From: Polaribacter sp.
GTDB lineage: Bacteria; Bacteroidota; Bacteroidia; Flavobacteriales; Flavobacteriaceae
Length of the DNA: 64,000 bases
Assembly (NCBI GenBank): GCA_023254055.1
Contig: JALQYN010000003.1
Span: forward strand, 1 to 64,000
Reading direction: 5' to 3'
Shown here: positions 1 through 64,000 of the stretch, piece by piece
Layout: every line of letters starts with the position of its first letter
Numbering within the stretch: the first letter of the stretch is position 1
Notes under the pieces: generated by a model
Told to the model about the DNA's origin: nothing
Databases searched by the model: none
What the model saw: only the letters and a program-made list of their open reading frames with translations
Made by a program: the position numbers and the translations under genes

Positions 1-584
1 ATCATAAATTATCGAATATTGTTTTTATGGGAATGGGAGAGCCTTTAATGAATTACAATAATGTGATAAAATCGATTGAAAAAATCACCTCTCCTGAAGG
101 ACTGGGTATGTCGCCAAAAAGAATTACAGTTTCTACATCTGGTGTTCCAAAAATTATTAAAAAAATGGCAGATGATGACGTAAAGTTCAACCTAGCCGTT
201 TCATTACATTCTGCGATTGATGAAGTGAGAACTTCAATCATGCCATTTAATGCTACATTTCCATTAAAAGACTTAAGAGAGTCATTAGAATATTGGTACA
301 AAAAAACACAACGAAGAATAACTTACGAATATGTTGTTTGGGGTGGAATTAACGACCGAAAAGAAGATATTGAAGCATTGATACAATTCTGTAGTTATGT
401 GCCTTGTAAAGTCAATTTAATCGAATACAATCCAATTGACGATGGAGAATTTCAACAAGCAAGTCCGCAAGCCATCAATAATTATATTTCAAATTTAGAA
501 ATGCACGGAATTGTGGTAAATGTGCGTCGTTCTAGAGGAAAAGATATCGATGCCGCATGTGGTCAATTAGCAAATAAGTCTTAA
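1..584 (+). CDS. rlmN: RlmN, 23S rRNA (adenine2503-C2)-methyltransferase, 3' part
   Basis: This is the C-terminal part of a radical-SAM enzyme that methylates C2 of A2503 in 23S rRNA (and A37 of some tRNAs in known homologues). The open frame enters at base 3 and reads NIVFMGMGEPLMN, the family's conserved GEP segment. The methyl-carrying C-terminal cysteine is in DAACGQLA near the end. The internal ATG at 27 is not the true start, because the frame is open to the window edge. The CxxxCxxC cluster that binds the iron-sulfur centre must lie upstream of the window. The stop at 582-584 is followed by a promoter for the next gene. Identification is confident; only the gene's extent is unknown. 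Confidence 0.95.
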   Translation, partial: HKLSNIVFMGMGEPLMNYNNVIKSIEKITSPEGLGMSPKRITVSTSGVPKIIKKMADDDVKFNLAVSLHSAIDEVRTSIMPFNATFPLKDLRESLEYWYKKTQRRITYEYVVWGGINDRKEDIEALIQFCSYVPCKVNLIEYNPIDDGEFQQASPQAINNYISNLEMHGIVVNVRRSRGKDIDAACGQLANKS

Positions 585-605
585 AAGAATTTCAACTAAT
601 TTTCT

Positions 606-613
606 TACTTTTG
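606..613 (+). promoter_or_regulatory. Putative -7 promoter element for the polyprenyl synthetase gene
   Basis: TACTTTTG is an exact match to the Bacteroidota -7 consensus TAnnTTTG. It lies 50 bases before the ATG at 664, just after rlmN. No well-spaced -33 TTG is seen, so the call rests on the -7 element and its position. Confidence 0.4.
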
Positions 614-626
614 AGTTTAAAACAAA

Positions 627-655
627 GACCTCTCGACTCTGCTCGAGGAGACATA
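627..655. repeat. Short GC-richer imperfect palindrome, probable dispersed repeat
   Basis: The segment ACCTCTCGACTCTGCTCGAG and the GAGACATA that follows it form an imperfect palindrome around two TCGA cores. It is visibly richer in GC than the flanks. It resembles the short palindromes scattered between genes in flavobacterial genomes. It sits between the promoter element and the start of the polyprenyl synthetase, so it would be in the mRNA leader. Only one copy is seen in this window, so the family assignment is an inference. Confidence 0.4.
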
Positions 656-663
656 AATAATTT

Positions 664-1641
664 ATGAAGCCTGTAGAGCAAATAAAACTTCCGATACAAA
701 ACGAAATGGAGCTTTTCGAAGAAAAGTTCAAAGCGTCGATGCTCACAAAAGTTCCGTTGTTAAACAGAATTACCTATTACATTGTTCGAAGAAAAGGAAA
801 GCAAATGCGTCCGATGTTTGTTTTTTTAGTGGCTAAAATGGTTTCTAATGGAGGATTTGATGAGCGAACGTATCGCGGAGCTTCTGTTGTAGAATTGATT
901 CATACAGCTACTTTGGTGCATGATGATGTGGTTGATGACAGCAATAGAAGAAGAGGGTTTTTCGCTGTAAATGCACTTTGGAAAAATAAAATTGCGGTGT
1001 TGGTTGGCGATTTTTTATTGTCTAAAGGATTGTTACTTTCTATTGATAATGAAGATTTTGATTTGCTAAAACTGATTTCAATTGCTGTTAAAGAAATGAG
1101 TGAAGGCGAATTATTACAAATAGAAAAGGCGCGTAAGTTAGATATTACAGAAGCAATTTATTTTGAAATCATTCGCCAAAAAACAGCAACCTTAATTGCT
1201 GCTTGTTGTGGAATTGGAGCAGCCTCTGTAGGAGCAAATCAAGAAACGGTACAGCAAATGCGGAAATTCGGAGAATACATCGGAATTGCCTTTCAAATTA
1301 AAGACGATTTATTTGATTATTCTGATGAAAAAATCGGTAAACCAACCGGAATTGATATCAAAGAGCAAAAAATGACATTGCCTTTAATTTATACTTTAAA
1401 CACCTGTTCAGAAAAAGATAAAAATTGGATTATCAATTCGGTAAAAAAACACAATAAAGAGAAGAAAAGAGTAAAAGAGGTCATCACTTTTGTAAAAGAA
1501 AATGGCGGAATTGAATACACGATTTCTAAAATGAACGACTATAAAAACAGAGCGTTGTCAATTCTAGAAAACTATCCAACTTCTCCTTATAAAGATTCTT
1601 TAATTAAAATGATTGATTACGTTGTTGAACGTAAAATATAA
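664..1641 (+). CDS. Polyprenyl diphosphate synthase (trans-isoprenyl transferase)
   Basis: The enzyme condenses isopentenyl diphosphate onto an allylic diphosphate to make the long prenyl chain used for quinone side chains. The first aspartate-rich motif is DDVVDD at residues 87-92 and the second is DDLFDY starting near residue 214. Both bind the Mg-diphosphate. GKQMRP near residue 45 is the usual substrate-binding segment. At 325 aa the length is normal for the IspB/HepT class. The chain length of the product cannot be read from the sequence. It is transcribed alone after rlmN and faces the GH3-like gene tail to tail. Confidence 0.9.
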   Translation: MKPVEQIKLPIQNEMELFEEKFKASMLTKVPLLNRITYYIVRRKGKQMRPMFVFLVAKMVSNGGFDERTYRGASVVELIHTATLVHDDVVDDSNRRRGFFAVNALWKNKIAVLVGDFLLSKGLLLSIDNEDFDLLKLISIAVKEMSEGELLQIEKARKLDITEAIYFEIIRQKTATLIAACCGIGAASVGANQETVQQMRKFGEYIGIAFQIKDDLFDYSDEKIGKPTGIDIKEQKMTLPLIYTLNTCSEKDKNWIINSVKKHNKEKKRVKEVITFVKENGGIEYTISKMNDYKNRALSILENYPTSPYKDSLIKMIDYVVERKI

Positions 1642-1697
1642 GACTACTTGTTACATTTTTTAAGCTTACTCGTTTTATAGATAAGTAAACTAATAAA

Positions 1698-1762
1698 ACA
1701 AAGTGTAAGTTTGGATTGTTTAGTTACCAAGAGCAAAAGTCGTTTATCTACTTGCACTTTGT
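1698..1762. other. Inverted repeat in the convergent intergenic region
   Basis: ACAAAGTGTAAGT (1698-1710) and ACTTGCACTTTGT (1750-1762) are complementary except for one mismatch and are separated by 39 bases. The right arm contains the last codons of the GH3-like gene. It may act as a transcript-end structure for one or both convergent genes. It lacks a clear adjacent T-tract, so it is not called a terminator. Confidence 0.3.
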
Positions 1763-3279
1763 TGGTTTACGGAAAGCTTCAGTAATTCCTCAACAAAATC
1801 TCTTGTATTAGACAATCTAGGCACTTTATGTTGTCCACCTAATTTTTGTTTTTGCTTTAGCCAATTGTAAAATAATCCTTTTTTTGCAACATGAATTTTC
1901 GGCAAAGCCAACGTCATGTCATGATATCTTTTGGCTTCATAGTCCGAATTGATTTCTTTTAAAGTTTGGTCTAAAACTTCCGTAAAGTATTCTAAATTAC
2001 TAGGTTCTTTTTTAAATTCAATAATCCATTCATGTCCGCCACCAGAATTTGTAGTCATAAAAACAGGTGCAACTGTATAATCTGTAATAATGGCTTTTGT
2101 TTTTTTACAGGCTACTTTCAGTGCTTCTTCTGCATTTTCAATAATCAATTCTTCTCCAAAAACATTGATAAAATGTTTTGTTCTTCCTGTAATTTTTATA
2201 CGATATGGATCTGTAGAGGTAAACTTTACCGTATCGCCAATTAAATACCTCCATAAACCACCATTTGTAGTAATTACCAATGCGTAATTCACATTCTTTT
2301 GAACTTCTGATAACGGAATTGCTTTCGAATTTTCTCCATCATAAGCATCCATTGGTATGAATTCATAGAAAATTCCGTAATCTAACATCAACAACAATTC
2401 AAATGAGTTGTCAATGTCTTGTAGACCAAAAAAACCTTCAGAAGCATTATACGTTTCGTAATATTTAAAGTCGGGTTTCGGTATCAGTTTTTTATATTGT
2501 TCCCTGTAAGGATTAAAATTGACGCCGCCATGAAAATAGACTTCCAAGTTTGGCCAAACTTCTAAAATATTGTCTTTACCGGTTTTTTCTAAAACTCTAT
2601 TTAATAATAATAACATCCAACTAGGAACACCCACTAAACTAGTAATATTTTCATGAATTGTTTCATCTACAATAGCATCCATTTTGCTTTCCCATTCGCT
2701 CATTAAAGCGGTTTCTAATTTTGGTGCAGAACTAAAATCAGCCCAAAAAGGAAGATTTTCTGTAATGATTGCAGACAAATCTCCGAAATATGAATTGTTG
2801 TCTTCGTAAATAGCAGTACTTCCCCCTAATTTCAATCCCTTTCCTGTAAATAACTGGGTGTCTTCATTGTTGTTAATGTACAAACACAACATGTCTTTTC
2901 CGGCTTTTAAATGACAATATTCTAGTGCTTCATCACTAACAGGAATAAATTTACTTTTTGCATTTGTAGTTCCACTAGATTTTGCAAACCATTTTATTGG
3001 AGTAGGCCAAAATATATTTTGCTCTCCTTTTCTGCAACGTTCTATAAGCGGTTCATAAGTTTCGTATTTCTGAATCGGAACAGCATTTGCAAAATCTGTA
3101 TAATCTCTAATGGATGAAAAATAATGCTCTTTACCAAATTCAGTATTCTTTGCGGTATTTAATAATTTAAACAACAATTCGTCTTGAACATCTAAAGGGT
3201 ACTTTAAAAACAACTCAATTTGATGCTTTCGTTTTTTTAAAAACCAAGAAATGATAGAGTTTACAAGTGGAAAAGACAT
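1744..3279 (-). CDS. GH3 family acyl-acid-amido-synthetase-like protein
   Basis: The 511-aa protein resembles the GH3 branch of the adenylate-forming superfamily. In plants this family conjugates amino acids to hormones such as auxin. Bacterial members are widespread in Bacteroidota and their substrates are unknown. The AMP-binding segment FAKSSGTTNAKSKFIPVS lies near residue 100. YYETYNASEGFFGLQD near residue 275 and the C-terminal LGGQHKVPRL are typical of the family. It is divergent from the DUF2797 gene and convergent with the polyprenyl synthetase. No signal peptide is seen, so it is probably cytoplasmic. Confidence 0.85.
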   Translation of the reverse strand: MSFPLVNSIISWFLKKRKHQIELFLKYPLDVQDELLFKLLNTAKNTEFGKEHYFSSIRDYTDFANAVPIQKYETYEPLIERCRKGEQNIFWPTPIKWFAKSSGTTNAKSKFIPVSDEALEYCHLKAGKDMLCLYINNNEDTQLFTGKGLKLGGSTAIYEDNNSYFGDLSAIITENLPFWADFSSAPKLETALMSEWESKMDAIVDETIHENITSLVGVPSWMLLLLNRVLEKTGKDNILEVWPNLEVYFHGGVNFNPYREQYKKLIPKPDFKYYETYNASEGFFGLQDIDNSFELLLMLDYGIFYEFIPMDAYDGENSKAIPLSEVQKNVNYALVITTNGGLWRYLIGDTVKFTSTDPYRIKITGRTKHFINVFGEELIIENAEEALKVACKKTKAIITDYTVAPVFMTTNSGGGHEWIIEFKKEPSNLEYFTEVLDQTLKEINSDYEAKRYHDMTLALPKIHVAKKGLFYNWLKQKQKLGGQHKVPRLSNTRDFVEELLKLSVNQQSASR

Positions 3280-3391
3280 TGGGTTAGTTGTTGTTTTAAT
3301 TTATGATTACAAAATTCTTAAAACTTGCTTTTTTATAGTAAGTTTGTTTGTTGTCAATTTTCAACGGAGTTAAAAATACTAAAAATAGTTT

Positions 3392-4183
3392 ATGCAATAT
3401 CAAGGAGTCCTAAAAAAAATGCCTACCGAGAATTTAGAAACGGTTCAATATTACTTAGAATTGAATGATGACTTCTTGCATATGAATCAATTGCTCGGGA
3501 AAACTATTGAAATGACGTTTGTAAAATACGAATGCTTAAACTGTCATTTAAACAAAGAAATTTACCGACAAGGATTTTGTAAAAGCTGTTTTTTTGAAAT
3601 ACCAACTGCCGGTGATTGGATTATGAGACCCGAATTGAGTACAGCACATTTAGGGATTGAAGACCGAGATTTAGCCTATGAAAAGCAAGTGCAATTAAAA
3701 CCTCATATTGTGTATTTGGCAAATTCTAGCAATGTAAAAGTTGGTGTTACTAGAAAACAACAAGTTCCAACACGTTGGATAGATCAAGGAGCTCATGAAG
3801 CGATTGAAATTGTTGAAGTACCCAATAGATATTTAGCCGGAATTACAGAGGTTGCTTTAAAAGAACATGTTGCCGACAAAACCAATTGGCGCAAGATGTT
3901 GAAGAATGATGTTGAAGATGAAAATTTAGTAGAATGGAGAAATAAGTTAGCACAATATATACCTGCGGAAGCAAAAGAATACTTTATTGAAAACAATACG
4001 GAAACCAATCTGAATTTCCCAGTGGATAAATATCCATTAAAACCTAAAAGTTTAAACTTGGTAAAAGAGAGTTCTTATTCGGGTAAGTTAGTCGGCATAA
4101 AAGGGCAGTATTTAATTTTTGAAGACGAAACCGTTTTTAATGTGAGAGCAAATGAAGGTTTGGTGGTAACAATTGAAATTTAG
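3392..4183 (+). CDS. DUF2797 domain protein with zinc-finger-like cysteines
   Basis: The 263-aa protein matches the DUF2797 family, whose function is not established. A putative metal-binding site C48-x2-C51-x11-C63-x2-C66 (motifs CLNC and CKSC) lies near the N-terminus. It is followed by a segment VKVGVTRKQQVPTRWIDQGA. That segment recalls GIY-YIG-like folds, which is an inference. The product looks soluble. The small membrane-protein gene begins 2 bases after its stop and the nitrilase overlaps that gene, so the three probably share a transcript. Confidence 0.8.
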   Translation: MQYQGVLKKMPTENLETVQYYLELNDDFLHMNQLLGKTIEMTFVKYECLNCHLNKEIYRQGFCKSCFFEIPTAGDWIMRPELSTAHLGIEDRDLAYEKQVQLKPHIVYLANSSNVKVGVTRKQQVPTRWIDQGAHEAIEIVEVPNRYLAGITEVALKEHVADKTNWRKMLKNDVEDENLVEWRNKLAQYIPAEAKEYFIENNTETNLNFPVDKYPLKPKSLNLVKESSYSGKLVGIKGQYLIFEDETVFNVRANEGLVVTIEI

Positions 4184-4185
4184 AA

Positions 4186-4377
4186 ATGCGAAATATTAAA
4201 GATAAATTTTTCTTTTGGATAAAGAAGCCAAAAAACATCTACTTATCAATTCTAATTGTAGCTTGTGTTATTTTTGGAATAAAAAATAATACGTTAAATA
4301 TAATTGTACCAACATTATTAATATTTTTTTTATTTGGTATAATTATAGGCTGGGTATTTAATCTTATAAAAAAATGA
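4186..4377 (+). CDS. Small two-helix membrane protein of unknown function
   Basis: This 63-aa ORF has two hydrophobic stretches, residues about 17-31 and 36-60, with lysine-rich ends (for example WIKKPKN and NLIKK). This is the layout of a small inner-membrane hairpin protein. It starts 2 bases after the DUF2797 stop and overlaps the nitrilase start by 4 bases (ATGA), which supports translation. I do not recognise a family. Its codon use is more AT-rich than its neighbours, so it may be fast-evolving. Confidence 0.6.
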   Translation: MRNIKDKFFFWIKKPKNIYLSILIVACVIFGIKNNTLNIIVPTLLIFFLFGIIIGWVFNLIKK

Positions 4378-5330
4378 AGAATAATTTACTAAAAGTAGCT
4401 TTGGCACAAATTTCTCCAGTTTGGTTGAACAAAGAAAAAACATTAGAAAAGATTGAGAAATCAATTGTAGATGCTGCCAAAGAAAATTGCGAACTCATTG
4501 TTTTTGGAGAAGCATTATTGCCGGGTTATCCATTTTGGATTGCATTAACAAATGGTGCAGAATGGGATTCTAAAACTCAAAAAGAATTGCATGCGCATTA
4601 TGTGCGTAATTCTATCACTATTGAAAAAGGGGAGTTAAATTCGGTTTGTGCATTAGCAAAAGAAAATCAAATTGCTATCTATTTAGGAATTATGGAACGC
4701 GCAAAAAATAGAGGCGAACATAGTATTTATGCATCTTTGGTTTATATAAATGAAGATGGAGAAATTAAATCTGTACATAGAAAATTACAACCAACTTATG
4801 ATGAGCGTTTAACATGGGCACCAGGAGATGGAAATGGATTACAAGTGCATCCGTTAAAAGAATTTACGGTTGGAGGGTTGAATTGTTGGGAAAACTGGAT
4901 GCCGTTACCAAGAACTGCATTATATGGTTTAGGCGAAAATTTACACATTGCTGTTTGGCCTGGAAGCGACCACAACACAAAAGATATTACACGGTTTATT
5001 GCTAGAGAATCTCGTTCTTATGTAATTTCTGTTTCTAGTTTAATGGCAAAATCAGATTTTCCAAAAGACGTTCCGCATTATGATAAAATTATAAAAAATG
5101 CACCTGAAGTTTTAGCAAATGGTGGTTCTTGTATTGCTTCTCCTAATGGAGAATGGTTAGTAGAACCCGTTATCAATAAAGAAGGTTTAATTATTGAAAC
5201 ATTGGATTTTAATAGAGTTTTAGAAGAACGTCAAAATTTTGACGTTGTAGGACATTATTCTCGTCCAGATGTTACGAAATTACATGTGAATCGTGAGCGT
5301 CAGAGTACTGTTTCTTATGGTGATTTTTAA
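4374..5330 (+). CDS. Nitrilase / carbon-nitrogen hydrolase family enzyme
   Basis: This 318-aa member of the nitrilase superfamily hydrolyses C-N bonds. The catalytic triad is visible: Glu46 in FGEALLPGYPFW, Lys137 in HRKLQPTY, and nucleophile Cys171 in GGLNCWENW. The length and the CWEN context fit true aliphatic or aromatic nitrilases (nitrile to carboxylic acid plus ammonia) better than amidases. The substrate is not predictable. The start overlaps the preceding small membrane-protein gene by 4 bases. The last 59 bases overlap, on the opposite strand, the 3' end of the membrane glycosyltransferase gene. Confidence 0.88.
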   Translation: MKNNLLKVALAQISPVWLNKEKTLEKIEKSIVDAAKENCELIVFGEALLPGYPFWIALTNGAEWDSKTQKELHAHYVRNSITIEKGELNSVCALAKENQIAIYLGIMERAKNRGEHSIYASLVYINEDGEIKSVHRKLQPTYDERLTWAPGDGNGLQVHPLKEFTVGGLNCWENWMPLPRTALYGLGENLHIAVWPGSDHNTKDITRFIARESRSYVISVSSLMAKSDFPKDVPHYDKIIKNAPEVLANGGSCIASPNGEWLVEPVINKEGLIIETLDFNRVLEERQNFDVVGHYSRPDVTKLHVNRERQSTVSYGDF

Positions 5331-6732
5331 AAAAGAGCTCCCAGACTAAAAATCCGTATACAATTACATATTCTAAAGCAACAAGCCATAAATTTTCTTT
5401 CCAAGGTGTGTTTGCATAAGCTTGATAACTCAATATAATTACCAAACTCCAAACGATTGGAAAACGATATTTGGTAAAAACAGACAACAAAACTAAGGTT
5501 GCCAAATACCAAGGATGCATGGTTGTGGTGGTAAAATAATAAAAAGACAATCCAAAAAGCAATGCAGTAATCAATTCTTTTGGAGTTTTATTTTTTCTAA
5601 AATAAGTAATGATTATTAAAAAGACTATGGTTAAAACCGGAATTATTTTTCCAATAATTGCAATTTCATTATAGCCCCTAAAAAGATATCCAACTTCTCT
5701 AAATAGAAAATAGAAGCTTGCATTGAATTCAAAGTTTCTGAACCATAATCCGACTGAATTCAAATAATTATCAATTAATTCTGAGCTATAAAACGGCAAG
5801 AAAAATAGGAGTGAGGTTGAAATAACAATTACATAAAACAATACTAATTTTGTCATTCCTGCGTAGGCAGGAATCCATTTTTTGTTTTGTTTAGATTCCT
5901 GCCTACGCAGGAATGACAACTTTTCATTATTATTGGCGGAGTCTAGAGATTTTCTTACAAACCATTGATAAAACAATGGGAGAAACAACAACGGAATCAA
6001 TTTTACAGAAATTGAGCAGGCTAATATTATTGCAGCCCAAATCCATTTGTTATTTAAGAGTAAATAGATACTCCATATTAAAAAGAACAGCATCACTGGC
6101 TCAAAATGCAAGTTACCGGTTAATTCAATTATTATAAACGGATTCAAAGCGTATAAGAAGATGTGATGAATAGGTAACTTTAACTTTTCTAAGATTTTTT
6201 TCCCGAAATATATAATTCCAATATCCGCTAATATAATTTGAATTCTTAACACAATTACAGAACCTAAAATACTCTTACCTGAAAAAAGAGCAGCTATAAA
6301 AAAATTGAGTTGATTTATAGGAGGGTAATTTGTAAAATGACTTCCGTTTAAAGTACCCATTCCGGCGTAGAGTTCTGCTGCTTGCTGTATTTTGAATTCT
6401 TGTTGATTGATAAAATTTTCTGGTAAAAATAAATATGGATTGAATCCTTCAAAGAGCATTCGCCCATCCCAAATAAAACGATAAAAATCTTGAGATAAAT
6501 TTGGTATAGAAAACAAGAAAATCAGTCGAAATAAAACCGATATGGTTGTTAATAATTTGATGTTTTCTTTTCCTTTTTTCAACAAATAAAAAGAAGTTGC
6601 AAAAAGCGAAACATATAAAAAAAGCAACTGGGTAAATTGTGTTCTTTCTATGATAAAAGCAACATAAAAGTAAAGAATTGTAGTGAGAAAAAATGCAATT
6701 AGTAATCCTGTATTTTTTCTACTTAAAACCAT
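5272..6732 (-). CDS. Multi-pass GT-C-type mannosyltransferase-like membrane protein
   Basis: The 486-aa protein has about ten hydrophobic segments and the N-terminal luminal-loop motif FYRFIWDGRMLFEGFNPYLF, typical of GT-C polyprenol-phosphate-dependent glycosyltransferases. It probably moves a sugar from a lipid carrier to an envelope glycan. It starts by a 1-base overlap (TAATG) with the upstream GT2 gene and is the last gene of a three-gene operon. Two oddities are visible. A palindromic repeat is inserted in frame at about residues 271-294 (see 5851-5918). The C-terminus also runs 59 bases into the convergent nitrilase gene. The repeat falls in a soluble, charged loop between membrane helices, so the protein may still work. 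Confidence 0.8.
   Translation of the reverse strand: MVLSRKNTGLLIAFFLTTILYFYVAFIIERTQFTQLLFLYVSLFATSFYLLKKGKENIKLLTTISVLFRLIFLFSIPNLSQDFYRFIWDGRMLFEGFNPYLFLPENFINQQEFKIQQAAELYAGMGTLNGSHFTNYPPINQLNFFIAALFSGKSILGSVIVLRIQIILADIGIIYFGKKILEKLKLPIHHIFLYALNPFIIIELTGNLHFEPVMLFFLIWSIYLLLNNKWIWAAIILACSISVKLIPLLFLPLFYQWFVRKSLDSANNNEKLSFLRRQESKQNKKWIPAYAGMTKLVLFYVIVISTSLLFFLPFYSSELIDNYLNSVGLWFRNFEFNASFYFLFREVGYLFRGYNEIAIIGKIIPVLTIVFLIIITYFRKNKTPKELITALLFGLSFYYFTTTTMHPWYLATLVLLSVFTKYRFPIVWSLVIILSYQAYANTPWKENLWLVALEYVIVYGFLVWELFFKNHHKKQYSDAHDSHVIS
5851..5918. repeat. Palindromic repeat inserted in frame in a coding region
   Basis: Two perfect 25-base arms, 5851-5875 and 5894-5918, flank an 18-base T-rich spacer. 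The arm core is TTCCTGCGTAGGCAGGAATC. On the minus strand it is translated within the glycosyltransferase as SFLRRQES ... WIPAYAGMT. That peptide signature recurs wherever this widespread class of intergenic palindrome is read through. It keeps the reading frame and contains no stop. Such elements are normally intergenic, so a coding copy is unusual. Confidence 0.9.
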
Positions 6733-8225
6733 TATGCTTTAGAAAAAATTGATTTAAAAAACACGTATCCAAATCCGAAGAATAACATCAGATGAAATGG
6801 AAAAAGACCAAAATCACCTCCTTGATCTCCAACCACAAAAGCACTGTACATTCCAAACACAAAATACAACGCCAATAAGCCTTCCAATATTACATGTGCA
6901 GAGGGTTTTTTCTTAATGTACTTGTTGTTTTTCCAACTATCTTTTAATGAATTGATATTGAATTTTGGTGTTCTAATAAAATCACTTTTTATACCAAAGT
7001 GACCTTCTAAAACGGCAATAGAGTTGTGTAAAGAAAATCCCATTGCTATAGAAAAGAAAGCAAAAAACGTAGCAATATATTTTAAGAAATTTTTGACCCC
7101 TCCACCATAAATGTTTCTAAACATATACCAATAACAAACAAAAAAGATAAGAGAGCTTATTACAAAGAAACTCATTAAATAGAAATAGTTTTTTAAATGG
7201 GTGTATTCATTTTTAATATACAACATCGGAATACTTAAAACAGCAACAATTAAAACATTTAAAAACATGGTACTATTTAAGAGATGTAATATTGCATGCA
7301 TTTTTGTTTTTAAAGTCACTTTTTTAGTTGACAAAACTCGTCTTGCCATTTTTTGAAAATTTTCTGCCCCACCTTTATTCCATCTGAATTGTTGAGATCT
7401 AGCAGCGCTAATCACTACAGGTAATTCTGCAGGGGTTTCTACTTGCTCTAAATATTTAAATTTCCAATTTTTTAATTGTGCTCTATAGCTTAAATCTAAA
7501 TCTTCGGTTAATGTATCACCTTCCCAATTTCCTGCATCATAAATGCATTCTTTACGCCAAACACCCGCAGTTCCATTAAAGTTGATGAAATGCCCTTTAC
7601 TATTTCTACCTACTTGCTCTAAGGTAAAATGTGCGTCTAAAGCAAAAGCCTGTATTCTTGTAAGTGTAGAATAATTTCTATTGATATGTCCCCAACGAGT
7701 TTGTACCACACCAATTTCTGGGTTTTTGAAATACGGAATGGTTTCGAGTAACCAATTTTCTTTGGGTAAAAAATCGGCATCAAAAATGGCAATAAACTCT
7801 CCTTTTGCTTGTTCTAAACCTGCTTTTAAAGCACCTGCTTTAAACCCTTTTCGGTTGCTTCTGCAAATATGTTGAATGTCAATTCCTGTTTTTTGCAATG
7901 CTTTAATTTGAGTTGCTGTAGAATTTACAGATTCATCTGTAGAATCGTCTAAAACTTGAATCTCTAATTTTTCTTTTGGGTATTTTAACTTTACAATGTT
8001 GTTTAGTAAGCGTTCCATCACATACAGTTCATTGTAAACCGGAAGCTGAATGGTTACCAAAGGAATTTCATCTGGATTAGAGAAATCAAACATGTCACAG
8101 GTTACTTCCTTTTTTTGAGCCTTTAAATAATTAAACAACAGATTGAGTTGCGAAATGGCGTATATAAAAATAAGCACCAAAGCAATCGTGTAAATCGCAA
8201 TAATAAAATACGCAACAACAATCAT
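6732..8225 (-). CDS. Cellulose-synthase-like family 2 glycosyltransferase (membrane)
   Basis: The 497-aa processive-type GT2 has an N-terminal membrane helix, a cytoplasmic catalytic domain and several C-terminal helices. The catalytic motifs are DDSTDES, FDADF (DxD), the TEDLDLS catalytic base region and QQFRW (QxxRW). This layout matches glucan, mannan and glucomannan synthase-like enzymes (CslA-like) that extend a polysaccharide while exporting it. It overlaps the upstream GT2 gene by 4 bases and the downstream GT-C gene by 1 base, so the three are translationally coupled. The product polymer is not predictable. Confidence 0.88.
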   Translation of the reverse strand: MIVVAYFIIAIYTIALVLIFIYAISQLNLLFNYLKAQKKEVTCDMFDFSNPDEIPLVTIQLPVYNELYVMERLLNNIVKLKYPKEKLEIQVLDDSTDESVNSTATQIKALQKTGIDIQHICRSNRKGFKAGALKAGLEQAKGEFIAIFDADFLPKENWLLETIPYFKNPEIGVVQTRWGHINRNYSTLTRIQAFALDAHFTLEQVGRNSKGHFINFNGTAGVWRKECIYDAGNWEGDTLTEDLDLSYRAQLKNWKFKYLEQVETPAELPVVISAARSQQFRWNKGGAENFQKMARRVLSTKKVTLKTKMHAILHLLNSTMFLNVLIVAVLSIPMLYIKNEYTHLKNYFYLMSFFVISSLIFFVCYWYMFRNIYGGGVKNFLKYIATFFAFFSIAMGFSLHNSIAVLEGHFGIKSDFIRTPKFNINSLKDSWKNNKYIKKKPSAHVILEGLLALYFVFGMYSAFVVGDQGGDFGLFPFHLMLFFGFGYVFFKSIFSKA

Positions 8226-8911
8226 TTAAAACTATATTTAAAAATCCAACCTAGAATTTTAATTCCAGCCATCACACTTCCTTTTACTGTGCCAGAAACT
8301 TTAGAAACCCCAATTCTATTTCTGTATTTCATGGGTATTTCTATATATGTTAGCTTTTGTTTCAATGCTTTTAATTGCATTTCAACAGTCCAACCATAGG
8401 TTTTGTCTTCCATGTTTAAATCCAAAAGCTTCGTATATTTAATTGCTCTAAACGGACCTAAATCTGTAAATTTTGCTCCAAAAAAGAGCTTCATTAAAAA
8501 TGTTGCGAGCCAATTTCCGAACACCTGTTGAGGTGTCATAGAACCTGATTCTCGTAAGCTTTTTACTCTAGCACCAATTACAAAATCTATATTATCATTG
8601 ATAATTGGATGCACTAATGCTGTTAATTGTTCTGGATAATCAGAATAATCGCCATCTAGAAAAACAATAATATCTGGTTTTATTGCCTGCTTTGCAACAT
8701 AATCCATTCCTTTTAAACAAGCAAAACCATATCCTTTTCTGTTTTCTTGTAAAACAGTTGCTCCAGCATTTTTAGCATTCTCTTCTGTTTGATCAGTTGA
8801 GTTGTTACTTATCACAATAATTTCATCAACCATAGACGGAATGTCTTGAATAACTTTTGCTATGGAATCTTGCTCGTTATAAGCAGGAATAATGACTTTG
8901 ATGATTGACAT
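8222..8911 (-). CDS. Dolichol-phosphate-mannose-synthase-like GT2
   Basis: The 229-aa family-2 glycosyltransferase resembles DPM1/polyprenyl-phosphate glycosyltransferases. It has IPAYNEQDS at the N-terminus, the metal-binding DGDYSDYPEQ and a short C-terminal hydrophobic end (IKILGWIFKYSF). It would load a nucleotide-activated sugar onto a polyprenyl phosphate at the inner face of the membrane. It is the first gene of the operon with the cellulose-synthase-like and GT-C proteins. A GT-C enzyme needs exactly such a lipid-linked donor, so it plausibly supplies the substrate. Confidence 0.88.
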   Translation of the reverse strand: MSIIKVIIPAYNEQDSIAKVIQDIPSMVDEIIVISNNSTDQTEENAKNAGATVLQENRKGYGFACLKGMDYVAKQAIKPDIIVFLDGDYSDYPEQLTALVHPIINDNIDFVIGARVKSLRESGSMTPQQVFGNWLATFLMKLFFGAKFTDLGPFRAIKYTKLLDLNMEDKTYGWTVEMQLKALKQKLTYIEIPMKYRNRIGVSKVSGTVKGSVMAGIKILGWIFKYSFK

Positions 8912-8949
8912 TGATTTTTTTAATTTGTGGTAAAAATACGATAGTATTT

Positions 8950-10572
8950 TTATTGTTTGTTTACGAACTTCATTAAATCAACATCATTGCCTAACAAAAT
9001 ATCAGTTGGATTGATACGTCCTTTTTCTGGACCGTTTTCTAGTTTTAAAACACCACGTGGACAAACAGCAGAACAAATTCCGCATCCAACACAACTAGAT
9101 CTTACAATATTTTCACCCTTCTGTGCATAAGCTCTTACATCTATTCCTTGTTCACAATAGGTAGAACAGTTTCCGCAAGAAATACATTGTCCGCCATTTG
9201 TTGTAATTCTAAAACGAGATTTAAAACGTTGTACCAACCCTAAATAAGCGGCTAATGGACACCCAAATCGGCACCAAACACGATTTCCAAATATTGGATA
9301 AAACCCTGTTCCAATAACACCAGCAAACCAAGCTCCAATTAAAAAACTATACGAATCTTTTATCCATTGCGAATTGATTCCTAAAAACGATTGTGCTCCC
9401 GTAAAATAACAATACAATGTTACAACGGTCATCACTAAAGAAAATACTAAAACTCCATGAATTAACCAGCGTTCTAATTTCCATGCCTTTAAACTTTTGT
9501 TAGAATGTTGTCTGTAAGGATCTCCTAATGTTTCTGCCAATCCACCACAGCCACAAACCCAAGAGCAATACCAGCGTTTCCCAAATAAATATACCATTAC
9601 CGGTACAATAACGAGGGTTAGTACAATACCCCATACTAAAATAAAAAGTCCGATTGCACCGCTACTATTTAAGGTGTCTAAATTCCAATCAAAAAAGAAA
9701 TCATAATCTAAAGGAAACGCATTTTTAAAATCATAGCCGGGCATGTTTAAGCTGGTCATAATTTCTGGAATTAGGAAAGCAAAAACAATTTGAAAAAACA
9801 ACACAGACGTTGTGCGTATAAGTTGATATTTATTATGACGGTATTTAATGTACATTCTGGTTGCCATTACTAACATAATTGTACAATACAAAAAACCGTA
9901 TACAAACCATTGTGAGGCCAGACCACCATTTAAAAATTTGCTGATAGGATCAAAAATAAACGTCCAATTCACAGCATAATCTGGCATAAAATATAAAACG
10001 AGATAGAAAGAAACTAAATACACAAGTACCAACCAGGCAATCCAACCTCTATTTGTACTCGATTCTAAATAAATGCCATTGTTTTTAATTCCAGGTTTTC
10101 CAAGCGTTTTAAAGTTTGGTAAAATAAATAAAAGTGCACCAATAATTGCCAATCCAAAAGTAAGCCACCAAACTAAAACAGCATTTTCTTTTACAAAACC
10201 AGTGCCAGCAATTTTTGCCAAATCAAAACTTAAGGTATGAGGTTTTCCATAAATTTTATATTGATATTGTGCTCCTTTTTTATCCCAATTTTTTTCAGCA
10301 TTGTATTTAGAAATCAATGCATCATAATGTCCATTTGAAGTTTTGAAAGCATTCCGAACGCGACTAGAAAACTCGAAAATAGTTAAATTTTCATTGGTTA
10401 CGATTGCCTTTTCTAGCTCACTTTTAATTAGCTCATTTGTATAGTTTTTTTCTTTAAGATAGGTGTCTAACTCTTCAGATGTTAGATGAAATGAGCCCGT
10501 AAAAATAGTTCCCGTAAAAACAGCTAGACCTATTAAAAAAACGATTAAACCTGAGTGTTTTATTGCTTTCAT
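8950..10572 (-). CDS. Membrane-bound 4Fe-4S polyferredoxin (NosR/CcoG-like)
   Basis: The 540-aa protein has an N-terminal anchor, a periplasmic-type domain to about residue 130, several membrane helices and cysteine motifs of the NapH/NosR type: CSWVCGCGG and CRFGCP. Two ferredoxin clusters close it, CISCGNCSTYCEQG and CVGCGICSAVCPRG. It is expected to carry electrons across or along the membrane. The FAD oxidoreductase gene ends 5 bases upstream of its start, so the two form an operon. That suggests electrons from NAD(P)H enter through the flavoprotein. The final acceptor is unknown. Confidence 0.82.
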   Translation of the reverse strand: MKAIKHSGLIVFLIGLAVFTGTIFTGSFHLTSEELDTYLKEKNYTNELIKSELEKAIVTNENLTIFEFSSRVRNAFKTSNGHYDALISKYNAEKNWDKKGAQYQYKIYGKPHTLSFDLAKIAGTGFVKENAVLVWWLTFGLAIIGALLFILPNFKTLGKPGIKNNGIYLESSTNRGWIAWLVLVYLVSFYLVLYFMPDYAVNWTFIFDPISKFLNGGLASQWFVYGFLYCTIMLVMATRMYIKYRHNKYQLIRTTSVLFFQIVFAFLIPEIMTSLNMPGYDFKNAFPLDYDFFFDWNLDTLNSSGAIGLFILVWGIVLTLVIVPVMVYLFGKRWYCSWVCGCGGLAETLGDPYRQHSNKSLKAWKLERWLIHGVLVFSLVMTVVTLYCYFTGAQSFLGINSQWIKDSYSFLIGAWFAGVIGTGFYPIFGNRVWCRFGCPLAAYLGLVQRFKSRFRITTNGGQCISCGNCSTYCEQGIDVRAYAQKGENIVRSSCVGCGICSAVCPRGVLKLENGPEKGRINPTDILLGNDVDLMKFVNKQ

Positions 10573-10577
10573 ACTAC

Positions 10578-11918
10578 TTATGTGCTAAAAATTCGTGCCC
10601 AACTTTTTTTCTTAAGTTGGATGTTTGTATGGTGTTCTTTATTGAATTTTGCTACTATTTCTGTTTCGTGAAGTTTGTAAAACTCAGGATTAAAGTTGGC
10701 ATCTGCTAAATGTTCTAATACATATTCAATCGTTTGTTTTTTATTTAAAACTCGATTGAAAAAATCGTGTCGCATACGTATTCCGAAGGTGTTAATTCCA
10801 ATAAATTGGTTGGTGTTTTTATCATAATTGATATGAATACATTTTTTGCCACTTTCATGTTCCCAATAAAAACGAGCTTCATTTTCTTTAGGTTGAGCCC
10901 AAACCCAACCATAGGTTTGATATTCGATATCAAAAAATTTAGCCGAGTTAAACCAGTGTCCAGGCTTGTATGCAATTTTATTTCCACAGATGGTTTGCGC
11001 CACCGTTTCTCCCATCATTCTTCCTGTATACCAAACAGCTTCTATAGGCCTTCTTTGTTCGATACTTTCATGCTGTTCAGCACAATCTCCAATAGCGTAA
11101 ATGTTTGGTGTGTTGGTTTCTAAAAATCGATTCACTTTTACACCTCGACCAATTTCTAGATCCGAATCTTTTAAAAAATCTATATTAGGTGAAACTCCAG
11201 CGGTTAATCCAACCACATTACATTTAATTTCTTCACCAGTTTCGGCAATGATTACTGATTTTACATTTCCGTTTTCATCAGATTTGATTTCTTGTAAATT
11301 TACGCCCAAACGTAAATCAATACCATTGTCTGTAATTTCTTTATTAATGATTGCAGATTCTTCTTTTGGTAAAACACCATTCCAAAAACTTTGCTCCCTT
11401 ACTAAAAAGGTAACAGGAATCTTTCTGCTATGTAACATTTCTGCCAATTCTATTCCGATTAATCCACCACCAACAATTACAGCACGTTTGCAAATAGAAT
11501 TATTAGCTGCATATTTTTCTAAATTTTCTAAATCCTGCTTATGATACATTCCTAGAACACCTTTTAAATCTTGACCTGGCCATCCAAATTTATTAGGTTT
11601 AGAACCTGTAGCAATAATCAGTTTGTCATAACTTAGTTTTTCACCGTCAGAAAACTCAATTTCATTCAACTTAGAATGTACTTTTGAAACAAATCCTTTT
11701 TTAAGATTGATGCGGTTTTTTTTCCAAAACCAAGGTTCATAAGGTTGTGTGTGTTCAAACTTCATGTGCCCCATGTATACATACATGAGCGCTGTTCTAG
11801 AAAAGAAATAATCAGTTTCTGCAGAAATCACTGTAATTTCTTTGTCTGAATTTTTCCGGATATGTCTAGCTGCAGTAACACCGGAGATTCCATTTCCTAT
11901 AATAACAATGTGTTCCAT
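10578..11918 (-). CDS. NAD(P)H/FAD-dependent oxidoreductase
   Basis: The 446-aa pyridine-nucleotide disulfide-oxidoreductase-fold protein has the N-terminal FAD site GNGISGVTAARHIRK. The second dinucleotide site is VGGGLIGIELAEML near residue 150, and the FAD-closing motif is AIGDCAE. It resembles the flavin half of nitrite reductase NirB and ferredoxin or rubredoxin reductases. The C-terminal 120 residues are longer than in simple rubredoxin reductases. It is the first gene of a two-gene operon with the 4Fe-4S membrane protein, its likely redox partner. Confidence 0.82.
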   Translation of the reverse strand: MEHIVIIGNGISGVTAARHIRKNSDKEITVISAETDYFFSRTALMYVYMGHMKFEHTQPYEPWFWKKNRINLKKGFVSKVHSKLNEIEFSDGEKLSYDKLIIATGSKPNKFGWPGQDLKGVLGMYHKQDLENLEKYAANNSICKRAVIVGGGLIGIELAEMLHSRKIPVTFLVREQSFWNGVLPKEESAIINKEITDNGIDLRLGVNLQEIKSDENGNVKSVIIAETGEEIKCNVVGLTAGVSPNIDFLKDSDLEIGRGVKVNRFLETNTPNIYAIGDCAEQHESIEQRRPIEAVWYTGRMMGETVAQTICGNKIAYKPGHWFNSAKFFDIEYQTYGWVWAQPKENEARFYWEHESGKKCIHINYDKNTNQFIGINTFGIRMRHDFFNRVLNKKQTIEYVLEHLADANFNPEFYKLHETEIVAKFNKEHHTNIQLKKKSWARIFST

Positions 11919-11956
11919 AAACTTGTTTGATGGCTATTCTGTCGAGACGTAAGTTA

Positions 11957-11964
11957 CAAACTTA
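11957..11964 (-). promoter_or_regulatory. Putative -7 element for the FAD/4Fe-4S operon
   Basis: On the minus strand this reads TAAGTTTG, an exact TAnnTTTG match. It lies 39 bases before the ATG at 11918. It is in a divergent region with the GH113-like gene. Confidence 0.4.
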
Positions 11965-12084
11965 AAAAGATATTTCAATTTAGAATGGTTATAGATAATT
12001 AAGAAGTTTTCACTTTGTAAAGATTCTTAATATTTAACAAATGTTTGATGGCATTATTCTAAAAAATACTATAATTTAGGAGTT

Positions 12085-13089
12085 ATGAAAACTAAATTAT
12101 TACTGATTTTTTGTCTTGCGTTTTTTCAGTTTTCTTTTTATGGTCAAAACAAGAAAATAAACGGAATAAGCTTTGTCGCTTCGCGTTCTGCAATTGATTC
12201 AAAACATGTTAAGCCAGTTTTGGAAGTAAATGGAAATTATGTTGCATTAATGCCTTTTGGTTTTTTCAGGGATATGGAAAATCCAAAAATCATATACAAT
12301 TCAAATCGACAATGGTTTGGAGAAACTAGAAAAGGATTAGAACATTACGCTAAAGAATTTAAGAAAAGCAATGTAAAATTAATGATCAAGCCACAACTCT
12401 GGGCTTCAAGAGGATTGTATACTGGTTATATTGAAATGAATTCTGAAGAAAGTTGGAAAATTTTAGAAGATTCATACGAGAAATTTATACTAGAATTTGC
12501 TGAGATTGCTCAGAAAATAAATGCAGATATTTTATGTATTGGTACAGAATTAGAAAAATTTGTTACCAAAAGACCAACTTATTGGAATCAATTAATCGTA
12601 AAAATTAAGAAAATTTATAAAGGTAAATTAACCTATGCATCAAATTGGGATGAGTTTAAAAGAGTACCTTTTTGGGATAAAATAGATTACATAGGTGTTG
12701 ATGCATATTTTCCTTTAAGTGATAAAAAAACACCTTCTGTCTTAGATTTTGAAAAAGGTTGGAAACCACATAAAGAGCAAATAGTAAAAATTCAACAAAA
12801 ATTTAACAAACCAGTTTTGTTTACCGAATATGGCTATAGAAGTGTAGATTTTAATGGTAAAAAACCTTGGGAATCAAATCGATTAGAAGGAGCTGTTAAT
12901 TTAGAAGCACAGAAAAATGCAACCCAAGCTATTTTTAATCAGTTTTGGAAAGAGAGTTGGTTTGCTGGTGGGTTTATTTGGAAATGGTTTCATAATCATG
13001 AAAATGTTGGTGGTGAAAAGAACAACAGGTTTACACCACAAAACAAACCTACAGAAGCTTTGATAAAGAAATTGTATAAAATCAATTAA
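12085..13089 (+). CDS. Secreted glycoside hydrolase, GH113-like TIM barrel
   Basis: The 334-aa protein starts with a signal peptide (MKTKLLLIFCLAFFQFSFYG) and is predicted to be exported. The TIM-barrel signatures fit the GH113 (beta-mannanase-like) family. GTELEKF has the likely acid/base Glu, IDYIGVDAYFPL is a strand motif, and FTEYGYRS has the likely nucleophile Glu. Many Bacteroidota homologues are annotated only as GTA TIM-barrel-like proteins, so beta-mannanase activity is possible but unproven. An AGGAG sits 4 bases before the ATG, which is rare here. The gene stands alone, followed by a universal stress protein gene on the same strand. Confidence 0.78.
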   Translation: MKTKLLLIFCLAFFQFSFYGQNKKINGISFVASRSAIDSKHVKPVLEVNGNYVALMPFGFFRDMENPKIIYNSNRQWFGETRKGLEHYAKEFKKSNVKLMIKPQLWASRGLYTGYIEMNSEESWKILEDSYEKFILEFAEIAQKINADILCIGTELEKFVTKRPTYWNQLIVKIKKIYKGKLTYASNWDEFKRVPFWDKIDYIGVDAYFPLSDKKTPSVLDFEKGWKPHKEQIVKIQQKFNKPVLFTEYGYRSVDFNGKKPWESNRLEGAVNLEAQKNATQAIFNQFWKESWFAGGFIWKWFHNHENVGGEKNNRFTPQNKPTEALIKKLYKIN

Positions 13090-13144
13090 GTATAAAAAAA
13101 CTCAAAACATGATAAATGTTCTAATTTAGAATAAATCAATAACT

Positions 13145-13152
13145 TAAATTTG
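13145..13152 (+). promoter_or_regulatory. Putative -7 element for the universal stress protein gene
   Basis: TAAATTTG is an exact TAnnTTTG match 23 bases before the ATG at 13176. It would give a short mRNA leader, as seen for other genes in the window. Confidence 0.45.
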
Positions 13153-13175
13153 TTTTTATTCAAAAAGCATTCATC

Positions 13176-14009
13176 ATGAAAAAAGTTATTGTACCTATAG
13201 ATTTTTCAGAACATTCAGAGCATGCATTAAAAGCGGCGGCACTTTTAGCTAAAAGAAATAATATTGAAATTGTTGTCTTGCATATGCTAGACTTAAACAT
13301 AGCTGCATTGAGTGATAGCGCAAGTGATATTCAAGCTCAATCTGTTTTTTATTTAAAATTAGCTGAAAAAAAAATCAAGACTTTTTTAAAGAAAGAGTAT
13401 TTAAAAGGTTTACATGTTACCCCAGTTATAAAGCATTATTTGTCATTTAAAGAAATAAATGAAATAGCAGAAGAAGTAAAAGCTGATTTAATTATTATGA
13501 GTTCTCATGGTGCAAGTGGCGTAAAAGAAATTTTTGTTGGCTCTAATACCGAGAAAGTTGTCAGATTTGCAACTATTCCTGTTTTAATTTTAAAAGAAGA
13601 GTTGTTTGATTTAAATTTTGAAGATGTTGTGTATGCTAGTGATTTTTCTGAAGAATCAATTCCGGCATATAAAAAAGCGTTACAGTTAATAGAGTTTTTT
13701 GGGGCAGAATTACACTTGTTATTTGTAAATACGCCAAATGATAAGTTTAAAACTTCTACAGAGATGAAAGAAATGGCGGCTAATTTTTTGAATAAATCCG
13801 ATCAGGATATCAGTAAACTTAAAGAAATTACTTTTGAATGTGAATCTACTATTGAAAAAGGAATTATAAGATTCTCGGATAGAATAGGAGCAGATTTAAT
13901 TGCTGTAAGCACACATGGCAGAAAAGGATTGTCTCATCTCTTTGAAGGAAGCGTTGCAGAAGATCTAAGTAATCATTCTATGTTACCAGTAGTTACAATA
14001 AAAATATAA
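13176..14009 (+). CDS. Universal stress protein, two tandem UspA domains
   Basis: The 277-aa protein contains two UspA-type domains, about residues 1-142 and 150-277. Each ends with the nucleotide-binding signature: SSHGASGVKEIFVGSN in the first and STHGRKGLSHLFEGSV in the second. Tandem UspA proteins of this size usually bind ATP and are linked to stress or starvation survival. The exact function is unknown. It converges with the arsM gene, 25 bases away, with no clear hairpin between them. Confidence 0.9.
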   Translation: MKKVIVPIDFSEHSEHALKAAALLAKRNNIEIVVLHMLDLNIAALSDSASDIQAQSVFYLKLAEKKIKTFLKKEYLKGLHVTPVIKHYLSFKEINEIAEEVKADLIIMSSHGASGVKEIFVGSNTEKVVRFATIPVLILKEELFDLNFEDVVYASDFSEESIPAYKKALQLIEFFGAELHLLFVNTPNDKFKTSTEMKEMAANFLNKSDQDISKLKEITFECESTIEKGIIRFSDRIGADLIAVSTHGRKGLSHLFEGSVAEDLSNHSMLPVVTIKI

Positions 14010-14034
14010 ATTAAAGCAGTTAAACACTGATATT

Positions 14035-15003
14035 TTAACAACATCCACCACCATCATAGTGGAAAGTAGATTCGCTAATAAAAATATCATCTCTATTTAA
14101 AGCTGCAATTTGACCAGCTGTTTTATCACAAATAGCTAGAGGCTGGTTTTTCAATAAAATATGTCCAGCTTTGTCATCAAAATATTCTTCATCTCCAAAA
14201 TATATGGCAGCTTTTCCAGTAAAAATACAGGGTCCATCTGCGGGCATCGGATCTTTGATTGCCGCAACCTCAATAGATTCTATGTAAATTAACTCGTCTG
14301 TTGGATAATTTTTTGGATCTAAAATCCGGTACGGTTTTCTAGCTCTGATTTCTATAGTTCCAAAACCTGCATCTGTCAATGCTTTTACATAGTCTGCAAT
14401 TGTTAAACTTCCAGACAAACACAAAGCACGCAAACGTTCGTCATTGCGTAATGTATCATTCATGGGTTGCTCACAGGTCGGATCACTCATCACCAAACGT
14501 CCATGAGGTTTTAAAACTCTGTACATTTCTGAAATAGCTTTTTGCAAATCGTCTTCTTTAAAAATATTGAACAAACAATTTTGAGCGGCAACATCAATCG
14601 AATTGTCTTCAACTGGTAAATTCATGGCATCACCTTTTCGTAAATCAACAAACTCACTTTTAAACCAATCGTTTTGTTCTTCTGCAATTTTAAAATTTTT
14701 ACGAGAAGCTTCAAGCATTTCATCTACAACATCCAACCCAATGACACCTCCTTTTTGTCTATTAAAATAAGCGAATTGTAACAATTCCATTCCGCCACCA
14801 ACACCCACATACAATAATTGAGGGTTGTTTGTTAAATCACGTGCATGTACCGTAGAACCACAACCGTAGTTCATTTCTTGCATGATTTTAGGAATCTTTA
14901 ATCCAGGTAATTCCCAAATAGGGTTAGTTGTGCAACACAATCCAACATCTGGCGTTAATGCTGCTTCTTTATATACGTTATGTGTAGTTTCTAGGTAACT
15001 CAT
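14035..15003 (-). CDS. arsM: ArsM, arsenite S-adenosylmethionine methyltransferase (arsenosugar type)
   Basis: The 322-aa SAM-dependent methyltransferase would convert arsenite to mono- and dimethylated species, the first step of arsenosugar formation. The SAM-binding glycine motif is VGVGGGMELLQF. Cysteines that could bind As(III) are LCCTTN near residue 23, YGCGS near 47, NCLFN and the C-terminal GGGCC. The long C-terminal extension after about residue 230 is typical of the arsenosugar-cluster subgroup rather than the detoxification ArsM. It is last of the five minus-strand genes of the cluster, 82 bases after the nucleoside phosphorylase. Confidence 0.9.
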   Translation of the reverse strand: MSYLETTHNVYKEAALTPDVGLCCTTNPIWELPGLKIPKIMQEMNYGCGSTVHARDLTNNPQLLYVGVGGGMELLQFAYFNRQKGGVIGLDVVDEMLEASRKNFKIAEEQNDWFKSEFVDLRKGDAMNLPVEDNSIDVAAQNCLFNIFKEDDLQKAISEMYRVLKPHGRLVMSDPTCEQPMNDTLRNDERLRALCLSGSLTIADYVKALTDAGFGTIEIRARKPYRILDPKNYPTDELIYIESIEVAAIKDPMPADGPCIFTGKAAIYFGDEEYFDDKAGHILLKNQPLAICDKTAGQIAALNRDDIFISESTFHYDGGGCC

Positions 15004-15085
15004 TTGTTTTTAAGATAAGAGAAACGAGAAGTGAGAAAAAAGACTTCAAGAATTGATCTTGGTTCTTGTTTCTGAAATCTTGATT

Positions 15086-15904
15086 CTATATTTGTTTAAT
15101 CAATTCTTTAAATAAGGTAATCATTTTTGGTTCTGCCTCACCAGCAACGGCAATAATTTCTGCAATATTGACTGGCTGTAAATTTTTCGGATCACATTCG
15201 TCTGTTAAAACTGAAATTGCTGCACAAGGCAAATCTAATTGTTTGGCAACGATTACTTCAGGAACTGTGCTCATACCAACTGCATCGGTTTCTAAAATTT
15301 GCAGCATTCTATATTCTGCTCTCGTTTCTAATTGCGGCCCAACAACACTGGTATAAACACCAACTTTCAAATCGATGTTGTTTGCTTTCGCAATTTCTTG
15401 CAGTTGGGTATTCATTTTTTTAGAATAGGGTTCTAGCATATCTGCAAAAATATTTCCAAAATTATTGGCTCCTTTAAAAGCTAAAGGAGAACTTCCTTGC
15501 AAATTGATGTGATCTTCAATCAGCATTAAATCTCCTTTTTTGTAATTTAAATTAATTGCTCCGGCGGCATTTGAAATCAAGATATTTTTAATTCCTAAAC
15601 CATGCATAGTTCTAATTCCGTAGGTAACTTCCCATAATGAATAGCCTTCGTAAACATGAAAACGCCCAGACATTACAATAACTTTTTTACCCGATAAGTT
15701 TCCGTAAATCAATTTTCCAGAATGGAATTCAACTGTTGCTTGTGGAAAATTTGGAATATCTACATAAGCAATTTCTTTTTCAATATCGATTTCTTCAACT
15801 AATTTCCCTAAACCAGTTCCTAATACTAAACCAACCTCAGGATGTGTAATTCCGTTTGCTTTTAGAAAATTTATAGTTTCTTGTAATTCCAATTGTTTTT
15901 TCAT
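15086..15904 (-). CDS. Purine-nucleoside phosphorylase in the arsenosugar cluster
   Basis: The 272-aa class II (trimeric) purine nucleoside phosphorylase cleaves purine nucleosides with phosphate to base and ribose-1-phosphate. The motifs are VLGTGLGKL (phosphate loop), EFHSGKL, NAAGAIN and VGMSTVPEV. Its start lies 1 base from the stop of the TIGR04282 glycosyltransferase gene, so it is translationally coupled to the arsenosugar genes. In that setting it may remove adenine from the 5'-arsenoadenosine made by ArsS, which is an inference from gene order. General purine salvage is the alternative. Confidence 0.9.
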   Translation of the reverse strand: MKKQLELQETINFLKANGITHPEVGLVLGTGLGKLVEEIDIEKEIAYVDIPNFPQATVEFHSGKLIYGNLSGKKVIVMSGRFHVYEGYSLWEVTYGIRTMHGLGIKNILISNAAGAINLNYKKGDLMLIEDHINLQGSSPLAFKGANNFGNIFADMLEPYSKKMNTQLQEIAKANNIDLKVGVYTSVVGPQLETRAEYRMLQILETDAVGMSTVPEVIVAKQLDLPCAAISVLTDECDPKNLQPVNIAEIIAVAGEAEPKMITLFKELIKQI

Positions 15905-15905
15905 C

Positions 15906-16550
15906 TTATTGCTGAACTTGTTTTAGTATATTTTGTTGAACAATTTCTTGAATATCAGGATTCTTTTTGCAAAAATCTGAATTTATTAAATCTTCAAAAG
16001 TATCTATATCATTTAAAGTTTCAAGAATTCCAATTGATTTTTGTTGTTCTTTTAATTGTGATAAAGTTATCGCTAATAATTCAGATTGACTCCAGGGTTT
16101 ATTTTGAAAAATGGAGGTATTCATTTCAGACATTCCGATAAGGTAATAACCACCATCTTCTGCAGGTCCAAAAACAACATCTTTATGATGTAGGCTTTCA
16201 AAACCAGATTCTATAATTTCTTTTGAAATATCAGGCAAGTCAGATCCAATTAATAGGATGTTTTCATATCCTAAATCAAATCCATTTTGAAAGGCATTTT
16301 GCATTCTAATTCCCAAATCTTTACCTTGTTGAACACACTTTTTGTCATTTTTCCATTTCGAAGGGATGATGACATCAGAAAAACAAATATGCTTATCTGC
16401 AGCAATTTTTGATGTAGCATTTTCTGTAATAGCAACCAATTCGGCATACACTTTAAAAGCAGCAACATCTCCAATAGTTTTAGCTAAGCGTGTTTTTACT
16501 TTGCCTAGGATGCTATTTTTTACAAAAACAATTAATAGATTTTTTCTCAT
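15906..16550 (-). CDS. TIGR04282-type arsenosugar biosynthesis glycosyltransferase
   Basis: The 214-aa protein of the TIGR04282 (DUF2064) family has a GT-A fold. The N-terminal IVFVKNSILGKVKTRLAKTIG is a nucleotide-binding-like segment, followed by LIGSDLPDI (DxD-like position) and GPAEDGGYYLIGM. The family is named for its linkage to arsM/arsS clusters. Its real substrate is unproven and it may act on the ribose-1-phosphate product. The last residues (LKQVQQ) are encoded by a copy of the GCTGAACTTGTTTTAG dispersed repeat at 15911-15926, so the C-terminus was remodelled by repeat insertion. ArsS ends 3 bases before its start. Confidence 0.88.
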   Translation of the reverse strand: MRKNLLIVFVKNSILGKVKTRLAKTIGDVAAFKVYAELVAITENATSKIAADKHICFSDVIIPSKWKNDKKCVQQGKDLGIRMQNAFQNGFDLGYENILLIGSDLPDISKEIIESGFESLHHKDVVFGPAEDGGYYLIGMSEMNTSIFQNKPWSQSELLAITLSQLKEQQKSIGILETLNDIDTFEDLINSDFCKKNPDIQEIVQQNILKQVQQ

Positions 16551-16553
16551 GAT

Positions 16554-17603
16554 TTATGCGACAACTCCTTGGCAACTACTTCCTGCTCCGGCTGTACAGC
16601 CATAGCAATGTTGATTGATACGAATATCTCTATTTTGCAACAATTCTTCGTTGTATTCAGAAATGTGTTTTATGGTGCTATTTACTTTTAAATTTAACAT
16701 TTGATTAAAATCGCAATCGTATAAGAATCCATCCCAACTTACAGAAATGGTATTGGTACACATAACATTTTTAACCGCTAAAGGATTATATGCTTCTACC
16801 AAAGCAAACATATAATCTTCATAATTATCTGAAGCAATTAAATAATCTAAAAATCGACTTATAGGTAAATTGGTAATGGCAAATAAATTATTGAAATCAA
16901 TATTAAATTCTTCTTTTAAAGCTTTTTTAAAATCGTTTTCTAAGGCTTGTTGATCTCCTGGTAAAAATGCTCCAGACGGATTGTACACTAAATCTAATGT
17001 TAATGAAGAGTCTTTCATCCCATACCCCACATCATTCAACATTTGCAATGCTTTGATAGATTTATCAAAAACACCATCTCCACGTTGTTTGTCAGTTTTT
17101 CCACGTGTCCAATGTGGCATCGAAGAGACTATATGTACATTGTGTTTTTTAAAAAATTCAGGCAAATCGTAATATTTTTTATTGGCTCTAATAATGGTCA
17201 AATTAGAACGCACAATAAAATCTTTGACACCAACTTTAGAAGCTTCTTCTACAAACCATCTAAAATTAGGGTTCATTTCTGGAGCACCGCCAGTCAAATC
17301 TAACGTATGAGCGCCTGTTTTTTTGATGACTTCTAAACATTGATTCATGGTTTCTAGAGTCATAATCTCTTTGCGGTCTGGACCAGCATCTACATGACAA
17401 TGTGCACATACTTGATTGCACATATAACCTAAATTAAGTTGTAAAATTTCTAATTTATTTGGGCGTAAAGGAAACTGATTTGTTTCTTTTATTTTGTTGG
17501 CAAACTTAGGCAACTCGTCTTTAAAAATCCCGTTGGAAAGAATTTCTATTTGCCGTTTCGTATTTGCTAAGTCGTTATTTCTTGCTTGAAGAGATTTTTT
17601 CAT
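16554..17603 (-). CDS. arsS: ArsS, arsenosugar biosynthesis radical SAM protein
   Basis: The 349-aa radical SAM enzyme has its 4Fe-4S cysteines at C62, C66 and C69 (MCNQVCAHC). The C-terminal domain carries further conserved cysteines (CMC-like VMCTN, CDFN, HCYGC, SSCQG) typical of a SPASM-like or DUF3641 extension. Known homologues join the 5'-deoxyadenosyl group of SAM to dimethylarsenite to give the arsenosugar skeleton. It lies second in the cluster, 3 bases upstream of the TIGR04282 gene. The 139 bases between it and the peroxidase-like gene upstream contain short dispersed repeats. Confidence 0.92.
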   Translation of the reverse strand: MKKSLQARNNDLANTKRQIEILSNGIFKDELPKFANKIKETNQFPLRPNKLEILQLNLGYMCNQVCAHCHVDAGPDRKEIMTLETMNQCLEVIKKTGAHTLDLTGGAPEMNPNFRWFVEEASKVGVKDFIVRSNLTIIRANKKYYDLPEFFKKHNVHIVSSMPHWTRGKTDKQRGDGVFDKSIKALQMLNDVGYGMKDSSLTLDLVYNPSGAFLPGDQQALENDFKKALKEEFNIDFNNLFAITNLPISRFLDYLIASDNYEDYMFALVEAYNPLAVKNVMCTNTISVSWDGFLYDCDFNQMLNLKVNSTIKHISEYNEELLQNRDIRINQHCYGCTAGAGSSCQGVVA

Positions 17604-17607
17604 GTAT

Positions 17608-17702
17608 GCTGAACTTGTTTCAGTATTTTTTTAGCTGAACTTGTTTCAGCCTCTCATTATTTTTGACATTAATAAATGGATCCTTCGGCAAGCTCAGGAT
17701 AA
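17608..17702. repeat. Cluster of short dispersed repeats upstream of arsS
   Basis: GCTGAACTTGTTTCAG occurs twice, at 17608-17623 and 17634-17649, with starts 26 bases apart. A third, one-mismatch copy lies at 15911-15926 at the end of the TIGR04282 gene. Next to them, GGATCCTTCGGCAAGCTCAG (17678-17697, continuing GATAA) is a second type of palindrome-like repeat. Both resemble short interspersed palindromic elements of flavobacteria. They split the arsenosugar operon's leader from its first gene. Confidence 0.75.
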
Positions 17703-17742
17703 ATAATTTGTAAGATTTTGGTTTCACAAAATAAACAATTAT

Positions 17743-18078
17743 TTACATTTCTAATTTATTCACTTTGTTCATCATTTGAACTCCCATCACTAAAGTTGCT
17801 CCGCTTTTTATTGCGGCCCCAACATGTACTGCTTCCATCATTTCCTCTTTTGTAATTCCTCTTTGTAAACCATCTTTTGTATAGGCGTCAATACAGTATG
17901 GGCAATGCTCTGTGTGGGCAACAGCCAGAGCAATTAACGATTTCTCTCTTGCGGTTAAAGCACCTTCTTCAAATACTTTTCCGTAATAATCAAAGAATTT
18001 GTTTCCTAGTTCTTCGCTCCATTCTGTAATCTTTCCAAACTTTCTTAAATCAGCTGGATCGTAATATGATTTTGACAT
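17743..18078 (-). CDS. Arsenosugar biosynthesis-associated peroxidase-like (AhpD/CMD) protein
   Basis: The 111-aa protein has the carboxymuconolactone decarboxylase/AhpD fold. The redox-active pair is C59-x2-C62 in HCPYCIDAYTK, with preceding ALAVAHTEH. Members next to arsM/arsS form a named arsenosugar-associated group. Its role, perhaps reducing or oxidising an arsenic intermediate, is not established. It is the first gene of the five-gene minus-strand cluster. A 7-of-8 match to the -7 promoter element (TATCTTTA on the minus strand, 18104-18111) lies 26 bases upstream. Confidence 0.88.
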   Translation of the reverse strand: MSKSYYDPADLRKFGKITEWSEELGNKFFDYYGKVFEEGALTAREKSLIALAVAHTEHCPYCIDAYTKDGLQRGITKEEMMEAVHVGAAIKSGATLVMGVQMMNKVNKLEM

Positions 18079-18251
18079 GTTAATTGTTTTATTCTTAAAA
18101 AAATAAAGATACTATTTCCCATTTAAACTCCAATCCTATTCTAAAAAACCAATTTTCTGTTTTTTTTTGATTTTCATTTTAACGAATCTAAGTATAATTT
18201 GAGTTTTAGACGGAGTAATTTTGCTTTGTTTACAAAGTAAAGGTTAAAAAA

Positions 18252-18938
18252 TCAATCAATGATTTCCTCTCCAATTTTTAGATTGAATTTCCTTCTAAAT
18301 AGATACACTAAAAGATATAAAACAGGCGTGTCTAATGCTGCAATTAGTATTTTAAATAAGAATCCGCTTAACAATAAACCAACAAAAATTTCCCAGGGTA
18401 GTACGTTAAAAGAGCACAATAAAAACAATACCGTAAAGGTGTCTATAAATTGAGAAGTAAAGGTTGAAAAGTTATTACGTAACCATAAATGCTTTCCGTT
18501 GGTTTTCTTTTTCCAAAAATGAAAAATACGAATATCAATAAATTGGGCAGCTAAATAGGCTAGCATAGAAGCAAGAACAGCTAAAGGAGATAATCCGAAA
18601 ACTCTAGAAAAAGTACCATCGTCTATGGGCGAATTAGAAATTGCAGGAGCTGCATTTGAAACTAAGATAATCAACATAGAAAAAAATGAAGCGAAAATTC
18701 CAGCAATTACAACTTGATTTGCTTTTTTCTTACCATAAATTTCGGATAAAACATCTGTAATTAAAAAGGTAATAGGGTAGGGTAAAATCCCAACAGATAT
18801 TTCAAAACGATAAAGGCCAAAAGGTTCCCAATAAAAAAATTTTTGAAATATCAAGTTAGAAGTAACTAAAGAAGCGATAAATAATGCAGCTAAAATTAAA
18901 TAGATAATTTGAGCAGAAGATTTTTGGTTGGCAGTCAT
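18252..18938 (-). CDS. Queuosine precursor transporter, YhhQ/VUT family
   Basis: The 228-aa membrane protein has about six hydrophobic helices and the family segments FITDVLSEIYGKKKANQVV, AQFIDIRIFHFWK and FTSQFIDTFTVL. Known homologues import 7-cyano- or 7-aminomethyl-7-deazaguanine for queuosine modification of tRNA. The gene is divergent from fabD and has no partner genes for queuosine in the window. Confidence 0.9.
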   Translation of the reverse strand: MTANQKSSAQIIYLILAALFIASLVTSNLIFQKFFYWEPFGLYRFEISVGILPYPITFLITDVLSEIYGKKKANQVVIAGIFASFFSMLIILVSNAAPAISNSPIDDGTFSRVFGLSPLAVLASMLAYLAAQFIDIRIFHFWKKKTNGKHLWLRNNFSTFTSQFIDTFTVLFLLCSFNVLPWEIFVGLLLSGFLFKILIAALDTPVLYLLVYLFRRKFNLKIGEEIID

Positions 18939-18977
18939 TTAACGAAGTTACTAATTTCCTGTGATTTTAAAAATTTG

Positions 18978-18985
18978 TATGTTTG
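18978..18985 (+). promoter_or_regulatory. Putative -7 element for fabD
   Basis: TATGTTTG matches TAnnTTTG exactly. It lies 86 bases before the fabD ATG at 19071, longer than other leaders here, so another promoter nearer the gene is possible. Confidence 0.35.
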
Positions 18986-19070
18986 CAACTTTAAATAAAA
19001 GAGAAAAAAGGAAGGTGGAATTGTTTGTTAACGATTGCATCAGAAAATAAAAACAAATAGAAAAGTAAAT

Positions 19071-19955
19071 ATGAAAGCATATATTTTTCCAGGTCAGGGA
19101 GCTCAATTTTCAGGAATGGGTTTAGATTTATACGAAAAGTCTACTATTGCCCAAGACTTGTTTGAACAAGCAAATAAAATTTTAGGTTTTGCCATTACAG
19201 ATATTATGTTTGAAGGAACTGCAGAGCAATTAAAGGAAACAAAAGTAACTCAGCCAGCTATTTTTTTACACTCTGTAATTTTAGCAAAAGTTTTAGGAGA
19301 CGCTTTTCAACCAGAAATGGTAGCAGGACATTCTTTAGGAGAAATTTCTGCATTGGTTGCAAACGGAGTCTTGACTTTTGAAGATGGATTGAGATTAGTT
19401 TCTAAACGTGCTTTAGCAATGCAAAAAGCATGTGAAATTCAGAAATCTACAATGGCTGCAATTATTGGTTTAGAAGATCAAATAGTTGAAGAAGTGTGTA
19501 CAGAAATTGATGGAGTAGTCGTTGCGGCAAATTACAATTGCCCTGGGCAATTAGTGATTTCTGGTGAAGTTGAATCTGTTGAAAAAGCTTGTGAAGTCTT
19601 AAAAGAAAAAGGAGCAAAAATGGCTGTAGTGTTACCAGTTGGTGGCGCGTTTCATTCACCAATGATGGAGCCAGCAAGAGAAGAGCTAGCTGCTGCAATT
19701 GAAGCGACAACTTTTAGTCAGCCAACTTGTCCAGTATATCAAAATGTTACTGCTACTGCAGTTACAAACCCAGATGAGATTAAGAAAAATTTAATGGTTC
19801 AGTTAACGGCTCCTGTTAAATGGACACAAACAATTCAGCAAATGATAGCTGATGGAGGAACTGAGTTTATAGAAGTTGGTCCAGGAAAAGTGCTTCAAGG
19901 ATTGATGCGTAAAATTAATAGAAATGTAGCTGCAAGTGGAGCTGCTTTTGAATAA
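19071..19955 (+). CDS. fabD: FabD, malonyl-CoA:ACP transacylase
   Basis: The 294-aa enzyme transfers malonyl from CoA to acyl carrier protein for fatty acid synthesis in the cytoplasm. The first motif is FPGQGAQ. The catalytic Ser88 lies in GHSLGEISAL, the active-site His in GGAFHSPMM, and the C-terminal motif is EVGPGKVLQGL. An in-frame ATG at 19035 would add 12 lysine-rich residues with no homology. The start at 19071 places the conserved KAYIFPGQG immediately at the N-terminus and is preferred. It stands alone and ends in a strong hairpin terminator. Confidence 0.95.
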   Translation: MKAYIFPGQGAQFSGMGLDLYEKSTIAQDLFEQANKILGFAITDIMFEGTAEQLKETKVTQPAIFLHSVILAKVLGDAFQPEMVAGHSLGEISALVANGVLTFEDGLRLVSKRALAMQKACEIQKSTMAAIIGLEDQIVEEVCTEIDGVVVAANYNCPGQLVISGEVESVEKACEVLKEKGAKMAVVLPVGGAFHSPMMEPAREELAAAIEATTFSQPTCPVYQNVTATAVTNPDEIKKNLMVQLTAPVKWTQTIQQMIADGGTEFIEVGPGKVLQGLMRKINRNVAASGAAFE

Positions 19956-19975
19956 TAAAACAATATTTAAAATTA

Positions 19976-20008
19976 AAACCCACTGAAATTCAGTGGTTTT
20001 TTTATTTT
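19976..20008. terminator. Bidirectional rho-independent terminator after fabD
   Basis: AAACCACTGA and TCAGTGGTTT pair around a short AATT loop, with T7 on the plus side. It separates fabD from the small minus-strand gene that ends at 20009. Confidence 0.85.
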
Positions 20009-20203
20009 TTACTTAGAGAGTAAGCAATCTTCACAGTCTTTAATTTCACCATAATAGGTTTCTCTGTATTTGTGAAGTGTTTCTAAAGGAATAATGTTTA
20101 AAAACGTTTTTTTAATGTAGGTAACTCTTGTGTGTAGTTTACCCATTTTTGGGGTAAATCTTTTTTCTAAACGAGTTTCTCTTTTAATTTTAATCAGTTT
20201 CAT
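20009..20203 (-). CDS. Small basic protein with a CxxC-like tail, unknown function
   Basis: The likely product is 64 aa, beginning MKLIKIKRETRLEKRF. The longer frame that begins at 20248 would overlap a promoter-like element. It is very basic in its first half (many Lys and Arg) and ends with KDCEDCLLSK, a C-x2-C pair. I recall no function for it. The basic N-terminus and CxxC suggest nucleic-acid or ribosome association, which is an inference. Support comes from its own hairpin terminator at 19976-20008 and the promoter-like element just upstream. Confidence 0.6.
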   Translation of the reverse strand: MKLIKIKRETRLEKRFTPKMGKLHTRVTYIKKTFLNIIPLETLHKYRETYYGEIKDCEDCLLSK

Positions 20204-20233
20204 GTTGTCTTTTATCATTAAATTAATAAGGTG

Positions 20234-20241
20234 TAAAGATA
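20234..20241 (-). promoter_or_regulatory. Possible -7 element for the small basic protein gene
   Basis: On the minus strand this reads TATCTTTA, 7 of 8 positions of TAnnTTTG. It lies 31 bases before the ATG at 20203 and argues for that start over 20248. The AT-rich 242 bases between it and corA show no other feature. Confidence 0.3.
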
Positions 20242-20473
20242 CGTACATGAACGCGCCGTATCAATTGTAAAATGTTAAAACATTAATTTACAGCTCATTA
20301 ATATTATATTGAAAATGAGATTGGGTAATTATTGAAGATATGTTAATTATATGTAGTTTTGATTAAGTATTTCTTATGTAAAAACAGTTGTTTTTTTATT
20401 AAAAACACCTAAAACTGGTTGAAAATGAGTAAAAAATGCTAAAAAAAGTTAAAAAATGAATGTTTTTGCGGAA

Positions 20474-20495
20474 AAATGGTTTTCTAAAACCATTT
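20474..20495 (-). terminator. Terminator-like palindrome spanning the corA stop codon
   Basis: AAATGGTTTT (20474-20483) and AAAACCATTT (20486-20495) form a near-perfect 22-base palindrome. The corA stop codon (20484-20486) lies at its centre, and a short T-run follows on the minus strand. Confidence 0.6.
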
Positions 20496-21548
20496 CTTTC
20501 TTTTGAAATAGATTAACATTCCAACAGCAATGACCAACATAATTCCCAACATGATGAAATAGCTATATTTGTAATGCAGCTCTGGCAACACATCAAAGTT
20601 AGTTCCGTAAATTCCAGCAATAAAAGTAAGTGGTATAAACACCACAGAAAATACAGTTAAGAATTTCATAATGTCATTTAACTTTGTACTCATTGTGGTA
20701 TGATAAATATTTAATTGATCTGATAATATTTCTCGATAACTGTCAGAAATTTCTATTGCATGATTGATGTTATTTTGTAAATCTTTAAAATGAATATGGT
20801 TTTTATGATTGATAAAATCAGAATCAATTTTTGTTAAATTTAAAAGCATTTCTCTCGTTGGTAAAATGTTCTTCCTTAAATAATTCAATTCTCTTTTATG
20901 TACATTAATTGTATCAATAACAGATTTTCCAGGGTTTTGTAATAGTTCTTCTTCTAAGTTTTCAATTTTATCTCCAAGCACACTTAAAATATAAATGTAA
21001 TTATCAACAACTACATCTAATAAGGCAAAAAGTAAATAATCTGGACCAGAATTGATAATTCTTTTTCTCTGTTTACGAATTCGATTTCTTACCGGTTCAA
21101 AAACATCACCTGCTTTTTCTTGAAATGAAATTAAAACTGATTTGGTTAGAATTAAGCTGAGATTTTCAAATGAAATTAAGTTGCTTGTTTCGCTAACCTG
21201 CAACATTTTTATGGATAAAAATAAACAATTATCATGCTCTATTACTTTTGGTCTTGAATGTGCATTCATCACATTGGCAATAATAAAATTGTCAAATTGA
21301 AAACCATCAGCAATTTCTTGCATTATAGTTGTTTGGTGAATTCCGTCTACATTAAACCAGGTTGTAGATTTTTTTTCTTGGTAATCAAGAGCTTCTTGGA
21401 TTGAATTAATTGGAATTTCTTCTAGATTGTTTTTATCGTAATCGATAATTCGAAGTACGGTTTTTTCTATCTTTTTTTTACCAATAAAAACCAATTCATC
21501 AGGTGATGCACCAATTTCATTTTGCTGTTTTTTTATAAACCTAGCCAT
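20484..21548 (-). CDS. corA: CorA-type magnesium/cobalt transporter with a GTN signature
   Basis: The 354-aa protein has a long cytoplasmic N-terminal domain and two C-terminal helices (FLTVFSVVFIPLTFIAGIYG and SYFIMLGIMLVIAVGMLIYF), as in the CorA pentameric Mg channel. The signature loop between the helices normally reads YGMNF but here is YGTNF, with Thr316 in place of Met. The rest (FIPLTFIAGIYG and PELHYKYSY) is canonical. GMN variants are known to change ion selectivity or conductance, so the physiological ion is uncertain. It is monocistronic, and its terminator spans the stop codon. Confidence 0.88.
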   Translation of the reverse strand: MARFIKKQQNEIGASPDELVFIGKKKIEKTVLRIIDYDKNNLEEIPINSIQEALDYQEKKSTTWFNVDGIHQTTIMQEIADGFQFDNFIIANVMNAHSRPKVIEHDNCLFLSIKMLQVSETSNLISFENLSLILTKSVLISFQEKAGDVFEPVRNRIRKQRKRIINSGPDYLLFALLDVVVDNYIYILSVLGDKIENLEEELLQNPGKSVIDTINVHKRELNYLRKNILPTREMLLNLTKIDSDFINHKNHIHFKDLQNNINHAIEISDSYREILSDQLNIYHTTMSTKLNDIMKFLTVFSVVFIPLTFIAGIYGTNFDVLPELHYKYSYFIMLGIMLVIAVGMLIYFKRKKWF

Positions 21549-21601
21549 AGAAAGATTAATTTAAGAACCTAACTTAAGTAAGATTCGTATGTGAAAGATA
21601 A

Positions 21602-21638
21602 TTTTTTTATTTAAAACAACACGAATTAGTGTTGTTTT
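21602..21638 (-). terminator. Terminator hairpin overlapping the galE stop codon
   Basis: AAAACAACAC (21613-21622) and GTGTTGTTTT (21629-21638) pair perfectly over 10 bp with a 6-base loop. A T-rich run follows on the minus strand (21602-21611 complement). The galE stop at 21626-21628 lies in the loop. Confidence 0.75.
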
Positions 21639-22636
21639 AATTGCCACTTCCAAGCAGATTCTAGCGCCTCATCGAGTGTTTTTTCTGTTTTCCAGTTTAG
21701 TTCTTTATTAGCAATAGTTGTATCTGCGTATGCAGCAGTAATATCTCCTTCACGTCGGCCAACAATTTTATAATTTAATTTTTTTCCAGAAACATTTTCA
21801 AAAGTATTAATGACTTCTAAAACAGAGCTTCCTTTTCCTGTACCCACATTAAAAAATTCAAAATTGTTCTTATTATTCTTGTTGATAAGCCTTTTTAGTG
21901 CTGCTATATGGGCTTTTGCTAAATCGACCACATGTATATAATCACGAATGGCAGTACCGTCTTTTGTAGGATAATCATTTCCAAAAACAGAGAGTTCTTT
22001 TCTAATTCCGGCTGCAGTTTGTGTGATAAACGGAATTAAATTTTGAGGAACGCCTAAAGGTAATTCTCCAATTTTTATGCTGTCATGTCCACCAATTGGG
22101 TTGAAATATCTCAATGCTATTGCATTTAAAGTGTAGGCATTGCAACTCTCTTTAATAATTTCTTCTCCTATTTGCTTGGTGTTTCCATATGGAGATTCTG
22201 CTGGTTTTATAGGTGCATTTTCTGTAATGGGTAATTCAACTGCTTGGCCATAAACCGTACAAGAAGAGCTAAATATAAAATTATCTAGTTTTCTGTTTTT
22301 CATTTCTTGTAATAGATATACTAAAGAACCAATGTTGTTTTCGTAGTAATCTAAAGGTTGATGAACACTTTCTCCTACAGCTTTAAAAGCAGCAAAATGA
22401 ATAATCCCATCAATAGTGTTATTGTCGAAAAAAGAAGTTACCTCGTTTTTAATTCGTAAGTCAATTTGATGAAACTCAGGTTTTATACCAGTAATTTCTG
22501 TAATGTTGTCTAGAACGTCAATAGTTGTATTTGATAAATCATCAATAATTACAACATTAAAACCTGCACTTTGTAATTCTACAACCGTGTGAGACCCAAT
22601 AAACCCTAAACCACCAGTAACTAATATTCTTTTCAT
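21626..22636 (-). CDS. galE: GalE, UDP-glucose 4-epimerase
   Basis: The 336-aa short-chain dehydrogenase-fold enzyme interconverts UDP-glucose and UDP-galactose. The NAD site is TGGLGFIGSHT at the N-terminus. SSSCTVYG and the YGNTK motif supply the catalytic Ser and the Tyr-x3-Lys pair. Length and the segment ALRYFNPIGGH match GalE. It lies downstream of the DegT aminotransferase on the same strand, separated by 128 bases that hold a dispersed repeat, so it probably has its own transcript. Confidence 0.95.
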   Translation of the reverse strand: MKRILVTGGLGFIGSHTVVELQSAGFNVVIIDDLSNTTIDVLDNITEITGIKPEFHQIDLRIKNEVTSFFDNNTIDGIIHFAAFKAVGESVHQPLDYYENNIGSLVYLLQEMKNRKLDNFIFSSSCTVYGQAVELPITENAPIKPAESPYGNTKQIGEEIIKESCNAYTLNAIALRYFNPIGGHDSIKIGELPLGVPQNLIPFITQTAAGIRKELSVFGNDYPTKDGTAIRDYIHVVDLAKAHIAALKRLINKNNKNNFEFFNVGTGKGSSVLEVINTFENVSGKKLNYKIVGRREGDITAAYADTTIANKELNWKTEKTLDEALESAWKWQLKQH

Positions 22637-22648
22637 AATTAAATATAT

Positions 22649-22754
22649 TGCCAGTTCGAGTGTTTTTATGAAGTGAAAACAGAATAAAAATGTATCGAGA
22701 ACAATGAATTAAATCTCTATACAAATTTGTTTTACAAATTCACTCGATGTGACA
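22649..22754. repeat. Long imperfect inverted repeat, dispersed flavobacterial type
   Basis: Nested partly complementary blocks span the region between galE and the aminotransferase gene. The outer pair is GCCAGTTCGAGTG with CACTCGATGTGAC. The inner pair is TGTATCGAGA with TCTCTATACA. The same architecture, with TCGAG ends and a TGTATCGAGA core, recalls an interspersed element common in Flavobacteriaceae. This copy looks degenerate. Folded, it would give a large stem in the transcript upstream of galE. Confidence 0.6.
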
Positions 22755-22764
22755 TTTTGTTTTG

Positions 22765-23910
22765 TTAAACAAAATCTATAATAGTCTGAGTAATAAACTC
22801 CAACTGATCTTTTTCTAATTCTGTGTGCATTGGTAAAGAAATTACCGTATCAATTAATTTGTTTGTTACCGTAAAATCGTTTTCATTATAACGCTCATCT
22901 GCATATGCTTTTTGTGCATGCAAAGGAACAGGGTAATAAATAGCATTCGGAATGTCATTCTCTAATAAATGTTTGTGCAACGCATCTCTTTTTCCGTTCG
23001 TTATTTGCAATGTATATTGATGAAAAACATGGCAATTACAAGTATCACAAATTGCACCACAAGATTTTGTAGAAGGTGTTATAATATTTGGATTATTTGC
23101 AAATGCATTGTTATAAAAACGAGCAGCATTTCTCCTTGCTTCACAATAAGAGTCTAAGTGAGGTAATTTTGCTTTTAATACTCCGGCCTGAATAGAATCT
23201 AAACGAGAATTTACTCCAACAACATCATGATAATAACGTGTGTACATTCCGTGATTTACGATTCCGCGAAGTGTATGAGCTAAGGCATCATCATTGGTGA
23301 AAATGGCACCACCATCACCATAACAACCTAAATTTTTAGAAGGAAAAAACGATGTAGTTCCAACATGTCCAATGGTTCCAGCTTTTTGTTTTGTTCCGTT
23401 TGCAAACGTATAATCTGCTCCAATTGCTTGTGCATTGTCTTCAATAACATACAAGTTGTGTTCTTTAGCAATCTCTAGAATTGCCTCCATATTTGCTACT
23501 TGACCAAATAAATGAACAGGAACAATAGCTTTTGTTTTAGGAGTGATTGCTTTTTTCAAAGCCTCAATATCTATATTATAGGTGTCAGCTTCAACATCGA
23601 CCAAAACAGGAGTTAATTTTAACAACGCAATTACTTCTACTGTTGCAGCAAAGGTAAAATCGGCAGTGATTACTTCATCACCTTGCTCTAATCCTAAGCC
23701 CATCATTGCAATTTGTAACGCATCTGTTCCGTTTGCACACGGAATCACATGTTTTACGTCTAAATAGTTTTCTAAATCTGCTTGAAATTGATGTACTAAA
23801 GGTCCATTGATGTAAGTAGAGGAACTTAACACTTCTTGTATTGAAGAATCAACAACATCTTTAATTTTTGCATATTGACTTTGTAAGTCAACCATTTGAA
23901 TTTTTTTCAT
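22765..23910 (-). CDS. DegT/DnrJ/EryC1/StrS family sugar aminotransferase
   Basis: The 381-aa PLP-dependent aminotransferase probably acts on a nucleotide-linked keto-sugar for surface glycans. PLP-site signatures are FFPSKNLGCYGDGG (the Lys) and EDNAQAIGA. The segment RLDSIQAGVLKAKLP is conserved in the family. Unusual for the family, residues near 290 carry a cysteine-rich insertion CGAICDTCNCHVFHQ. The specific sugar is unknown. The ATG at 23910 follows an exact -7 promoter match by about 23 bases. Confidence 0.92.
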   Translation of the reverse strand: MKKIQMVDLQSQYAKIKDVVDSSIQEVLSSSTYINGPLVHQFQADLENYLDVKHVIPCANGTDALQIAMMGLGLEQGDEVITADFTFAATVEVIALLKLTPVLVDVEADTYNIDIEALKKAITPKTKAIVPVHLFGQVANMEAILEIAKEHNLYVIEDNAQAIGADYTFANGTKQKAGTIGHVGTTSFFPSKNLGCYGDGGAIFTNDDALAHTLRGIVNHGMYTRYYHDVVGVNSRLDSIQAGVLKAKLPHLDSYCEARRNAARFYNNAFANNPNIITPSTKSCGAICDTCNCHVFHQYTLQITNGKRDALHKHLLENDIPNAIYYPVPLHAQKAYADERYNENDFTVTNKLIDTVISLPMHTELEKDQLEFITQTIIDFV

Positions 23911-23933
23911 CTATTTTGTTTTAGAAACAGTTG

Positions 23934-23941
23934 CAAAAGTA
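23934..23941 (-). promoter_or_regulatory. Putative -7 element for the DegT aminotransferase gene
   Basis: The minus strand reads TACTTTTG, an exact TAnnTTTG match. The leader would be about 17 bases, the same short spacing seen for the divergent penicillin acylase gene. Confidence 0.5.
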
Positions 23942-23990
23942 CAAAATTATACCTGTTTAAAGTAGTTTCTTTTTTGTTTGATTTTTCTAT

Positions 23991-23998
23991 TATCTTTG
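23991..23998 (+). promoter_or_regulatory. Putative -7 element that sets the penicillin acylase start
   Basis: TATCTTTG matches TAnnTTTG exactly. The upstream in-frame start at 23978 lies before this element and the one at 23999 is adjacent to it. The start at 24020 is therefore the reachable one if this promoter is used. Confidence 0.5.
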
Positions 23999-24019
23999 AT
24001 GAAATTCAAATTCATTTTC

Positions 24020-26401
24020 ATGAAAGTTCTCAAAAAAGTACTAAAGGTTGTTGTTGTATTAGTCGTTTTAATTTTTATTGGGCTTTGGTTGTTTAGCAGA
24101 ACTTTGCATCCAACGTATAACGGAGAGTTAGATTTAGCCAATATTTCTGATGAAGTTACCGTGTATTATGATGAGGTTGGTGTGCCACATATCAACGCTC
24201 AAAATCAAAAAGATGCATTTACTGCTTTAGGGTATGTGCATGCTCAAGATAGATTATGGCAAATGGAATTGATACGAAGAATTGCAGCAGGAAGACTGGC
24301 AGAAATTTTTGGAAAAGAATTGATTAAAACAGATAAGTTTTTCTCTGGATTGGGAATTGAGGAAGCTTCTTCAAAGACCATAAAAAACCTCGATAAAAAT
24401 TCTGAGGCCTACAAATTAACAATGGCATATTTAGACGGAATTAATCAATTTATGGAGAATGGACCGACGCCTATTGAGTTTTATTTAGTTGGGGTTGATA
24501 AAGAAAAATACACCATAAAAGATGTATATAATGTGTTTGGTTATATGGCATTTAGTTTTGCAGCGGCTCATAAAACAGACCCGATGTTGAATGAAGTAAA
24601 AGAAAAATTAGGCGCAGCCTATTTTAATGAAATTAGTTTGTCAAATGTTAAAAATACCGAGTTAATTCAGAATCAAAAGAAACCTATTTTAACAGCAAGC
24701 GTTGCTGCTGCAATGCAAGACTTGTATAAAAATTTACCATTATCACCATTTATTGGAAGTAATTCTTGGGTAATTGGCGCTGATAAAACAAAAAACGGTC
24801 GTGTCATTTTTGCCAACGATCCTCATATAGGTTATGCGCAACCTTCTGTTTGGTATCAATCACATATCAAAACACCAAATTATGAAATATACGGATTCAA
24901 TTTAGCACTTTCTCCATTTGCATTAATCGGTCATAACAGAGAATATGCATACGGAATGACCATGTTTGAGAATGATGATATCGATTTTTATTTTGAAAAG
25001 AATAACCCAAACAATCCAAATGAATACCTAACAGAAAATGGATATAAAAGGTATGATGTTATTGAAAAAAGAATCAAAGTAAAAGGCGAAAAAGACTCTG
25101 TTTATCAAATAAAGGTAAGTCAGCATGGTCCAATTATGAATGATTTAATCGAGCATATTGATGAAAAAAGACCATTGGCCATGCAATGGATTTACACGAA
25201 GCTAAATAACGAATTGTTAGAGTTGTCACATCAAATGTCTCATGCTAATTCTCTCGCAGAATTTAAAAATGCAGCAAGTAAATTACATGCACCTGGGTTA
25301 AACATCATGTATGGTGATGCAAAAAATAATATTGCTTGGTTTGCTTCTGGAAGATTGTATAAATATAGAGAGGGAGTAAACACAAAAACCATTTTAGATG
25401 GAGCTTCTGGAGCAGATGAAATCTTAGAGTATTTTGATTTCGAGGAAAATCCAATGTCAATAAATCCGAGTATCAATTATGTGTATTCTGCCAATAATCA
25501 ACCTGATTCAATCAAAGGAGGTTTGTATCCAGGCTATTATTTACCAGAAGATAGAGCTAAGCGAATTGTGAGTTTGTTAGAGGCAAAAAACGATTTTACC
25601 AAAGAAGATGTTGCTAACATGATTTATGATGTTACCTCTGCAACAGTATCTTCTAATATTGCAAATTTAGCAACCGGAATTGATACAAAGAACTTAACGC
25701 CAAGTGAAAAATTAAGCTTGAATTATTTATCTAAATGGAATGGTTTTTATGGAGAAAAAGAAATAGCTCCAACCATTTACAATCGATTTATTTATGAAGT
25801 TTTGGTAGCGACTTATAAAGATGAAATGGGTAAAAGCTTCAATCAATTTATTAATACACCATACCAAGACAAGGCATTTGTAGAGCAAATTGTGAGAGAA
25901 GAATCTGTTTGGTGGGACGATGTGCATACCAAAGATAAAAAAGAAACGAGAACAGACATAATTACCAGTTCATATAAAAAAGCTATTGCCTTTTTAGGAA
26001 ATCAATTGGGAGAAAATGTGCAAGATTGGACTTGGGATCGAGTGATTTCTGTTGAGCACGGACACGCTTTAGGAAAAGTTGCTGCTTTACGTAAGTATTT
26101 TAATGTTGGCCCTTTTAAAACTAGAGGTGGAAACGAAGTAATAAACAACCAGATTTTTAATTTAGATAGCACAGGGGTATACAAAATTACTGCTGGACCT
26201 TCTACACGTAGAATTGTAGATTTTTCTGATGTAGAAAACAGTTTGGGGATTTTACCAACCGGACAATCTGGAAATGTGTTTAGTCCGCATTACAAAGATC
26301 AAGCTCAAAAATATGTGGATGGCGAATTTGTAAAAATGAGCCTCAATGAGGCATATATTAAGAAAAGTAAAAATGTGTTGGTGTTTAAGATGAAGAAATA
26401 G
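24020..26401 (+). CDS. Penicillin acylase family N-terminal-nucleophile hydrolase
   Basis: With the start at 24020 the product is 793 aa. An N-terminal hydrophobic segment (VVVVLVVLIFIGLWLF) anchors or exports it. Members cleave themselves into alpha and beta chains. The new beta-chain N-terminus should be Ser247 in IGSNSWVIG, the nucleophile. Other conserved parts are FANDPHIGY, DNxNVFFAS-like AKNNIAWFASG and the GHALGK segment near the C-terminus. Substrates may be acyl-homoserine lactones, other amides or beta-lactams, and none can be chosen here. The gene is alone and converges with the nitroreductase gene. Confidence 0.9.
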   Translation: MKVLKKVLKVVVVLVVLIFIGLWLFSRTLHPTYNGELDLANISDEVTVYYDEVGVPHINAQNQKDAFTALGYVHAQDRLWQMELIRRIAAGRLAEIFGKELIKTDKFFSGLGIEEASSKTIKNLDKNSEAYKLTMAYLDGINQFMENGPTPIEFYLVGVDKEKYTIKDVYNVFGYMAFSFAAAHKTDPMLNEVKEKLGAAYFNEISLSNVKNTELIQNQKKPILTASVAAAMQDLYKNLPLSPFIGSNSWVIGADKTKNGRVIFANDPHIGYAQPSVWYQSHIKTPNYEIYGFNLALSPFALIGHNREYAYGMTMFENDDIDFYFEKNNPNNPNEYLTENGYKRYDVIEKRIKVKGEKDSVYQIKVSQHGPIMNDLIEHIDEKRPLAMQWIYTKLNNELLELSHQMSHANSLAEFKNAASKLHAPGLNIMYGDAKNNIAWFASGRLYKYREGVNTKTILDGASGADEILEYFDFEENPMSINPSINYVYSANNQPDSIKGGLYPGYYLPEDRAKRIVSLLEAKNDFTKEDVANMIYDVTSATVSSNIANLATGIDTKNLTPSEKLSLNYLSKWNGFYGEKEIAPTIYNRFIYEVLVATYKDEMGKSFNQFINTPYQDKAFVEQIVREESVWWDDVHTKDKKETRTDIITSSYKKAIAFLGNQLGENVQDWTWDRVISVEHGHALGKVAALRKYFNVGPFKTRGGNEVINNQIFNLDSTGVYKITAGPSTRRIVDFSDVENSLGILPTGQSGNVFSPHYKDQAQKYVDGEFVKMSLNEAYIKKSKNVLVFKMKK

Positions 26402-26433
26402 TATTTCCTCGCCTACACAATAACCAAAATAGT

Positions 26434-27171
26434 CTAAACCTCTTTATAAATTTCTTCAAACGGAATTCTAAAACGTTCTCCGTACACGCCTTTTTCTGTT
26501 CTTATTCCGCATGAAACAATCATATTTATTTCTGCACCAATTGGTAAGCCCAATGCGCTTTTTACGCGCCAAGTATCTGAGCCTTCCATTGGGCACGTAT
26601 CATAATTGATTGCTGCCATGCTAGTCATAAAATTTTGTGCCGCTAAACCACATGTTTTGTGGGCTACAATTCGCATGTCTTTTTGACGAACTTCTCTGTA
26701 AATAGGTCTAAAAATCCCTGTGATTAAAATCAAGAGATATTTTATCCAACCAAAAATTCCGAAGAAATCTCTATAGGCAAACGGAATAATTTTCCCATAA
26801 TAATTTCTAACCATTTTCTCTCTTTTGCTTTGTTCAGCTTTCGGGTTGTTTTTTCCAAAAACAGAGTCCATAAAAGCTAAATTTGCTTTGGCACGTTGTT
26901 TCCATAAATCTTTCCGCACAACAAATACCACTAATTGTTGTGCTGTTTTTGCCGCATTTTGATTGAAACAAAAAGGGGCAATTTTTGCAATCATCTCTTT
27001 TGAAGTAATGTGATAAAATTCCCACAATTGCATATTGCTACTGTTTGGAGCCAAGCTTGCTTGTTCAATACATTTTTTAACGAGGGCTGTGTTTAAGGGT
27101 TTTTCAGGGTCAAATATTCTTACAGATCTTCTATAATGAATAGCTTCTGAAACTGTTTTTTCGTTTGTCAT
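26434..27171 (-). CDS. Nitroreductase family flavoprotein
   Basis: The 245-aa FMN-dependent NAD(P)H oxidoreductase has the N-terminal RRSVRIFDPEKPL arginine cluster that binds FMN. ASLAPNSSNMQLWEF (SSxNxQ-type) and the C-terminal GIRTEKGVYGERFR follow. The natural substrate is unknown. It is the third gene of an operon with the alkane monooxygenase and aldehyde dehydrogenase, 7 bases after the latter. It might reduce an aldehyde-type by-product or feed electrons to the pathway, which is an inference from position. Confidence 0.88.
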   Translation of the reverse strand: MTNEKTVSEAIHYRRSVRIFDPEKPLNTALVKKCIEQASLAPNSSNMQLWEFYHITSKEMIAKIAPFCFNQNAAKTAQQLVVFVVRKDLWKQRAKANLAFMDSVFGKNNPKAEQSKREKMVRNYYGKIIPFAYRDFFGIFGWIKYLLILITGIFRPIYREVRQKDMRIVAHKTCGLAAQNFMTSMAAINYDTCPMEGSDTWRVKSALGLPIGAEINMIVSCGIRTEKGVYGERFRIPFEEIYKEV

Positions 27172-27178
27172 GTTGCTC

Positions 27179-28555
27179 TTATGAAAATAATTTCATGAAT
27201 GTTTTTAGTGTTTTCAGCTTTCCTTTGTAAGGAGCATATCTCATTGGAAGATCTAACCAATTGTAGCGTCTAGTTACTCCTTTCTTGTGTGAAAATAAAT
27301 CGAACGTTTGCTTGCCGTGATAAGAACCAATTCCGCTTTCTCCAACGCCTCCAAAAGGTAAATGATGATTTGCAAAATGCACCGTTGTATCGTTGATGGT
27401 TCCTCCTCCAAATGAATATTTTGTAATCATTTTATTTGCAAATTTTTTGTTTCCAGAAAATACATAGAGAGCTAGTGGTTTTTCATATTTATGGATGATG
27501 TTTTCAAGGTCTTTTTCAGTTTCATAGGAAATTACAGGAGAAATAGGGCCAAATATTTCACCCTTCATTACTTCACTATCCAAACTAGGTTCGTCAATTA
27601 AAGTGGGAGCAATGTAATTGTCTTCTCGATTTGTTTTTCCGCCAACTAAAAAGGTTTCATTTTCTAACATAGAAGCTAATCGGTCAAAGTTTCGTTGATT
27701 TACAATCCGTGGATAATCTTTAGAGTCTTCTGGATTTTTGCCATACGCAATTTCAATTTCACTTTTAAAACAACTTACAAAGTCGTCTTTTACAGATTTG
27801 TGAATCAACAAATAATCTGGCGCAATACAAGTTTGCCCACCATTGATAAATTTTCCCCAAACAATTCTTTTTGCAGCTAACTTTATATTAGCAGTTTTGT
27901 CAATAATGCAAGGGTTTTTTCCTCCTAATTCTAGAGTAACCGGAGTTAAAAACCGTGCTGCTGCTTTGGCAACAATTTTACCCACCTGAACACTTCCTGT
28001 AAAGAAAATATAATCCCAACGTTCTGCTAACAATTCGGTAGAAACATCCACACCACCTTCAACAACAGCAACTAATTTTTTATCGAAAACCGATTCGATA
28101 ATTTCTTTGGTTATTTTACTGGTGTTTGGTGTTAGTTCAGAGGGTTTTAATACCACGGTATTTCCTGCGGCTATGGCTCCAATTAACGGAACTAATGCCA
28201 ATTGATATGGGTAGTTCCAAGGAGCTATTATTAAAACGGCTCCGTAGGGTTCTTTATAAATTTTACTAGAAGACGGAAAGTTTAATAAAGCTGGAGTAAC
28301 ATGCTGAGGTTTTGCCCAATAGTTTATGTTCTTGATGGTTCTTTTCAATTCAGAAATGACAATTGATGTTTCTGTCATTACACTTTCGTATTCAGATTTT
28401 TTAAAATCTAAATACAAAGCATCAACAATCTCTTTTTCTTTTTCTAAAACAACGGTTAATAGTCTTTTTAAAAGTTGTTTTCTTACAGAAACATTTTTGG
28501 TTTGTTGATCTGCAAAATGATTTTTTTGCGCTTGAACGAGTGCTGGAATATTCAT
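27179..28555 (-). CDS. Aldehyde dehydrogenase (fatty aldehyde type)
   Basis: The 458-aa NAD(P)-dependent aldehyde dehydrogenase resembles the class 3/YwdH-like group. The catalytic Cys lies in NGGQTCIAPDY near residue 241, the Glu in TLELGGKNP, and the cofactor loop is FFTGSVQVGK. Members of this group have a hydrophobic C-terminal tail in fatty aldehyde dehydrogenases, as in the LKTLKTFMKLFS tail here. It follows the alkane monooxygenase with 5 bases between, so it would oxidise the aldehyde made after hydroxylation. Confidence 0.92.
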   Translation of the reverse strand: MNIPALVQAQKNHFADQQTKNVSVRKQLLKRLLTVVLEKEKEIVDALYLDFKKSEYESVMTETSIVISELKRTIKNINYWAKPQHVTPALLNFPSSSKIYKEPYGAVLIIAPWNYPYQLALVPLIGAIAAGNTVVLKPSELTPNTSKITKEIIESVFDKKLVAVVEGGVDVSTELLAERWDYIFFTGSVQVGKIVAKAAARFLTPVTLELGGKNPCIIDKTANIKLAAKRIVWGKFINGGQTCIAPDYLLIHKSVKDDFVSCFKSEIEIAYGKNPEDSKDYPRIVNQRNFDRLASMLENETFLVGGKTNREDNYIAPTLIDEPSLDSEVMKGEIFGPISPVISYETEKDLENIIHKYEKPLALYVFSGNKKFANKMITKYSFGGGTINDTTVHFANHHLPFGGVGESGIGSYHGKQTFDLFSHKKGVTRRYNWLDLPMRYAPYKGKLKTLKTFMKLFS

Positions 28556-28560
28556 AAATC

Positions 28561-29592
28561 CTATTGTTCTTTAAGTTTTGTGTTCATCACCGAAAACCAT
28601 AATGGCGGAATTAATGCTAAAATCACCATTCCTGGATAACCAGTGGGCATTTGTGGACTTTCTGGTAACGATTTTAATAATTGATAATGTTTGCTTCCGT
28701 TGTAATGATGGTCTGAATGTCGCGATAAATTAAACAACATCAGTTTGCCAATTACATGATCTGAGTTCCAAGAATGTGTTCTTTTTACTTTTTCATACCT
28801 GCCTGTTTCAGATTGGTTTCTTAAAAGTCCATAATGTTCAATATAATTGACACTTTCTAATAATAAAATTCCGATGATCGAAGCTGCAAGAAAGCAACTC
28901 AGTACAAATAATCCGAAGACATAATATATAGCGCCCAATAAAATGATGTTTGCCAACGTGTAGATAATCATTCTGTTTTGATAATGAAACCAACTTCTTC
29001 TAGAAAGTTGTAAGCGTTTGTTTTCTAATTGCCAAGCTTGTTTGTAACTCGTAAAATGAGAGCGAATCCAAAAGCTATATAGAAGCTCACTTTTTCTTGC
29101 TGTTGCAGCATCTTTTGGTGTGGCAACATTTAAATGATGCCCAGCATTATGATATGGTAAAAAATGTGTGTTTAAAGAGCTAAGCAATAATATTTCTCCT
29201 AAAAATTCATCAAATCTGTTATTTCTGTGACCTAATTCGTGTCCAACATTTATACCGAGTGTTCCGCACATCAACCCCATTCCAAAGATCCTTCCAATCA
29301 ATTCCAAGGGAGTTAAATTGGGTTCTTGAATTGCATAAAAAAATAAATACAAGAAGTACAATTGTACAGGAATTGTTAGGTATAAAATATAGGTATACAT
29401 TTTATTTTCTTTTTCAATTTGTTCTTGTTCTTTGCTGTAATTTTCTGCAGTTGGCTTGAAGAAAAACTCTAAAAGAGGCACCAACCCGAAAAATAGAATC
29501 AAGGGTAAAAACGTATACCATCCATTCATGGTAAACGAAAAATAAACACTAATAGGTAGTGAAAAAACAGTTAAAAATTTTAGGCTTTTCAT
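28561..29592 (-). CDS. alkB: Alkane 1-monooxygenase-like membrane di-iron hydroxylase
   Basis: The 343-aa membrane fatty-acid-hydroxylase-fold protein has about six membrane helices. The three histidine clusters that hold the di-iron centre are HELGHRNN, HNAGHH and RHSDHHYNGSKHYQLL. The last is the AlkB hallmark. It would insert oxygen into a terminal carbon of a medium-chain alkane or related lipid. It heads the operon with aldehyde dehydrogenase and nitroreductase. No rubredoxin or rubredoxin reductase lies nearby, so the electron donor must come from elsewhere. Confidence 0.88.
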   Translation of the reverse strand: MKSLKFLTVFSLPISVYFSFTMNGWYTFLPLILFFGLVPLLEFFFKPTAENYSKEQEQIEKENKMYTYILYLTIPVQLYFLYLFFYAIQEPNLTPLELIGRIFGMGLMCGTLGINVGHELGHRNNRFDEFLGEILLLSSLNTHFLPYHNAGHHLNVATPKDAATARKSELLYSFWIRSHFTSYKQAWQLENKRLQLSRRSWFHYQNRMIIYTLANIILLGAIYYVFGLFVLSCFLAASIIGILLLESVNYIEHYGLLRNQSETGRYEKVKRTHSWNSDHVIGKLMLFNLSRHSDHHYNGSKHYQLLKSLPESPQMPTGYPGMVILALIPPLWFSVMNTKLKEQ

Positions 29593-29619
29593 ATGATAAA
29601 TGATTTCTGCCTAAATATA

Positions 29620-29627
29620 CAAAATTA
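29620..29627 (-). promoter_or_regulatory. Putative -7 element for the alkane monooxygenase operon
   Basis: The minus strand reads TAATTTTG, an exact TAnnTTTG match, 28 bases before the ATG at 29592. It overlaps the stop codon of the pseudouridine synthase gene, so the operon could be expressed separately from the genes upstream. Confidence 0.45.
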
Positions 29628-30311
29628 AGTACACGAATCCCAAATAGGATCTTTAGCTAAAGGAGCAGTAATAGAAATTGTTTCTTTACTTACAGGATGC
29701 GTAAAATTGATGTTTCGAGCATGTAAGTGAATACTTCCATCTTTATTACTTCTGTTGAACCCATATTTTAAATCGCCCTTAATAGGAGACCCAATAGTAG
29801 ATAATTGACATCTAATTTGATGATGGCGACCCGTTTCTAAATCGATTTCTAACAACGAATAATTATCTAGTTTTTTAAGGGTTTTATAATGTAAAACAGC
29901 TTTTTTACTACCTTCAACTTCGTTGGTATATGCTGTGGATTTGTTGTTTTTGGGGTTCTTTTTTAAGAAATTAATTAAAGTGTCAAATTCTTTTTTTGGT
30001 TGATTTTTTACAACAGCCCAATATGTTTTCTGAATGGTTTTTTCTCGAAGCATTTTGTTTAAACGTTCTAATGCTTTAGAAGTTCTTGCAAAAATAATCA
30101 CGCCACTAGTGGGTCTGTCTAATCGATGAACAACCCCTAAAAAAACATCACCTGGTTTGTTGTATTTTTCTTTGATGTATTCTTTCACAACATCACTCAA
30201 AGGCTTGTCTCTTGTTTTATCACCTTGCGTAATATCTCCAGCACGTTTATTTACAATGACAATATGATTGTCTTCAAATAAAACCTGTAAATTTTCTTTT
30301 GTAGATAACAT
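29625..30311 (-). CDS. RluA-family RNA pseudouridine synthase
   Basis: The 228-aa enzyme converts specific uridines in rRNA or tRNA to pseudouridine. The catalytic Asp lies in HRLDRPTSGVIIF. ETGRHHQIRCQL is the family's RNA-binding active-site motif. It is a short RluA form without the N-terminal S4 domain. Its target site cannot be inferred. It lies 5 bases downstream of engB, within a minus-strand operon of three genes. Confidence 0.9.
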   Translation of the reverse strand: MLSTKENLQVLFEDNHIVIVNKRAGDITQGDKTRDKPLSDVVKEYIKEKYNKPGDVFLGVVHRLDRPTSGVIIFARTSKALERLNKMLREKTIQKTYWAVVKNQPKKEFDTLINFLKKNPKNNKSTAYTNEVEGSKKAVLHYKTLKKLDNYSLLEIDLETGRHHQIRCQLSTIGSPIKGDLKYGFNRSNKDGSIHLHARNINFTHPVSKETISITAPLAKDPIWDSCT

Positions 30312-30316
30312 GACTG

Positions 30317-30928
30317 TTATTTAAAATTATCTGCAACGTCTATATTTATGTTTTCAATAAAATCTAAAACTTCTTTTCTTCCAAGACTTGTAGATGAAGA
30401 GGTTAAAAATGATTGAGGAAGGCTTTCCCAGTATTGCAATAATTTCTTTTTGTAAGAGGTAATTTGTTTGTTGATTTTTGAGCTTCCTAATTTATCTGCT
30501 TTGGTAAAAATAATGCAAAACGGGAGTTGGTTTTCACCCAAAAACTGCATAAATTCTAAATCGATTTTCTGCGGATCATGTCTACAGTCAATTAAAACAA
30601 ATGTACACACTAAGTTTTGGCGTTGTTTAAAATAATCTTCTATAAACTTTTGAAATCCGGCTCGCATTTTTTTTGAAACTTTAGCGTAGCCATAGCCAGG
30701 TAAATCTACTAAAAACCAAGACTCATTTATTTTAAAATGATTGATTAATTGTGTTTTTCCAGGAGTTCCAGAAATTTTAGCCAAATCTTTACGCTCCATT
30801 AACATGTTGATTAATGAAGATTTACCAACATTAGATCTGCCAATAAAAGCATATTCAGGAATAAATTCTGCTGGACATTTAGCAACATCTGTATTGCTAA
30901 TGATAAAATCTGCTGATTTGATTTTCAT
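30317..30928 (-). CDS. engB: EngB/YsxC ribosome biogenesis GTPase
   Basis: The 203-aa Era/Obg-type GTPase is essential for 50S assembly in known bacteria. G1 is GRSNVGKSSLI, G3 is DLPGYGYAKV, G4 is TKADK and G5 is the SSSTSLG region. Length is normal for the family. It lies between an alpha/beta hydrolase and an RluA gene with 6- and 5-base gaps, so the three are co-transcribed. Confidence 0.95.
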   Translation of the reverse strand: MKIKSADFIISNTDVAKCPAEFIPEYAFIGRSNVGKSSLINMLMERKDLAKISGTPGKTQLINHFKINESWFLVDLPGYGYAKVSKKMRAGFQKFIEDYFKQRQNLVCTFVLIDCRHDPQKIDLEFMQFLGENQLPFCIIFTKADKLGSSKINKQITSYKKKLLQYWESLPQSFLTSSSTSLGRKEVLDFIENINIDVADNFK

Positions 30929-30934
30929 TTGAAA

Positions 30935-31699
30935 TTAAATATTTCTTGTAGTAAGCCAAGTGTCTAATACTTTATTAAACTCTTCAGGCCTTTCCATCAT
31001 TGCAGCATGACCACATTTATCTATCCAAAACAAGTCAGAGTCTGGTAAAAACTTATTGAAATCTACAGCTACCTCAGGCGGAGTAACCTTGTCTTGTTTA
31101 CCCCAAATTAAACATGTTGGTTGCTTCATTTTTGGTAAATCTTTCGCCATATTATGTCTAATCGCACTTTTAGCAATTGCTAAAGTTCTTATCAAAGAAC
31201 TTCGGTCGTTAATTACAACATACACATCATCAATCAATTCTTCAGTAGCAATAGCTGGATCATAAAAAACATCACGTGCTTTTTTAGTTACATAGTCCCT
31301 GTCTCCTCTTCTTGGATAGCTATCTCCCATTGAGTTTTCGTACAATCCAGAACTTCCAGTAAGTACTAAAGCTTTTACTTTATCAGGATAATGTTTAGAA
31401 AAATACAGTCCTATGTGCCCCCCTAACGAGTTTCCAACAAGAATTACGCGCTCTAATTTTTTAAACACAATAAAGTCATTTAAAAATTTTGCTAAATTTT
31501 TAATATTGGTTTTTAATAACGGTAAAGAATACAAAGGTAATTCTGGAATTAAAACTTTATAGCCTTTGTTAGAGAAATAATTAAAGGTTTCATCAAAATT
31601 GCTCAACGCTCCCATTAGGCCATGCAATATAACTATTGCCTGTCCTTCACCTGCTTCTGCATACGTAAACTTACCTTCTGTAATTAAGTTTTCTGTCAT
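30935..31699 (-). CDS. Alpha/beta hydrolase
   Basis: The 254-aa protein has the alpha/beta-hydrolase fold. HGLMGALSNF gives the oxyanion loop, GNSLGGHIGLYFS the nucleophile Ser, the acid Asp is near WGKQDKVTP, and HAAMMERPEEFN supplies the His. The substrate is unknown. It may be an ester or a small metabolite. It is the first gene of the operon with engB and rluA-like and is divergent from mraZ. This arrangement may be conserved beside the division cluster in related genomes. Confidence 0.85.
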   Translation of the reverse strand: MTENLITEGKFTYAEAGEGQAIVILHGLMGALSNFDETFNYFSNKGYKVLIPELPLYSLPLLKTNIKNLAKFLNDFIVFKKLERVILVGNSLGGHIGLYFSKHYPDKVKALVLTGSSGLYENSMGDSYPRRGDRDYVTKKARDVFYDPAIATEELIDDVYVVINDRSSLIRTLAIAKSAIRHNMAKDLPKMKQPTCLIWGKQDKVTPPEVAVDFNKFLPDSDLFWIDKCGHAAMMERPEEFNKVLDTWLTTRNI

Positions 31700-31724
31700 G
31701 GTCTAAATTGATTTGACTTTGTGG

Positions 31725-31732
31725 CAAATGTA
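31725..31732 (-). promoter_or_regulatory. Putative -7 element for the hydrolase-engB operon
   Basis: The minus strand reads TACATTTG, an exact TAnnTTTG match, 26 bases before the ATG at 31699. It is divergent from the mraZ promoter 140 bases away. Confidence 0.5.
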
Positions 31733-31770
31733 GTTTTTTTTTGGCACATATACATTTTTTATCCAAAGAG

Positions 31771-31828
31771 CAAAAAACGAAACGTATGTGCTAAAGGGTC
31801 AATATTTTACAGAAAAATTCGTTTTTTG
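31771..31828. other. 11-bp inverted repeat in the mraZ upstream region
   Basis: CAAAAAACGAA (31771-31781) and TTCGTTTTTTG (31818-31828) are perfect complements separated by 36 bases. GCACATA (31744 onward) and TATGTGC (about 31785 onward) form a second, overlapping inverted pair. Both lie between the divergent promoters of the hydrolase operon and mraZ, upstream of the MraZ boxes. They could be regulatory-protein sites. Confidence 0.4.
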
Positions 31829-31835
31829 TAATAAT

Positions 31836-31865
31836 GTGGTAAAAAGTGGTAAAAAGTGGTAAAAA
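31836..31865 (+). promoter_or_regulatory. Three tandem MraZ-type operator boxes
   Basis: GTGGTAAAAA is repeated three times without a gap (31836, 31846, 31856), so TGGTA half-sites recur every 10 bp on one face of the helix. Known MraZ operators are direct repeats of TGGGN with 10-bp spacing just upstream of mraZ. The third box ends 6 bases before the TACTTTTG -7 element. Binding would therefore block polymerase, which fits MraZ autoregulation of the whole cluster. Note TGGTA in place of the usual TGGGA. Confidence 0.85.
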
Positions 31866-31870
31866 ATTTT

Positions 31871-31878
31871 TACTTTTG
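31871..31878 (+). promoter_or_regulatory. -7 element of the mraZ/dcw promoter
   Basis: TACTTTTG matches TAnnTTTG exactly and directly follows the operator boxes. Transcription would begin near 31884, giving a leader of about 23 bases to mraZ. Confidence 0.65.
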
Positions 31879-31906
31879 AAAATCGAAGCAATGAGTAAAT
31901 AACTGA

Positions 31907-32371
31907 ATGAATCTAATTGGTACATACGAATGTAAAGCTGATGCTAAAGGGAGGGTGATGTTTTCATCTGCTCTTAAAAAGCAGTTGATGCCTGTTGTAT
32001 CTGAAGGGTTTGTAGTTAAAAGAGCTGTTTTTCAGTCTTGTTTGGAATTATATCCAATGAAAGAATGGAACTTGATGATGGATAAAATCAATACGTTAAA
32101 TCGTTTTGTAAAAAAGAACAATGATTTCATTAGAAGGTTTACAGCTGGAGTTAAAGTAGTGGAATTAGATGCTTCTGGGAGATTATTGATACCTAAAGAT
32201 TTATGTCAATTCGCAGGAATAGAAAAACAAGTTGTTTTGTCTTCTGCAGTTAACATAATTGAAATTTGGGACAAAGACAAATATGAAAAAGCAATTGATA
32301 ATGCAGCTGTTGATTTTGCAGAATTAGCAGAAGAGGTGATGGGAAAAACACAAGCAGATGAGTTATCATAA
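31907..32371 (+). CDS. mraZ: MraZ, transcriptional repressor of the division/cell wall cluster
   Basis: The 154-aa protein has two AbrB-like swapped-hairpin domains. The first starts GTYECKADAKGRVMFS (DxxGR motif) and the second VVELDASGRLLIP. The protein forms rings that bind the direct-repeat operator found just upstream. It overlaps rsmH by 14 bases, coupling it to the rest of the cluster. Length is normal. Confidence 0.95.
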   Translation: MNLIGTYECKADAKGRVMFSSALKKQLMPVVSEGFVVKRAVFQSCLELYPMKEWNLMMDKINTLNRFVKKNNDFIRRFTAGVKVVELDASGRLLIPKDLCQFAGIEKQVVLSSAVNIIEIWDKDKYEKAIDNAAVDFAELAEEVMGKTQADELS

Positions 32372-33254
32372 TCCAGTTTTGTTAAAAGAAAGCGTTGATG
32401 CTTTAAATATTAAAGAAAACGGAATTTATGTTGATGTTACGTTTGGTGGTGGTGGACATTCTAAAGAAATATTAAGTCGTTTAGGAAAAGACGGAAAGTT
32501 ATTTGCTTTTGATCAAGATCCAGACGCACAAGAAAATAAGATTGATGATGAACGCTTTATTCTGATTGCAGAAAACTTTAGACATATCACAAGGTTTTTA
32601 AAATTTTACAGAATAAAAAAAGTAGATGGAGTTTTAGCTGATTTAGGAGTTTCATCTCATCAATTTGATGTGGCAGAAAGAGGTTTTTCTACTCGATTTG
32701 ATGGAGATTTAGATATGAGGATGGATCAGAAAAGTGAAATTTCTGCGAAACAGATCATTAATAAATATGAAGAAGAAAAACTAGCAGATGTTTTGTTTTT
32801 GTATGGTGAGTTAAGAAGTGCAAGAGCTTTAGCAAAAACAATTGTAGAAGCAAGAGTAGAAAAAAAAATTGAAACAAGTTTTCAATTAAAAGAAGTATTA
32901 AAAGGTCATTTGCCAAAAGCAAAGGAACATAAAATTTTAGCTCAGATATATCAAGCTATTCGAATAGAGGTAAATCAAGAGTTAGAAGTGTTGAAAGAAT
33001 TTTTAAATCAAATTCCTGATTTATTAAATGAAGATGGCAGGTTAAGTGTAATCTCTTATCACTCTTTAGAAGATAGATTGGTCAAGAGGTTTATAAGAAC
33101 AGGTTTATTTACCGGTGAACCTGATAAAGATTTTTATGGGAATACAAATGAGCCTTTAAAAAAAGTAGGAAAATTAATAGTTCCTACCCAAGCTGAAGTA
33201 AAAATAAATAACAGAGCACGAAGCGCAAAATTAAGAGCGGCAACATTAAAATAG
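32358..33254 (+). CDS. rsmH: RsmH, 16S rRNA (cytosine1402-N4)-methyltransferase
   Basis: The 298-aa SAM-dependent enzyme modifies C1402 of 16S rRNA in the decoding centre. Motifs are HNPVLLKESVDAL at the N-terminus, VDVTFGGGGHSKEIL (SAM loop), DLGVSSHQFD and the C-terminal SYHSLEDRLVKRF and NNRARSAKLR. It overlaps mraZ and is followed 4 bases later by ftsL, the standard order in the dcw cluster. Confidence 0.97.
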   Translation: MSYHNPVLLKESVDALNIKENGIYVDVTFGGGGHSKEILSRLGKDGKLFAFDQDPDAQENKIDDERFILIAENFRHITRFLKFYRIKKVDGVLADLGVSSHQFDVAERGFSTRFDGDLDMRMDQKSEISAKQIINKYEEEKLADVLFLYGELRSARALAKTIVEARVEKKIETSFQLKEVLKGHLPKAKEHKILAQIYQAIRIEVNQELEVLKEFLNQIPDLLNEDGRLSVISYHSLEDRLVKRFIRTGLFTGEPDKDFYGNTNEPLKKVGKLIVPTQAEVKINNRARSAKLRAATLK

Positions 33255-33258
33255 AACA

Positions 33259-33588
33259 ATGGCAAAAGTAAAAAGAAATATTTACGATTTATTACGTGGA
33301 AGCTTTCTTACAGATGCATCAGCATTTAAAAACTGGCGCATTATCATTTTTGTAGTTGCATTGGCTCTTTTTATGATTTCTAGTGCACATAGAGCAAACA
33401 GAAAAGTAATTGAAATTTCTGAGCTAAATAAAAAGAAAAGAGAGTTAAGAGCAGAATATGTTGATACAGGAACCATTTTAATGCGAATGAAAATGGAATC
33501 AAACATTCGACAGAAGGTAAAATCTAGAGGAATTATTCCATCAACAACATCTCCACAAAAAATAAAAATCATCAGAAAAAAGAACTAA
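33259..33588 (+). CDS. ftsL: FtsL-like small division protein
   Basis: The 109-aa bitopic protein has one membrane helix at about residues 29-45 (IIIFVVALALFMISSAH). A short coiled-coil-like periplasmic region follows (VIEISELNKKKRELRAEYV). This is the FtsL layout, and its place between rsmH and the PBP gene supports it. FtsL activates FtsWI at the septum with FtsQ and FtsB. Sequence similarity to other FtsL proteins is low, as usual. Confidence 0.85.
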   Translation: MAKVKRNIYDLLRGSFLTDASAFKNWRIIIFVVALALFMISSAHRANRKVIEISELNKKKRELRAEYVDTGTILMRMKMESNIRQKVKSRGIIPSTTSPQKIKIIRKKN

Positions 33589-33590
33589 CC

Positions 33591-35612
33591 TTGGCAACCA
33601 TAAAAAAGAGCATATTAAACAAACTATATATAGTCACTGCTTTAATGACGCTTTTTTTTATTGTAATTATTGGAAGAATTGTAGACATTCAATATGTACA
33701 AGGTGACAAATACAGAAAGCTTTCTGTAGAAAGTACCGTTAAAAACGATACTATTTTTTCTAACAGAGGAAATGTATATGCCGCAGACGGAAACTTATTA
33801 GCAACATCTATGTATAAGTACACAATCCGAATGGATTTGGTTGCAATAAATAGCTCAATTTTCGAAAAAAACATCAAAGCTTTATCAAACTCATTATCAG
33901 AATTGCTTGGCAAACCATCTTCCTTTTATCAGCAAAAATTAAGAACTGCTCGTAAACAGAAAAACAGGTATTTGTTGATTGCAAGAAACTTGGGGTACAA
34001 TGATTATATGAAAATGAGACAGTTTCCGATTTTTAAACTAGGTCCGTATAAAGGCGGATTTATTACCGAACAAAAAACCATAAGAGTTAGACCTATTGGT
34101 AAAATTGCTGAAAGAACAATTGGGTATGATGATTATAGAGGAGGTGCAGGAATTGAAGGAGCTTTTACAAAATATTTAGAAGGAGAAAATGGATGGCGAT
34201 TAAAACAAAAAATTGCTAAAGGACAATGGAAACCTATTAATGATGTAAATGAAAAAGAACCGTTAGATGGAAGAGATGTTATTACAACACTAGATGTTAA
34301 TATTCAAGATATCACTCATCATGCTTTGTTAAAGCAAATGGAATATTTTGAAGCAGAGCATGGAAGTGCAATTGTTATGGAAACTGCAACTGGAGAAATA
34401 AAAGCAATTGCAAATCTTGGAAGAACGTCTAAAGGAACTTATTACGAGAAAAGAAATTATGCAGTTTGGGAGTCTCATGAGCCAGGCTCAACCTTTAAGT
34501 TGGCGAGTTTAATGGCTGCTCTAGATGATAAAGTGATAGACACATCGACGGTTGTAGATACGGGTAACGGAATTTTAATGTTGCATGGAAGTAAAGTTGA
34601 AGATTCACATCGAGGCGGATATGGAAAAATATCAGCAGCAAGAGTTTTTGAAGTTTCTTCAAATGTTGGTATCGTAAAACTGATTAAAAAGCATTACGAT
34701 GATGACCCGATGAAGTTTGTGAACAAAATGAGGTCATTTGGATTGGATAAAAAACTTGGACTGCAAATTCAAGGAGAAGGAACTCCTTTTATTCCTTTTC
34801 CGGGAAACAAAAGAAACCCTTGGAATAAAATTTCTTTAGAATGGATGGCTTGGGGTTATGGTGTTTCTCTAACACCACTTCAAACATTAACCTTTTACAA
34901 CGCAGTTGCAAATAATGGCCAAATGGTAAAGCCAAGATTTATCAAAGAGTTAAGGGTGCAAAATAAAACTGAAAAAGTTTTTGAAAAGGTAATTTTAAAA
35001 GAAAGAATTGCAAGTCAAGAAACCATAAATAAAGTTAGAAAAGTAATGGAGAATGTTGTTATAAAAGGAACAGCAGAAAACATTTACTCTCCTAATTTTT
35101 CTATGGCTGGTAAAACGGGAACTGCTAAAAAATGGGTAGATACACGTATAGATAATGAAGGAAATCGCATAATTGGACATTATTCAAATAAATTATATGT
35201 AGCCTCTTTTGCAGGTTTTTTTCCTGCTGATAAACCAAAATATTCTTGCATTGTTGTAATTCATGAGCCAAACAAAAAGAAAGGTTATTATGGAGCCACT
35301 GTTGCAGCTCCAGTTTTTAAAGAGATTGCACAGAAAATTTATACAACTACTCCAATCAATATTCAGCAAGTTTCAGGTGAGCCTACGATTACTGGATTAG
35401 ATTCTAAATATCAAGACTATTATAAAAATTTACAAAAAGAACACGATGTGGTTCCAGATGTAAAAGGCATGTCTGGAATGGATGCGGTTTCGTTACTAGA
35501 AAATTTAGGTTTAAAAGTAAAGTTTGAAGGCGTTGGAAACGTAATGAAACAATCAATAAATGAAGGTTCAAAATTTAAAAAAGGAGATACAATCCTATTA
35601 AAATTGTCATAA
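33591..35612 (+). CDS. ftsI: FtsI/PBP3-type septal transpeptidase with a PASTA domain
   Basis: The 673-aa class B penicillin-binding protein crosslinks septal peptidoglycan. It has a membrane anchor at residues about 12-30, then a dimerisation domain, then the transpeptidase motifs: SxxK in EPGSTFKLAS, SxN in VSSNVG and KTG in AGKTGTAKKW. A C-terminal PASTA domain of about 60 residues begins VVPDVKGMSGMDAVSLLENL. The start is TTG at 33591, 2 bases after ftsL. The next in-frame ATG would cut into the anchor, so the TTG is preferred. Confidence 0.95.
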   Translation: MATIKKSILNKLYIVTALMTLFFIVIIGRIVDIQYVQGDKYRKLSVESTVKNDTIFSNRGNVYAADGNLLATSMYKYTIRMDLVAINSSIFEKNIKALSNSLSELLGKPSSFYQQKLRTARKQKNRYLLIARNLGYNDYMKMRQFPIFKLGPYKGGFITEQKTIRVRPIGKIAERTIGYDDYRGGAGIEGAFTKYLEGENGWRLKQKIAKGQWKPINDVNEKEPLDGRDVITTLDVNIQDITHHALLKQMEYFEAEHGSAIVMETATGEIKAIANLGRTSKGTYYEKRNYAVWESHEPGSTFKLASLMAALDDKVIDTSTVVDTGNGILMLHGSKVEDSHRGGYGKISAARVFEVSSNVGIVKLIKKHYDDDPMKFVNKMRSFGLDKKLGLQIQGEGTPFIPFPGNKRNPWNKISLEWMAWGYGVSLTPLQTLTFYNAVANNGQMVKPRFIKELRVQNKTEKVFEKVILKERIASQETINKVRKVMENVVIKGTAENIYSPNFSMAGKTGTAKKWVDTRIDNEGNRIIGHYSNKLYVASFAGFFPADKPKYSCIVVIHEPNKKKGYYGATVAAPVFKEIAQKIYTTTPINIQQVSGEPTITGLDSKYQDYYKNLQKEHDVVPDVKGMSGMDAVSLLENLGLKVKFEGVGNVMKQSINEGSKFKKGDTILLKLS

Positions 35613-35618
35613 AATAAG

Positions 35619-37082
35619 TTGAAAAATTTAAAAGACATATTATATAAAATTTCAATTGAAGAGGTTCTTGGAACAACAAATGTTAAAATTAAATCAATTC
35701 AGTTTGATTCTCGTAAAATAGAATCAAATGATGTATTTATTGCTCAAAAAGGGTTTACAGTAGATGGTCATTTATTTATTGAAAAAGCAATTTTATTAGG
35801 AGCTACAGTTATTATTTGTGAAGAATTTCCAAAAGAAATTTCAAAAAACATTACTTATATCAAAGTAAAAGACTCTAATAGTGCTTTGGCAATTTTAGCT
35901 TCCAATTACTATAACAACCCTTCTTCTAACTTAAAACTTATTGGTGTTACTGGAACAAATGGTAAAACAACAATTGCTTCTTTGTTATATCAACTGTTTA
36001 AAAAAGCAGGTTTTAAAGTTGGATTGCTATCAACAGTTAAAGTTCTGGTTGATGAAAAAGAGTACAATGCAACACATACAACGCCAGATTCTATCACAAT
36101 CAACTCGTATTTAAATGATATGATAAATGAAGGAGTTGACTATTGTTTTATGGAAGTAAGTTCGCATGGAATTCATCAAAAAAGAACACATGGTTTGCAT
36201 TTTGAAGGTGGAATTTTCACCAACCTTTCTCATGATCATTTAGATTATCACCATTCATTTGCAGCCTATAGAGATGTTAAAAAATCATTTTTTGATGCCT
36301 TGCCAAAGTCAGCTTTTGCCTTGGTAAATATGGATGATAAAAACGGATCAATAATGTTGCAAAATACCAAAGCTACAAAAAGAACCTATGCGTTAAAAAC
36401 CATTGCAGATTATAAGGGAAAAGTGCTAGAAAAAAGAATGTCAGGTTTATTGTTAACTATAAACGGAACAGAAGTTTGGTCTAAGCTCATAGGAACTTTT
36501 AATGCCTATAATTTATTAGCAATTATAGGCACTGCAGAAATATGTGGTTTAGAAAAATTAGAAATTTTAAGATTGGTAAGCGAGTTAGAAAGTGTAAGTG
36601 GGCGTTTTCAATATACAATTTCTAAGACAGGCATTACTGCTATAGTAGATTATGCACACACACCTGATGCATTAAAGAACGTGTTAGAAACCATTGCAGA
36701 TATTAAAACGGGTAAAGAAAAAGTAATCACCGTAGTTGGTTGTGGTGGTGATAGAGATAAAACAAAAAGACCTAAAATGGCAAGAATTGCTTCACAGTTA
36801 AGCAATCAAGCAATTTTTACTTCAGACAATCCAAGAACAGAAAATGCACAATCCATTATTGATGAAATGGAAGTTGGAGTTCCTGAAGAAAACAGTGCAA
36901 AAACACTTTCTATACTTGATAGAAAGCAAGCGATAAAAACAGCGTGTAAATTATCTGAAAGTGGAGACATTGTTTTAGTGGCTGGTAAAGGTCATGAAAC
37001 GTATCAAGAAATAAATGGAGAACGATTTCATTTTGATGATTTAGAAGTTGTTTCCGAATGTTTAATTCAATTAAATAAATAA
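35619..37082 (+). CDS. murE: MurE, UDP-MurNAc-tripeptide synthetase (diaminopimelate-adding)
   Basis: The 487-aa Mur ligase adds the third amino acid to UDP-MurNAc-dipeptide. The ATP loop is [14 protein letters not shown]. The motif DNPRTENA is the specificity signature for meso-diaminopimelate. The start codon is TTG at 35619, 6 bases after ftsI. It lies directly upstream of mraY, 2 bases away. Confidence 0.95.
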
Positions 37083-37084
37083 GG

Positions 37085-38311
37085 ATGTTATATTATTTAT
37101 TCGAATATTTAGAAAATCAGTTCAATTTGCCTGGAGCAAGTGTTTTTCAGTTTATCACTTTTCGCGCAGCATTGGCTTTTATTTTTTCATTGTTGTTTTC
37201 AACAATTTATGGAAAAAGAATCATCAATTATTTGAGAAAACAACAAGTTGGTGAAACCGTAAGAGATTTAGGTTTAGAAGGTCAAAAGGAAAAGTCAGGA
37301 ACACCAACAATGGGCGGAATCATTATCATTCTTGCAACTCTAGTTCCGGTATTATTATTAGCAAAGCTAGACAATATTTATGTCATCATATTATTAATTA
37401 CCACTCTTTGGATGGGCTTTATTGGTTTTGTAGATGATTATATAAAAGTATTTAAAAAAGACAAAGGGGGCTTAAGCGGAAAATTTAAAGTGTTAGGTCA
37501 AGTAGGTTTGGGTTTATTCGTTGGATCTATGTTGTATTTTCATCCAGATGTAACCATAAAAGAGCAATTGCCTGCCGACCAACAAATTGTTCAGAAAAAT
37601 GGCAGAAAACAAGTTTTTGGTGATGCTCGAAAATCAACTAAAACCACCATACCTTTTCTAAAAGACAATGAATTAGATTATTCAAAAGCATTGAGTTTTA
37701 TGGGTGATGGATATCAAACATATGCATGGATAATTTTCATTTTTGTTGTGGTTTTTATTGTTACAGGGGTTTCGAACGGAGCAAATTTAACAGACGGAAT
37801 TGATGGTTTAGCAGCAGGTTCATCCGCCATAATTGTAGTTACATTGGCTGTTTTTGCATGGGTCTCGGGTAATATCATTTTTGCAGATTATTTAGATGTC
37901 ATGTACATTCCAAATTCTGGAGAAATGACCGTTTTTATTTTGGCTTTTGCAGGTTCCTTAATAGGGTTTCTTTGGTACAATACGTTTCCTGCTCAAGTTT
38001 TTATGGGAGATACAGGAAGTTTAACTATAGGGGGCATTATCGCAGTAATTGCAATTGCTATTCGTAAAGAATTGTTGTTAGTATTTCTTGCAGGAATTTT
38101 TGTGGTTGAAAACATGTCGGTAATACTACAAGTTTCTTATTTCAAATACACAAGAAAGAAATTTGGAGAAGGAAGACGCATTTTTAAAATGTCGCCATTA
38201 CATCATCATTATCAAAAATCTGGATATCACGAAAGTAAAATTGTAACACGTTTTTGGATTGTTGGAATTCTATTAGCAGTATTTACAATTGCAACATTGA
38301 AATTACGATAA
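37085..38311 (+). CDS. mraY: MraY, phospho-MurNAc-pentapeptide translocase
   Basis: The 408-aa membrane enzyme makes lipid I from UDP-MurNAc-pentapeptide and undecaprenyl phosphate. It has about ten helices and the motifs [31 protein letters not shown] and [15 protein letters not shown]. The C-terminal [20 protein letters not shown] matches MraY. A loop of about 40 residues after [18 protein letters not shown] is longer than in E. coli, as in other Bacteroidota. It abuts murD directly (stop, then ATG). Confidence 0.97.
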
Positions 38312-39649
38312 ATGAAGAGATTGGTAATTCTTGGTGGAGGAGAAAGTGGTGTAGGTACAGCCATTTTGGCAAAACAAAAAAAGTATGAAGTTTTTGTTTC
38401 TGATAAAGGAGCAATTACAGAAAAATATAAGAAAGTTCTTTTACATAATGAGATAGATTTTGAAGAAAATCAACATACAGAAGTAAAAATTTTAAATGCT
38501 GATTTGGTGATAAAAAGCCCAGGAATTCCTGATAAAGTAGCGCTGATTCAAAAATTGAATAAGCAGAATGTACCAGTGATTTCTGAAATAGAATTTGCAT
38601 GTCAGTTTACTGATGCAACGATTATTGGCATTACGGGCTCAAATGGAAAAACAACAACAACAATGTTAACACATCATGTTTTAAAACATGCAGGTTTACA
38701 TGTTGGAATTGCAGGAAATATTGGAGACAGTTTTGCGCAACAAGTTGCTGAGCAAAATTATGATTCTTATGTGTTAGAGTTGAGTAGTTATCAGTTAGAC
38801 GGAATTGAAAAATTCAATGCACATATTGCAATAATTACCAACATAACACCAGATCATTTAGATAGATATGAATATGATTTTAATAAATATATCGAATCAA
38901 AATTTAGAATAACAAAAAATCAAACAAAAGAAGACTATTTGATTTATGATGCAGATGATGAAGCAATACATAAATGGTTAGAAAATAATAAAATACAAGC
39001 ACAGCTTATTCCTTTTTCTATAGAAAGAGAATTAGAGTTTGGCGCTTTTTTAAAAGAAGATAAGATAATAACGAAAATTAATACAGAAGAATTTACTATG
39101 CCACTATCAAACCTAACATTACAAGGTAAACACAATGTAAAAAATGCGATGGCTTCGGCTATGGCAGCTCAATTATTGAAAGTAAGAAAGCAAACAATTA
39201 AAGAAAGCCTTTCAAACTTTGAAGGAGCAGAGCATCGTTTAGAAAACGTGCAAAAAATAAGAGATGTACAATACATAAATGACTCTAAAGCAACCAATGT
39301 AAATGCAACCTTCTATGCATTAGAATGTATGGATAACCCAACAATTTGGATAGTTGGTGGTGTAGATAAAGGAAATGATTATCATGATTTATTGCCTTTA
39401 GTAAGAGAAAAAGTAAAAGCAATAGTTTGTTTAGGAGTAGATAATAAAAAGATTATAGAAACTTTTGGAAACGTTGTTGATATTATTGTAGAAACAGCAG
39501 GTGCAGAAGAAGCAGTAAAAGTTTCGGCAAAACTAGCATCAAAAGGAGATACTGTTTTATTGTCTCCAGCTTGTGCAAGTTTCGATTTATTTGACAATTA
39601 TGAAGATCGAGGAAGACAATTTAAAAAAGCAGTAAGAACAATTTTATAA
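38312..39649 (+). CDS. murD: MurD, UDP-MurNAc-L-alanine:D-glutamate ligase
   Basis: The 445-aa Mur ligase adds D-glutamate to UDP-MurNAc-L-Ala. The ATP loop is GITGSNGKTTTTML, followed by YVLELSSYQLDG and NDSKATNVNATFYAL. The start ATG immediately follows the mraY stop, so the two are coupled. Length is normal. Confidence 0.96.
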   Translation: MKRLVILGGGESGVGTAILAKQKKYEVFVSDKGAITEKYKKVLLHNEIDFEENQHTEVKILNADLVIKSPGIPDKVALIQKLNKQNVPVISEIEFACQFTDATIIGITGSNGKTTTTMLTHHVLKHAGLHVGIAGNIGDSFAQQVAEQNYDSYVLELSSYQLDGIEKFNAHIAIITNITPDHLDRYEYDFNKYIESKFRITKNQTKEDYLIYDADDEAIHKWLENNKIQAQLIPFSIERELEFGAFLKEDKIITKINTEEFTMPLSNLTLQGKHNVKNAMASAMAAQLLKVRKQTIKESLSNFEGAEHRLENVQKIRDVQYINDSKATNVNATFYALECMDNPTIWIVGGVDKGNDYHDLLPLVREKVKAIVCLGVDNKKIIETFGNVVDIIVETAGAEEAVKVSAKLASKGDTVLLSPACASFDLFDNYEDRGRQFKKAVRTIL

Positions 39650-39656
39650 ATTTTTA

Positions 39657-40847
39657 GTGATACACCTATTTAAACATATTAAAGGAGATAAAACCATTTG
39701 GTCTATTGTGGCAGTATTGGCAATTTTTTCGTTTATGCCTGTATATAGTGCAAGTACAAATTTGGTATATGTTGTAGGTTCTGGTTCTACATTTGGCTAT
39801 TTGATAAAACACATGATTTTATTAATTATGGGCTTTGTAATTATTTACGGAGTTCATAAAATTCCGTACAGATATTTTAGTGGAGGTTCTGTATTGATGT
39901 TGCCCATTGTTGTCTTATTGCTAATCTATACCTTATCTCAAGGCACCACAATTGGGGGCGCAAATGCAAGCAGATGGATTCGCATTCCGTTTCTTGGCGT
40001 AGGCTTTCAAACTTCAACATTAGCAGGGTTAATTTTAATGGTGTATGTAGCAAGGTATTTAGCAAGAAATAAAGAAAAGAAAATTGATTTTAAAGAAAGT
40101 TTATGGCAATTGTGGTTGCCAGTTGCATGCATTCTAATTTTGATTTTACCGGCAAATTTTTCTACCACAGCAATCATTTTTTCAATGGTTATTTTGTTGG
40201 CTTTTATTGGTGGATATCCGATAAAATATATTGGTTTTATACTCGGATTTGGAGCTGTTTTTCTAACGCTCTTTATTTTAACAGCAAAAGCTTTTCCAGA
40301 TGCAATGCCAAATCGTGTGACTACTTGGGAAAGTAGAATAGAAAGTTTTTCAAAAAGTGATGGTGTAGAAGGATACCAAGTAAACAAAGCGAAGATTGCA
40401 ATTGCTACAGGTGGATTAACAGGAAATGGACCTGGAAAAAGTGTTCAGAAAAACTTTTTACCACAATCTTCATCAGATTTTATTTATGCAATTATTGTAG
40501 AAGAATATGGGTTAATTGGTGGGCTATCTGTAATATTCGTTTACTTTTTACTTTTGTTTAGAATTATGATAGCAGCAAAAAAAGCCAATACAATTTTTGC
40601 TTCTCTGTTGGTAATAGGAGTCGGTTTGCCAATTATTTTTCAAGCCATGATAAACATGGCTGTTGCAAGTAATTTATTTCCAGTTACAGGTCAAACGCTG
40701 CCATTAATTAGTAGCGGAGGAACCTCTATTTGGATGACTTGTTTTGCACTCGGTATGATTTTAAGTGTAAGTGCATCCAAAGATGAAACTGAAGAAACAA
40801 TATTAGATGATAATCCTTTAGATATTTTACATGAAGCAATCGATTAA
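39657..40847 (+). CDS. ftsW: FtsW, septal peptidoglycan polymerase
   Basis: The 396-aa SEDS-family membrane glycosyltransferase polymerises lipid II at the division site together with FtsI. It has about ten helices, the conserved loop [20 protein letters not shown] and the C-terminal [13 protein letters not shown]. The start is GTG at 39657. It overlaps murG by 17 bases. The short acidic tail ([12 protein letters not shown]) is cytoplasmic. Confidence 0.95.
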
Positions 40848-41925
40848 CATCATTATAAGTGGAGGAGGAACTGGCGGACATATTTATCCGGCGATTGCGA
40901 TTGCGAACGAATTAAAGCTTCGATATCCTGATGCTAAATTTTTGTTTGTGGGTGCAAAAGATAAAATGGAGATGGAAAAGGTGCCGCAAGCAGGATACGA
41001 AATAGAAGGCTTGTGGATATCTGGAATTCAACGAAAATTGACATTTCAAAATCTTTCTTTTCCTTTTAAATTGATAAGTAGTTTGTGGAGGGCTTCAAGA
41101 ATTATCAAAAAGTTTAAACCAACAATAGCCATTGGAACGGGAGGTTTTGCAAGTGGACCAACATTGATGGTTGCAAATCGAAAAGGGATTCCGACCCTAA
41201 TACAAGAACAAAATTCATATCCAGGAATCACCAATAAATTATTGGGTAAAAAAGCAAAATTAATATGTGTTGCGTATGATAATTTAGAGCGTTTTTTCCC
41301 AAAAGGAAAAATTATTAAAACAGGAAACCCTGTTCGTCAAGATTTATTAAATAGTTATAATAAAACAGAAGAGGCAATCGATTTTTACGAGTTAGACGCA
41401 AGTAAAAAAACAATCTTGATTTTAGGTGGAAGTTTAGGAGCAAGAAGAATAAATCAATTGATTGAAGAACAATTAGAATTTTTTAAAAATCAAGAAGTAC
41501 AAATTATTTGGCAATGTGGTAAAATCTATATAGATCAATACCAGAAATACAATCAAAAAGAAAATGTACAAGTACTTGCATTTTTAAACAGAATGGATTT
41601 AGCCTATGCAGCTGCAGATGTTATTATTTCTAGAGCAGGAGCAAGTTCAGTGTCTGAATTGTGTATTGTTGGAAAACCAACCATTTTTATACCGTCTCCC
41701 AATGTGGCAGAAGATCACCAAACAAAAAATGCAAAAGCGATTGCAGATAAACACGGAGCAATTTTGCTAAAAGAAAGCGAGTTAGATACATTCTCAATTG
41801 TTTTTGAAACTTTGATGAAAGACAAAGGAAAACAACAAAGTTTAAGTGAAAATATAAACGAACTGGCTTTGCCAAACGCAACAAGTCACATTGTTAATGA
41901 AATAGAAAAAATACTAAAACTGTGA
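40831..41925 (+). CDS. murG: MurG, lipid II GlcNAc transferase
   Basis: The 364-aa GT28 enzyme adds GlcNAc to lipid I on the inner membrane face. The N-terminal loop is [26 protein letters not shown] and the UDP-GlcNAc site [11 protein letters not shown] follow, then [11 protein letters not shown]. It overlaps both neighbours: ftsW by 17 bases and murC by 4 (GTGA). Confidence 0.97.
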
Positions 41926-43268
41926 ATTTAAAAACAATACATAATGTTTATTTTATTGGTATCGGAGGTATCGGTATGAGTGCACTTGCTCGTTATTTTA
42001 AAGCAAATGGTAAAAACGTTGCCGGGTATGATAAAACAGAAACAAACATTACAATTGGTTTAGAAAAATTAGGAATTGCAGTGCATTTTGATGATGCAAT
42101 AGATAGCATTCCTAAAGAATTTCTGTCTCAAAAAGAAACAGTGATAATTTATACACCAGCAATTCCAAAAAACCATATAGAATACAATTATTTAAAAGAG
42201 AACAATTTTATTCTATTAAAAAGAGCTGAAGTTTTGGGTAAAATAACGGAGCATACTTTTTGCCTTGCAGTTGCTGGAACTCATGGTAAAACGACAACTT
42301 CGTCAATTTTAGGGCATATCATGAAACCAAGTAATGCCACGTCTTTTTTAGGTGGAATTGCAGAGAATTATAACTCAAATTTAATTCTAGGAGAGGATAA
42401 AATTTCTGTGGTAGAAGCAGATGAATTTGATCGTTCTTTTTTACAATTATCACCAAATATTGCCTGTATTACATCAATGGATGCTGATCATCTAGATATT
42501 TATGGTGAACATAAAGAATTGATTAAATCATTCAATGATTTTTCTAAAAAAGTTTCAGATACTTTAATTGTTGCAAAAGGATTGCCAATAGATGGATTGA
42601 CGTACGCTATTGATGAAGAAGCAGATTACAAAGCTTTTAACCTTCATGTAGAAAGTGGTAAATACATTTTTGATGTAAAAACACCGAACGATATAGTTAC
42701 AAATATTGAGTTTTATTTACCAGGAAAACACAATGTAATGAATGCATTATCCGCTTTGGCAATTGCAAATGAATACGGAATTTCATTAGGGTTAATTAAA
42801 GAACAATTAAAAACTTTTAAAGGCGTTCAACGCAGATTTTCATATAAGATTAATACACCAGAATTGGTTTTGATAGATGATTATGCACACCATCCAACAG
42901 AAATAAAAGCAGTAGAAAATTCGGTTAGAGAAATGTATCCAAATGAGAAAGTACTGGCAGTTTTTCAACCACATTTATTTAGTAGAACTAGAGATTTTGT
43001 AGATGATTTTGCAGCTGAACTTTCAAAATTTGATGAATTGTTATTGTTAGATATTTATCCAGCTAGAGAGTTGCCAATTGAAGGTGTAAATTCTAGTTGG
43101 TTGTTGAATAAAATCAACTCGAAAAACAAAAAATTAATCACAAAAGAAAATGTGATGAATGAGGTTAAAAAATCATCAGCGAAAATTATAGTTATGATTG
43201 GTGCAGGAGATATTGGCGCGTTGATAAATGATGTTGTAAAAGAATTAAAACACAAAGAGTTAAGGTAA
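41922..43268 (+). CDS. murC: MurC, UDP-MurNAc:L-alanine ligase
   Basis: The 448-aa Mur ligase adds L-alanine to UDP-MurNAc. The first motif is [16 protein letters not shown], the ATP loop [14 protein letters not shown], and further motifs are EADEFDRSF and [10 protein letters not shown]. The start is GTG at 41922, overlapping the murG stop. FtsQ follows directly. Confidence 0.97.
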
Positions 43269-43988
43269 GTGAAAAAAGCAGCGACATATCTATTTTTTAT
43301 ACTATTAATAGCGTCTTTGACCTTTTTATATAGTTTTTCTTCTACAAAAAATTATAAGAAGAAAATTAAAAATGTAGCCATAGAATTTGTTGCGGGAGAC
43401 AATGATTTTTTAACACAAGAAATGGTTAATAAATTGTTAATACAAAATAGCGGAGATATTAAAAAACAACCAAAATCTGTTATAGATTTACAAGGTTTAG
43501 AGCATGATGTCCTTTCAAATCCATATATAGAAAGTGCAACGGTTTTTTTTACAATAGATGGGGTTTTAAAAACAATAGTAAAACAGCGAACACCAATTGC
43601 TAGAATTAGTACTGCTAATTCTTCTTACTATATTGATAAACATGGATTTAAAGTTCCTTTATCAGAAAATTATTCTGCAAGAGTAATGTTGATAACAGGA
43701 AACATAAATGAAGAAAATTTACAGGAATTTACAAGGTTTGTGAATTTAATTTTAGCTGATGATTTTTTGAAAAAAGAAATTATTGGCATACATAAAACGC
43801 AGAATAACGAATTTGTTTTAAGCGTTAGAAGTGGTCAATATAAAATTGAATTTGGTTCTTTAGAAGAAATCAATGTGAAATTTAAAAAATTAAAGGCCTT
43901 TTATAATAAAGCATTTGTTGATAAAACAATTGAGCAGTACAAAACAATAAATTTAAAATATCACAACCAAGTTGTGTGCGCAAAATAA
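43269..43988 (+). CDS. ftsQ: FtsQ/DivIB-type division protein
   Basis: The 239-aa bitopic protein has an N-terminal membrane helix (YLFFILLIASLTFLYSF) and a periplasmic region that starts with a POTRA-like part and ends in a beta domain. It links FtsA/FtsZ-side proteins with FtsWI at the septum. The start is GTG at 43269, directly after the murC stop. Identity rests mainly on position between murC and ftsA and on topology, because the sequence is weakly conserved. Confidence 0.88.
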   Translation: MKKAATYLFFILLIASLTFLYSFSSTKNYKKKIKNVAIEFVAGDNDFLTQEMVNKLLIQNSGDIKKQPKSVIDLQGLEHDVLSNPYIESATVFFTIDGVLKTIVKQRTPIARISTANSSYYIDKHGFKVPLSENYSARVMLITGNINEENLQEFTRFVNLILADDFLKKEIIGIHKTQNNEFVLSVRSGQYKIEFGSLEEINVKFKKLKAFYNKAFVDKTIEQYKTINLKYHNQVVCAK

Positions 43989-43994
43989 AACAAG

Positions 43995-45320
43995 ATGGAA
44001 AACAGTAAAATAGCAGTAGGTCTTGATATTGGTACAACCAAAATTGTTGCCATGATTGGTAAAAAAAACGAATACAATAAATTAGAAATTTTAGGTATTG
44101 GTAAAGCTAAAAGTTTGGGTGTAAAAAGAGGTGTTGTTAGCAATATAACGCAAACAATTCAATCAATTCAACAAGCTGTAGAAGAAGCAGAAAGTGTATC
44201 TGGGCATAAGATAGAAGATGTAGTTGTTGGTATTGCAGGGCAGCATATTAGAAGTTTACATCACAGTGATTATATTACAAGAAACAATGCAGATGAAGTC
44301 ATTGATGAAGACGATATTGATAATTTGGTAAACCAAGTTCATAAATTAGTGATGCTTCCAGGAGAAGAAATAATTCATGTGTTGCCACAAGAATTTAAAG
44401 TTGATAGCCAAGGAGAAATCAAAGAACCAATCGGAATGTATGGAGGTAGATTAGAAGCTAATTTTCATGTAGTTGTCGGTCAAGTTTCATCCATAAGAAA
44501 TATTGGTCGTTGCGTAAAAAGTGCAGGGCTAGATTTAGCAGATATTACTCTAGAACCTTTAGCATCTGCTTCGGCAGTGTTAAGTCAAGAAGAAAAAGAA
44601 GCAGGAGTTGCTTTGATTGATATAGGAGGAGGAACAACAGATTTAGCCATTTTTAAAGACGGAATTATTCGACACACAGCTGTAATCCCTTTCGGTGGAA
44701 ATGTAATTACAGAAGACATCAAAGAAGGGTGTTCTATCATAGAAAAGCAAGCTGAATTATTAAAAATTAAGTTTGGATCTGCTTGGCCAGGTGAAAACAA
44801 GGAAACAGAAATTGTTTCTATTCCTGGATTAAGAGGTAGAGAACCTAAAGAAATTACCTTAAAGAATTTATCGAAGATTATCCATGCTAGAGTTCAAGAA
44901 ATTATTGAGCATGTGTATTTAGAAATAAAAAATTACGGACATGAAACGGTTAAAGGAAAATTAATTGCCGGAATTGTCTTAACAGGAGGAGGAGCACAGT
45001 TAAAACATTTAAGACAGTTGGTAGAATATATAACTGGTATGGATGCTAGAATTGGATATCCAAATGAACATTTAGCGGGCGATTCTGACGATTCATTATC
45101 AAGTCCGTCTTTTGCAACAGCAGTTGGTTTGTTAATGGAAGGGTTAGAAAAAGAAGGAAAAGGGTTTGTAGCTGAAAAACCTGAAGAAGAAGAAACAGTT
45201 TCTAGTCAAGAAGAAGTTACAGAAGAGAAAAAAGAAGAAGAGAAACCAGTTGAAAAAAGGAAATCGTTTTTCGACAAGTTTACAGAGCGTTTTAAAGAAT
45301 TTTTAGACAACGCAGAATAA
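43995..45320 (+). CDS. ftsA: FtsA, actin-like membrane tether for FtsZ
   Basis: The 441-aa actin-fold protein has phosphate loops VGLDIGTTKIVAMIG and ALIDIGGGTTDLAIF and the adenosine motif LTGGGAQLKHL. The C-terminus carries a charged linker (EEEETVSSQEEVTEEKKEEE) of about 40 residues, then the amphipathic membrane-targeting helix KSFFDKFTERFKEFL. The linker is longer than in E. coli. It lies 6 bases after ftsQ and 44 before ftsZ. Confidence 0.95.
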   Translation: MENSKIAVGLDIGTTKIVAMIGKKNEYNKLEILGIGKAKSLGVKRGVVSNITQTIQSIQQAVEEAESVSGHKIEDVVVGIAGQHIRSLHHSDYITRNNADEVIDEDDIDNLVNQVHKLVMLPGEEIIHVLPQEFKVDSQGEIKEPIGMYGGRLEANFHVVVGQVSSIRNIGRCVKSAGLDLADITLEPLASASAVLSQEEKEAGVALIDIGGGTTDLAIFKDGIIRHTAVIPFGGNVITEDIKEGCSIIEKQAELLKIKFGSAWPGENKETEIVSIPGLRGREPKEITLKNLSKIIHARVQEIIEHVYLEIKNYGHETVKGKLIAGIVLTGGGAQLKHLRQLVEYITGMDARIGYPNEHLAGDSDDSLSSPSFATAVGLLMEGLEKEGKGFVAEKPEEEETVSSQEEVTEEKKEEEKPVEKRKSFFDKFTERFKEFLDNAE

Positions 45321-45364
45321 AGAATTAAAAGAATATATAAACCTATAAAAATAGAAAAGTTATT

Positions 45365-47269
45365 ATGAGCGAAGAATTCAATAACATTTTATTTGAAATG
45401 CCAAAATCACAATCCAATGCTATTAAAGTAATTGGTGTAGGTGGAGGAGGAAGCAATGCTGTAAACTATATGTTTCAGCAAAATATTAAAGGCGTAGATT
45501 TTGTTATCTGTAATACAGATGCACAAGCTTTAGAAAATAGTGCGATCCCTAACAAAATCCAATTGGGGGCCGATTTAACATCTGGTTTAGGTGCTGGAGC
45601 AAATCCAGAAATTGGAGAACAAGCTGCTCAGGAAAGTTTGGTAGAAATTCAGCAAATGTTAAGTTCTCAAACCAAAATGGTTTTTATAACTGCCGGAATG
45701 GGTGGTGGAACAGGAACAGGTGCTGCACCTATTATTGCTAAAATAGCCAAAGACATGGATATTTTAACGGTAGGTATTGTTACCATGCCTTTTCAATTTG
45801 AAGGAAGAATGCGCTCAAATCAAGCTCAAATTGGAATAGATACCTTAAGAGATAATGTAGATTCTTTAATCGTAATTAATAACAATAAACTTAGAGAGGT
45901 TTATGGCAACTTAGGTTTTAAAGCTGGCTTTTCTAAAGCAGACGAAGTATTGTCTACAGCTGCAAGAGGAATTGCAGAGGTAATTACACACCATTACAAA
46001 CAAAATATTGATTTGCATGATGCTAAAACAGTACTGTCTAATAGCGGAACTGCTATTATGGGATCAGCAAAAGAATCAGGAGTAAATAGAGGAAAAAATG
46101 CAATTATAAAAGCATTAGATTCACCATTGTTAAATGACAATAAAATTACGGGTGCTAAGAATGTACTGTTGTTAATTGTTTCTGGGGTAGATGAAGTTAC
46201 TTTAGATGAAATTGGTGAGATAAATGATTATATTCAGATAGAAGCAGGTTATGAAGCTAATATTATTATGGGTATTGGTGAAGATGAATCTTTAGGTGAT
46301 GCAATTTCTGTAACTATTGTAGCAACTGGCTTTGCTGCAGATCAACAAAGTTCAATTACGAATACAGAAGTTAAAAAAATCATACATACACTAGAGGATG
46401 AGCAAAAAGCAACCTATGATTTTTCTGAAAAAACAATAACAAAATCTAGTGAGTTAGATGCTCCATTAAGTAGCAAGCCTGAAGCTAAAATTATACATGT
46501 TTTAGAAGATGAAGTTGAAGAAGAGCCAGCAGGATTAATTCCAACAACAGAGTTTATTAATAACATTGAGGTGGTTTATGATGAGATAGAATTAGACACT
46601 GTTTCTGATGATGATTTTATCATTACAAATGCAAATCCAATTGTAGAAGAAGTAGAAGAGGAAGAATTTGCTCCGATTCAAATGGAAACCTTGTTTGATT
46701 TGCCACTAAATAGTTTTGAAGAAATTAAGCCAGAAACAAATGAAGTTCGTTTTGATTTATCTATTGATGATGTCAACGAAATTGAAGTAAAGGACGCAAC
46801 AGAAATTGTAGCTGATACAAATGAAATTATTGAGAAAAGATATGTATTAGAAGACTTTAACGCAACACCTACAATTGCAAAGAGCTCTCACCCAAATCAG
46901 CAAAATCAAACTGTTGTAGAAGAAGATGAAGAGTTGGCTTTTGTGGTTAAAACAAAACCAGCAATAGAAGTTGATGATATTGAAACTATTTCTGAAGAAA
47001 TTTCACCTTTAAGTTTAACAATTTCTGAGTTAGAAAAAACGGCAGAATTACGTCGTCAAAAAATGAAAGGATTCAATTATAAATTTACAGATCAAGTAAA
47101 TAAAAATATTGATGAAATAGAAAAACAACCAGCCTACAAAAGATTGGGAGTAAATTTAGATGAAGTAAATTCTGATTTAAGTAAATCTAAAACAACATTA
47201 AGTACTGATGCTAATGATGATGTGCAATTGCGATCTAACAATTCATTTTTACACGATAATGTAGATTAA
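45365..47269 (+). CDS. ftsZ: FtsZ, tubulin-like division ring protein with a long C-terminal extension
   Basis: The 634-aa protein is far longer than the usual 350-400 aa. The GTPase core is normal: [12 protein letters not shown] near residue 24, and the tubulin signature [12 protein letters not shown] near residue 115. After about residue 330 comes an acidic, probably disordered linker of about 250 residues. It contains two related blocks 37 residues apart, [10 protein letters not shown] (337-346) and [10 protein letters not shown] (374-383). Near the C-terminus, [15 protein letters not shown] and [10 protein letters not shown] are probably the conserved tail that binds FtsA and other partners. 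Large linkers are known in Bacteroidota. It ends with a terminator. Confidence 0.95.
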
Positions 47270-47311
47270 TATTTTTTAAAAAAACAATCAAGTGTATGTA
47301 ATCATATTTTT

Positions 47312-47340
47312 AAAATTCCTAAGAGATTAGGAATTTTTTT
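47312..47340 (+). terminator. Rho-independent terminator of the dcw cluster
   Basis: AAAATTCCTAA and TTAGGAATTTT pair around GAGA and are followed by T residues. It is 43 bases after the ftsZ stop and separates the cluster from yqeY. Confidence 0.88.
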
Positions 47341-47346
47341 TATCCC

Positions 47347-47354
47347 TATATTTG
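47347..47354 (+). promoter_or_regulatory. Putative -7 element for the yqeY gene
   Basis: TATATTTG matches TAnnTTTG exactly, 7 bases after the cluster terminator and 19 bases before the ATG at 47374. It gives a very short leader. Confidence 0.55.
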
Positions 47355-47373
47355 CAATTATAAAAGAGAAAAG

Positions 47374-47823
47374 ATGAGTTTAGAAAAATTAGTCATGGAG
47401 CAAATGAAAGCAGCAATGAAATCGAAAGATACCGTTGCTTTGCAAGCTTTAAGAGCAGTAAAATCAGCAATCTTATTAGCAAAAACAGAAAATGGAGCGG
47501 CAAGCGAGTTGCCAGAAGATTTAGAATTGAAGATTTTACAAAAACAAGTAAAACAGCGTAAAGACAGTGCTGCAATTTTTTTAGAACAAGGAAGAGAAGA
47601 TTTGGCTAAGCCAGAATTAGCAGAAGCAGCAATCATTGAGCAATTTTTGCCAGAAGCATTGTCTGATGAGGAAGTTGAAAAAGTTGTACTTGCTGCAATT
47701 CAAAAAACAGGTGCAAGCGGAATGAAAGATATGGGAAAAGTAATGGGAATAGTTTCTAAAGAACTAGCTGGACAAGCTGACGGAAAAACGATTTCTACTT
47801 TAGTGAAAAAGAATTTAATATAA
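47374..47823 (+). CDS. GatB/YqeY domain protein
   Basis: The 149-aa stand-alone YqeY protein resembles the tail domain of the GatB amidotransferase subunit, which contacts tRNA. It begins SLEKLVMEQMKAAMKSKD and ends with the conserved GMKDMGKVMGIVSKEL. Its role in bacteria is uncertain, possibly tRNA-related. A tRNA-Arg gene follows 14 bases after the stop and may be co-transcribed. Confidence 0.88.
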   Translation: MSLEKLVMEQMKAAMKSKDTVALQALRAVKSAILLAKTENGAASELPEDLELKILQKQVKQRKDSAAIFLEQGREDLAKPELAEAAIIEQFLPEALSDEEVEKVVLAAIQKTGASGMKDMGKVMGIVSKELAGQADGKTISTLVKKNLI

Positions 47824-47837
47824 GTGTAATTTTAAAA

Positions 47838-47911
47838 GGCTCCGTAGTTCAACTGAATAGAATATCAGATTTCGGCTCTGAGGGTTGCAGGTTTGAATCC
47901 TGCCGGAGTCA
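47838..47911 (+). tRNA. tRNA-Arg, anticodon TCG
   Basis: A complete cloverleaf can be drawn. The acceptor stem is GGCTCCG with CGGAGTC, the D-stem GTTC/GAAT, the anticodon stem TCAGA/TCTGA with loop TTTCGGC, and the T-stem GCAGG/CCTGC with loop TTTGAAT. The loop's third to fifth bases are TCG, which reads CGA and related arginine codons. The discriminator base is A at 47911 and CCA is not encoded. Confidence 0.93.
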
Positions 47912-47916
47912 CAAAA

Positions 47917-47946
47917 AAAAGCAAGTAAAATTTTACTTGCTTTTTT
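47917..47946. terminator. Terminator after tRNA-Arg, shared with the convergent chaN
   Basis: AAGCAAGTAAAA and TTTTACTTGCTT form a perfect stem with A-runs on the left and T-runs on the right. It can end transcription from both sides. Confidence 0.9.
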
Positions 47947-47965
47947 AATTTAACCATAAAGGAGA

Positions 47966-48850
47966 CTACCTCTTCGTTTGCGTCATATTATCTGCAACAA
48001 CAATGGTGTAATTTGCTATTGTAGCTTTTTCTTCATCGGTCATTTTATCCCATTCAGATTGCATCACTGTTGTTACTGATGTTATTTTTAATCCTGGTTT
48101 AATTTTGTTAATCCACCAGATTATTCCCTGATTGTAATTTGAGTGATACGAACCTTCAATATGAAATAATAAATCTCCATCATTAAAATTCTTTAAAGAA
48201 AAATAAGCCATTGTTGCATCTTTTGCGGCTTGAGCTGTTTGAATATTTAGCATGTTTGGTGGAACATGACCGCCCATTTTACTAGCCATTTCTGCATAGG
48301 CTTTTACTGTTGGGTCAAAAAACTTTTCTAAATCTGGACCAATCATTGCTTTGGCTTGTGGACTTAACTCTTTCAAAGCTGCGATTCCTTTTTTATTAAT
48401 CATAGCGGCATATCTTCTAGGAATATTTGTGGCAATAAAACGCAATTTCTTTTCTTTAGCAAATTCAACTAAAGGTTTGTAGTCTGTTTGATAGTTGCCC
48501 CATAATTGAGTAATTTCTGGTAGCATTTTTTTCTCATCATAAAATCCTGCTAAATATTCATCTAGTACTAATTGGTTTCCATTTTCAAACATTTCTGCAC
48601 CAAAAAACAACTTTTCTCCTTTTTTCTCATAAAAACTTTTAGCCATTTCTATTTGTAGCCAATGCGATATTGGATTTGTATGATATTCACCAAAAAAGAC
48701 CATGTCACTATCTGCTAGGTCTCTAATCATTTTGTTGTATTTTGTGATTTTTCCTTTTTGGTTAAAAAGTTGATATGCAGGTTTGTCTTGAGAAAATGAT
48801 ACACTTATAAAAATAATAAGAAAAAAACCTGTTGCTAATACTCGTTTCAT
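47966..48850 (-). CDS. ChaN-family haem/iron-linked lipoprotein-like protein
   Basis: From the preferred start at 48850 the product is 294 aa with a signal peptide (MKRVLATGFFLIIFISVSFS). The upstream in-frame ATG at 48862 would add four residues before it. The ChaN/TIKI-like motif FFGEYHTNPISHW and the downstream ATNIPRRYA match the family. The family binds haem in characterised members and is often iron-regulated. There is no clear lipobox Cys, so it is more likely periplasmic. No iron-uptake partner gene is adjacent. Confidence 0.85.
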   Translation of the reverse strand: MKRVLATGFFLIIFISVSFSQDKPAYQLFNQKGKITKYNKMIRDLADSDMVFFGEYHTNPISHWLQIEMAKSFYEKKGEKLFFGAEMFENGNQLVLDEYLAGFYDEKKMLPEITQLWGNYQTDYKPLVEFAKEKKLRFIATNIPRRYAAMINKKGIAALKELSPQAKAMIGPDLEKFFDPTVKAYAEMASKMGGHVPPNMLNIQTAQAAKDATMAYFSLKNFNDGDLLFHIEGSYHSNYNQGIIWWINKIKPGLKITSVTTVMQSEWDKMTDEEKATIANYTIVVADNMTQTKR

Positions 48851-48995
48851 ACAATAATTCATTTAAGATTGGTGGTTGTTTTTGGTAAATTAAGTCGAAA
48901 TGTAATAAAATTTAAAAGAAATAAAGTGATTTTTGTCATAATACTACTGTTTTTTTTGTGCGAAATTAGTACTAGAATTTTAAACGATTATCAAG

Positions 48996-49415
48996 ATGAA
49001 AAGAAGAGAATTAGTATCTAAAATTATGTCAACCAATTTAATTACTGTAAATCATACAAATAATTTATTTGAAGCAGAAAAGTTATTTAATGAAAACGGA
49101 ATACGCCACATACCAGTAGTTGATGGAGAAAGGATTATAGGAATGTTGAGTTTAACCGATTTACTTCGAGTTACTTTTGTAGATGAATTTAATTCTGATG
49201 CCTCAAATATAGATACAGCGGTTTATAATATGTTACGTATTGAGCAAGTAATGGCAAAGAATGTTATTTCACTTTCTTCTCATCAGACCATTAAAGAAGC
49301 TGTAGAGATTTTAGCTGTGAATGAATTTCATGCCTTGCCAGTTATAGATAATCATAAATTAGTTGGTATTATTACAACTACAGATATATTAAACTATTTA
49401 TTAGAGCAATATTAA
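48996..49415 (+). CDS. Tandem CBS-domain protein
   Basis: The 139-aa protein consists of two CBS domains, about residues 7-65 and 75-139 (KIMSTNLITV and VMAKNVISLS start them). They form a Bateman module that usually binds an adenine nucleotide and senses energy state. There is no fused catalytic domain, so it probably regulates another protein. It ends in a strong bidirectional terminator shared with rpe. Confidence 0.9.
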   Translation: MKRRELVSKIMSTNLITVNHTNNLFEAEKLFNENGIRHIPVVDGERIIGMLSLTDLLRVTFVDEFNSDASNIDTAVYNMLRIEQVMAKNVISLSSHQTIKEAVEILAVNEFHALPVIDNHKLVGIITTTDILNYLLEQY

Positions 49416-49421
49416 AATAAT

Positions 49422-49454
49422 AAAAAAGCCGAAGTTGAGAACTTCGGCTTTTTT
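49422..49454. terminator. Bidirectional terminator between the CBS gene and rpe
   Basis: AAAAAAGCCGAAGT and ACTTCGGCTTTTTT form a perfect 14-bp stem around TGAGA, with A-rich and T-rich ends on the two strands. Confidence 0.93.
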
Positions 49455-49471
49455 AAATTTATTATTTAGTA

Positions 49472-50122
49472 CTAAAGAGCTTTCAAATTAGCGATAGTTG
49501 CCGTTGGATTCTCGCTTTTAAAAACAAAACTACCCGCAACTAAAACATCTGCACCTGCTTCTACCAAAGCATTTGCATTTTGATCTGTTACTCCACCATC
49601 AATTTCTATTTGACAATTCGATTCAGAGAATTCAATTAAATGCTTTAATTGAGCTACTTTTTTATAGGTGTTTTCAATAAACGATTGTCCACCAAAACCT
49701 GGGTTTACACTCATAATACACACCAAATCTAAATCTGCAATTACATCTTCTAAAACAGCAATAGGTGTATGCGGATTTAAAGCAACACCAGCTTTCATTC
49801 CTGCTGCTTTAATTGCCTGAATTGTTCTGTGTAAATGTGTACACGCTTCGTAATGAACGGTTAAAATATTAGCCCCTAATTCTGCAAATGTTTTGATGTA
49901 TCTGTCTGGGTCTACAATCATTAAATGTACATCGATCGTTTTTGTAGCATGTTTAGAAATTGCTTTTAAAACAGGCATTCCGAAAGAAATATTCGGAACA
50001 AAAACACCATCCATAATATCAATATGAAACCAATCGGCCTCACTATTGTTTACCATTTCTATATCGCGTTGTAAGTTGGCAAAATCTGCCGCTAAGATTG
50101 AAGGAGCTATTAACTTGTTCAT
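49472..50122 (-). CDS. rpe: Rpe, ribulose-phosphate 3-epimerase
   Basis: The 216-aa TIM-barrel enzyme interconverts ribulose-5-phosphate and xylulose-5-phosphate in the pentose phosphate pathway. Motifs are IAPSILAADFANL, WFHIDIMDGVFVPN, VDVHLMI-like DVHLMIVDP and VNPGFGGQSF. The frame can begin at 50161, but the added 13 residues (IIFAETKHNNKQ) show no similarity. The ATG at 50122 just before KLIAPSILAAD is chosen. Confidence 0.95.
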   Translation of the reverse strand: MNKLIAPSILAADFANLQRDIEMVNNSEADWFHIDIMDGVFVPNISFGMPVLKAISKHATKTIDVHLMIVDPDRYIKTFAELGANILTVHYEACTHLHRTIQAIKAAGMKAGVALNPHTPIAVLEDVIADLDLVCIMSVNPGFGGQSFIENTYKKVAQLKHLIEFSESNCQIEIDGGVTDQNANALVEAGADVLVAGSFVFKSENPTATIANLKAL

Positions 50123-50167
50123 TTGTTTGTTGTTGTGTTTTGTTTCAGCAAAAATAATCATATAAAA

Positions 50168-50200
50168 AAGAAAACTCTCGAATTATTTTCGAGAGTTTTA
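50168..50200 (-). terminator. Terminator of rpoD
   Basis: AAAACTCTCGAA and TTCGAGAGTTTT pair around TTATT, followed on the minus strand by a T-rich run. It lies 27 bases downstream of the rpoD stop and just before rpe. Confidence 0.87.
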
Positions 50201-50226
50201 AATAAGATATTTACATTTTAGATTGT

Positions 50227-51090
50227 TTAACCTAAATATGTCATTAATATTTTACTTCGAGAAGTATGCTTTAATCTGCGAATAGCTTTTTCTTTAATTT
50301 GACGAACACGTTCACGAGTTAAATCAAACGTTTCTCCAATTTCTTCTAAAGTCATTGGTTGATGTTCGCCTAAGCCAAAGTATAATTTTACGACATCTGC
50401 TTCTCTTGGAGTTAATGTTTCTAAAGCTCTAGAGATTTCTACTCGTAAAGATTCGTGTAACAACGCTTTGTCTGGATTTGGAGACTCACCAGAGTTTAAA
50501 ACATCGTATAAGTTAGAATCTTCTCCTTCAATTAAAGGAGCATCCATTGATACGTGACGGCCAGAATTTTTCATTGATTCTTTTACGTCATTTACAGTCA
50601 TGTCTAATTTTTTAGCAATTTCTTCTGCACTTGGTGGACGTTCGTTTTCTTGCTCTAAGAAAGCGTACATTTTATTAATCTTGTTAATAGAACCAATTTT
50701 ATTTAATGGTAAACGAACAATTCTAGATTGTTCTGCCAATGCTTGTAAGATTGATTGACGAATCCACCAAACAGCGTACGAGATAAATTTAAATCCACGC
50801 GTTTCATCAAAACGTTTTGCAGCTTTGATCAATCCTAAATTACCTTCATTAATTAAATCTGGTAAAGTTAATCCTTGATTTTGATATTGTTTAGCAACCG
50901 AAACAACGAAACGTAAATTAGCTTTTGTTAACTTTTCTAAAGCTACTTGGTCTCCAGCTTTGATACGTTGTGCTAATTCTACTTCTTCATCGGCAGTAAT
51001 TAAATCAACTTTTCCAATTTCTTGTAAATATTTATCTAATGATGCAGTTTCTCTATTAGTAACCTGCTTGGTAATTTTTAGTTGTCTCAT
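50227..51090 (-). CDS. rpoD: RpoD/SigA, primary RNA polymerase sigma factor
   Basis: The 287-aa sigma-70 is short because it lacks region 1.1 and the non-conserved insert, as in other Bacteroidota. Region 1.2 starts at [14 protein letters not shown]. Region 2 has [20 protein letters not shown] and VWWIRQSI. Region 4 ends with the helix-turn-helix [19 protein letters not shown]. It directs use of the TAnnTTTG promoters seen throughout the window. It has its own terminator. Confidence 0.96.
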
Positions 51091-51394
51091 CTATGTAAGT
51101 GGTTTTATTAAAGATTCATAATGCTCTACAAACTCTTATACGTGTATTTCTAAGTTTATGTTACAAAAAATTTTTTTTTAAAAAACCGATGTGCAATTAT
51201 TGACAATGAAATGGAGTAGATTTAGGGCTAAGTGCTTAATTTTTAGAGTGGTGATTTTGGATAGGCTTAAAAAAACATTATTTTTTTTGATAGTTTCAAT
51301 ATTTTTTCTAAATTGCGGTCTGATAGGTATTGGGGGATTTCTATCAAAAAATCAAAAAGCCATTTGCAATTGTAAATGGCTTTTTCTTTTTTAC
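51091..51394. other. Intergenic region upstream of rpoD with no supported gene
   Basis: These 304 bases are AT-rich. The part next to rpoD should carry its promoter, but no exact TAnnTTTG match on the minus strand was found. A 70-aa plus-strand frame (51191-51403) is not supported, because its last part reads through the terminator at 51354-51385. Nothing else is recognisable. Confidence 0.6.
51354..51385. terminator. Terminator of the deoxynucleoside kinase gene
   Basis: AAAAAGCCATTTGCA and TGTAAATGGCTTTTT pair over about 14 bp. It lies just after the kinase stop on the minus strand and can also stop plus-strand transcription. Confidence 0.85.
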
Positions 51395-52009
51395 TTAAAA
51401 TAATCCGTTTATTTGAGCATCAATTCTGTCAATAACGTAGCCTAAATCTTCCTGATTATCAACAAAGTCTAGATTGTCTACATCTATAATTAACAGCTTT
51501 CCTTTTTTATAAGTAGAAATCCAAGCTTCATATCGCTCGTTAAGTCTGCTTAAGTAATCTATGCTAATTGAGTTTTCGTACTCTCTTCCTCTTTTATGAA
51601 TTTGCCCTACCAAAGTTGAAATACTAGAACGTAAATAAATTAATAAGTCTGGTGGAGTAACTAATTTTTCCATTAATTCAAACAACGAACTGTAGTTTTG
51701 AAAATCTCTATTGGTCATTAGTCCCATTGCATGAAGGTTTGGTGCAAAAATATGAGCATCTTCATAAATGGTTCTGTCTTGTATAATTTTTTTACCAGTT
51801 TCTCTTAATTCTAAGATTTGTCTGAATCTACTATTTAAGAAGAAAACTTGTAAGTTAAAAGACCAACGTTCCATCTCTGAATAAAAATCATCCAAATATG
51901 GATTTTCTTCAACAGATTCAAAATGAGGTTTCCAGTTATAATGTTTGGCTAATAATTTGGTTAGAGTAGTTTTACCAGCTCCGATATTTCCTGCAATGGC
52001 TACATGCAT
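51395..52009 (-). CDS. Deoxynucleoside kinase (dNK/dGK-dAK family)
   Basis: The 204-aa P-loop kinase phosphorylates deoxynucleosides in the salvage pathway. The P-loop is GNIGAGKTTLTK. The substrate motif is QDRTIYEDAHIF (DRT in place of the usual ERS/DRS form). The lid region RGREYENSI contains arginines. The preferred base cannot be told. It follows the response regulator gene by 69 bases on the same strand. Confidence 0.9.
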   Translation of the reverse strand: MHVAIAGNIGAGKTTLTKLLAKHYNWKPHFESVEENPYLDDFYSEMERWSFNLQVFFLNSRFRQILELRETGKKIIQDRTIYEDAHIFAPNLHAMGLMTNRDFQNYSSLFELMEKLVTPPDLLIYLRSSISTLVGQIHKRGREYENSISIDYLSRLNERYEAWISTYKKGKLLIIDVDNLDFVDNQEDLGYVIDRIDAQINGLF

Positions 52010-52078
52010 AATTTATTTTTTCTAATACGTTTGAAAAGGGTTGATAAAGTTAATCAAATTTTAGAATTAGCAATGGAA

Positions 52079-52759
52079 TTAACAAATCAATTTATAACCG
52101 TAGCCTCTAACATTTAGTATTTGTACGTTTTTATCTTGCTGTAATTTTTTTCTAAGTTTGGTTATAAACACATCCATACTTCTAGCATTAAAAAAGTCGT
52201 CATGACCCCAAATTTTATTTAAAATATAGGCTCTTTCAGAAATACTATTCTTGTGTTGGTTAAGTATAAACAATAACTCAGATTCTCTATTTGTAAGTGA
52301 TATTTGTTGCTCTTTAAAAAGCAATATTTGTTTGGTATAATTAAATGTGTAATTGCCTATTTTAATATTGTTTTGTTGTTGCTTATGTAGTTTTCTGTCT
52401 AATAATGCATGAATTCTAACAATCAACTCTTCCATAGAAAAGGGTTTTTTTAAATAATCATTACCACCATGATTAAATCCTTCTAATACATCTTTTGTTT
52501 GTGACTTGGCAGTTAAAAATATTATAGGAATTTGTTTGTTTTCTTCTCGTATTTCTTTAGCTAATGTAAATCCGTCTTTAAAAGGCATCATAACATCTAA
52601 TACTAAAATCTCAGGATTTTCTTCTTTATATAAATCATAAGCTTCCTTTCCATTATTGGCTAAAAAAACCTCAAAATTTCTAGTTTCTAAACTTTCTTTA
52701 ATAATTTGAGCCAAACTAGGTTCGTCTTCAGCCAGAACAATTTTTATTGCAGTACTCAT
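52079..52759 (-). CDS. OmpR-family response regulator
   Basis: The 226-aa protein has an N-terminal receiver domain with acidic pocket E11-D12, phosphorylation site Asp55 in LVLDVMMPF and Lys in FLTAKSQTKD. A winged-helix DNA-binding domain starts near residue 128 and ends NVRGYGYKL. It overlaps the kinase gene by 4 bases, so the two are a cognate pair. A tandem TTAACACACG site upstream of the adjacent GLPGLI operon is the likely binding place. Confidence 0.93.
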   Translation of the reverse strand: MSTAIKIVLAEDEPSLAQIIKESLETRNFEVFLANNGKEAYDLYKEENPEILVLDVMMPFKDGFTLAKEIREENKQIPIIFLTAKSQTKDVLEGFNHGGNDYLKKPFSMEELIVRIHALLDRKLHKQQQNNIKIGNYTFNYTKQILLFKEQQISLTNRESELLFILNQHKNSISERAYILNKIWGHDDFFNARSMDVFITKLRKKLQQDKNVQILNVRGYGYKLIC

Positions 52760-54243
52760 ATAGGTAATGTTATTTTAAAAACTGTATTCTTAGAATTTGG
52801 AACTAATTGAATTTTCCCATCATGTTTTTCTACAATTTTTTTGGTGTAAAATAAGCCAATTCCAAAACCTTTTACATTGTGAGTATTTCCTTTTGGAATG
52901 CGATAAAACTTATCAAAAATCTTTTCTTGTTGGTTTTTATCTATTTGATTTCCATCATCTGCAACGGTAATTTCTAAATTACCAAGCACTTGGGTTATAT
53001 GAATTTCAATTTCATTTCCACCATATTTTATGGCGTTATCAATTAGGTTAGATATTGCATTTTCAAAATGAAAAAGATCTAACATCACCAATAATTTTTC
53101 TTTACTACTGATAAATCGAATGTTTTTTCCGTCAGATTGAAAATCATTTCTTAAAGCGATGTTTTTTACAAGTGCAACAACATCAACTTCTTCTTTTTGA
53201 AGCAATAATTTTTCGCTATCTAAAGTTGCCGTTTCTAATAATTTTTCTACCATCTGATGCAATTTTGTTAATTGTAAAGTAGAAATGGAAAGATATTTTT
53301 TTGTTTTTTCTTTATCATCAATAGCATTAAAAGTACTGATAGCCTCAATTGCAGTAGAAACTGTTGTGATAGGTGTTTTAAATTCGTGTGTAATATTGCT
53401 AATTAGGTCATTTTTTATTTCTGCCAATTCCTTTTGTTTATTGATGATTTTAAGTAAATAAAACAAACAAGAAATAATTGCTAATGATAATAATAATGAT
53501 AATAAAATTCCGGTAGAACTTCTTTTTAATGCCTCAACAGAAGAATCTTTAAATAAAATTCTAAACTGTTCATTATTCTTTAAAAAAGTAGATTTAGAAT
53601 CTACACTTTTCCAATTAAAGAACACGTTATCTTCTTCGAGAATTGTTTTGTTGTCACCCCAATTAAAAGCTATATTATTGGCATCAGATTTAAAAATTAT
53701 TGAATCACCAGCATAATGTTTTAAACGATAATCCAATACTATATTTTTATTGGTAAGTTGTTTTTTTAAGAGTGAATCTATTTTTGTGTATTCGATGGAA
53801 TCTTGAGAAATTGAGATAATTATTTTATTAGCAAAACCCTCTAAATTTTTCACACTATCAATACTTTCACCTTTAAAAATTTTTATGGCTGATAAATGTT
53901 TTGTGTTAATATCTAAAATATTGTCGTTTGCTTTTTTAATTTTCTTGGATGCGTTGCCAGATTTAAATAAAGAGTCAACTTTAAATTTTGAAAAAAAAAC
54001 TTCAAAGTTTTTTGTAGTTTCTCTGGAATTAGAAGTAGTGTCTAAAAAAGCAACTCTAGATTTTTTTGTGAGATACGCAAAATATTCTTCAATAGCATTG
54101 TCTAAACTCAATTGAATTTCATTTGCAATTGTTTGTTTGTGTTGCAGATAGTTTTTATAATTCCAATATGCCTGAACAGTTATTGTAGTAATAATTGTTA
54201 AGGTAATTAAATATAAAATCCAACGATATTTTTTCGTGTTCAT
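52756..54243 (-). CDS. Sensor histidine kinase
   Basis: The 495-aa membrane kinase has an N-terminal helix (WILYLITLTIITTITVQAYW), a periplasmic sensor region of about 220 residues and a second helix (GILLSLLLSLAIISCLFYLL). The phosphorylated His286 lies in ISNITHEFKTPI. The ATP-binding part has NLIDNAIKYG, DDGNQIDKNQ and GFGIGLFYTKKI. The signal is unknown. It is transcribed divergently from the GLPGLI/receptor genes, which argues that it senses something at the outer membrane or the receptor's ligand. Confidence 0.93.
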   Translation of the reverse strand: MNTKKYRWILYLITLTIITTITVQAYWNYKNYLQHKQTIANEIQLSLDNAIEEYFAYLTKKSRVAFLDTTSNSRETTKNFEVFFSKFKVDSLFKSGNASKKIKKANDNILDINTKHLSAIKIFKGESIDSVKNLEGFANKIIISISQDSIEYTKIDSLLKKQLTNKNIVLDYRLKHYAGDSIIFKSDANNIAFNWGDNKTILEEDNVFFNWKSVDSKSTFLKNNEQFRILFKDSSVEALKRSSTGILLSLLLSLAIISCLFYLLKIINKQKELAEIKNDLISNITHEFKTPITTVSTAIEAISTFNAIDDKEKTKKYLSISTLQLTKLHQMVEKLLETATLDSEKLLLQKEEVDVVALVKNIALRNDFQSDGKNIRFISSKEKLLVMLDLFHFENAISNLIDNAIKYGGNEIEIHITQVLGNLEITVADDGNQIDKNQQEKIFDKFYRIPKGNTHNVKGFGIGLFYTKKIVEKHDGKIQLVPNSKNTVFKITLPI

Positions 54244-54247
54244 AACT

Positions 54248-54255
54248 CAAAGGTA
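54248..54255 (-). promoter_or_regulatory. Putative -7 element of the kinase/regulator operon
   Basis: The minus strand reads TACCTTTG, an exact TAnnTTTG match, only 4 bases before the ATG at 54243. A start site 5-7 bases downstream would fall on or in the start codon, so the mRNA may be leaderless. Confidence 0.4.
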
Positions 54256-54283
54256 CGTAGTTCAATTCATAAAATATAACCCC

Positions 54284-54309
54284 TTAACACACGTTAACAC
54301 ACGTTAACC
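54284..54309. promoter_or_regulatory. Tandem TTAACACACG operator in the divergent region
   Basis: TTAACACACG occurs twice in tandem (54284, 54294) and a third TTAAC follows at 54304, so half-sites recur every 10 bp. OmpR-family regulators typically bind such direct repeats in phase with the helix. The site ends 21 bases before the -7 element of the GLPGLI gene, a place for activation. It also lies behind the kinase operon promoter. Assignment to the adjacent regulator is an inference. Confidence 0.6.
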
Positions 54310-54330
54310 GAAAGATATAAATTCTTTTTT

Positions 54331-54338
54331 GATATTTG
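54331..54338 (+). promoter_or_regulatory. Probable -7 element of the GLPGLI/receptor operon
   Basis: GATATTTG matches TAnnTTTG at 7 of 8 positions. It lies 23 bases before the ATG at 54362 and 21 bases after the tandem operator. Confidence 0.4.
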
Positions 54339-54361
54339 TAGCAACAATAAATAACATTAAA

Positions 54362-55201
54362 ATGAAAAATGCAGTTACAATTTTATGCTTGCTAATTACG
54401 ACTACCTTATTAGCACAAAACTTTCAAGGAAAAGCAACCTACAAAACAAGCCGAAAAATGGATATCAAAATTGGAGGCAAAGAAGGTGCTTCAATAAGTG
54501 ATGAGCGAAAAGCGCAGATGAATGCAATGATGATGAAACAATTTCAAAAGACATTTGTATTGACCTTTGATAAAACAACCTCAATTTATAAAGAAGAAAA
54601 AAAACTAAAAGCTCCAGCAACAATGCCTTCTAATGGATTTAATGTAATGGTAATGGGTTCTGGAGGAGGAAATGATGTAGTTTATAAAAACACAAAAGAA
54701 AATCGATTTGTGAACAAAACAGAAATCATGGGGAAACTTTTTTTAATAAAAGATAAACTACCAAAATACGATTGGAAATTAACAGATGAAACAAAAAACA
54801 TTGGAGTATACACTTGTTATAAAGCAACCTACACAAGACAAGAAGATAGGACAAGTATGAATGTTGAAGACGGAAAAGTTACAGAGAAAAAAGAAAAAGT
54901 AGATGTGGTTACAACAGCTTGGTATACACCTGCAATTCCCGTGAGCAACGGTCCAGATAATTATTCTGGATTACCTGGTTTAATTTTAGAAATTAAAGAA
55001 GGCAATCAAACAATTATTTGCTCTGAAATTGTTTTAAATCCAACCGATACAATAAAGATTGAAGAGCCGAAAAAAGGAAAAGTGGTTTCTCAAAATGAAT
55101 ACGAAAAAATTATGGATAAGAAAACAAAAGAAATGATGGAGAATTTTAAGTCTAGAAGAAATAGTAAAGGTCGTACTATGCAGATAAGAATTGGTGGTTA
55201 A
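54362..55201 (+). CDS. GLPGLI family exported protein 1
   Basis: The start at 54362 gives 279 aa with a signal peptide (MKNAVTILCLLITTTLLAQ). The ATG at 54329 lies before the promoter element and is rejected. It carries the family hallmark GLPGLILEI near residue 200, preceded by the conserved AWYTPAIPVSNGP. The function of this Bacteroidota-only periplasmic or outer-membrane-associated family is unknown. A paralogue follows 67 bases downstream, then an outer-membrane receptor. The C-terminus is very basic (KSRRNSKGRTMQIRIGG). Confidence 0.9.
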   Translation: MKNAVTILCLLITTTLLAQNFQGKATYKTSRKMDIKIGGKEGASISDERKAQMNAMMMKQFQKTFVLTFDKTTSIYKEEKKLKAPATMPSNGFNVMVMGSGGGNDVVYKNTKENRFVNKTEIMGKLFLIKDKLPKYDWKLTDETKNIGVYTCYKATYTRQEDRTSMNVEDGKVTEKKEKVDVVTTAWYTPAIPVSNGPDNYSGLPGLILEIKEGNQTIICSEIVLNPTDTIKIEEPKKGKVVSQNEYEKIMDKKTKEMMENFKSRRNSKGRTMQIRIGG

Positions 55202-55268
55202 TTGATTAAACCTTTTATGCTTTAATAAGTCTAACTCTCGTTATAAGATTAATATTAAACCAATTAAA

Positions 55269-56099
55269 ATGAGATCACTTATTATACTATTCTTTGTGTT
55301 ACTTACTGTATCAGCAAATTCGCAATCTAATTTTCAGGGAAAAGCAGTTTATATGTCTAAAACGACAATGGAGATGAATTTTGGAGGAAGGCAAATGACT
55401 GAAGACCAAAAGAAACGTATTGCAGATAGAATGAAAGGGTTTTTAGAGAAAACATTTGTGTTGAATTTTGATCAAACAGAGTCTGTCTATAAAGAAGAAG
55501 AAAAATTAAGTGCTCCTGGAGGTCAAGGAGGAGGAAGATTTGGAGGGATGATGAGTTTTGGTGCAGGATTAAAATATAAAAACACGAAGGATGCAATCGT
55601 TTTAGAAGAATCAGAATTTTTTGGAAAACAATTTTTAATTACAGAAAGTGGAACGAAGCCAGAGTGGGTATTGGGTGCTGAAACAAAAAAAATTGGAAAT
55701 TATATGTGCTACAAAGCTACATTAACTAAAGAAGTTGATCCGTTTAGTATTGCTGGTTTTGGAAGAGGAAATAATAATAATGATGCAGAAAAGAAAGATG
55801 AAAAGCCAAAAACAATGATTGTTACAGCATGGTACACACCTCAGATTCCTGTAAGTCAAGGTCCAGGAGAATATTGGGGATTACCAGGGTTAATTTTAGA
55901 AGTAAATGCAGGCACAACAACCGTGTTGTGTAAAGAAATAACATTGAATCCTAACGAAAAAGTAACAATAAAAAAACCATCAAAAGGAAAAAAAGTTACT
56001 AGAGATGAATACAATAAAATTGTAAAGAAAAAAACCGAAGAAATGAGAGACCAATTTAGAGGTCGTGGTGGTAATCGAGGAGGCGGAAGAAGAGGATAA
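55269..56099 (+). CDS. GLPGLI family exported protein 2
   Basis: The 276-aa paralogue of the preceding gene has a signal peptide (MRSLIILFFVLLTVSANS) and the hallmark GLPGLILEV after AWYTPQIPVSQGP. Both share FQGKAxY near the N-terminus and KTFVLNFD-like text. Unlike the first, it has Gly-rich stretches (GGQGGGRFGGMM and a C-terminal GRGGNRGGGRRG). Such flexible tails may mediate binding, which is an inference. The receptor gene follows 19 bases later. Confidence 0.9.
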   Translation: MRSLIILFFVLLTVSANSQSNFQGKAVYMSKTTMEMNFGGRQMTEDQKKRIADRMKGFLEKTFVLNFDQTESVYKEEEKLSAPGGQGGGRFGGMMSFGAGLKYKNTKDAIVLEESEFFGKQFLITESGTKPEWVLGAETKKIGNYMCYKATLTKEVDPFSIAGFGRGNNNNDAEKKDEKPKTMIVTAWYTPQIPVSQGPGEYWGLPGLILEVNAGTTTVLCKEITLNPNEKVTIKKPSKGKKVTRDEYNKIVKKKTEEMRDQFRGRGGNRGGGRRG

Positions 56100-56118
56100 A
56101 AAATAAATCAAACATTTT

Positions 56119-58830
56119 ATGAAAAAATATTTATTAGCAATCATAGTAATGGTTGCGTGGGGAACAAATGCTCAAATTAAGTTAACAGGTGTTGTTAAAG
56201 ACAGTATTGGTGAACCCTTAGAAATGGCAAATGTAATTGCTTTAAACAAAACAACAAACACATTAGATTCATACGGATTTACAGATTCTAATGGAAATTA
56301 TAAGTTGACTTTAAAAGAGAATACCACATATAGTATTAAAGCAAGTTATATAGGAAACAAAACTTCTGATCTGACTATAAATACTAAATCTGCAGATATT
56401 GTTAAGGATATTGTTTTAATGCCTGATAATAAATTAGATGAAGTTAATATTACGTATAAAATTCCTGTTACTATAAAAGGAGATACCCTAGTCTATGATG
56501 CCGATTCTTTTAAAGTTGGAACAGAAAAAAAACTTGGTGATGTTTTAAAGCGTTTACCGGGTGTTGAAGTAAACGCCGATGGAGAAATTGAAGTAGAAGG
56601 CAAAAAAGTTGGAAAAGTATTGGTAGAAGGCAAAGATTTTTTTGATGGTGACTCTAAAATTGCTGTTCAAAATATTCCTGCAAACGCAATAGATAAAGTA
56701 CAAGTATTAAAGAATTTTAGTGAAGTAGGACAACTAAAAGGAGTGCAAGATAATTCTGATAATTTAGCAATTAATATTAGATTAAAAGAAGGAAAAAAGA
56801 ATTTTTGGTTTGGTGAAATTAATGCTGGAGCTGGAGGTGATAATAGATTTGTGGCAAATCCAAAATTATTTTATTACAGTCCAAAATATAGCATCAATTT
56901 AATAACAGACATGAATAATATAGGTAAAATTCCTTTTACAAGAAGAGATTATTTTAGGTTTACGGGTGGATTTAGACCTGGAGGAAATTCTGGAACCGGT
57001 TTTAATGTAGCTTCTTCAGATATAGGTTTTTTAACCATGCAAAATAATAGAGCTAAAGAAATTGATTCTAAATTTGCTGCCGCAAATTTTAGTTATTCTC
57101 CTAAAAAAACATTGGATTTAAGTGGTTTTGCAATTTATTCATCTACCAAAACAGAATTAGAACAAAGCAGTACTAGAAACTATATAAACAATGCGTTCAC
57201 CGAAACAACTACGAGTAATTCTAATCAAGACTCTAATTTAGGATTGTTTAAATTGAGCTCTAGTTATAAACCAAATGTGAACAACCAATTTGATTATGAT
57301 ATTTTTGCTAAAGTATCTGATCAAAAAGAAAGTCAACTGTTTACATCATCTCAAGTGCCAGGAAATATTTTGCAAGCACAAAATCAAAATCCATTTTCAT
57401 TAAATCAGAATTTGAATTACTATTATACGTTAAATGAGCGAAATATTTTTGCTTTAAGCGCACAACATTTATGGCAAGATGAAGATCCTTTTTACAATGC
57501 TAATTTGCAACAGCTGTCATTTGCTAATTTATTAACATTAACATCACCAGCTGTTGGAGATCCTTATGATATTTCACAAAACAAAAGAGTAAAAACAAAC
57601 AAGCTTGATGCGAAATTAGATTATTATTATGTCATTAATTCAAAGAGCAATATTAACTTTAACATAGGGGCAACAATCAGTGATCAGCAATTCAATTCAG
57701 ATATTTTTGAAAGATTAAATGGGACACAAAATTCTATTACTTCTCCTTCAACATTAAATGATGTTAGGTATGCTTTTAACGATTTATATGCAGGTTTTGA
57801 ATATAAATTTATCACGGGTATTTTTACGTTTACACAAGGAGGAACACTCCATTCATATTCTGCAAAAAATACTCAGTTAGGAACTGTTAGAGACGATAAC
57901 TTTAGTGAGTTTTTACCAAGTGTTTCTGTGAAATTACAACTTAAAAAATCTGAAACATTACGTTTATCATATAACAAAGTTGTAAGCTTTACTGATATTA
58001 ATAGGGTTGCTGAAGGGTATGTCTTTAACAATTACAACCGCTTGTATTCTGGTAATAGAAACTTAGAAAGTTCATATGCTCATAGTTTAAGGTTGAATTA
58101 CTTTAGTTTTAATATGTTTAATTACACCAATGTTTTTGCTTCTGTAAATTATAACAAACAAATCAATTCTATTACAGGAAGCATTTTACCTGTTGGCGTA
58201 GATCAAATATCTACCTCTATAAATTCAATTTTTCCAAACGAATCGTTATCGGGTTCTGCTAATTTGCAAAAATCAATAGGTAAATTTAAAGGAACATTTG
58301 GAGCCAGAGTTTCATTGTCTAAATCTACAAGCACAATTGCGGCATTAAGAGATACAGATAACAACCCAAATACACCTCCAGTTAGAGTTGAAGAAGAAAG
58401 AGATTCAAGATCGTTTACAAGATCATTTAATACAGGTATCAGTACTAATTTTAGAACTGCTCCAAATTTCGATATCGGGTATAATGTGACCATTAATGAT
58501 TATAATCAAGGAGGAAACATCAATAAATTTTACACTCATAGTCCGTATTTTAATTTAGATATTTTGTTTTTGAAAAACTTTACTTTCACTTCAAGATATA
58601 CCTACAATAATTATAAAAATGAAACTCAAACCTTAAATAATTATAGTTTTCTAGATTTGGATTTAACGTATCAAAAGAAAGAAAGTAAATGGGAATATTC
58701 TTTAAAAATGACCAATGCTTTTGATACGATTTCTATTAATAATGATAATAGCAACGCTATTTTTAATAGTACCTCTTCTTATGTAATTCAGCCAAGATTT
58801 ACAGTGTTTAGTGTAAAGTATAATCTATAA
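56119..58830 (+). CDS. TonB-dependent-receptor-like outer membrane beta-barrel protein
   Basis: The 903-aa protein has a signal peptide (MKKYLLAIIVMVAWGTNAQ) and an N-terminal carboxypeptidase-regulatory-like domain (LTGVVKDSIGEPLEMANVIA). A plug-like region follows (GDVLKRLPGVEVNADGEIEV and QNIPANAIDKVQVL), then a long beta-barrel. It is the type that co-occurs with GLPGLI genes. No clear TonB box was identified, so energised uptake is uncertain. Its ligand is unknown. It ends the operon and is followed by a terminator. The C-terminal residue pattern (FTVFSVKYNL) fits an outer-membrane barrel. Confidence 0.88.
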   Translation: MKKYLLAIIVMVAWGTNAQIKLTGVVKDSIGEPLEMANVIALNKTTNTLDSYGFTDSNGNYKLTLKENTTYSIKASYIGNKTSDLTINTKSADIVKDIVLMPDNKLDEVNITYKIPVTIKGDTLVYDADSFKVGTEKKLGDVLKRLPGVEVNADGEIEVEGKKVGKVLVEGKDFFDGDSKIAVQNIPANAIDKVQVLKNFSEVGQLKGVQDNSDNLAINIRLKEGKKNFWFGEINAGAGGDNRFVANPKLFYYSPKYSINLITDMNNIGKIPFTRRDYFRFTGGFRPGGNSGTGFNVASSDIGFLTMQNNRAKEIDSKFAAANFSYSPKKTLDLSGFAIYSSTKTELEQSSTRNYINNAFTETTTSNSNQDSNLGLFKLSSSYKPNVNNQFDYDIFAKVSDQKESQLFTSSQVPGNILQAQNQNPFSLNQNLNYYYTLNERNIFALSAQHLWQDEDPFYNANLQQLSFANLLTLTSPAVGDPYDISQNKRVKTNKLDAKLDYYYVINSKSNINFNIGATISDQQFNSDIFERLNGTQNSITSPSTLNDVRYAFNDLYAGFEYKFITGIFTFTQGGTLHSYSAKNTQLGTVRDDNFSEFLPSVSVKLQLKKSETLRLSYNKVVSFTDINRVAEGYVFNNYNRLYSGNRNLESSYAHSLRLNYFSFNMFNYTNVFASVNYNKQINSITGSILPVGVDQISTSINSIFPNESLSGSANLQKSIGKFKGTFGARVSLSKSTSTIAALRDTDNNPNTPPVRVEEERDSRSFTRSFNTGISTNFRTAPNFDIGYNVTINDYNQGGNINKFYTHSPYFNLDILFLKNFTFTSRYTYNNYKNETQTLNNYSFLDLDLTYQKKESKWEYSLKMTNAFDTISINNDNSNAIFNSTSSYVIQPRFTVFSVKYNL

Positions 58831-58853
58831 AAAAAAGAAATTTTTAAAATGAC

Positions 58854-58883
58854 AAAAGCGAATAGAAATATTCGCTTTTTTTT
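58854..58883 (+). terminator. Terminator of the GLPGLI/receptor operon
   Basis: AAAAGCGAATA and TATTCGCTTTT pair around GAAA and run into T residues. Confidence 0.88.
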
Positions 58884-58910
58884 ATTCTAAAATGTGTGTA
58901 TTTTCGTTGG

Positions 58911-59666
58911 ATGAATTTTGAAACCGCAACCTCTTTATTTTCTTCATTTTTCAAAACCTTAGGGTATTTATTCCTTTTTATGGTTTTTGGCCTTTTTTTA
59001 GACAGTACATATATGTCTTCGATTCTCCCACAAACTCAGCATTTGGCAACTTTTGTGATGTTAATTGGTTTTGCTATCGTTTATTTTAAATCAGCATCAA
59101 GAATGAGGGAGCAAATGATTACAGCTGTGATTATTGGTTTTATAGGAGAACATTTGTTTTCTATTGGATTAGGAATGTACACCTATAGATTGAGTAACAT
59201 ACCGCATTATGTTCCTCCAGGTCACGCAATTGTTTTAGTAGCGACCATGTATTTCTGTAAAGAATCAATTGTAAGAGAATATCGAAAATTATTAGAAAAG
59301 ATTTTTACAGTTTTTGTATTAGTTTATTCAACTTTGTTTTTATTCTTTGCTGGAGATGTTTTTGGTTTTATAATGTCTTTATTGGTGATTTTTCTTTTAA
59401 GAAATAAACCAAGAGAACGTTTATTTTATCTAAGTATGTACATAGCAGTTGCTTTTTTAGAAATTATTGGTACAAGCTATGAGTGTTGGTTTTGGCCAGA
59501 AACTGCTTATGGTAAGATCCCTTTTTTGACAAGTGCAAATCCGCCTAGTGGCATTAGTCTGTTTTATTTTTTATTAGATTTAGGAAGTTTGTGGTTGTAT
59601 AAAAAAAGACATAAAATTGCCTGGGCAAGAATGAAAAATATTAGAAAATTACAAGAAAGCCAATAA
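58911..59666 (+). CDS. Conserved-looking multi-pass membrane protein of unknown function
   Basis: The 251-aa protein has about seven hydrophobic helices (for example LGYLFLFMVFGLFL and FTVFVLVYSTLFLFF). An in-frame GTG at 58896 would add five residues (YFRW), but ATG at 58911 is preferred. Conserved-looking polar motifs in loops are HYVPPGHAIV and YECWFWPETAYGKIPFLTS. I do not recognise the family. The amidohydrolase gene follows 11 bases later, so it may be co-transcribed. Confidence 0.65.
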   Translation: MNFETATSLFSSFFKTLGYLFLFMVFGLFLDSTYMSSILPQTQHLATFVMLIGFAIVYFKSASRMREQMITAVIIGFIGEHLFSIGLGMYTYRLSNIPHYVPPGHAIVLVATMYFCKESIVREYRKLLEKIFTVFVLVYSTLFLFFAGDVFGFIMSLLVIFLLRNKPRERLFYLSMYIAVAFLEIIGTSYECWFWPETAYGKIPFLTSANPPSGISLFYFLLDLGSLWLYKKRHKIAWARMKNIRKLQESQ

Positions 59667-59677
59667 GCTTATTTCAT

Positions 59678-61393
59678 ATGAAAAAGAATTTCATTTTACT
59701 ATTTAGCATCTTATTTATCAGTTCTTGTATTAAAGATAAAGACTTTGCGGATACCGTAATTTTAAACGCAAACGTTTATACCTTGAGTTGGAACAACCCT
59801 TTGTCAAATGGAACTCCAGCAAAAAACGCTCCTTTTAAAGATGGTAAATGGCAGTTTGATGCTCAAGCAATAGCGGTTAAAAACAATACAATTCAGTTTG
59901 TTGGATCTAATAAGAAAGTAAAAGAATTTATCGGTGATTCTACAAAAATTATTGATGCAAAAAACGCGGTAATTGTTCCTGGCTTGATTGAATCTCATGG
60001 CCATCTTCAAGAATTAGGAGAGAAAAATGAAGCGATAAATCTCGAAAATTTAACCAAACAGCAAATACTAGATTTAATTATCAAAAGAGCTGCTGAGACG
60101 CCAAAAGGTGAATGGATTATTGCTTCTGGTTGGGATGAAGCAGTTTTTGCAAATGACTATCCAGATATGGTTGAATTAAGTAAACTAACACAAAACAATC
60201 CTGTTGTTTTAATAGGGTTGCGTGGTTTTGGAGTTATGGGAAATAAATTGGCTTTTGAAAATGCAGGGATTACAAAAAATACAAAAGCTACTGATGGTGG
60301 AGAAATTCTAAGTGATACAAAAGGGAACTTAAAGTATATCTTATTAAATAGTGCAAAGAATTTATTATTAGATAAAATCCCTAAGAAGACACTAGCGCAA
60401 CAAACACGCATCATAGAATACGGATTTAACGAGTTGTTAAAATTAGGTTTTACAACAACCCATCACGCAGGGGTTGCAGAAGAGCACATGGATGTATATG
60501 AAGATTTGCTTAAGAAAAATAAGCTACCTATGCGAATTCATGCTTTTGTCGCAGCTAGAATGTATAACATCAATTTGGTAAATAAATGGTTGAAAAAAGG
60601 GCCTACAAAAAATGATGAATCATTTTTGCAAGTCAGAAATTTTAAAGCGTATTACGACGGATCGTTAGGTTCGCGTGGAGCAAAATTTTTAGAAGATTAT
60701 TCTGATAAAAAAGGACATACAGGGGTTAGTGGATTGGCCTATGGCTTTCATGAAGACATGATTATTAAAGCTTTGGATGCAGGGTTTCAATTGGCAATTC
60801 ATGCAATCGGAGATAAAGCAAATCGAGATGTCTTAGATTTATATGAGAACTATTTCAAAGCGCATCCTAAATCTAAAGAATTACGACATAGAATTGAACA
60901 TGTGCAAATTGTGCACCCTGATGATTTTTCTAGATTCAGTAAATTAAATATAATTGCTTCTATGGAGCCAGCTCATGCAGTTGAGGATATGCCATGGGCA
61001 ATTGACCGAGTTGGAGAAAAAAGAGCAAAAGGAGCTTATGCATGGCGTAAATTAAGAAACAATGATGCAACTGTGATTTTTAATTCAGATTTTACAGGTT
61101 CAGATCCGAGTTTCTTTTACGGAGTACACAGTGCCACTACCAAAAAGAAAAAAACGGATGATAAGCAATGGTTTCCAGAGCAAGCTTTTACCAAAGAAGA
61201 ATCTTTAAGAGCTTATACCATTTGGGCTGCTTATGCAGCAAAACAGGAAAACCTAACAGGTACAATTGAAGTTGGAAAATGGGCAGATTTAACATTTATG
61301 GATGTGGATGTTTTAAATGCAAATCCAAATGAAATATTAAATGGTGTTATTTTGAAGACTATGATAAATGGAAAAGTAGTTTATGAGAAATAA
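59678..61393 (+). CDS. YtcJ-like amidohydrolase, predicted lipoprotein
   Basis: The 571-aa metal-dependent amidohydrolase has a lipoprotein signal (LFSILFISSCIKDK; Cys17 anchor). The metal-site HxH is in ESHGHLQEL. Other conserved segments are YYDGSLGSRGA, AIHAIGDKANRD, RIEHVQIVHPDD and FNSDFTGSDPSF. YtcJ-type members hydrolyse amide or formyl groups of uncertain substrates. Anchoring suggests it acts at the cell surface or in the periplasm. Confidence 0.88.
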   Translation: MKKNFILLFSILFISSCIKDKDFADTVILNANVYTLSWNNPLSNGTPAKNAPFKDGKWQFDAQAIAVKNNTIQFVGSNKKVKEFIGDSTKIIDAKNAVIVPGLIESHGHLQELGEKNEAINLENLTKQQILDLIIKRAAETPKGEWIIASGWDEAVFANDYPDMVELSKLTQNNPVVLIGLRGFGVMGNKLAFENAGITKNTKATDGGEILSDTKGNLKYILLNSAKNLLLDKIPKKTLAQQTRIIEYGFNELLKLGFTTTHHAGVAEEHMDVYEDLLKKNKLPMRIHAFVAARMYNINLVNKWLKKGPTKNDESFLQVRNFKAYYDGSLGSRGAKFLEDYSDKKGHTGVSGLAYGFHEDMIIKALDAGFQLAIHAIGDKANRDVLDLYENYFKAHPKSKELRHRIEHVQIVHPDDFSRFSKLNIIASMEPAHAVEDMPWAIDRVGEKRAKGAYAWRKLRNNDATVIFNSDFTGSDPSFFYGVHSATTKKKKTDDKQWFPEQAFTKEESLRAYTIWAAYAAKQENLTGTIEVGKWADLTFMDVDVLNANPNEILNGVILKTMINGKVVYEK

Positions 61394-61400
61394 ACATAAA

Positions 61401-61430
61401 AAAACCTCAAACAAATTTGTTTGAGGTTTT
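61401..61430. terminator. Bidirectional terminator between the amidohydrolase gene and metK
   Basis: AAAACCTCAAACAAA and TTTGTTTGAGGTTTT form a perfect 15-bp palindrome. It serves both convergent genes. Confidence 0.9.
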
Positions 61431-61454
61431 CATATATAGTTTATTAAAGCGTTT

Positions 61455-62711
61455 TTAGAAACCAAAAGCTTCTCTTACTTTATCTACATAATCTAATTTT
61501 TCCCAGGTAAACGTTTCAACTTCTTGAGAAACAGTTTCTCCCATTGGGTTTGTAAATGTAACAGTCTTCACTTCCGGAGTTCTTCCCATATGTCCATAAG
61601 CAGCAGTTTCAGAGTAAATCGGCGTTCTCAATTTTAAACGTTGCTCAATAAAATATGGACGCATATCAAAAATAGATTCTACAATTTTACTAATTTCTCC
61701 ATCTGTTAAATTTAAAGTTGATGTACCATAAGTTTCAACGTTAATACTTGTTGGTTTTGCAACTCCAATTGCATAAGAAACTTGTACTAAAACTTCTTTA
61801 CAAACTCCTGCAGCAACTAAGTTTTTGGCTATATGTCTTGTTGCATACGCTCCAGATCTGTCAACTTTAGATGGGTCTTTTCCAGAAAATGCTCCACCAC
61901 CGTGAGCCCCTTTTCCACCATACGTATCAACAATAATTTTACGACCAGTTAATCCAGTATCTCCATGTGGTCCACCAATAACAAATGTTCCTGTTGGATT
62001 GATATGATAGGTAATTTTATCGTTAAATAAAGCTTGAATATTTTCAGGTAATTTTGCTATTACTCTCGGAATTAAAATGTTTACAATGTCAGATTTGATT
62101 TTTTCTAACATTACTTGATCACTTTCATCAAAATCATCGTGCTGTGTAGACACAACAATGGCATCAATTCTTTGCGGAATGTTATCATCAGAATACTCAA
62201 TAGTAACTTGAGATTTAGCATCAGGACGTAAATAAGTAATCTCTTTGTTTTCTCGTCTTAATTCAGCCAATTCAATTAGCAATCGATGCGATAACTCTAA
62301 TGCCAATGGCATATAGTTTTCAGTTTCATCAGTAGCATAACCAAACATCATTCCTTGATCTCCTGCACCTTGTTCTTCTTTGTTAGCTCTATCTACTCCT
62401 TGATTAATATCTGGAGATTGCTCATGAATTGCAGAGAAAACACCACATGAACTTCCGTCAAACATGTATTCGCTTTTTGTATAGCCAATCTTGTTGATGA
62501 CATCACGCGCAATTTTTTGAACATCTAAATAGGTGTTAGATTTTACTTCTCCAGCTAAAACTACTTGTCCCGTTGTTACCAGTGTTTCGCAGGCAACTTT
62601 TGATGCTGAATCGAAAGCTAAAAAATTATCTATTAGGGCGTCTGAAATTTGATCAGCTACTTTATCTGGATGTCCTTCTGAAACAGACTCAGAAGTAAAT
62701 AAATATGACAT
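61455..62711 (-). CDS. metK: MetK, S-adenosylmethionine synthase
   Basis: The 418-aa enzyme makes SAM from methionine and ATP. Motifs are [30 protein letters not shown] and [19 protein letters not shown]. The length is slightly above the E. coli form, with an insertion in the central domain as in other Bacteroidota. It is divergent from metX. A SAM-II-like aptamer lies in its leader (62779-62830), so its product probably represses it. Confidence 0.97.
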
Positions 62712-62778
62712 ATTTTTATTTTTTAATGTTATGGAAAAATAAAAAAATTGCTTGGAAGCTAAAAAGAAGTAGAAAATT

Positions 62779-62830
62779 ACTGCTTTAGCTTTTTTTATAG
62801 AGGTTGCAATCAGTTCAAATTTTTCCTCGA
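62779..62830 (-). promoter_or_regulatory. SAM-II-like riboswitch aptamer upstream of metK
   Basis: Read on the minus strand it contains GAGG then AATTTGAACTGATTGCAA then CCTC, and AAAAAGCTAAAGCAGT. The known SAM-II core has the same order: a P1 stem, a loop with UU..AAC..UUGCAA and a 3' GCUAAA. P1 is GAGG (62828-62825) with CCTC (62803-62800). A pseudoknot pairs ACTG (62814-62811) with CAGT (62782-62779). The conserved GCTAAA is 62789-62784. The aptamer begins a few bases after a -7 match at 62842-62849, so it is at the very 5' end of the metK leader. Confidence 0.7.
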
Positions 62831-62841
62831 ATTATCGATTG

Positions 62842-62849
62842 CAAATGTA
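62842..62849 (-). promoter_or_regulatory. Putative -7 element of metK
   Basis: The minus strand reads TACATTTG, an exact TAnnTTTG match. It implies a leader of about 125 bases that contains the SAM-II-like element, longer than almost all other leaders here. Confidence 0.55.
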
Positions 62850-62922
62850 CAGCTAAAAACATTACAAAAAAATAAAATGAAAAAAAGTTCAAATAAATTT
62901 GGTTATTAACTTTTTCTAACTG

Positions 62923-62930
62923 AATATTTG
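62923..62930 (+). promoter_or_regulatory. Possible -7 element for the SAM-I/metX transcript
   Basis: AATATTTG matches TAnnTTTG at 7 of 8 positions. TTG at 62899-62901 lies 21 bases upstream, a plausible -33 element. TAAATTTG (62894-62901) is an alternative exact match. Either would start the RNA before the riboswitch. Confidence 0.4.
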
Positions 62931-62960
62931 TGCTCAGAAAGTTCATCACTTATTGACAAT

Positions 62961-63081
62961 GTTATCAAGAAAGGCGGAGGGATTAGACCCTATGAAGCCT
63001 TAGCAACCCTTTACACTTAGTAAAGAAGGTGCTAAATTCTACTTAATTTCAGATTCATTTATCAGAAATTGGATAGATAAC
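62961..63081 (+). promoter_or_regulatory. SAM-I (S-box) riboswitch upstream of metX
   Basis: The closing stem P1 is GTTATC (62961-62966) with GATAAC (63076-63081). Inside are the S-box signatures GGCGGAGGGATTAGACCCTA, TGAAGCCTTAGCAACC and AAGGTGCTAAATTCTAC. This matches the four-way junction of SAM-I riboswitches, which turn off methionine genes when SAM is high. It lies 116 bases before metX. A hairpin follows at 63090-63109. Confidence 0.95.
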
Positions 63082-63089
63082 TAAAAAAA

Positions 63090-63109
63090 CAATTACTGCC
63101 GAGTAATTG
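63090..63109 (+). other. Hairpin after the SAM-I aptamer, possible expression platform
   Basis: CAATTACT and AGTAATTG pair over 8 bp around GCCG, 8 bases after P1. The following T-run is broken (TAATAATTCTTT), so a classical terminator is uncertain. It may influence termination or translation. Confidence 0.4.
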
Positions 63110-63197
63110 TAATAATTCTTTATAACATTTTTCTAGTAAGTTCGTCAAATTATTGACGCATTTGACTTTTTGGTTTGTAATAAATCAAAAGAATATC

Positions 63198-64000
63198 ATG
63201 GAGTTGAGGCAACTACATATTAAAAATTTCAGTACAGAAAAAGGCACTCAGTATGATACTATTCAATTGAGTTATCAATTATTTGGGAAAGAGTTGGGAA
63301 CTCCTCCTGTAGTATTAGTCAATCATGCATTAACAGGGAATTCTAATGTTGCTGGCAAAGACGGTTGGTGGAAAGATTTAATTGGAGAAAAAAAGGCAAT
63401 TAACACCCATGAATATACAGTTTTAGCATTTAATATTCCCGGAAATGGCTTTGATGGTTTCTTAATTGAAGACTATAAAAGTTTTATAGCAAGAGATATC
63501 GCAAAGCTGTTTTTAATTGGGTTACAAAAATTGAATATTGACCAACTTTTTTGCCTGATTGGTGGGTCTCTTGGAGGCGGAATAGGATGGGAAATGTTGG
63601 TATTACATCCATCCATCACAAAGCATTTTATTCCCATAGCTACCGATTGGAAATCTACGGATTGGTTGATTGCAAATTGTCAAATACAAGAACAGTTTTT
63701 GAAAAATTCTAGCAATCCAGTACATGATGCACGTATGCATGCCATGTTGTGCTATCGAACTCCAGCATCATTTAAAGAACGTTTTTATCGTTCTAAAAAT
63801 GAAGAGTTACAAATTTTTAATGTAGAGAGTTGGTTGTTGCATCATGGAAAAAAATTGCAAGAACGATTTCAGTTATCTGCCTATAAATTAATGAATCAAT
63901 TGCTAAAAACTATTGATGTTACTAATAATGGAAAACTTGCAATTGAAGTGTTAGATACTATTACTGCAGATATACACATTGTTGGAGTAGATTCTGATTT
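63198..64000 (+). CDS. metX: MetX-like homoserine O-acetyltransferase, 5' part
   Basis: The open frame from the ATG at 63198 runs 267 codons to the window edge without a stop, so the 3' part is missing. It is an alpha/beta-hydrolase-fold acyltransferase of the MetX type that acetylates homoserine in methionine synthesis. VNHALTGNSN gives the oxyanion loop and IGGSLGGGIGWEML the nucleophile Ser, both typical of MetX. ARMHAMLCYRTPASF matches the family's lid region. The upstream SAM-I riboswitch supports a methionine role. The His and Asp of the triad would lie beyond the window. Confidence 0.9.
   Translation, partial: MELRQLHIKNFSTEKGTQYDTIQLSYQLFGKELGTPPVVLVNHALTGNSNVAGKDGWWKDLIGEKKAINTHEYTVLAFNIPGNGFDGFLIEDYKSFIARDIAKLFLIGLQKLNIDQLFCLIGGSLGGGIGWEMLVLHPSITKHFIPIATDWKSTDWLIANCQIQEQFLKNSSNPVHDARMHAMLCYRTPASFKERFYRSKNEELQIFNVESWLLHHGKKLQERFQLSAYKLMNQLLKTIDVTNNGKLAIEVLDTITADIHIVGVDSD

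Follow-up and report, generated by a model that had tools for sequence, protein, structure and literature searches.

Two unrelated SAM riboswitch classes before divergent metK and metX-like genes in a Polaribacter genome, and their distribution in the Flavobacteriaceae

The accessible text of the survey by Barrick and Breaker (2007; PMC2258182) reports no species with both the SAM-I (S-box) and the SAM-II class of S-adenosylmethionine (SAM) riboswitches. In S. meliloti, SAM-II serves two methionine genes, metA and metZ, for which hiding of the Shine-Dalgarno (SD) sequence or a terminator has been predicted, while SAM-II elements with long loops were listed by Weinberg et al. (2010) for Bacteroidetes and marine samples (accessible parts of PMC9373788 and PMC2864571, respectively). 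The terms bacteroid, flavobacter and divergent are absent from the main text of an article from 2025 that deals with contiguous riboswitches (PMC12452182), and the accessible part of PMC12121620 holds nothing on co-occurrence. No later description of a Bacteroidota genome with both classes was found in the literature covered, which consisted of main texts, for the most part outside subscription journals.

Here, we describe a locus of Polaribacter sp. in which a SAM-I and a SAM-II aptamer lie back to back before divergent genes. The window, i.e., the whole stretch of DNA analyzed, comprises 64,000 nucleotides and belongs to an assembly of 2.25 Mb in 99 contigs that is 85.5% complete. The locus shares with a reported tandem riboswitch the proximity of two SAM classes; however, the tandem is described as one riboswitch, whereas here the aptamers occupy opposite strands and two genes are served. 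The SAM-II class is common to this locus and to the S. meliloti system as given in the accessible text on the latter, but the methionine genes are served here by another class. The SAM-I element resembles the described S-box family (RF00162) in its full-length model match and its location before methionine genes, and would differ from it in that the competing partner pairs with the 5´ rather than the 3´ strand of P1 and, in relatives, reaches the start codon. Similarly, the SAM-II element agrees with the long-loop form RF01726 in its full length, P1, loop, 3´ strand motif and location before a SAM-pathway gene, but there is mostly no SD sequence to hide, and the leader holds a stretch that is nearly antisense to the SAM-binding loop.

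Judging from sequence comparison, we consider it probable that these are two independent SAM-off switches on divergent transcripts, with SAM-II acting on metK and SAM-I on a metX-thrA fusion together with its downstream genes. SAM-II would turn down SAM synthesis, and SAM-I would turn down methionine synthesis. Without SAM, the 5´ strand of the aptamer in each leader would be captured by a stretch of that leader (the anti-aptamer); with SAM bound, the aptamer would fold and release the anti-aptamer. In many relatives, the stretch released in the SAM-I leader could then base-pair at the start codon of the gene that follows, which would stop translation, while in the window a hairpin followed by a U-rich tract could instead end transcription. 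The anti-aptamer platforms, proposed from comparison and folding, are likely the new part of this scheme.

The divergent genes and their aptamers

Within the final 2.5 kb of the window, metK and a MetX-like gene diverge, 486 bases apart. The S-adenosylmethionine synthetase gene metK (61455..62711, minus strand) was identified by a profile search with TIGR01034 (515.7 bits vs. a cut-off of 309.4), and in the best segment it was 99% identical to an uncultured Polaribacter metK and 91% identical to that of Polaribacter sp. Hel1_85. The plus-strand gene, called metX in a preliminary description of this DNA, is indeed MetX-like, but it scored under the curated equivalog cut-off (139.8 vs. 500 for the in-window part, 179.3 for the whole) and proved to be fused to aspartokinase-homoserine dehydrogenase. 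Its metX part occupies 63198..64000 (plus strand), and the fusion extends past the window end; the entire protein of 1131 residues (L304, positions 299-3694, beginning at 63198 of the window) comprises a MetX-like domain, an aspartokinase and a homoserine dehydrogenase. Downstream follow, in order, a Cys/Met-metabolism PLP enzyme, a homocysteine S-methyltransferase domain, a pterin-binding domain, part of a B12-dependent methionine synthase and MTHFR/metF, all of which, from their order, would share the transcript of the fusion. Given the gene content behind each aptamer, SAM-I stands at the head of a unit for methionine synthesis, and SAM-II at the head of SAM synthesis. The second half of the methionine synthase is split over two frames (L304, 5926-6531 and 6625-8601), which represents either a broken gene or an assembly error.

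In line with the preliminary description, a SAM-I aptamer was found on the plus strand at 62959-63083 (RF00162; 75.5 bits vs. a cut-off of 44.4, E 6.6e-16), where the fusion gene starts 114 bases downstream of it, and a SAM-II aptamer on the minus strand before metK at 62834-62775 (RF01726, long-loop form; 63.2 bits vs. a cut-off of 44, E 8.2e-10). Both covariance-model matches are full length (model positions 1-108 and 1-60, respectively) and no further copy of either aptamer was found in the assembly, the remaining Rfam match over the whole window at gathering thresholds being one tRNA. The aptamers are separated by 124 bp, close to the roughly 130 bases first estimated.

For the minus-strand element, the preliminary description had named RF00521 (SAM_alpha), and a score of this model below threshold as evidence against the element. 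RF00521 gave no match at the metK leader at E up to 10 and, genome-wide, three weak sub-threshold matches elsewhere (best 19.8 bits vs. a cut-off of 36). This family was therefore rejected; the assignment to the SAM-II class was right, through RF01726 rather than the model named. The missing RF00521 match would also fit a chance or convergent SAM-II look-alike. Nevertheless, RF01726 matched at an E value of 8e-10 in the window and was found in 235 of 249 family genomes (228 over the cut-off). Further, the element precedes metK at 177 of the 184 loci inspected (176 recognized by motif and one by eye; of 226 loci, four that could not be oriented and 38 placed but not fetched were excluded) and keeps its P1 with double changes, and we regard the look-alike as refuted.

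The covariation in relatives that had been suggested as a check was observed in helices of both classes. Pairs 1–4 of the SAM-II P1 are standard in 175 of 175 relatives (176 aptamers, one of which was not parsed), with double changes from AT to GC in seven and from GC to AT in six. For SAM-I, 5 of 25 consensus pairs show double changes among 30 sequences, and most pairs are invariant. Across 19 aligned aptamers, the loop and 3´ pseudoknot strands of SAM-II hardly vary, which leaves nothing from which covariation could be read. In one genome (G059), the SAM-II match stops early, probably through an insertion.

Distribution and arrangement of the two classes

SAM-I matches were present in 199 of the 249 family genomes, a sub-threshold third match in G014 being excluded; 30 of the 50 genomes without SAM-I are not listed by name. 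Both classes occur in 193 genomes, SAM-II alone in 42, SAM-I alone in six and neither in eight, with some of the genomes incomplete. The one-class-per-species picture of 2007 no longer holds. These counts likewise do not support the expectation in the preliminary description that such a pair would be unusual, while its proposal of two independent sensors agrees with the finding of unrelated classes on separate divergent transcripts.

A phylum-wide draw of 296 genomes yielded SAM-I in 247, SAM-II in 45 (41 over the cut-off; 30 of the 45 in Flavobacteriaceae) and both in 42. Among 80 named metK loci from many Bacteroidota groups, SAM-II stands before metK at 44, and at four (L224, L226, L227 and L236) there is also a divergent SAM-I within 250 bp of it. 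SAM-II occurs outside the Flavobacteriaceae as well. In an Emticicia bin (L256, 2322-2426), a SAM-I/IV aptamer (RF01725) heads metK in place of SAM-II.

Seven SAM-II loci lie before genes other than metK; the five genomes that carry them lack a SAM-I match and are 66–93% complete. Two of these loci precede metY (L020 in genome G004, with TIGR01326 over its cut-off, and L107 in G239, by eye), and one precedes a metH-like start (L142 in G055). In a few SAM-I-less genomes, SAM-II thus stands before genes served by SAM-I elsewhere in the family. In two others (G052 and G081), also small and without a SAM-I match, SAM-II lies before queF, the preQ1 synthase gene (L105, 429-836; L106, 380-802), with TIGR03139 barely over its cut-off; we know of no SAM sensor on a queuosine gene. 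The last two loci, again in G004 and G239, which are small and lack a SAM-I match, lie before a DUF6580 protein (PF20221, hydrophobic by eye; L104, 353-901, and L108, 46-594), which might take part in SAM or methionine traffic.

In the 193 genomes with both classes, the nearest pair is divergent at up to 150 bp in 15, at 151-400 bp in 12, at 401-2500 bp in 13 and at more than 2.5 kb in 66. SAM-I lies downstream of SAM-II on the same strand at 1355-1524 bp in 37 genomes, at 1601-3500 bp in five and further away in 14; the classes are on different contigs in 29, and two genomes have another arrangement. Divergent pairs within 400 bp (27 of 193) carry 25 genus labels. The 15 tight gaps measure 124, 125 (three), 126 (three), 127 (three), 128, 138 (two), 140 and 150 bp, so that 11 of them, under 11 genus labels, fall within 124-128 bp. 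In the 37 genomes (e.g., L080, L081 and L103), SAM-I lies directly behind metK in the same direction, and read-through from metK would reach it.

In the window, each aptamer is preceded by a promoter-like box of the form TAnnTTTG, which we take to be the Bacteroidota promoter motif. The -7-like box of the metK transcript is TACATTTG (62842..62849, minus strand). TAnnTTTG occurs at most 30 nt upstream of SAM-II at 168 of 176 metK loci, compared to 4.9 expected from shuffles and, with a box this near, the metK transcript probably starts close to the aptamer. The putative SAM-I promoter consists of a -7-like box, AATATTTG (62923..62930, plus strand), whose position is kept in relatives (32-37 nt ahead of the aptamer at 25 of 27 divergent loci), and a -33-like TTTGG (62898..62902, plus strand) found at the same position in most of 15 aligned spacers. 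The -7-like box was present within 60 nt at 50 of 67 SAM-I loci (8.5 expected), and TTTG or TTGG at -70 to -45 at 22 of the 27 divergent loci, the latter being a raw count. The promoters would lie back to back in the spacer, and the transcripts would not overlap. A conserved AAAGTTCA...TTA.TGA, also seen in the aligned spacers, follows the SAM-I promoter box and precedes the aptamer (62939-62958 in the window), where the transcript presumably begins.

The recurrent spacing of 124-128 bp and the fixed positions of both promoter boxes raise the question of whether the tight back-to-back layout is itself functional, i.e., whether a regulator or supercoiling at a shared promoter region of 125 bp couples the transcripts on top of the riboswitches. 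Shared ancestry, however, accounts for the spacing equally well, and the sole conserved block seen between the -7 boxes in the spacer alignment is the -33-like TTTGG. Moreover, the layout is kept in just 15 of the 193 genomes, and 66 are divergent at more than 2.5 kb, so closeness is not required. We consider such coupling unlikely, and prefer the reading of two independent switches, in which the sensors adjoin because metK and methionine genes are often neighbors in the family and not through any need for RNA contact.

The metK leader

Bacteroidota mostly do not use Shine-Dalgarno sequences, and the metK leaders agree with this: an SD-like 4-mer (GGAG, GAGG or AGGA) was detected within 20 nt before the AUG in only 9 of 176, a count that covers the metK side and not the SAM-I genes. 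SD hiding was rejected for metK on this basis.

Both duplex prediction and the minimum free energy (MFE) fold of the ligand-free leader, computed as for all leaders here without pseudoknots, point to a putative anti-aptamer in the metK leader (GCAAUUUUUUUAUUUUUCC; 62733..62751, minus strand), whose predicted target comprises loop L1 of SAM-II and the inner end of P1 (GGAAAAAUUUGAACUGAUUGC; 62806..62826, minus strand). In the window, GGAAAAAU and the loop sequence GAUUGC are predicted to pair with GCAAUUUUUUUAUUUUUCC at -13.5 kcal/mol; none of 40 dinucleotide shuffles formed so strong a duplex, and 15% of 40 leaders from other genomes did. In the same MFE structure, a hairpin, H1 (62758..62789, minus strand), is predicted to sequester the 3´ strand of the SAM-II pseudoknot (GCUAAAG..).

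Across the family, 171 of 176 leaders were used for duplex, folding and start-pairing counts, those under 40 nt having been dropped. The SAM-II loop paired with its own leader at a mean of -15.2 kcal/mol, compared to -13.4 kcal/mol for the leaders of other genomes and -9.2 kcal/mol for dinucleotide shuffles (n = 171; p 1e-13 and 2e-29, respectively, p values here and below ignoring the relatedness of genomes and hence being too small). Own-leader duplexes beat 95% of the shuffles in 129 of 171 genomes, and at least five loop–leader pairs were predicted in the free leader in 148 of 171. Pairing of the 3´ strand with its own leader was also stronger than in shuffles (p 1.3e-16, 171 genomes). Further, loop and leader sequences change together: a GATTTG loop is accompanied by CAAATC in the leader in 86 of 137 cases and an AATTTG loop in 2 of 38 (Fisher p 4e-11), the leaders of these 38 holding GCAAT[CT] in 21 cases and neither motif in 15.

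Neither SD hiding nor occlusion of the start region accounts for the step from a freed leader to the OFF state of metK. Over the family, the accessibility of the start region did not differ between the free and the aptamer-locked folds (0.564 vs. 0.555, p 0.10; 0.63 vs. 0.53 for the window alone), and the pairing of metK leaders with the start codon did not go beyond shuffles (p 0.65). Leader refolding across the start codon was accordingly rejected as a general rule for metK. At the metK start of the window itself there is an 11-bp A/U match, equaled in strength by 1 of 30 shuffles, which we provisionally take as an effect of composition. The metK leaders are rich in C and poor in G, with C exceeding G in 152 of 165, and Rho-dependent termination is no more than a weak lead here, since any stretch complementary to a purine-rich loop will be rich in pyrimidines.

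The SAM-I leader

Behind the SAM-I aptamer, the window folds into a 9-bp hairpin, ACAAUUACU GCCG AGUAAUUGU (63089..63110, plus strand). Most of the listed relatives have a hairpin of varying sequence at the same place, with a mean stem of 6.5 bp compared to 5.3 bp in shuffles (67 loci). After the hairpin, the window and many relatives carry UUCUU.UAACAUUUUUCU, the UUCUU.UAACAU part of which is complementary to the aptamer's own AUGUUAUCAAGAA.

The predicted SAM-I anti-aptamer (UUCUUUAUAACAU; 63116..63128, plus strand) is complementary at 12 of 13 bases to 62959..62971 (plus strand), i.e., to the 5´ strand of P1 followed by AAGAA, its predicted target in the ligand-free MFE fold and as a duplex. 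This duplex reaches -8.9 kcal/mol in the window, and none of 40 shuffles was as strong. Over 87 loci, the 5´ strand paired with its own downstream 80 nt at -9.0 kcal/mol, compared to -8.4 kcal/mol for other loci (p 0.006) and -5.4 kcal/mol for shuffles (p 1e-14), and 59 of the 87 beat 95% of the shuffles. The motif TTCTT..AAC occurs at 50 of the 87 loci, where 2.1 are expected, and the second base of P1 changes together with its counterpart in the copy (33:5 vs. 2:14). The 3´ strand of P1 was rejected as the competing strand, its downstream complements being shorter than in shuffles.

The released stretch would also have a second partner in relatives. The sequence CAUUUUUCUA (63126..63135, plus strand) is complementary there to the start-codon region UAGAAAAAUG, a partner that is absent at the metX start of the window. 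Start pairing was counted in 40 loci, 27 of 67 distinct SAM-I loci being without a usable start; L034 was not oriented, and the pairs L048/L078, L058/L092 and L061/L079 were each taken once. A pairing of at least 8 bp reaching the AUG was found in 24 of these 40; in 22, the match spans 9 to 12 bp and extends into the AUG. Altered forms that still match occur in G054, G098, G126 and G177, and L060 has a longer form. As a set, the 40 loci showed a mean pairing of 8.2 bp compared to 5.8 bp in shuffles (p 2e-6); taken singly, just 13 of them beat 95% of the shuffles. In 20 further loci, where SAM-I lies behind metK on the same strand, start pairing did not go beyond shuffles (6.9 vs. 6.0 bp, p 0.07; p 0.57 for the energy). 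At the metX start of the window, CAUUUUUCUA is kept without a match to the start, the best pairing being 7 bp elsewhere and weaker than in shuffles. Given these last two results, start-codon pairing was rejected as a general feature of all SAM-I loci.

That failure in the 20 same-strand loci, together with the hairpin and the U-rich sequence behind the aptamer (9 bp in the window, and longer stems than in shuffles over the 67 loci), would be expected if the SAM-I platform worked by intrinsic termination alone, with the start complementarity arising from A-rich starts and U-rich terminator tails in AT-rich genomes. We regard this as possible but rather unlikely. The matches of 9 to 12 bp into the AUG exceed composition-matched shuffles as a set, and forms that changed in some loci still match; furthermore, the hairpin overlaps neither the aptamer nor the anti-aptamer, so that control by SAM is not obvious.

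In the relatives of the window (L224-L227), a metY-like protein starts at the place of the metX start, as judged by eye, with AAGAAAAAUG, AGAAAAAUG or UAGAAAAAUG. metY thus appears to have been lost here in the lineage of the window, along with the start-codon partner. In the nearest relative (L224), the metY-like frame, about 190 bases behind SAM-I, ends after 97 residues, representing a decayed gene or an assembly error. The metX start without the partner known from relatives, at a place where the nearest sequenced relatives have a metY-like start, might also mean that one aptamer is a relic and that the other alone senses SAM. However, both aptamers score far over their cut-offs at full length and share the invariant alignment columns of their relatives, which makes a relic very unlikely.

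Extending the reading of two independent switches to the whole family, we propose, tentatively and with more doubt than confidence, that SAM-II would serve SAM synthesis and SAM-I methionine synthesis, both as SD-free platforms in which an anti-aptamer captures the 5´ strand of the aptamer and the strand freed by SAM binding clamps the start codon, a pairing found for SAM-I in some relatives. Some of the streamlined members that lack SAM-I would hand their methionine genes to SAM-II. If true, the SAM homeostasis of a whole bacterial family would rest on two unrelated sensors with fixed jobs, and it would become testable how riboswitches control translation in bacteria mostly without SD use.

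Finally, MFE folding predicts a second hairpin downstream of the anti-aptamer and ahead of the start codon (63137..63164, plus strand). A hairpin was also recognized by eye at this place in relatives, with a changing stem and similar flanks (AAGUA..., CAUUUGACUUUUGG).
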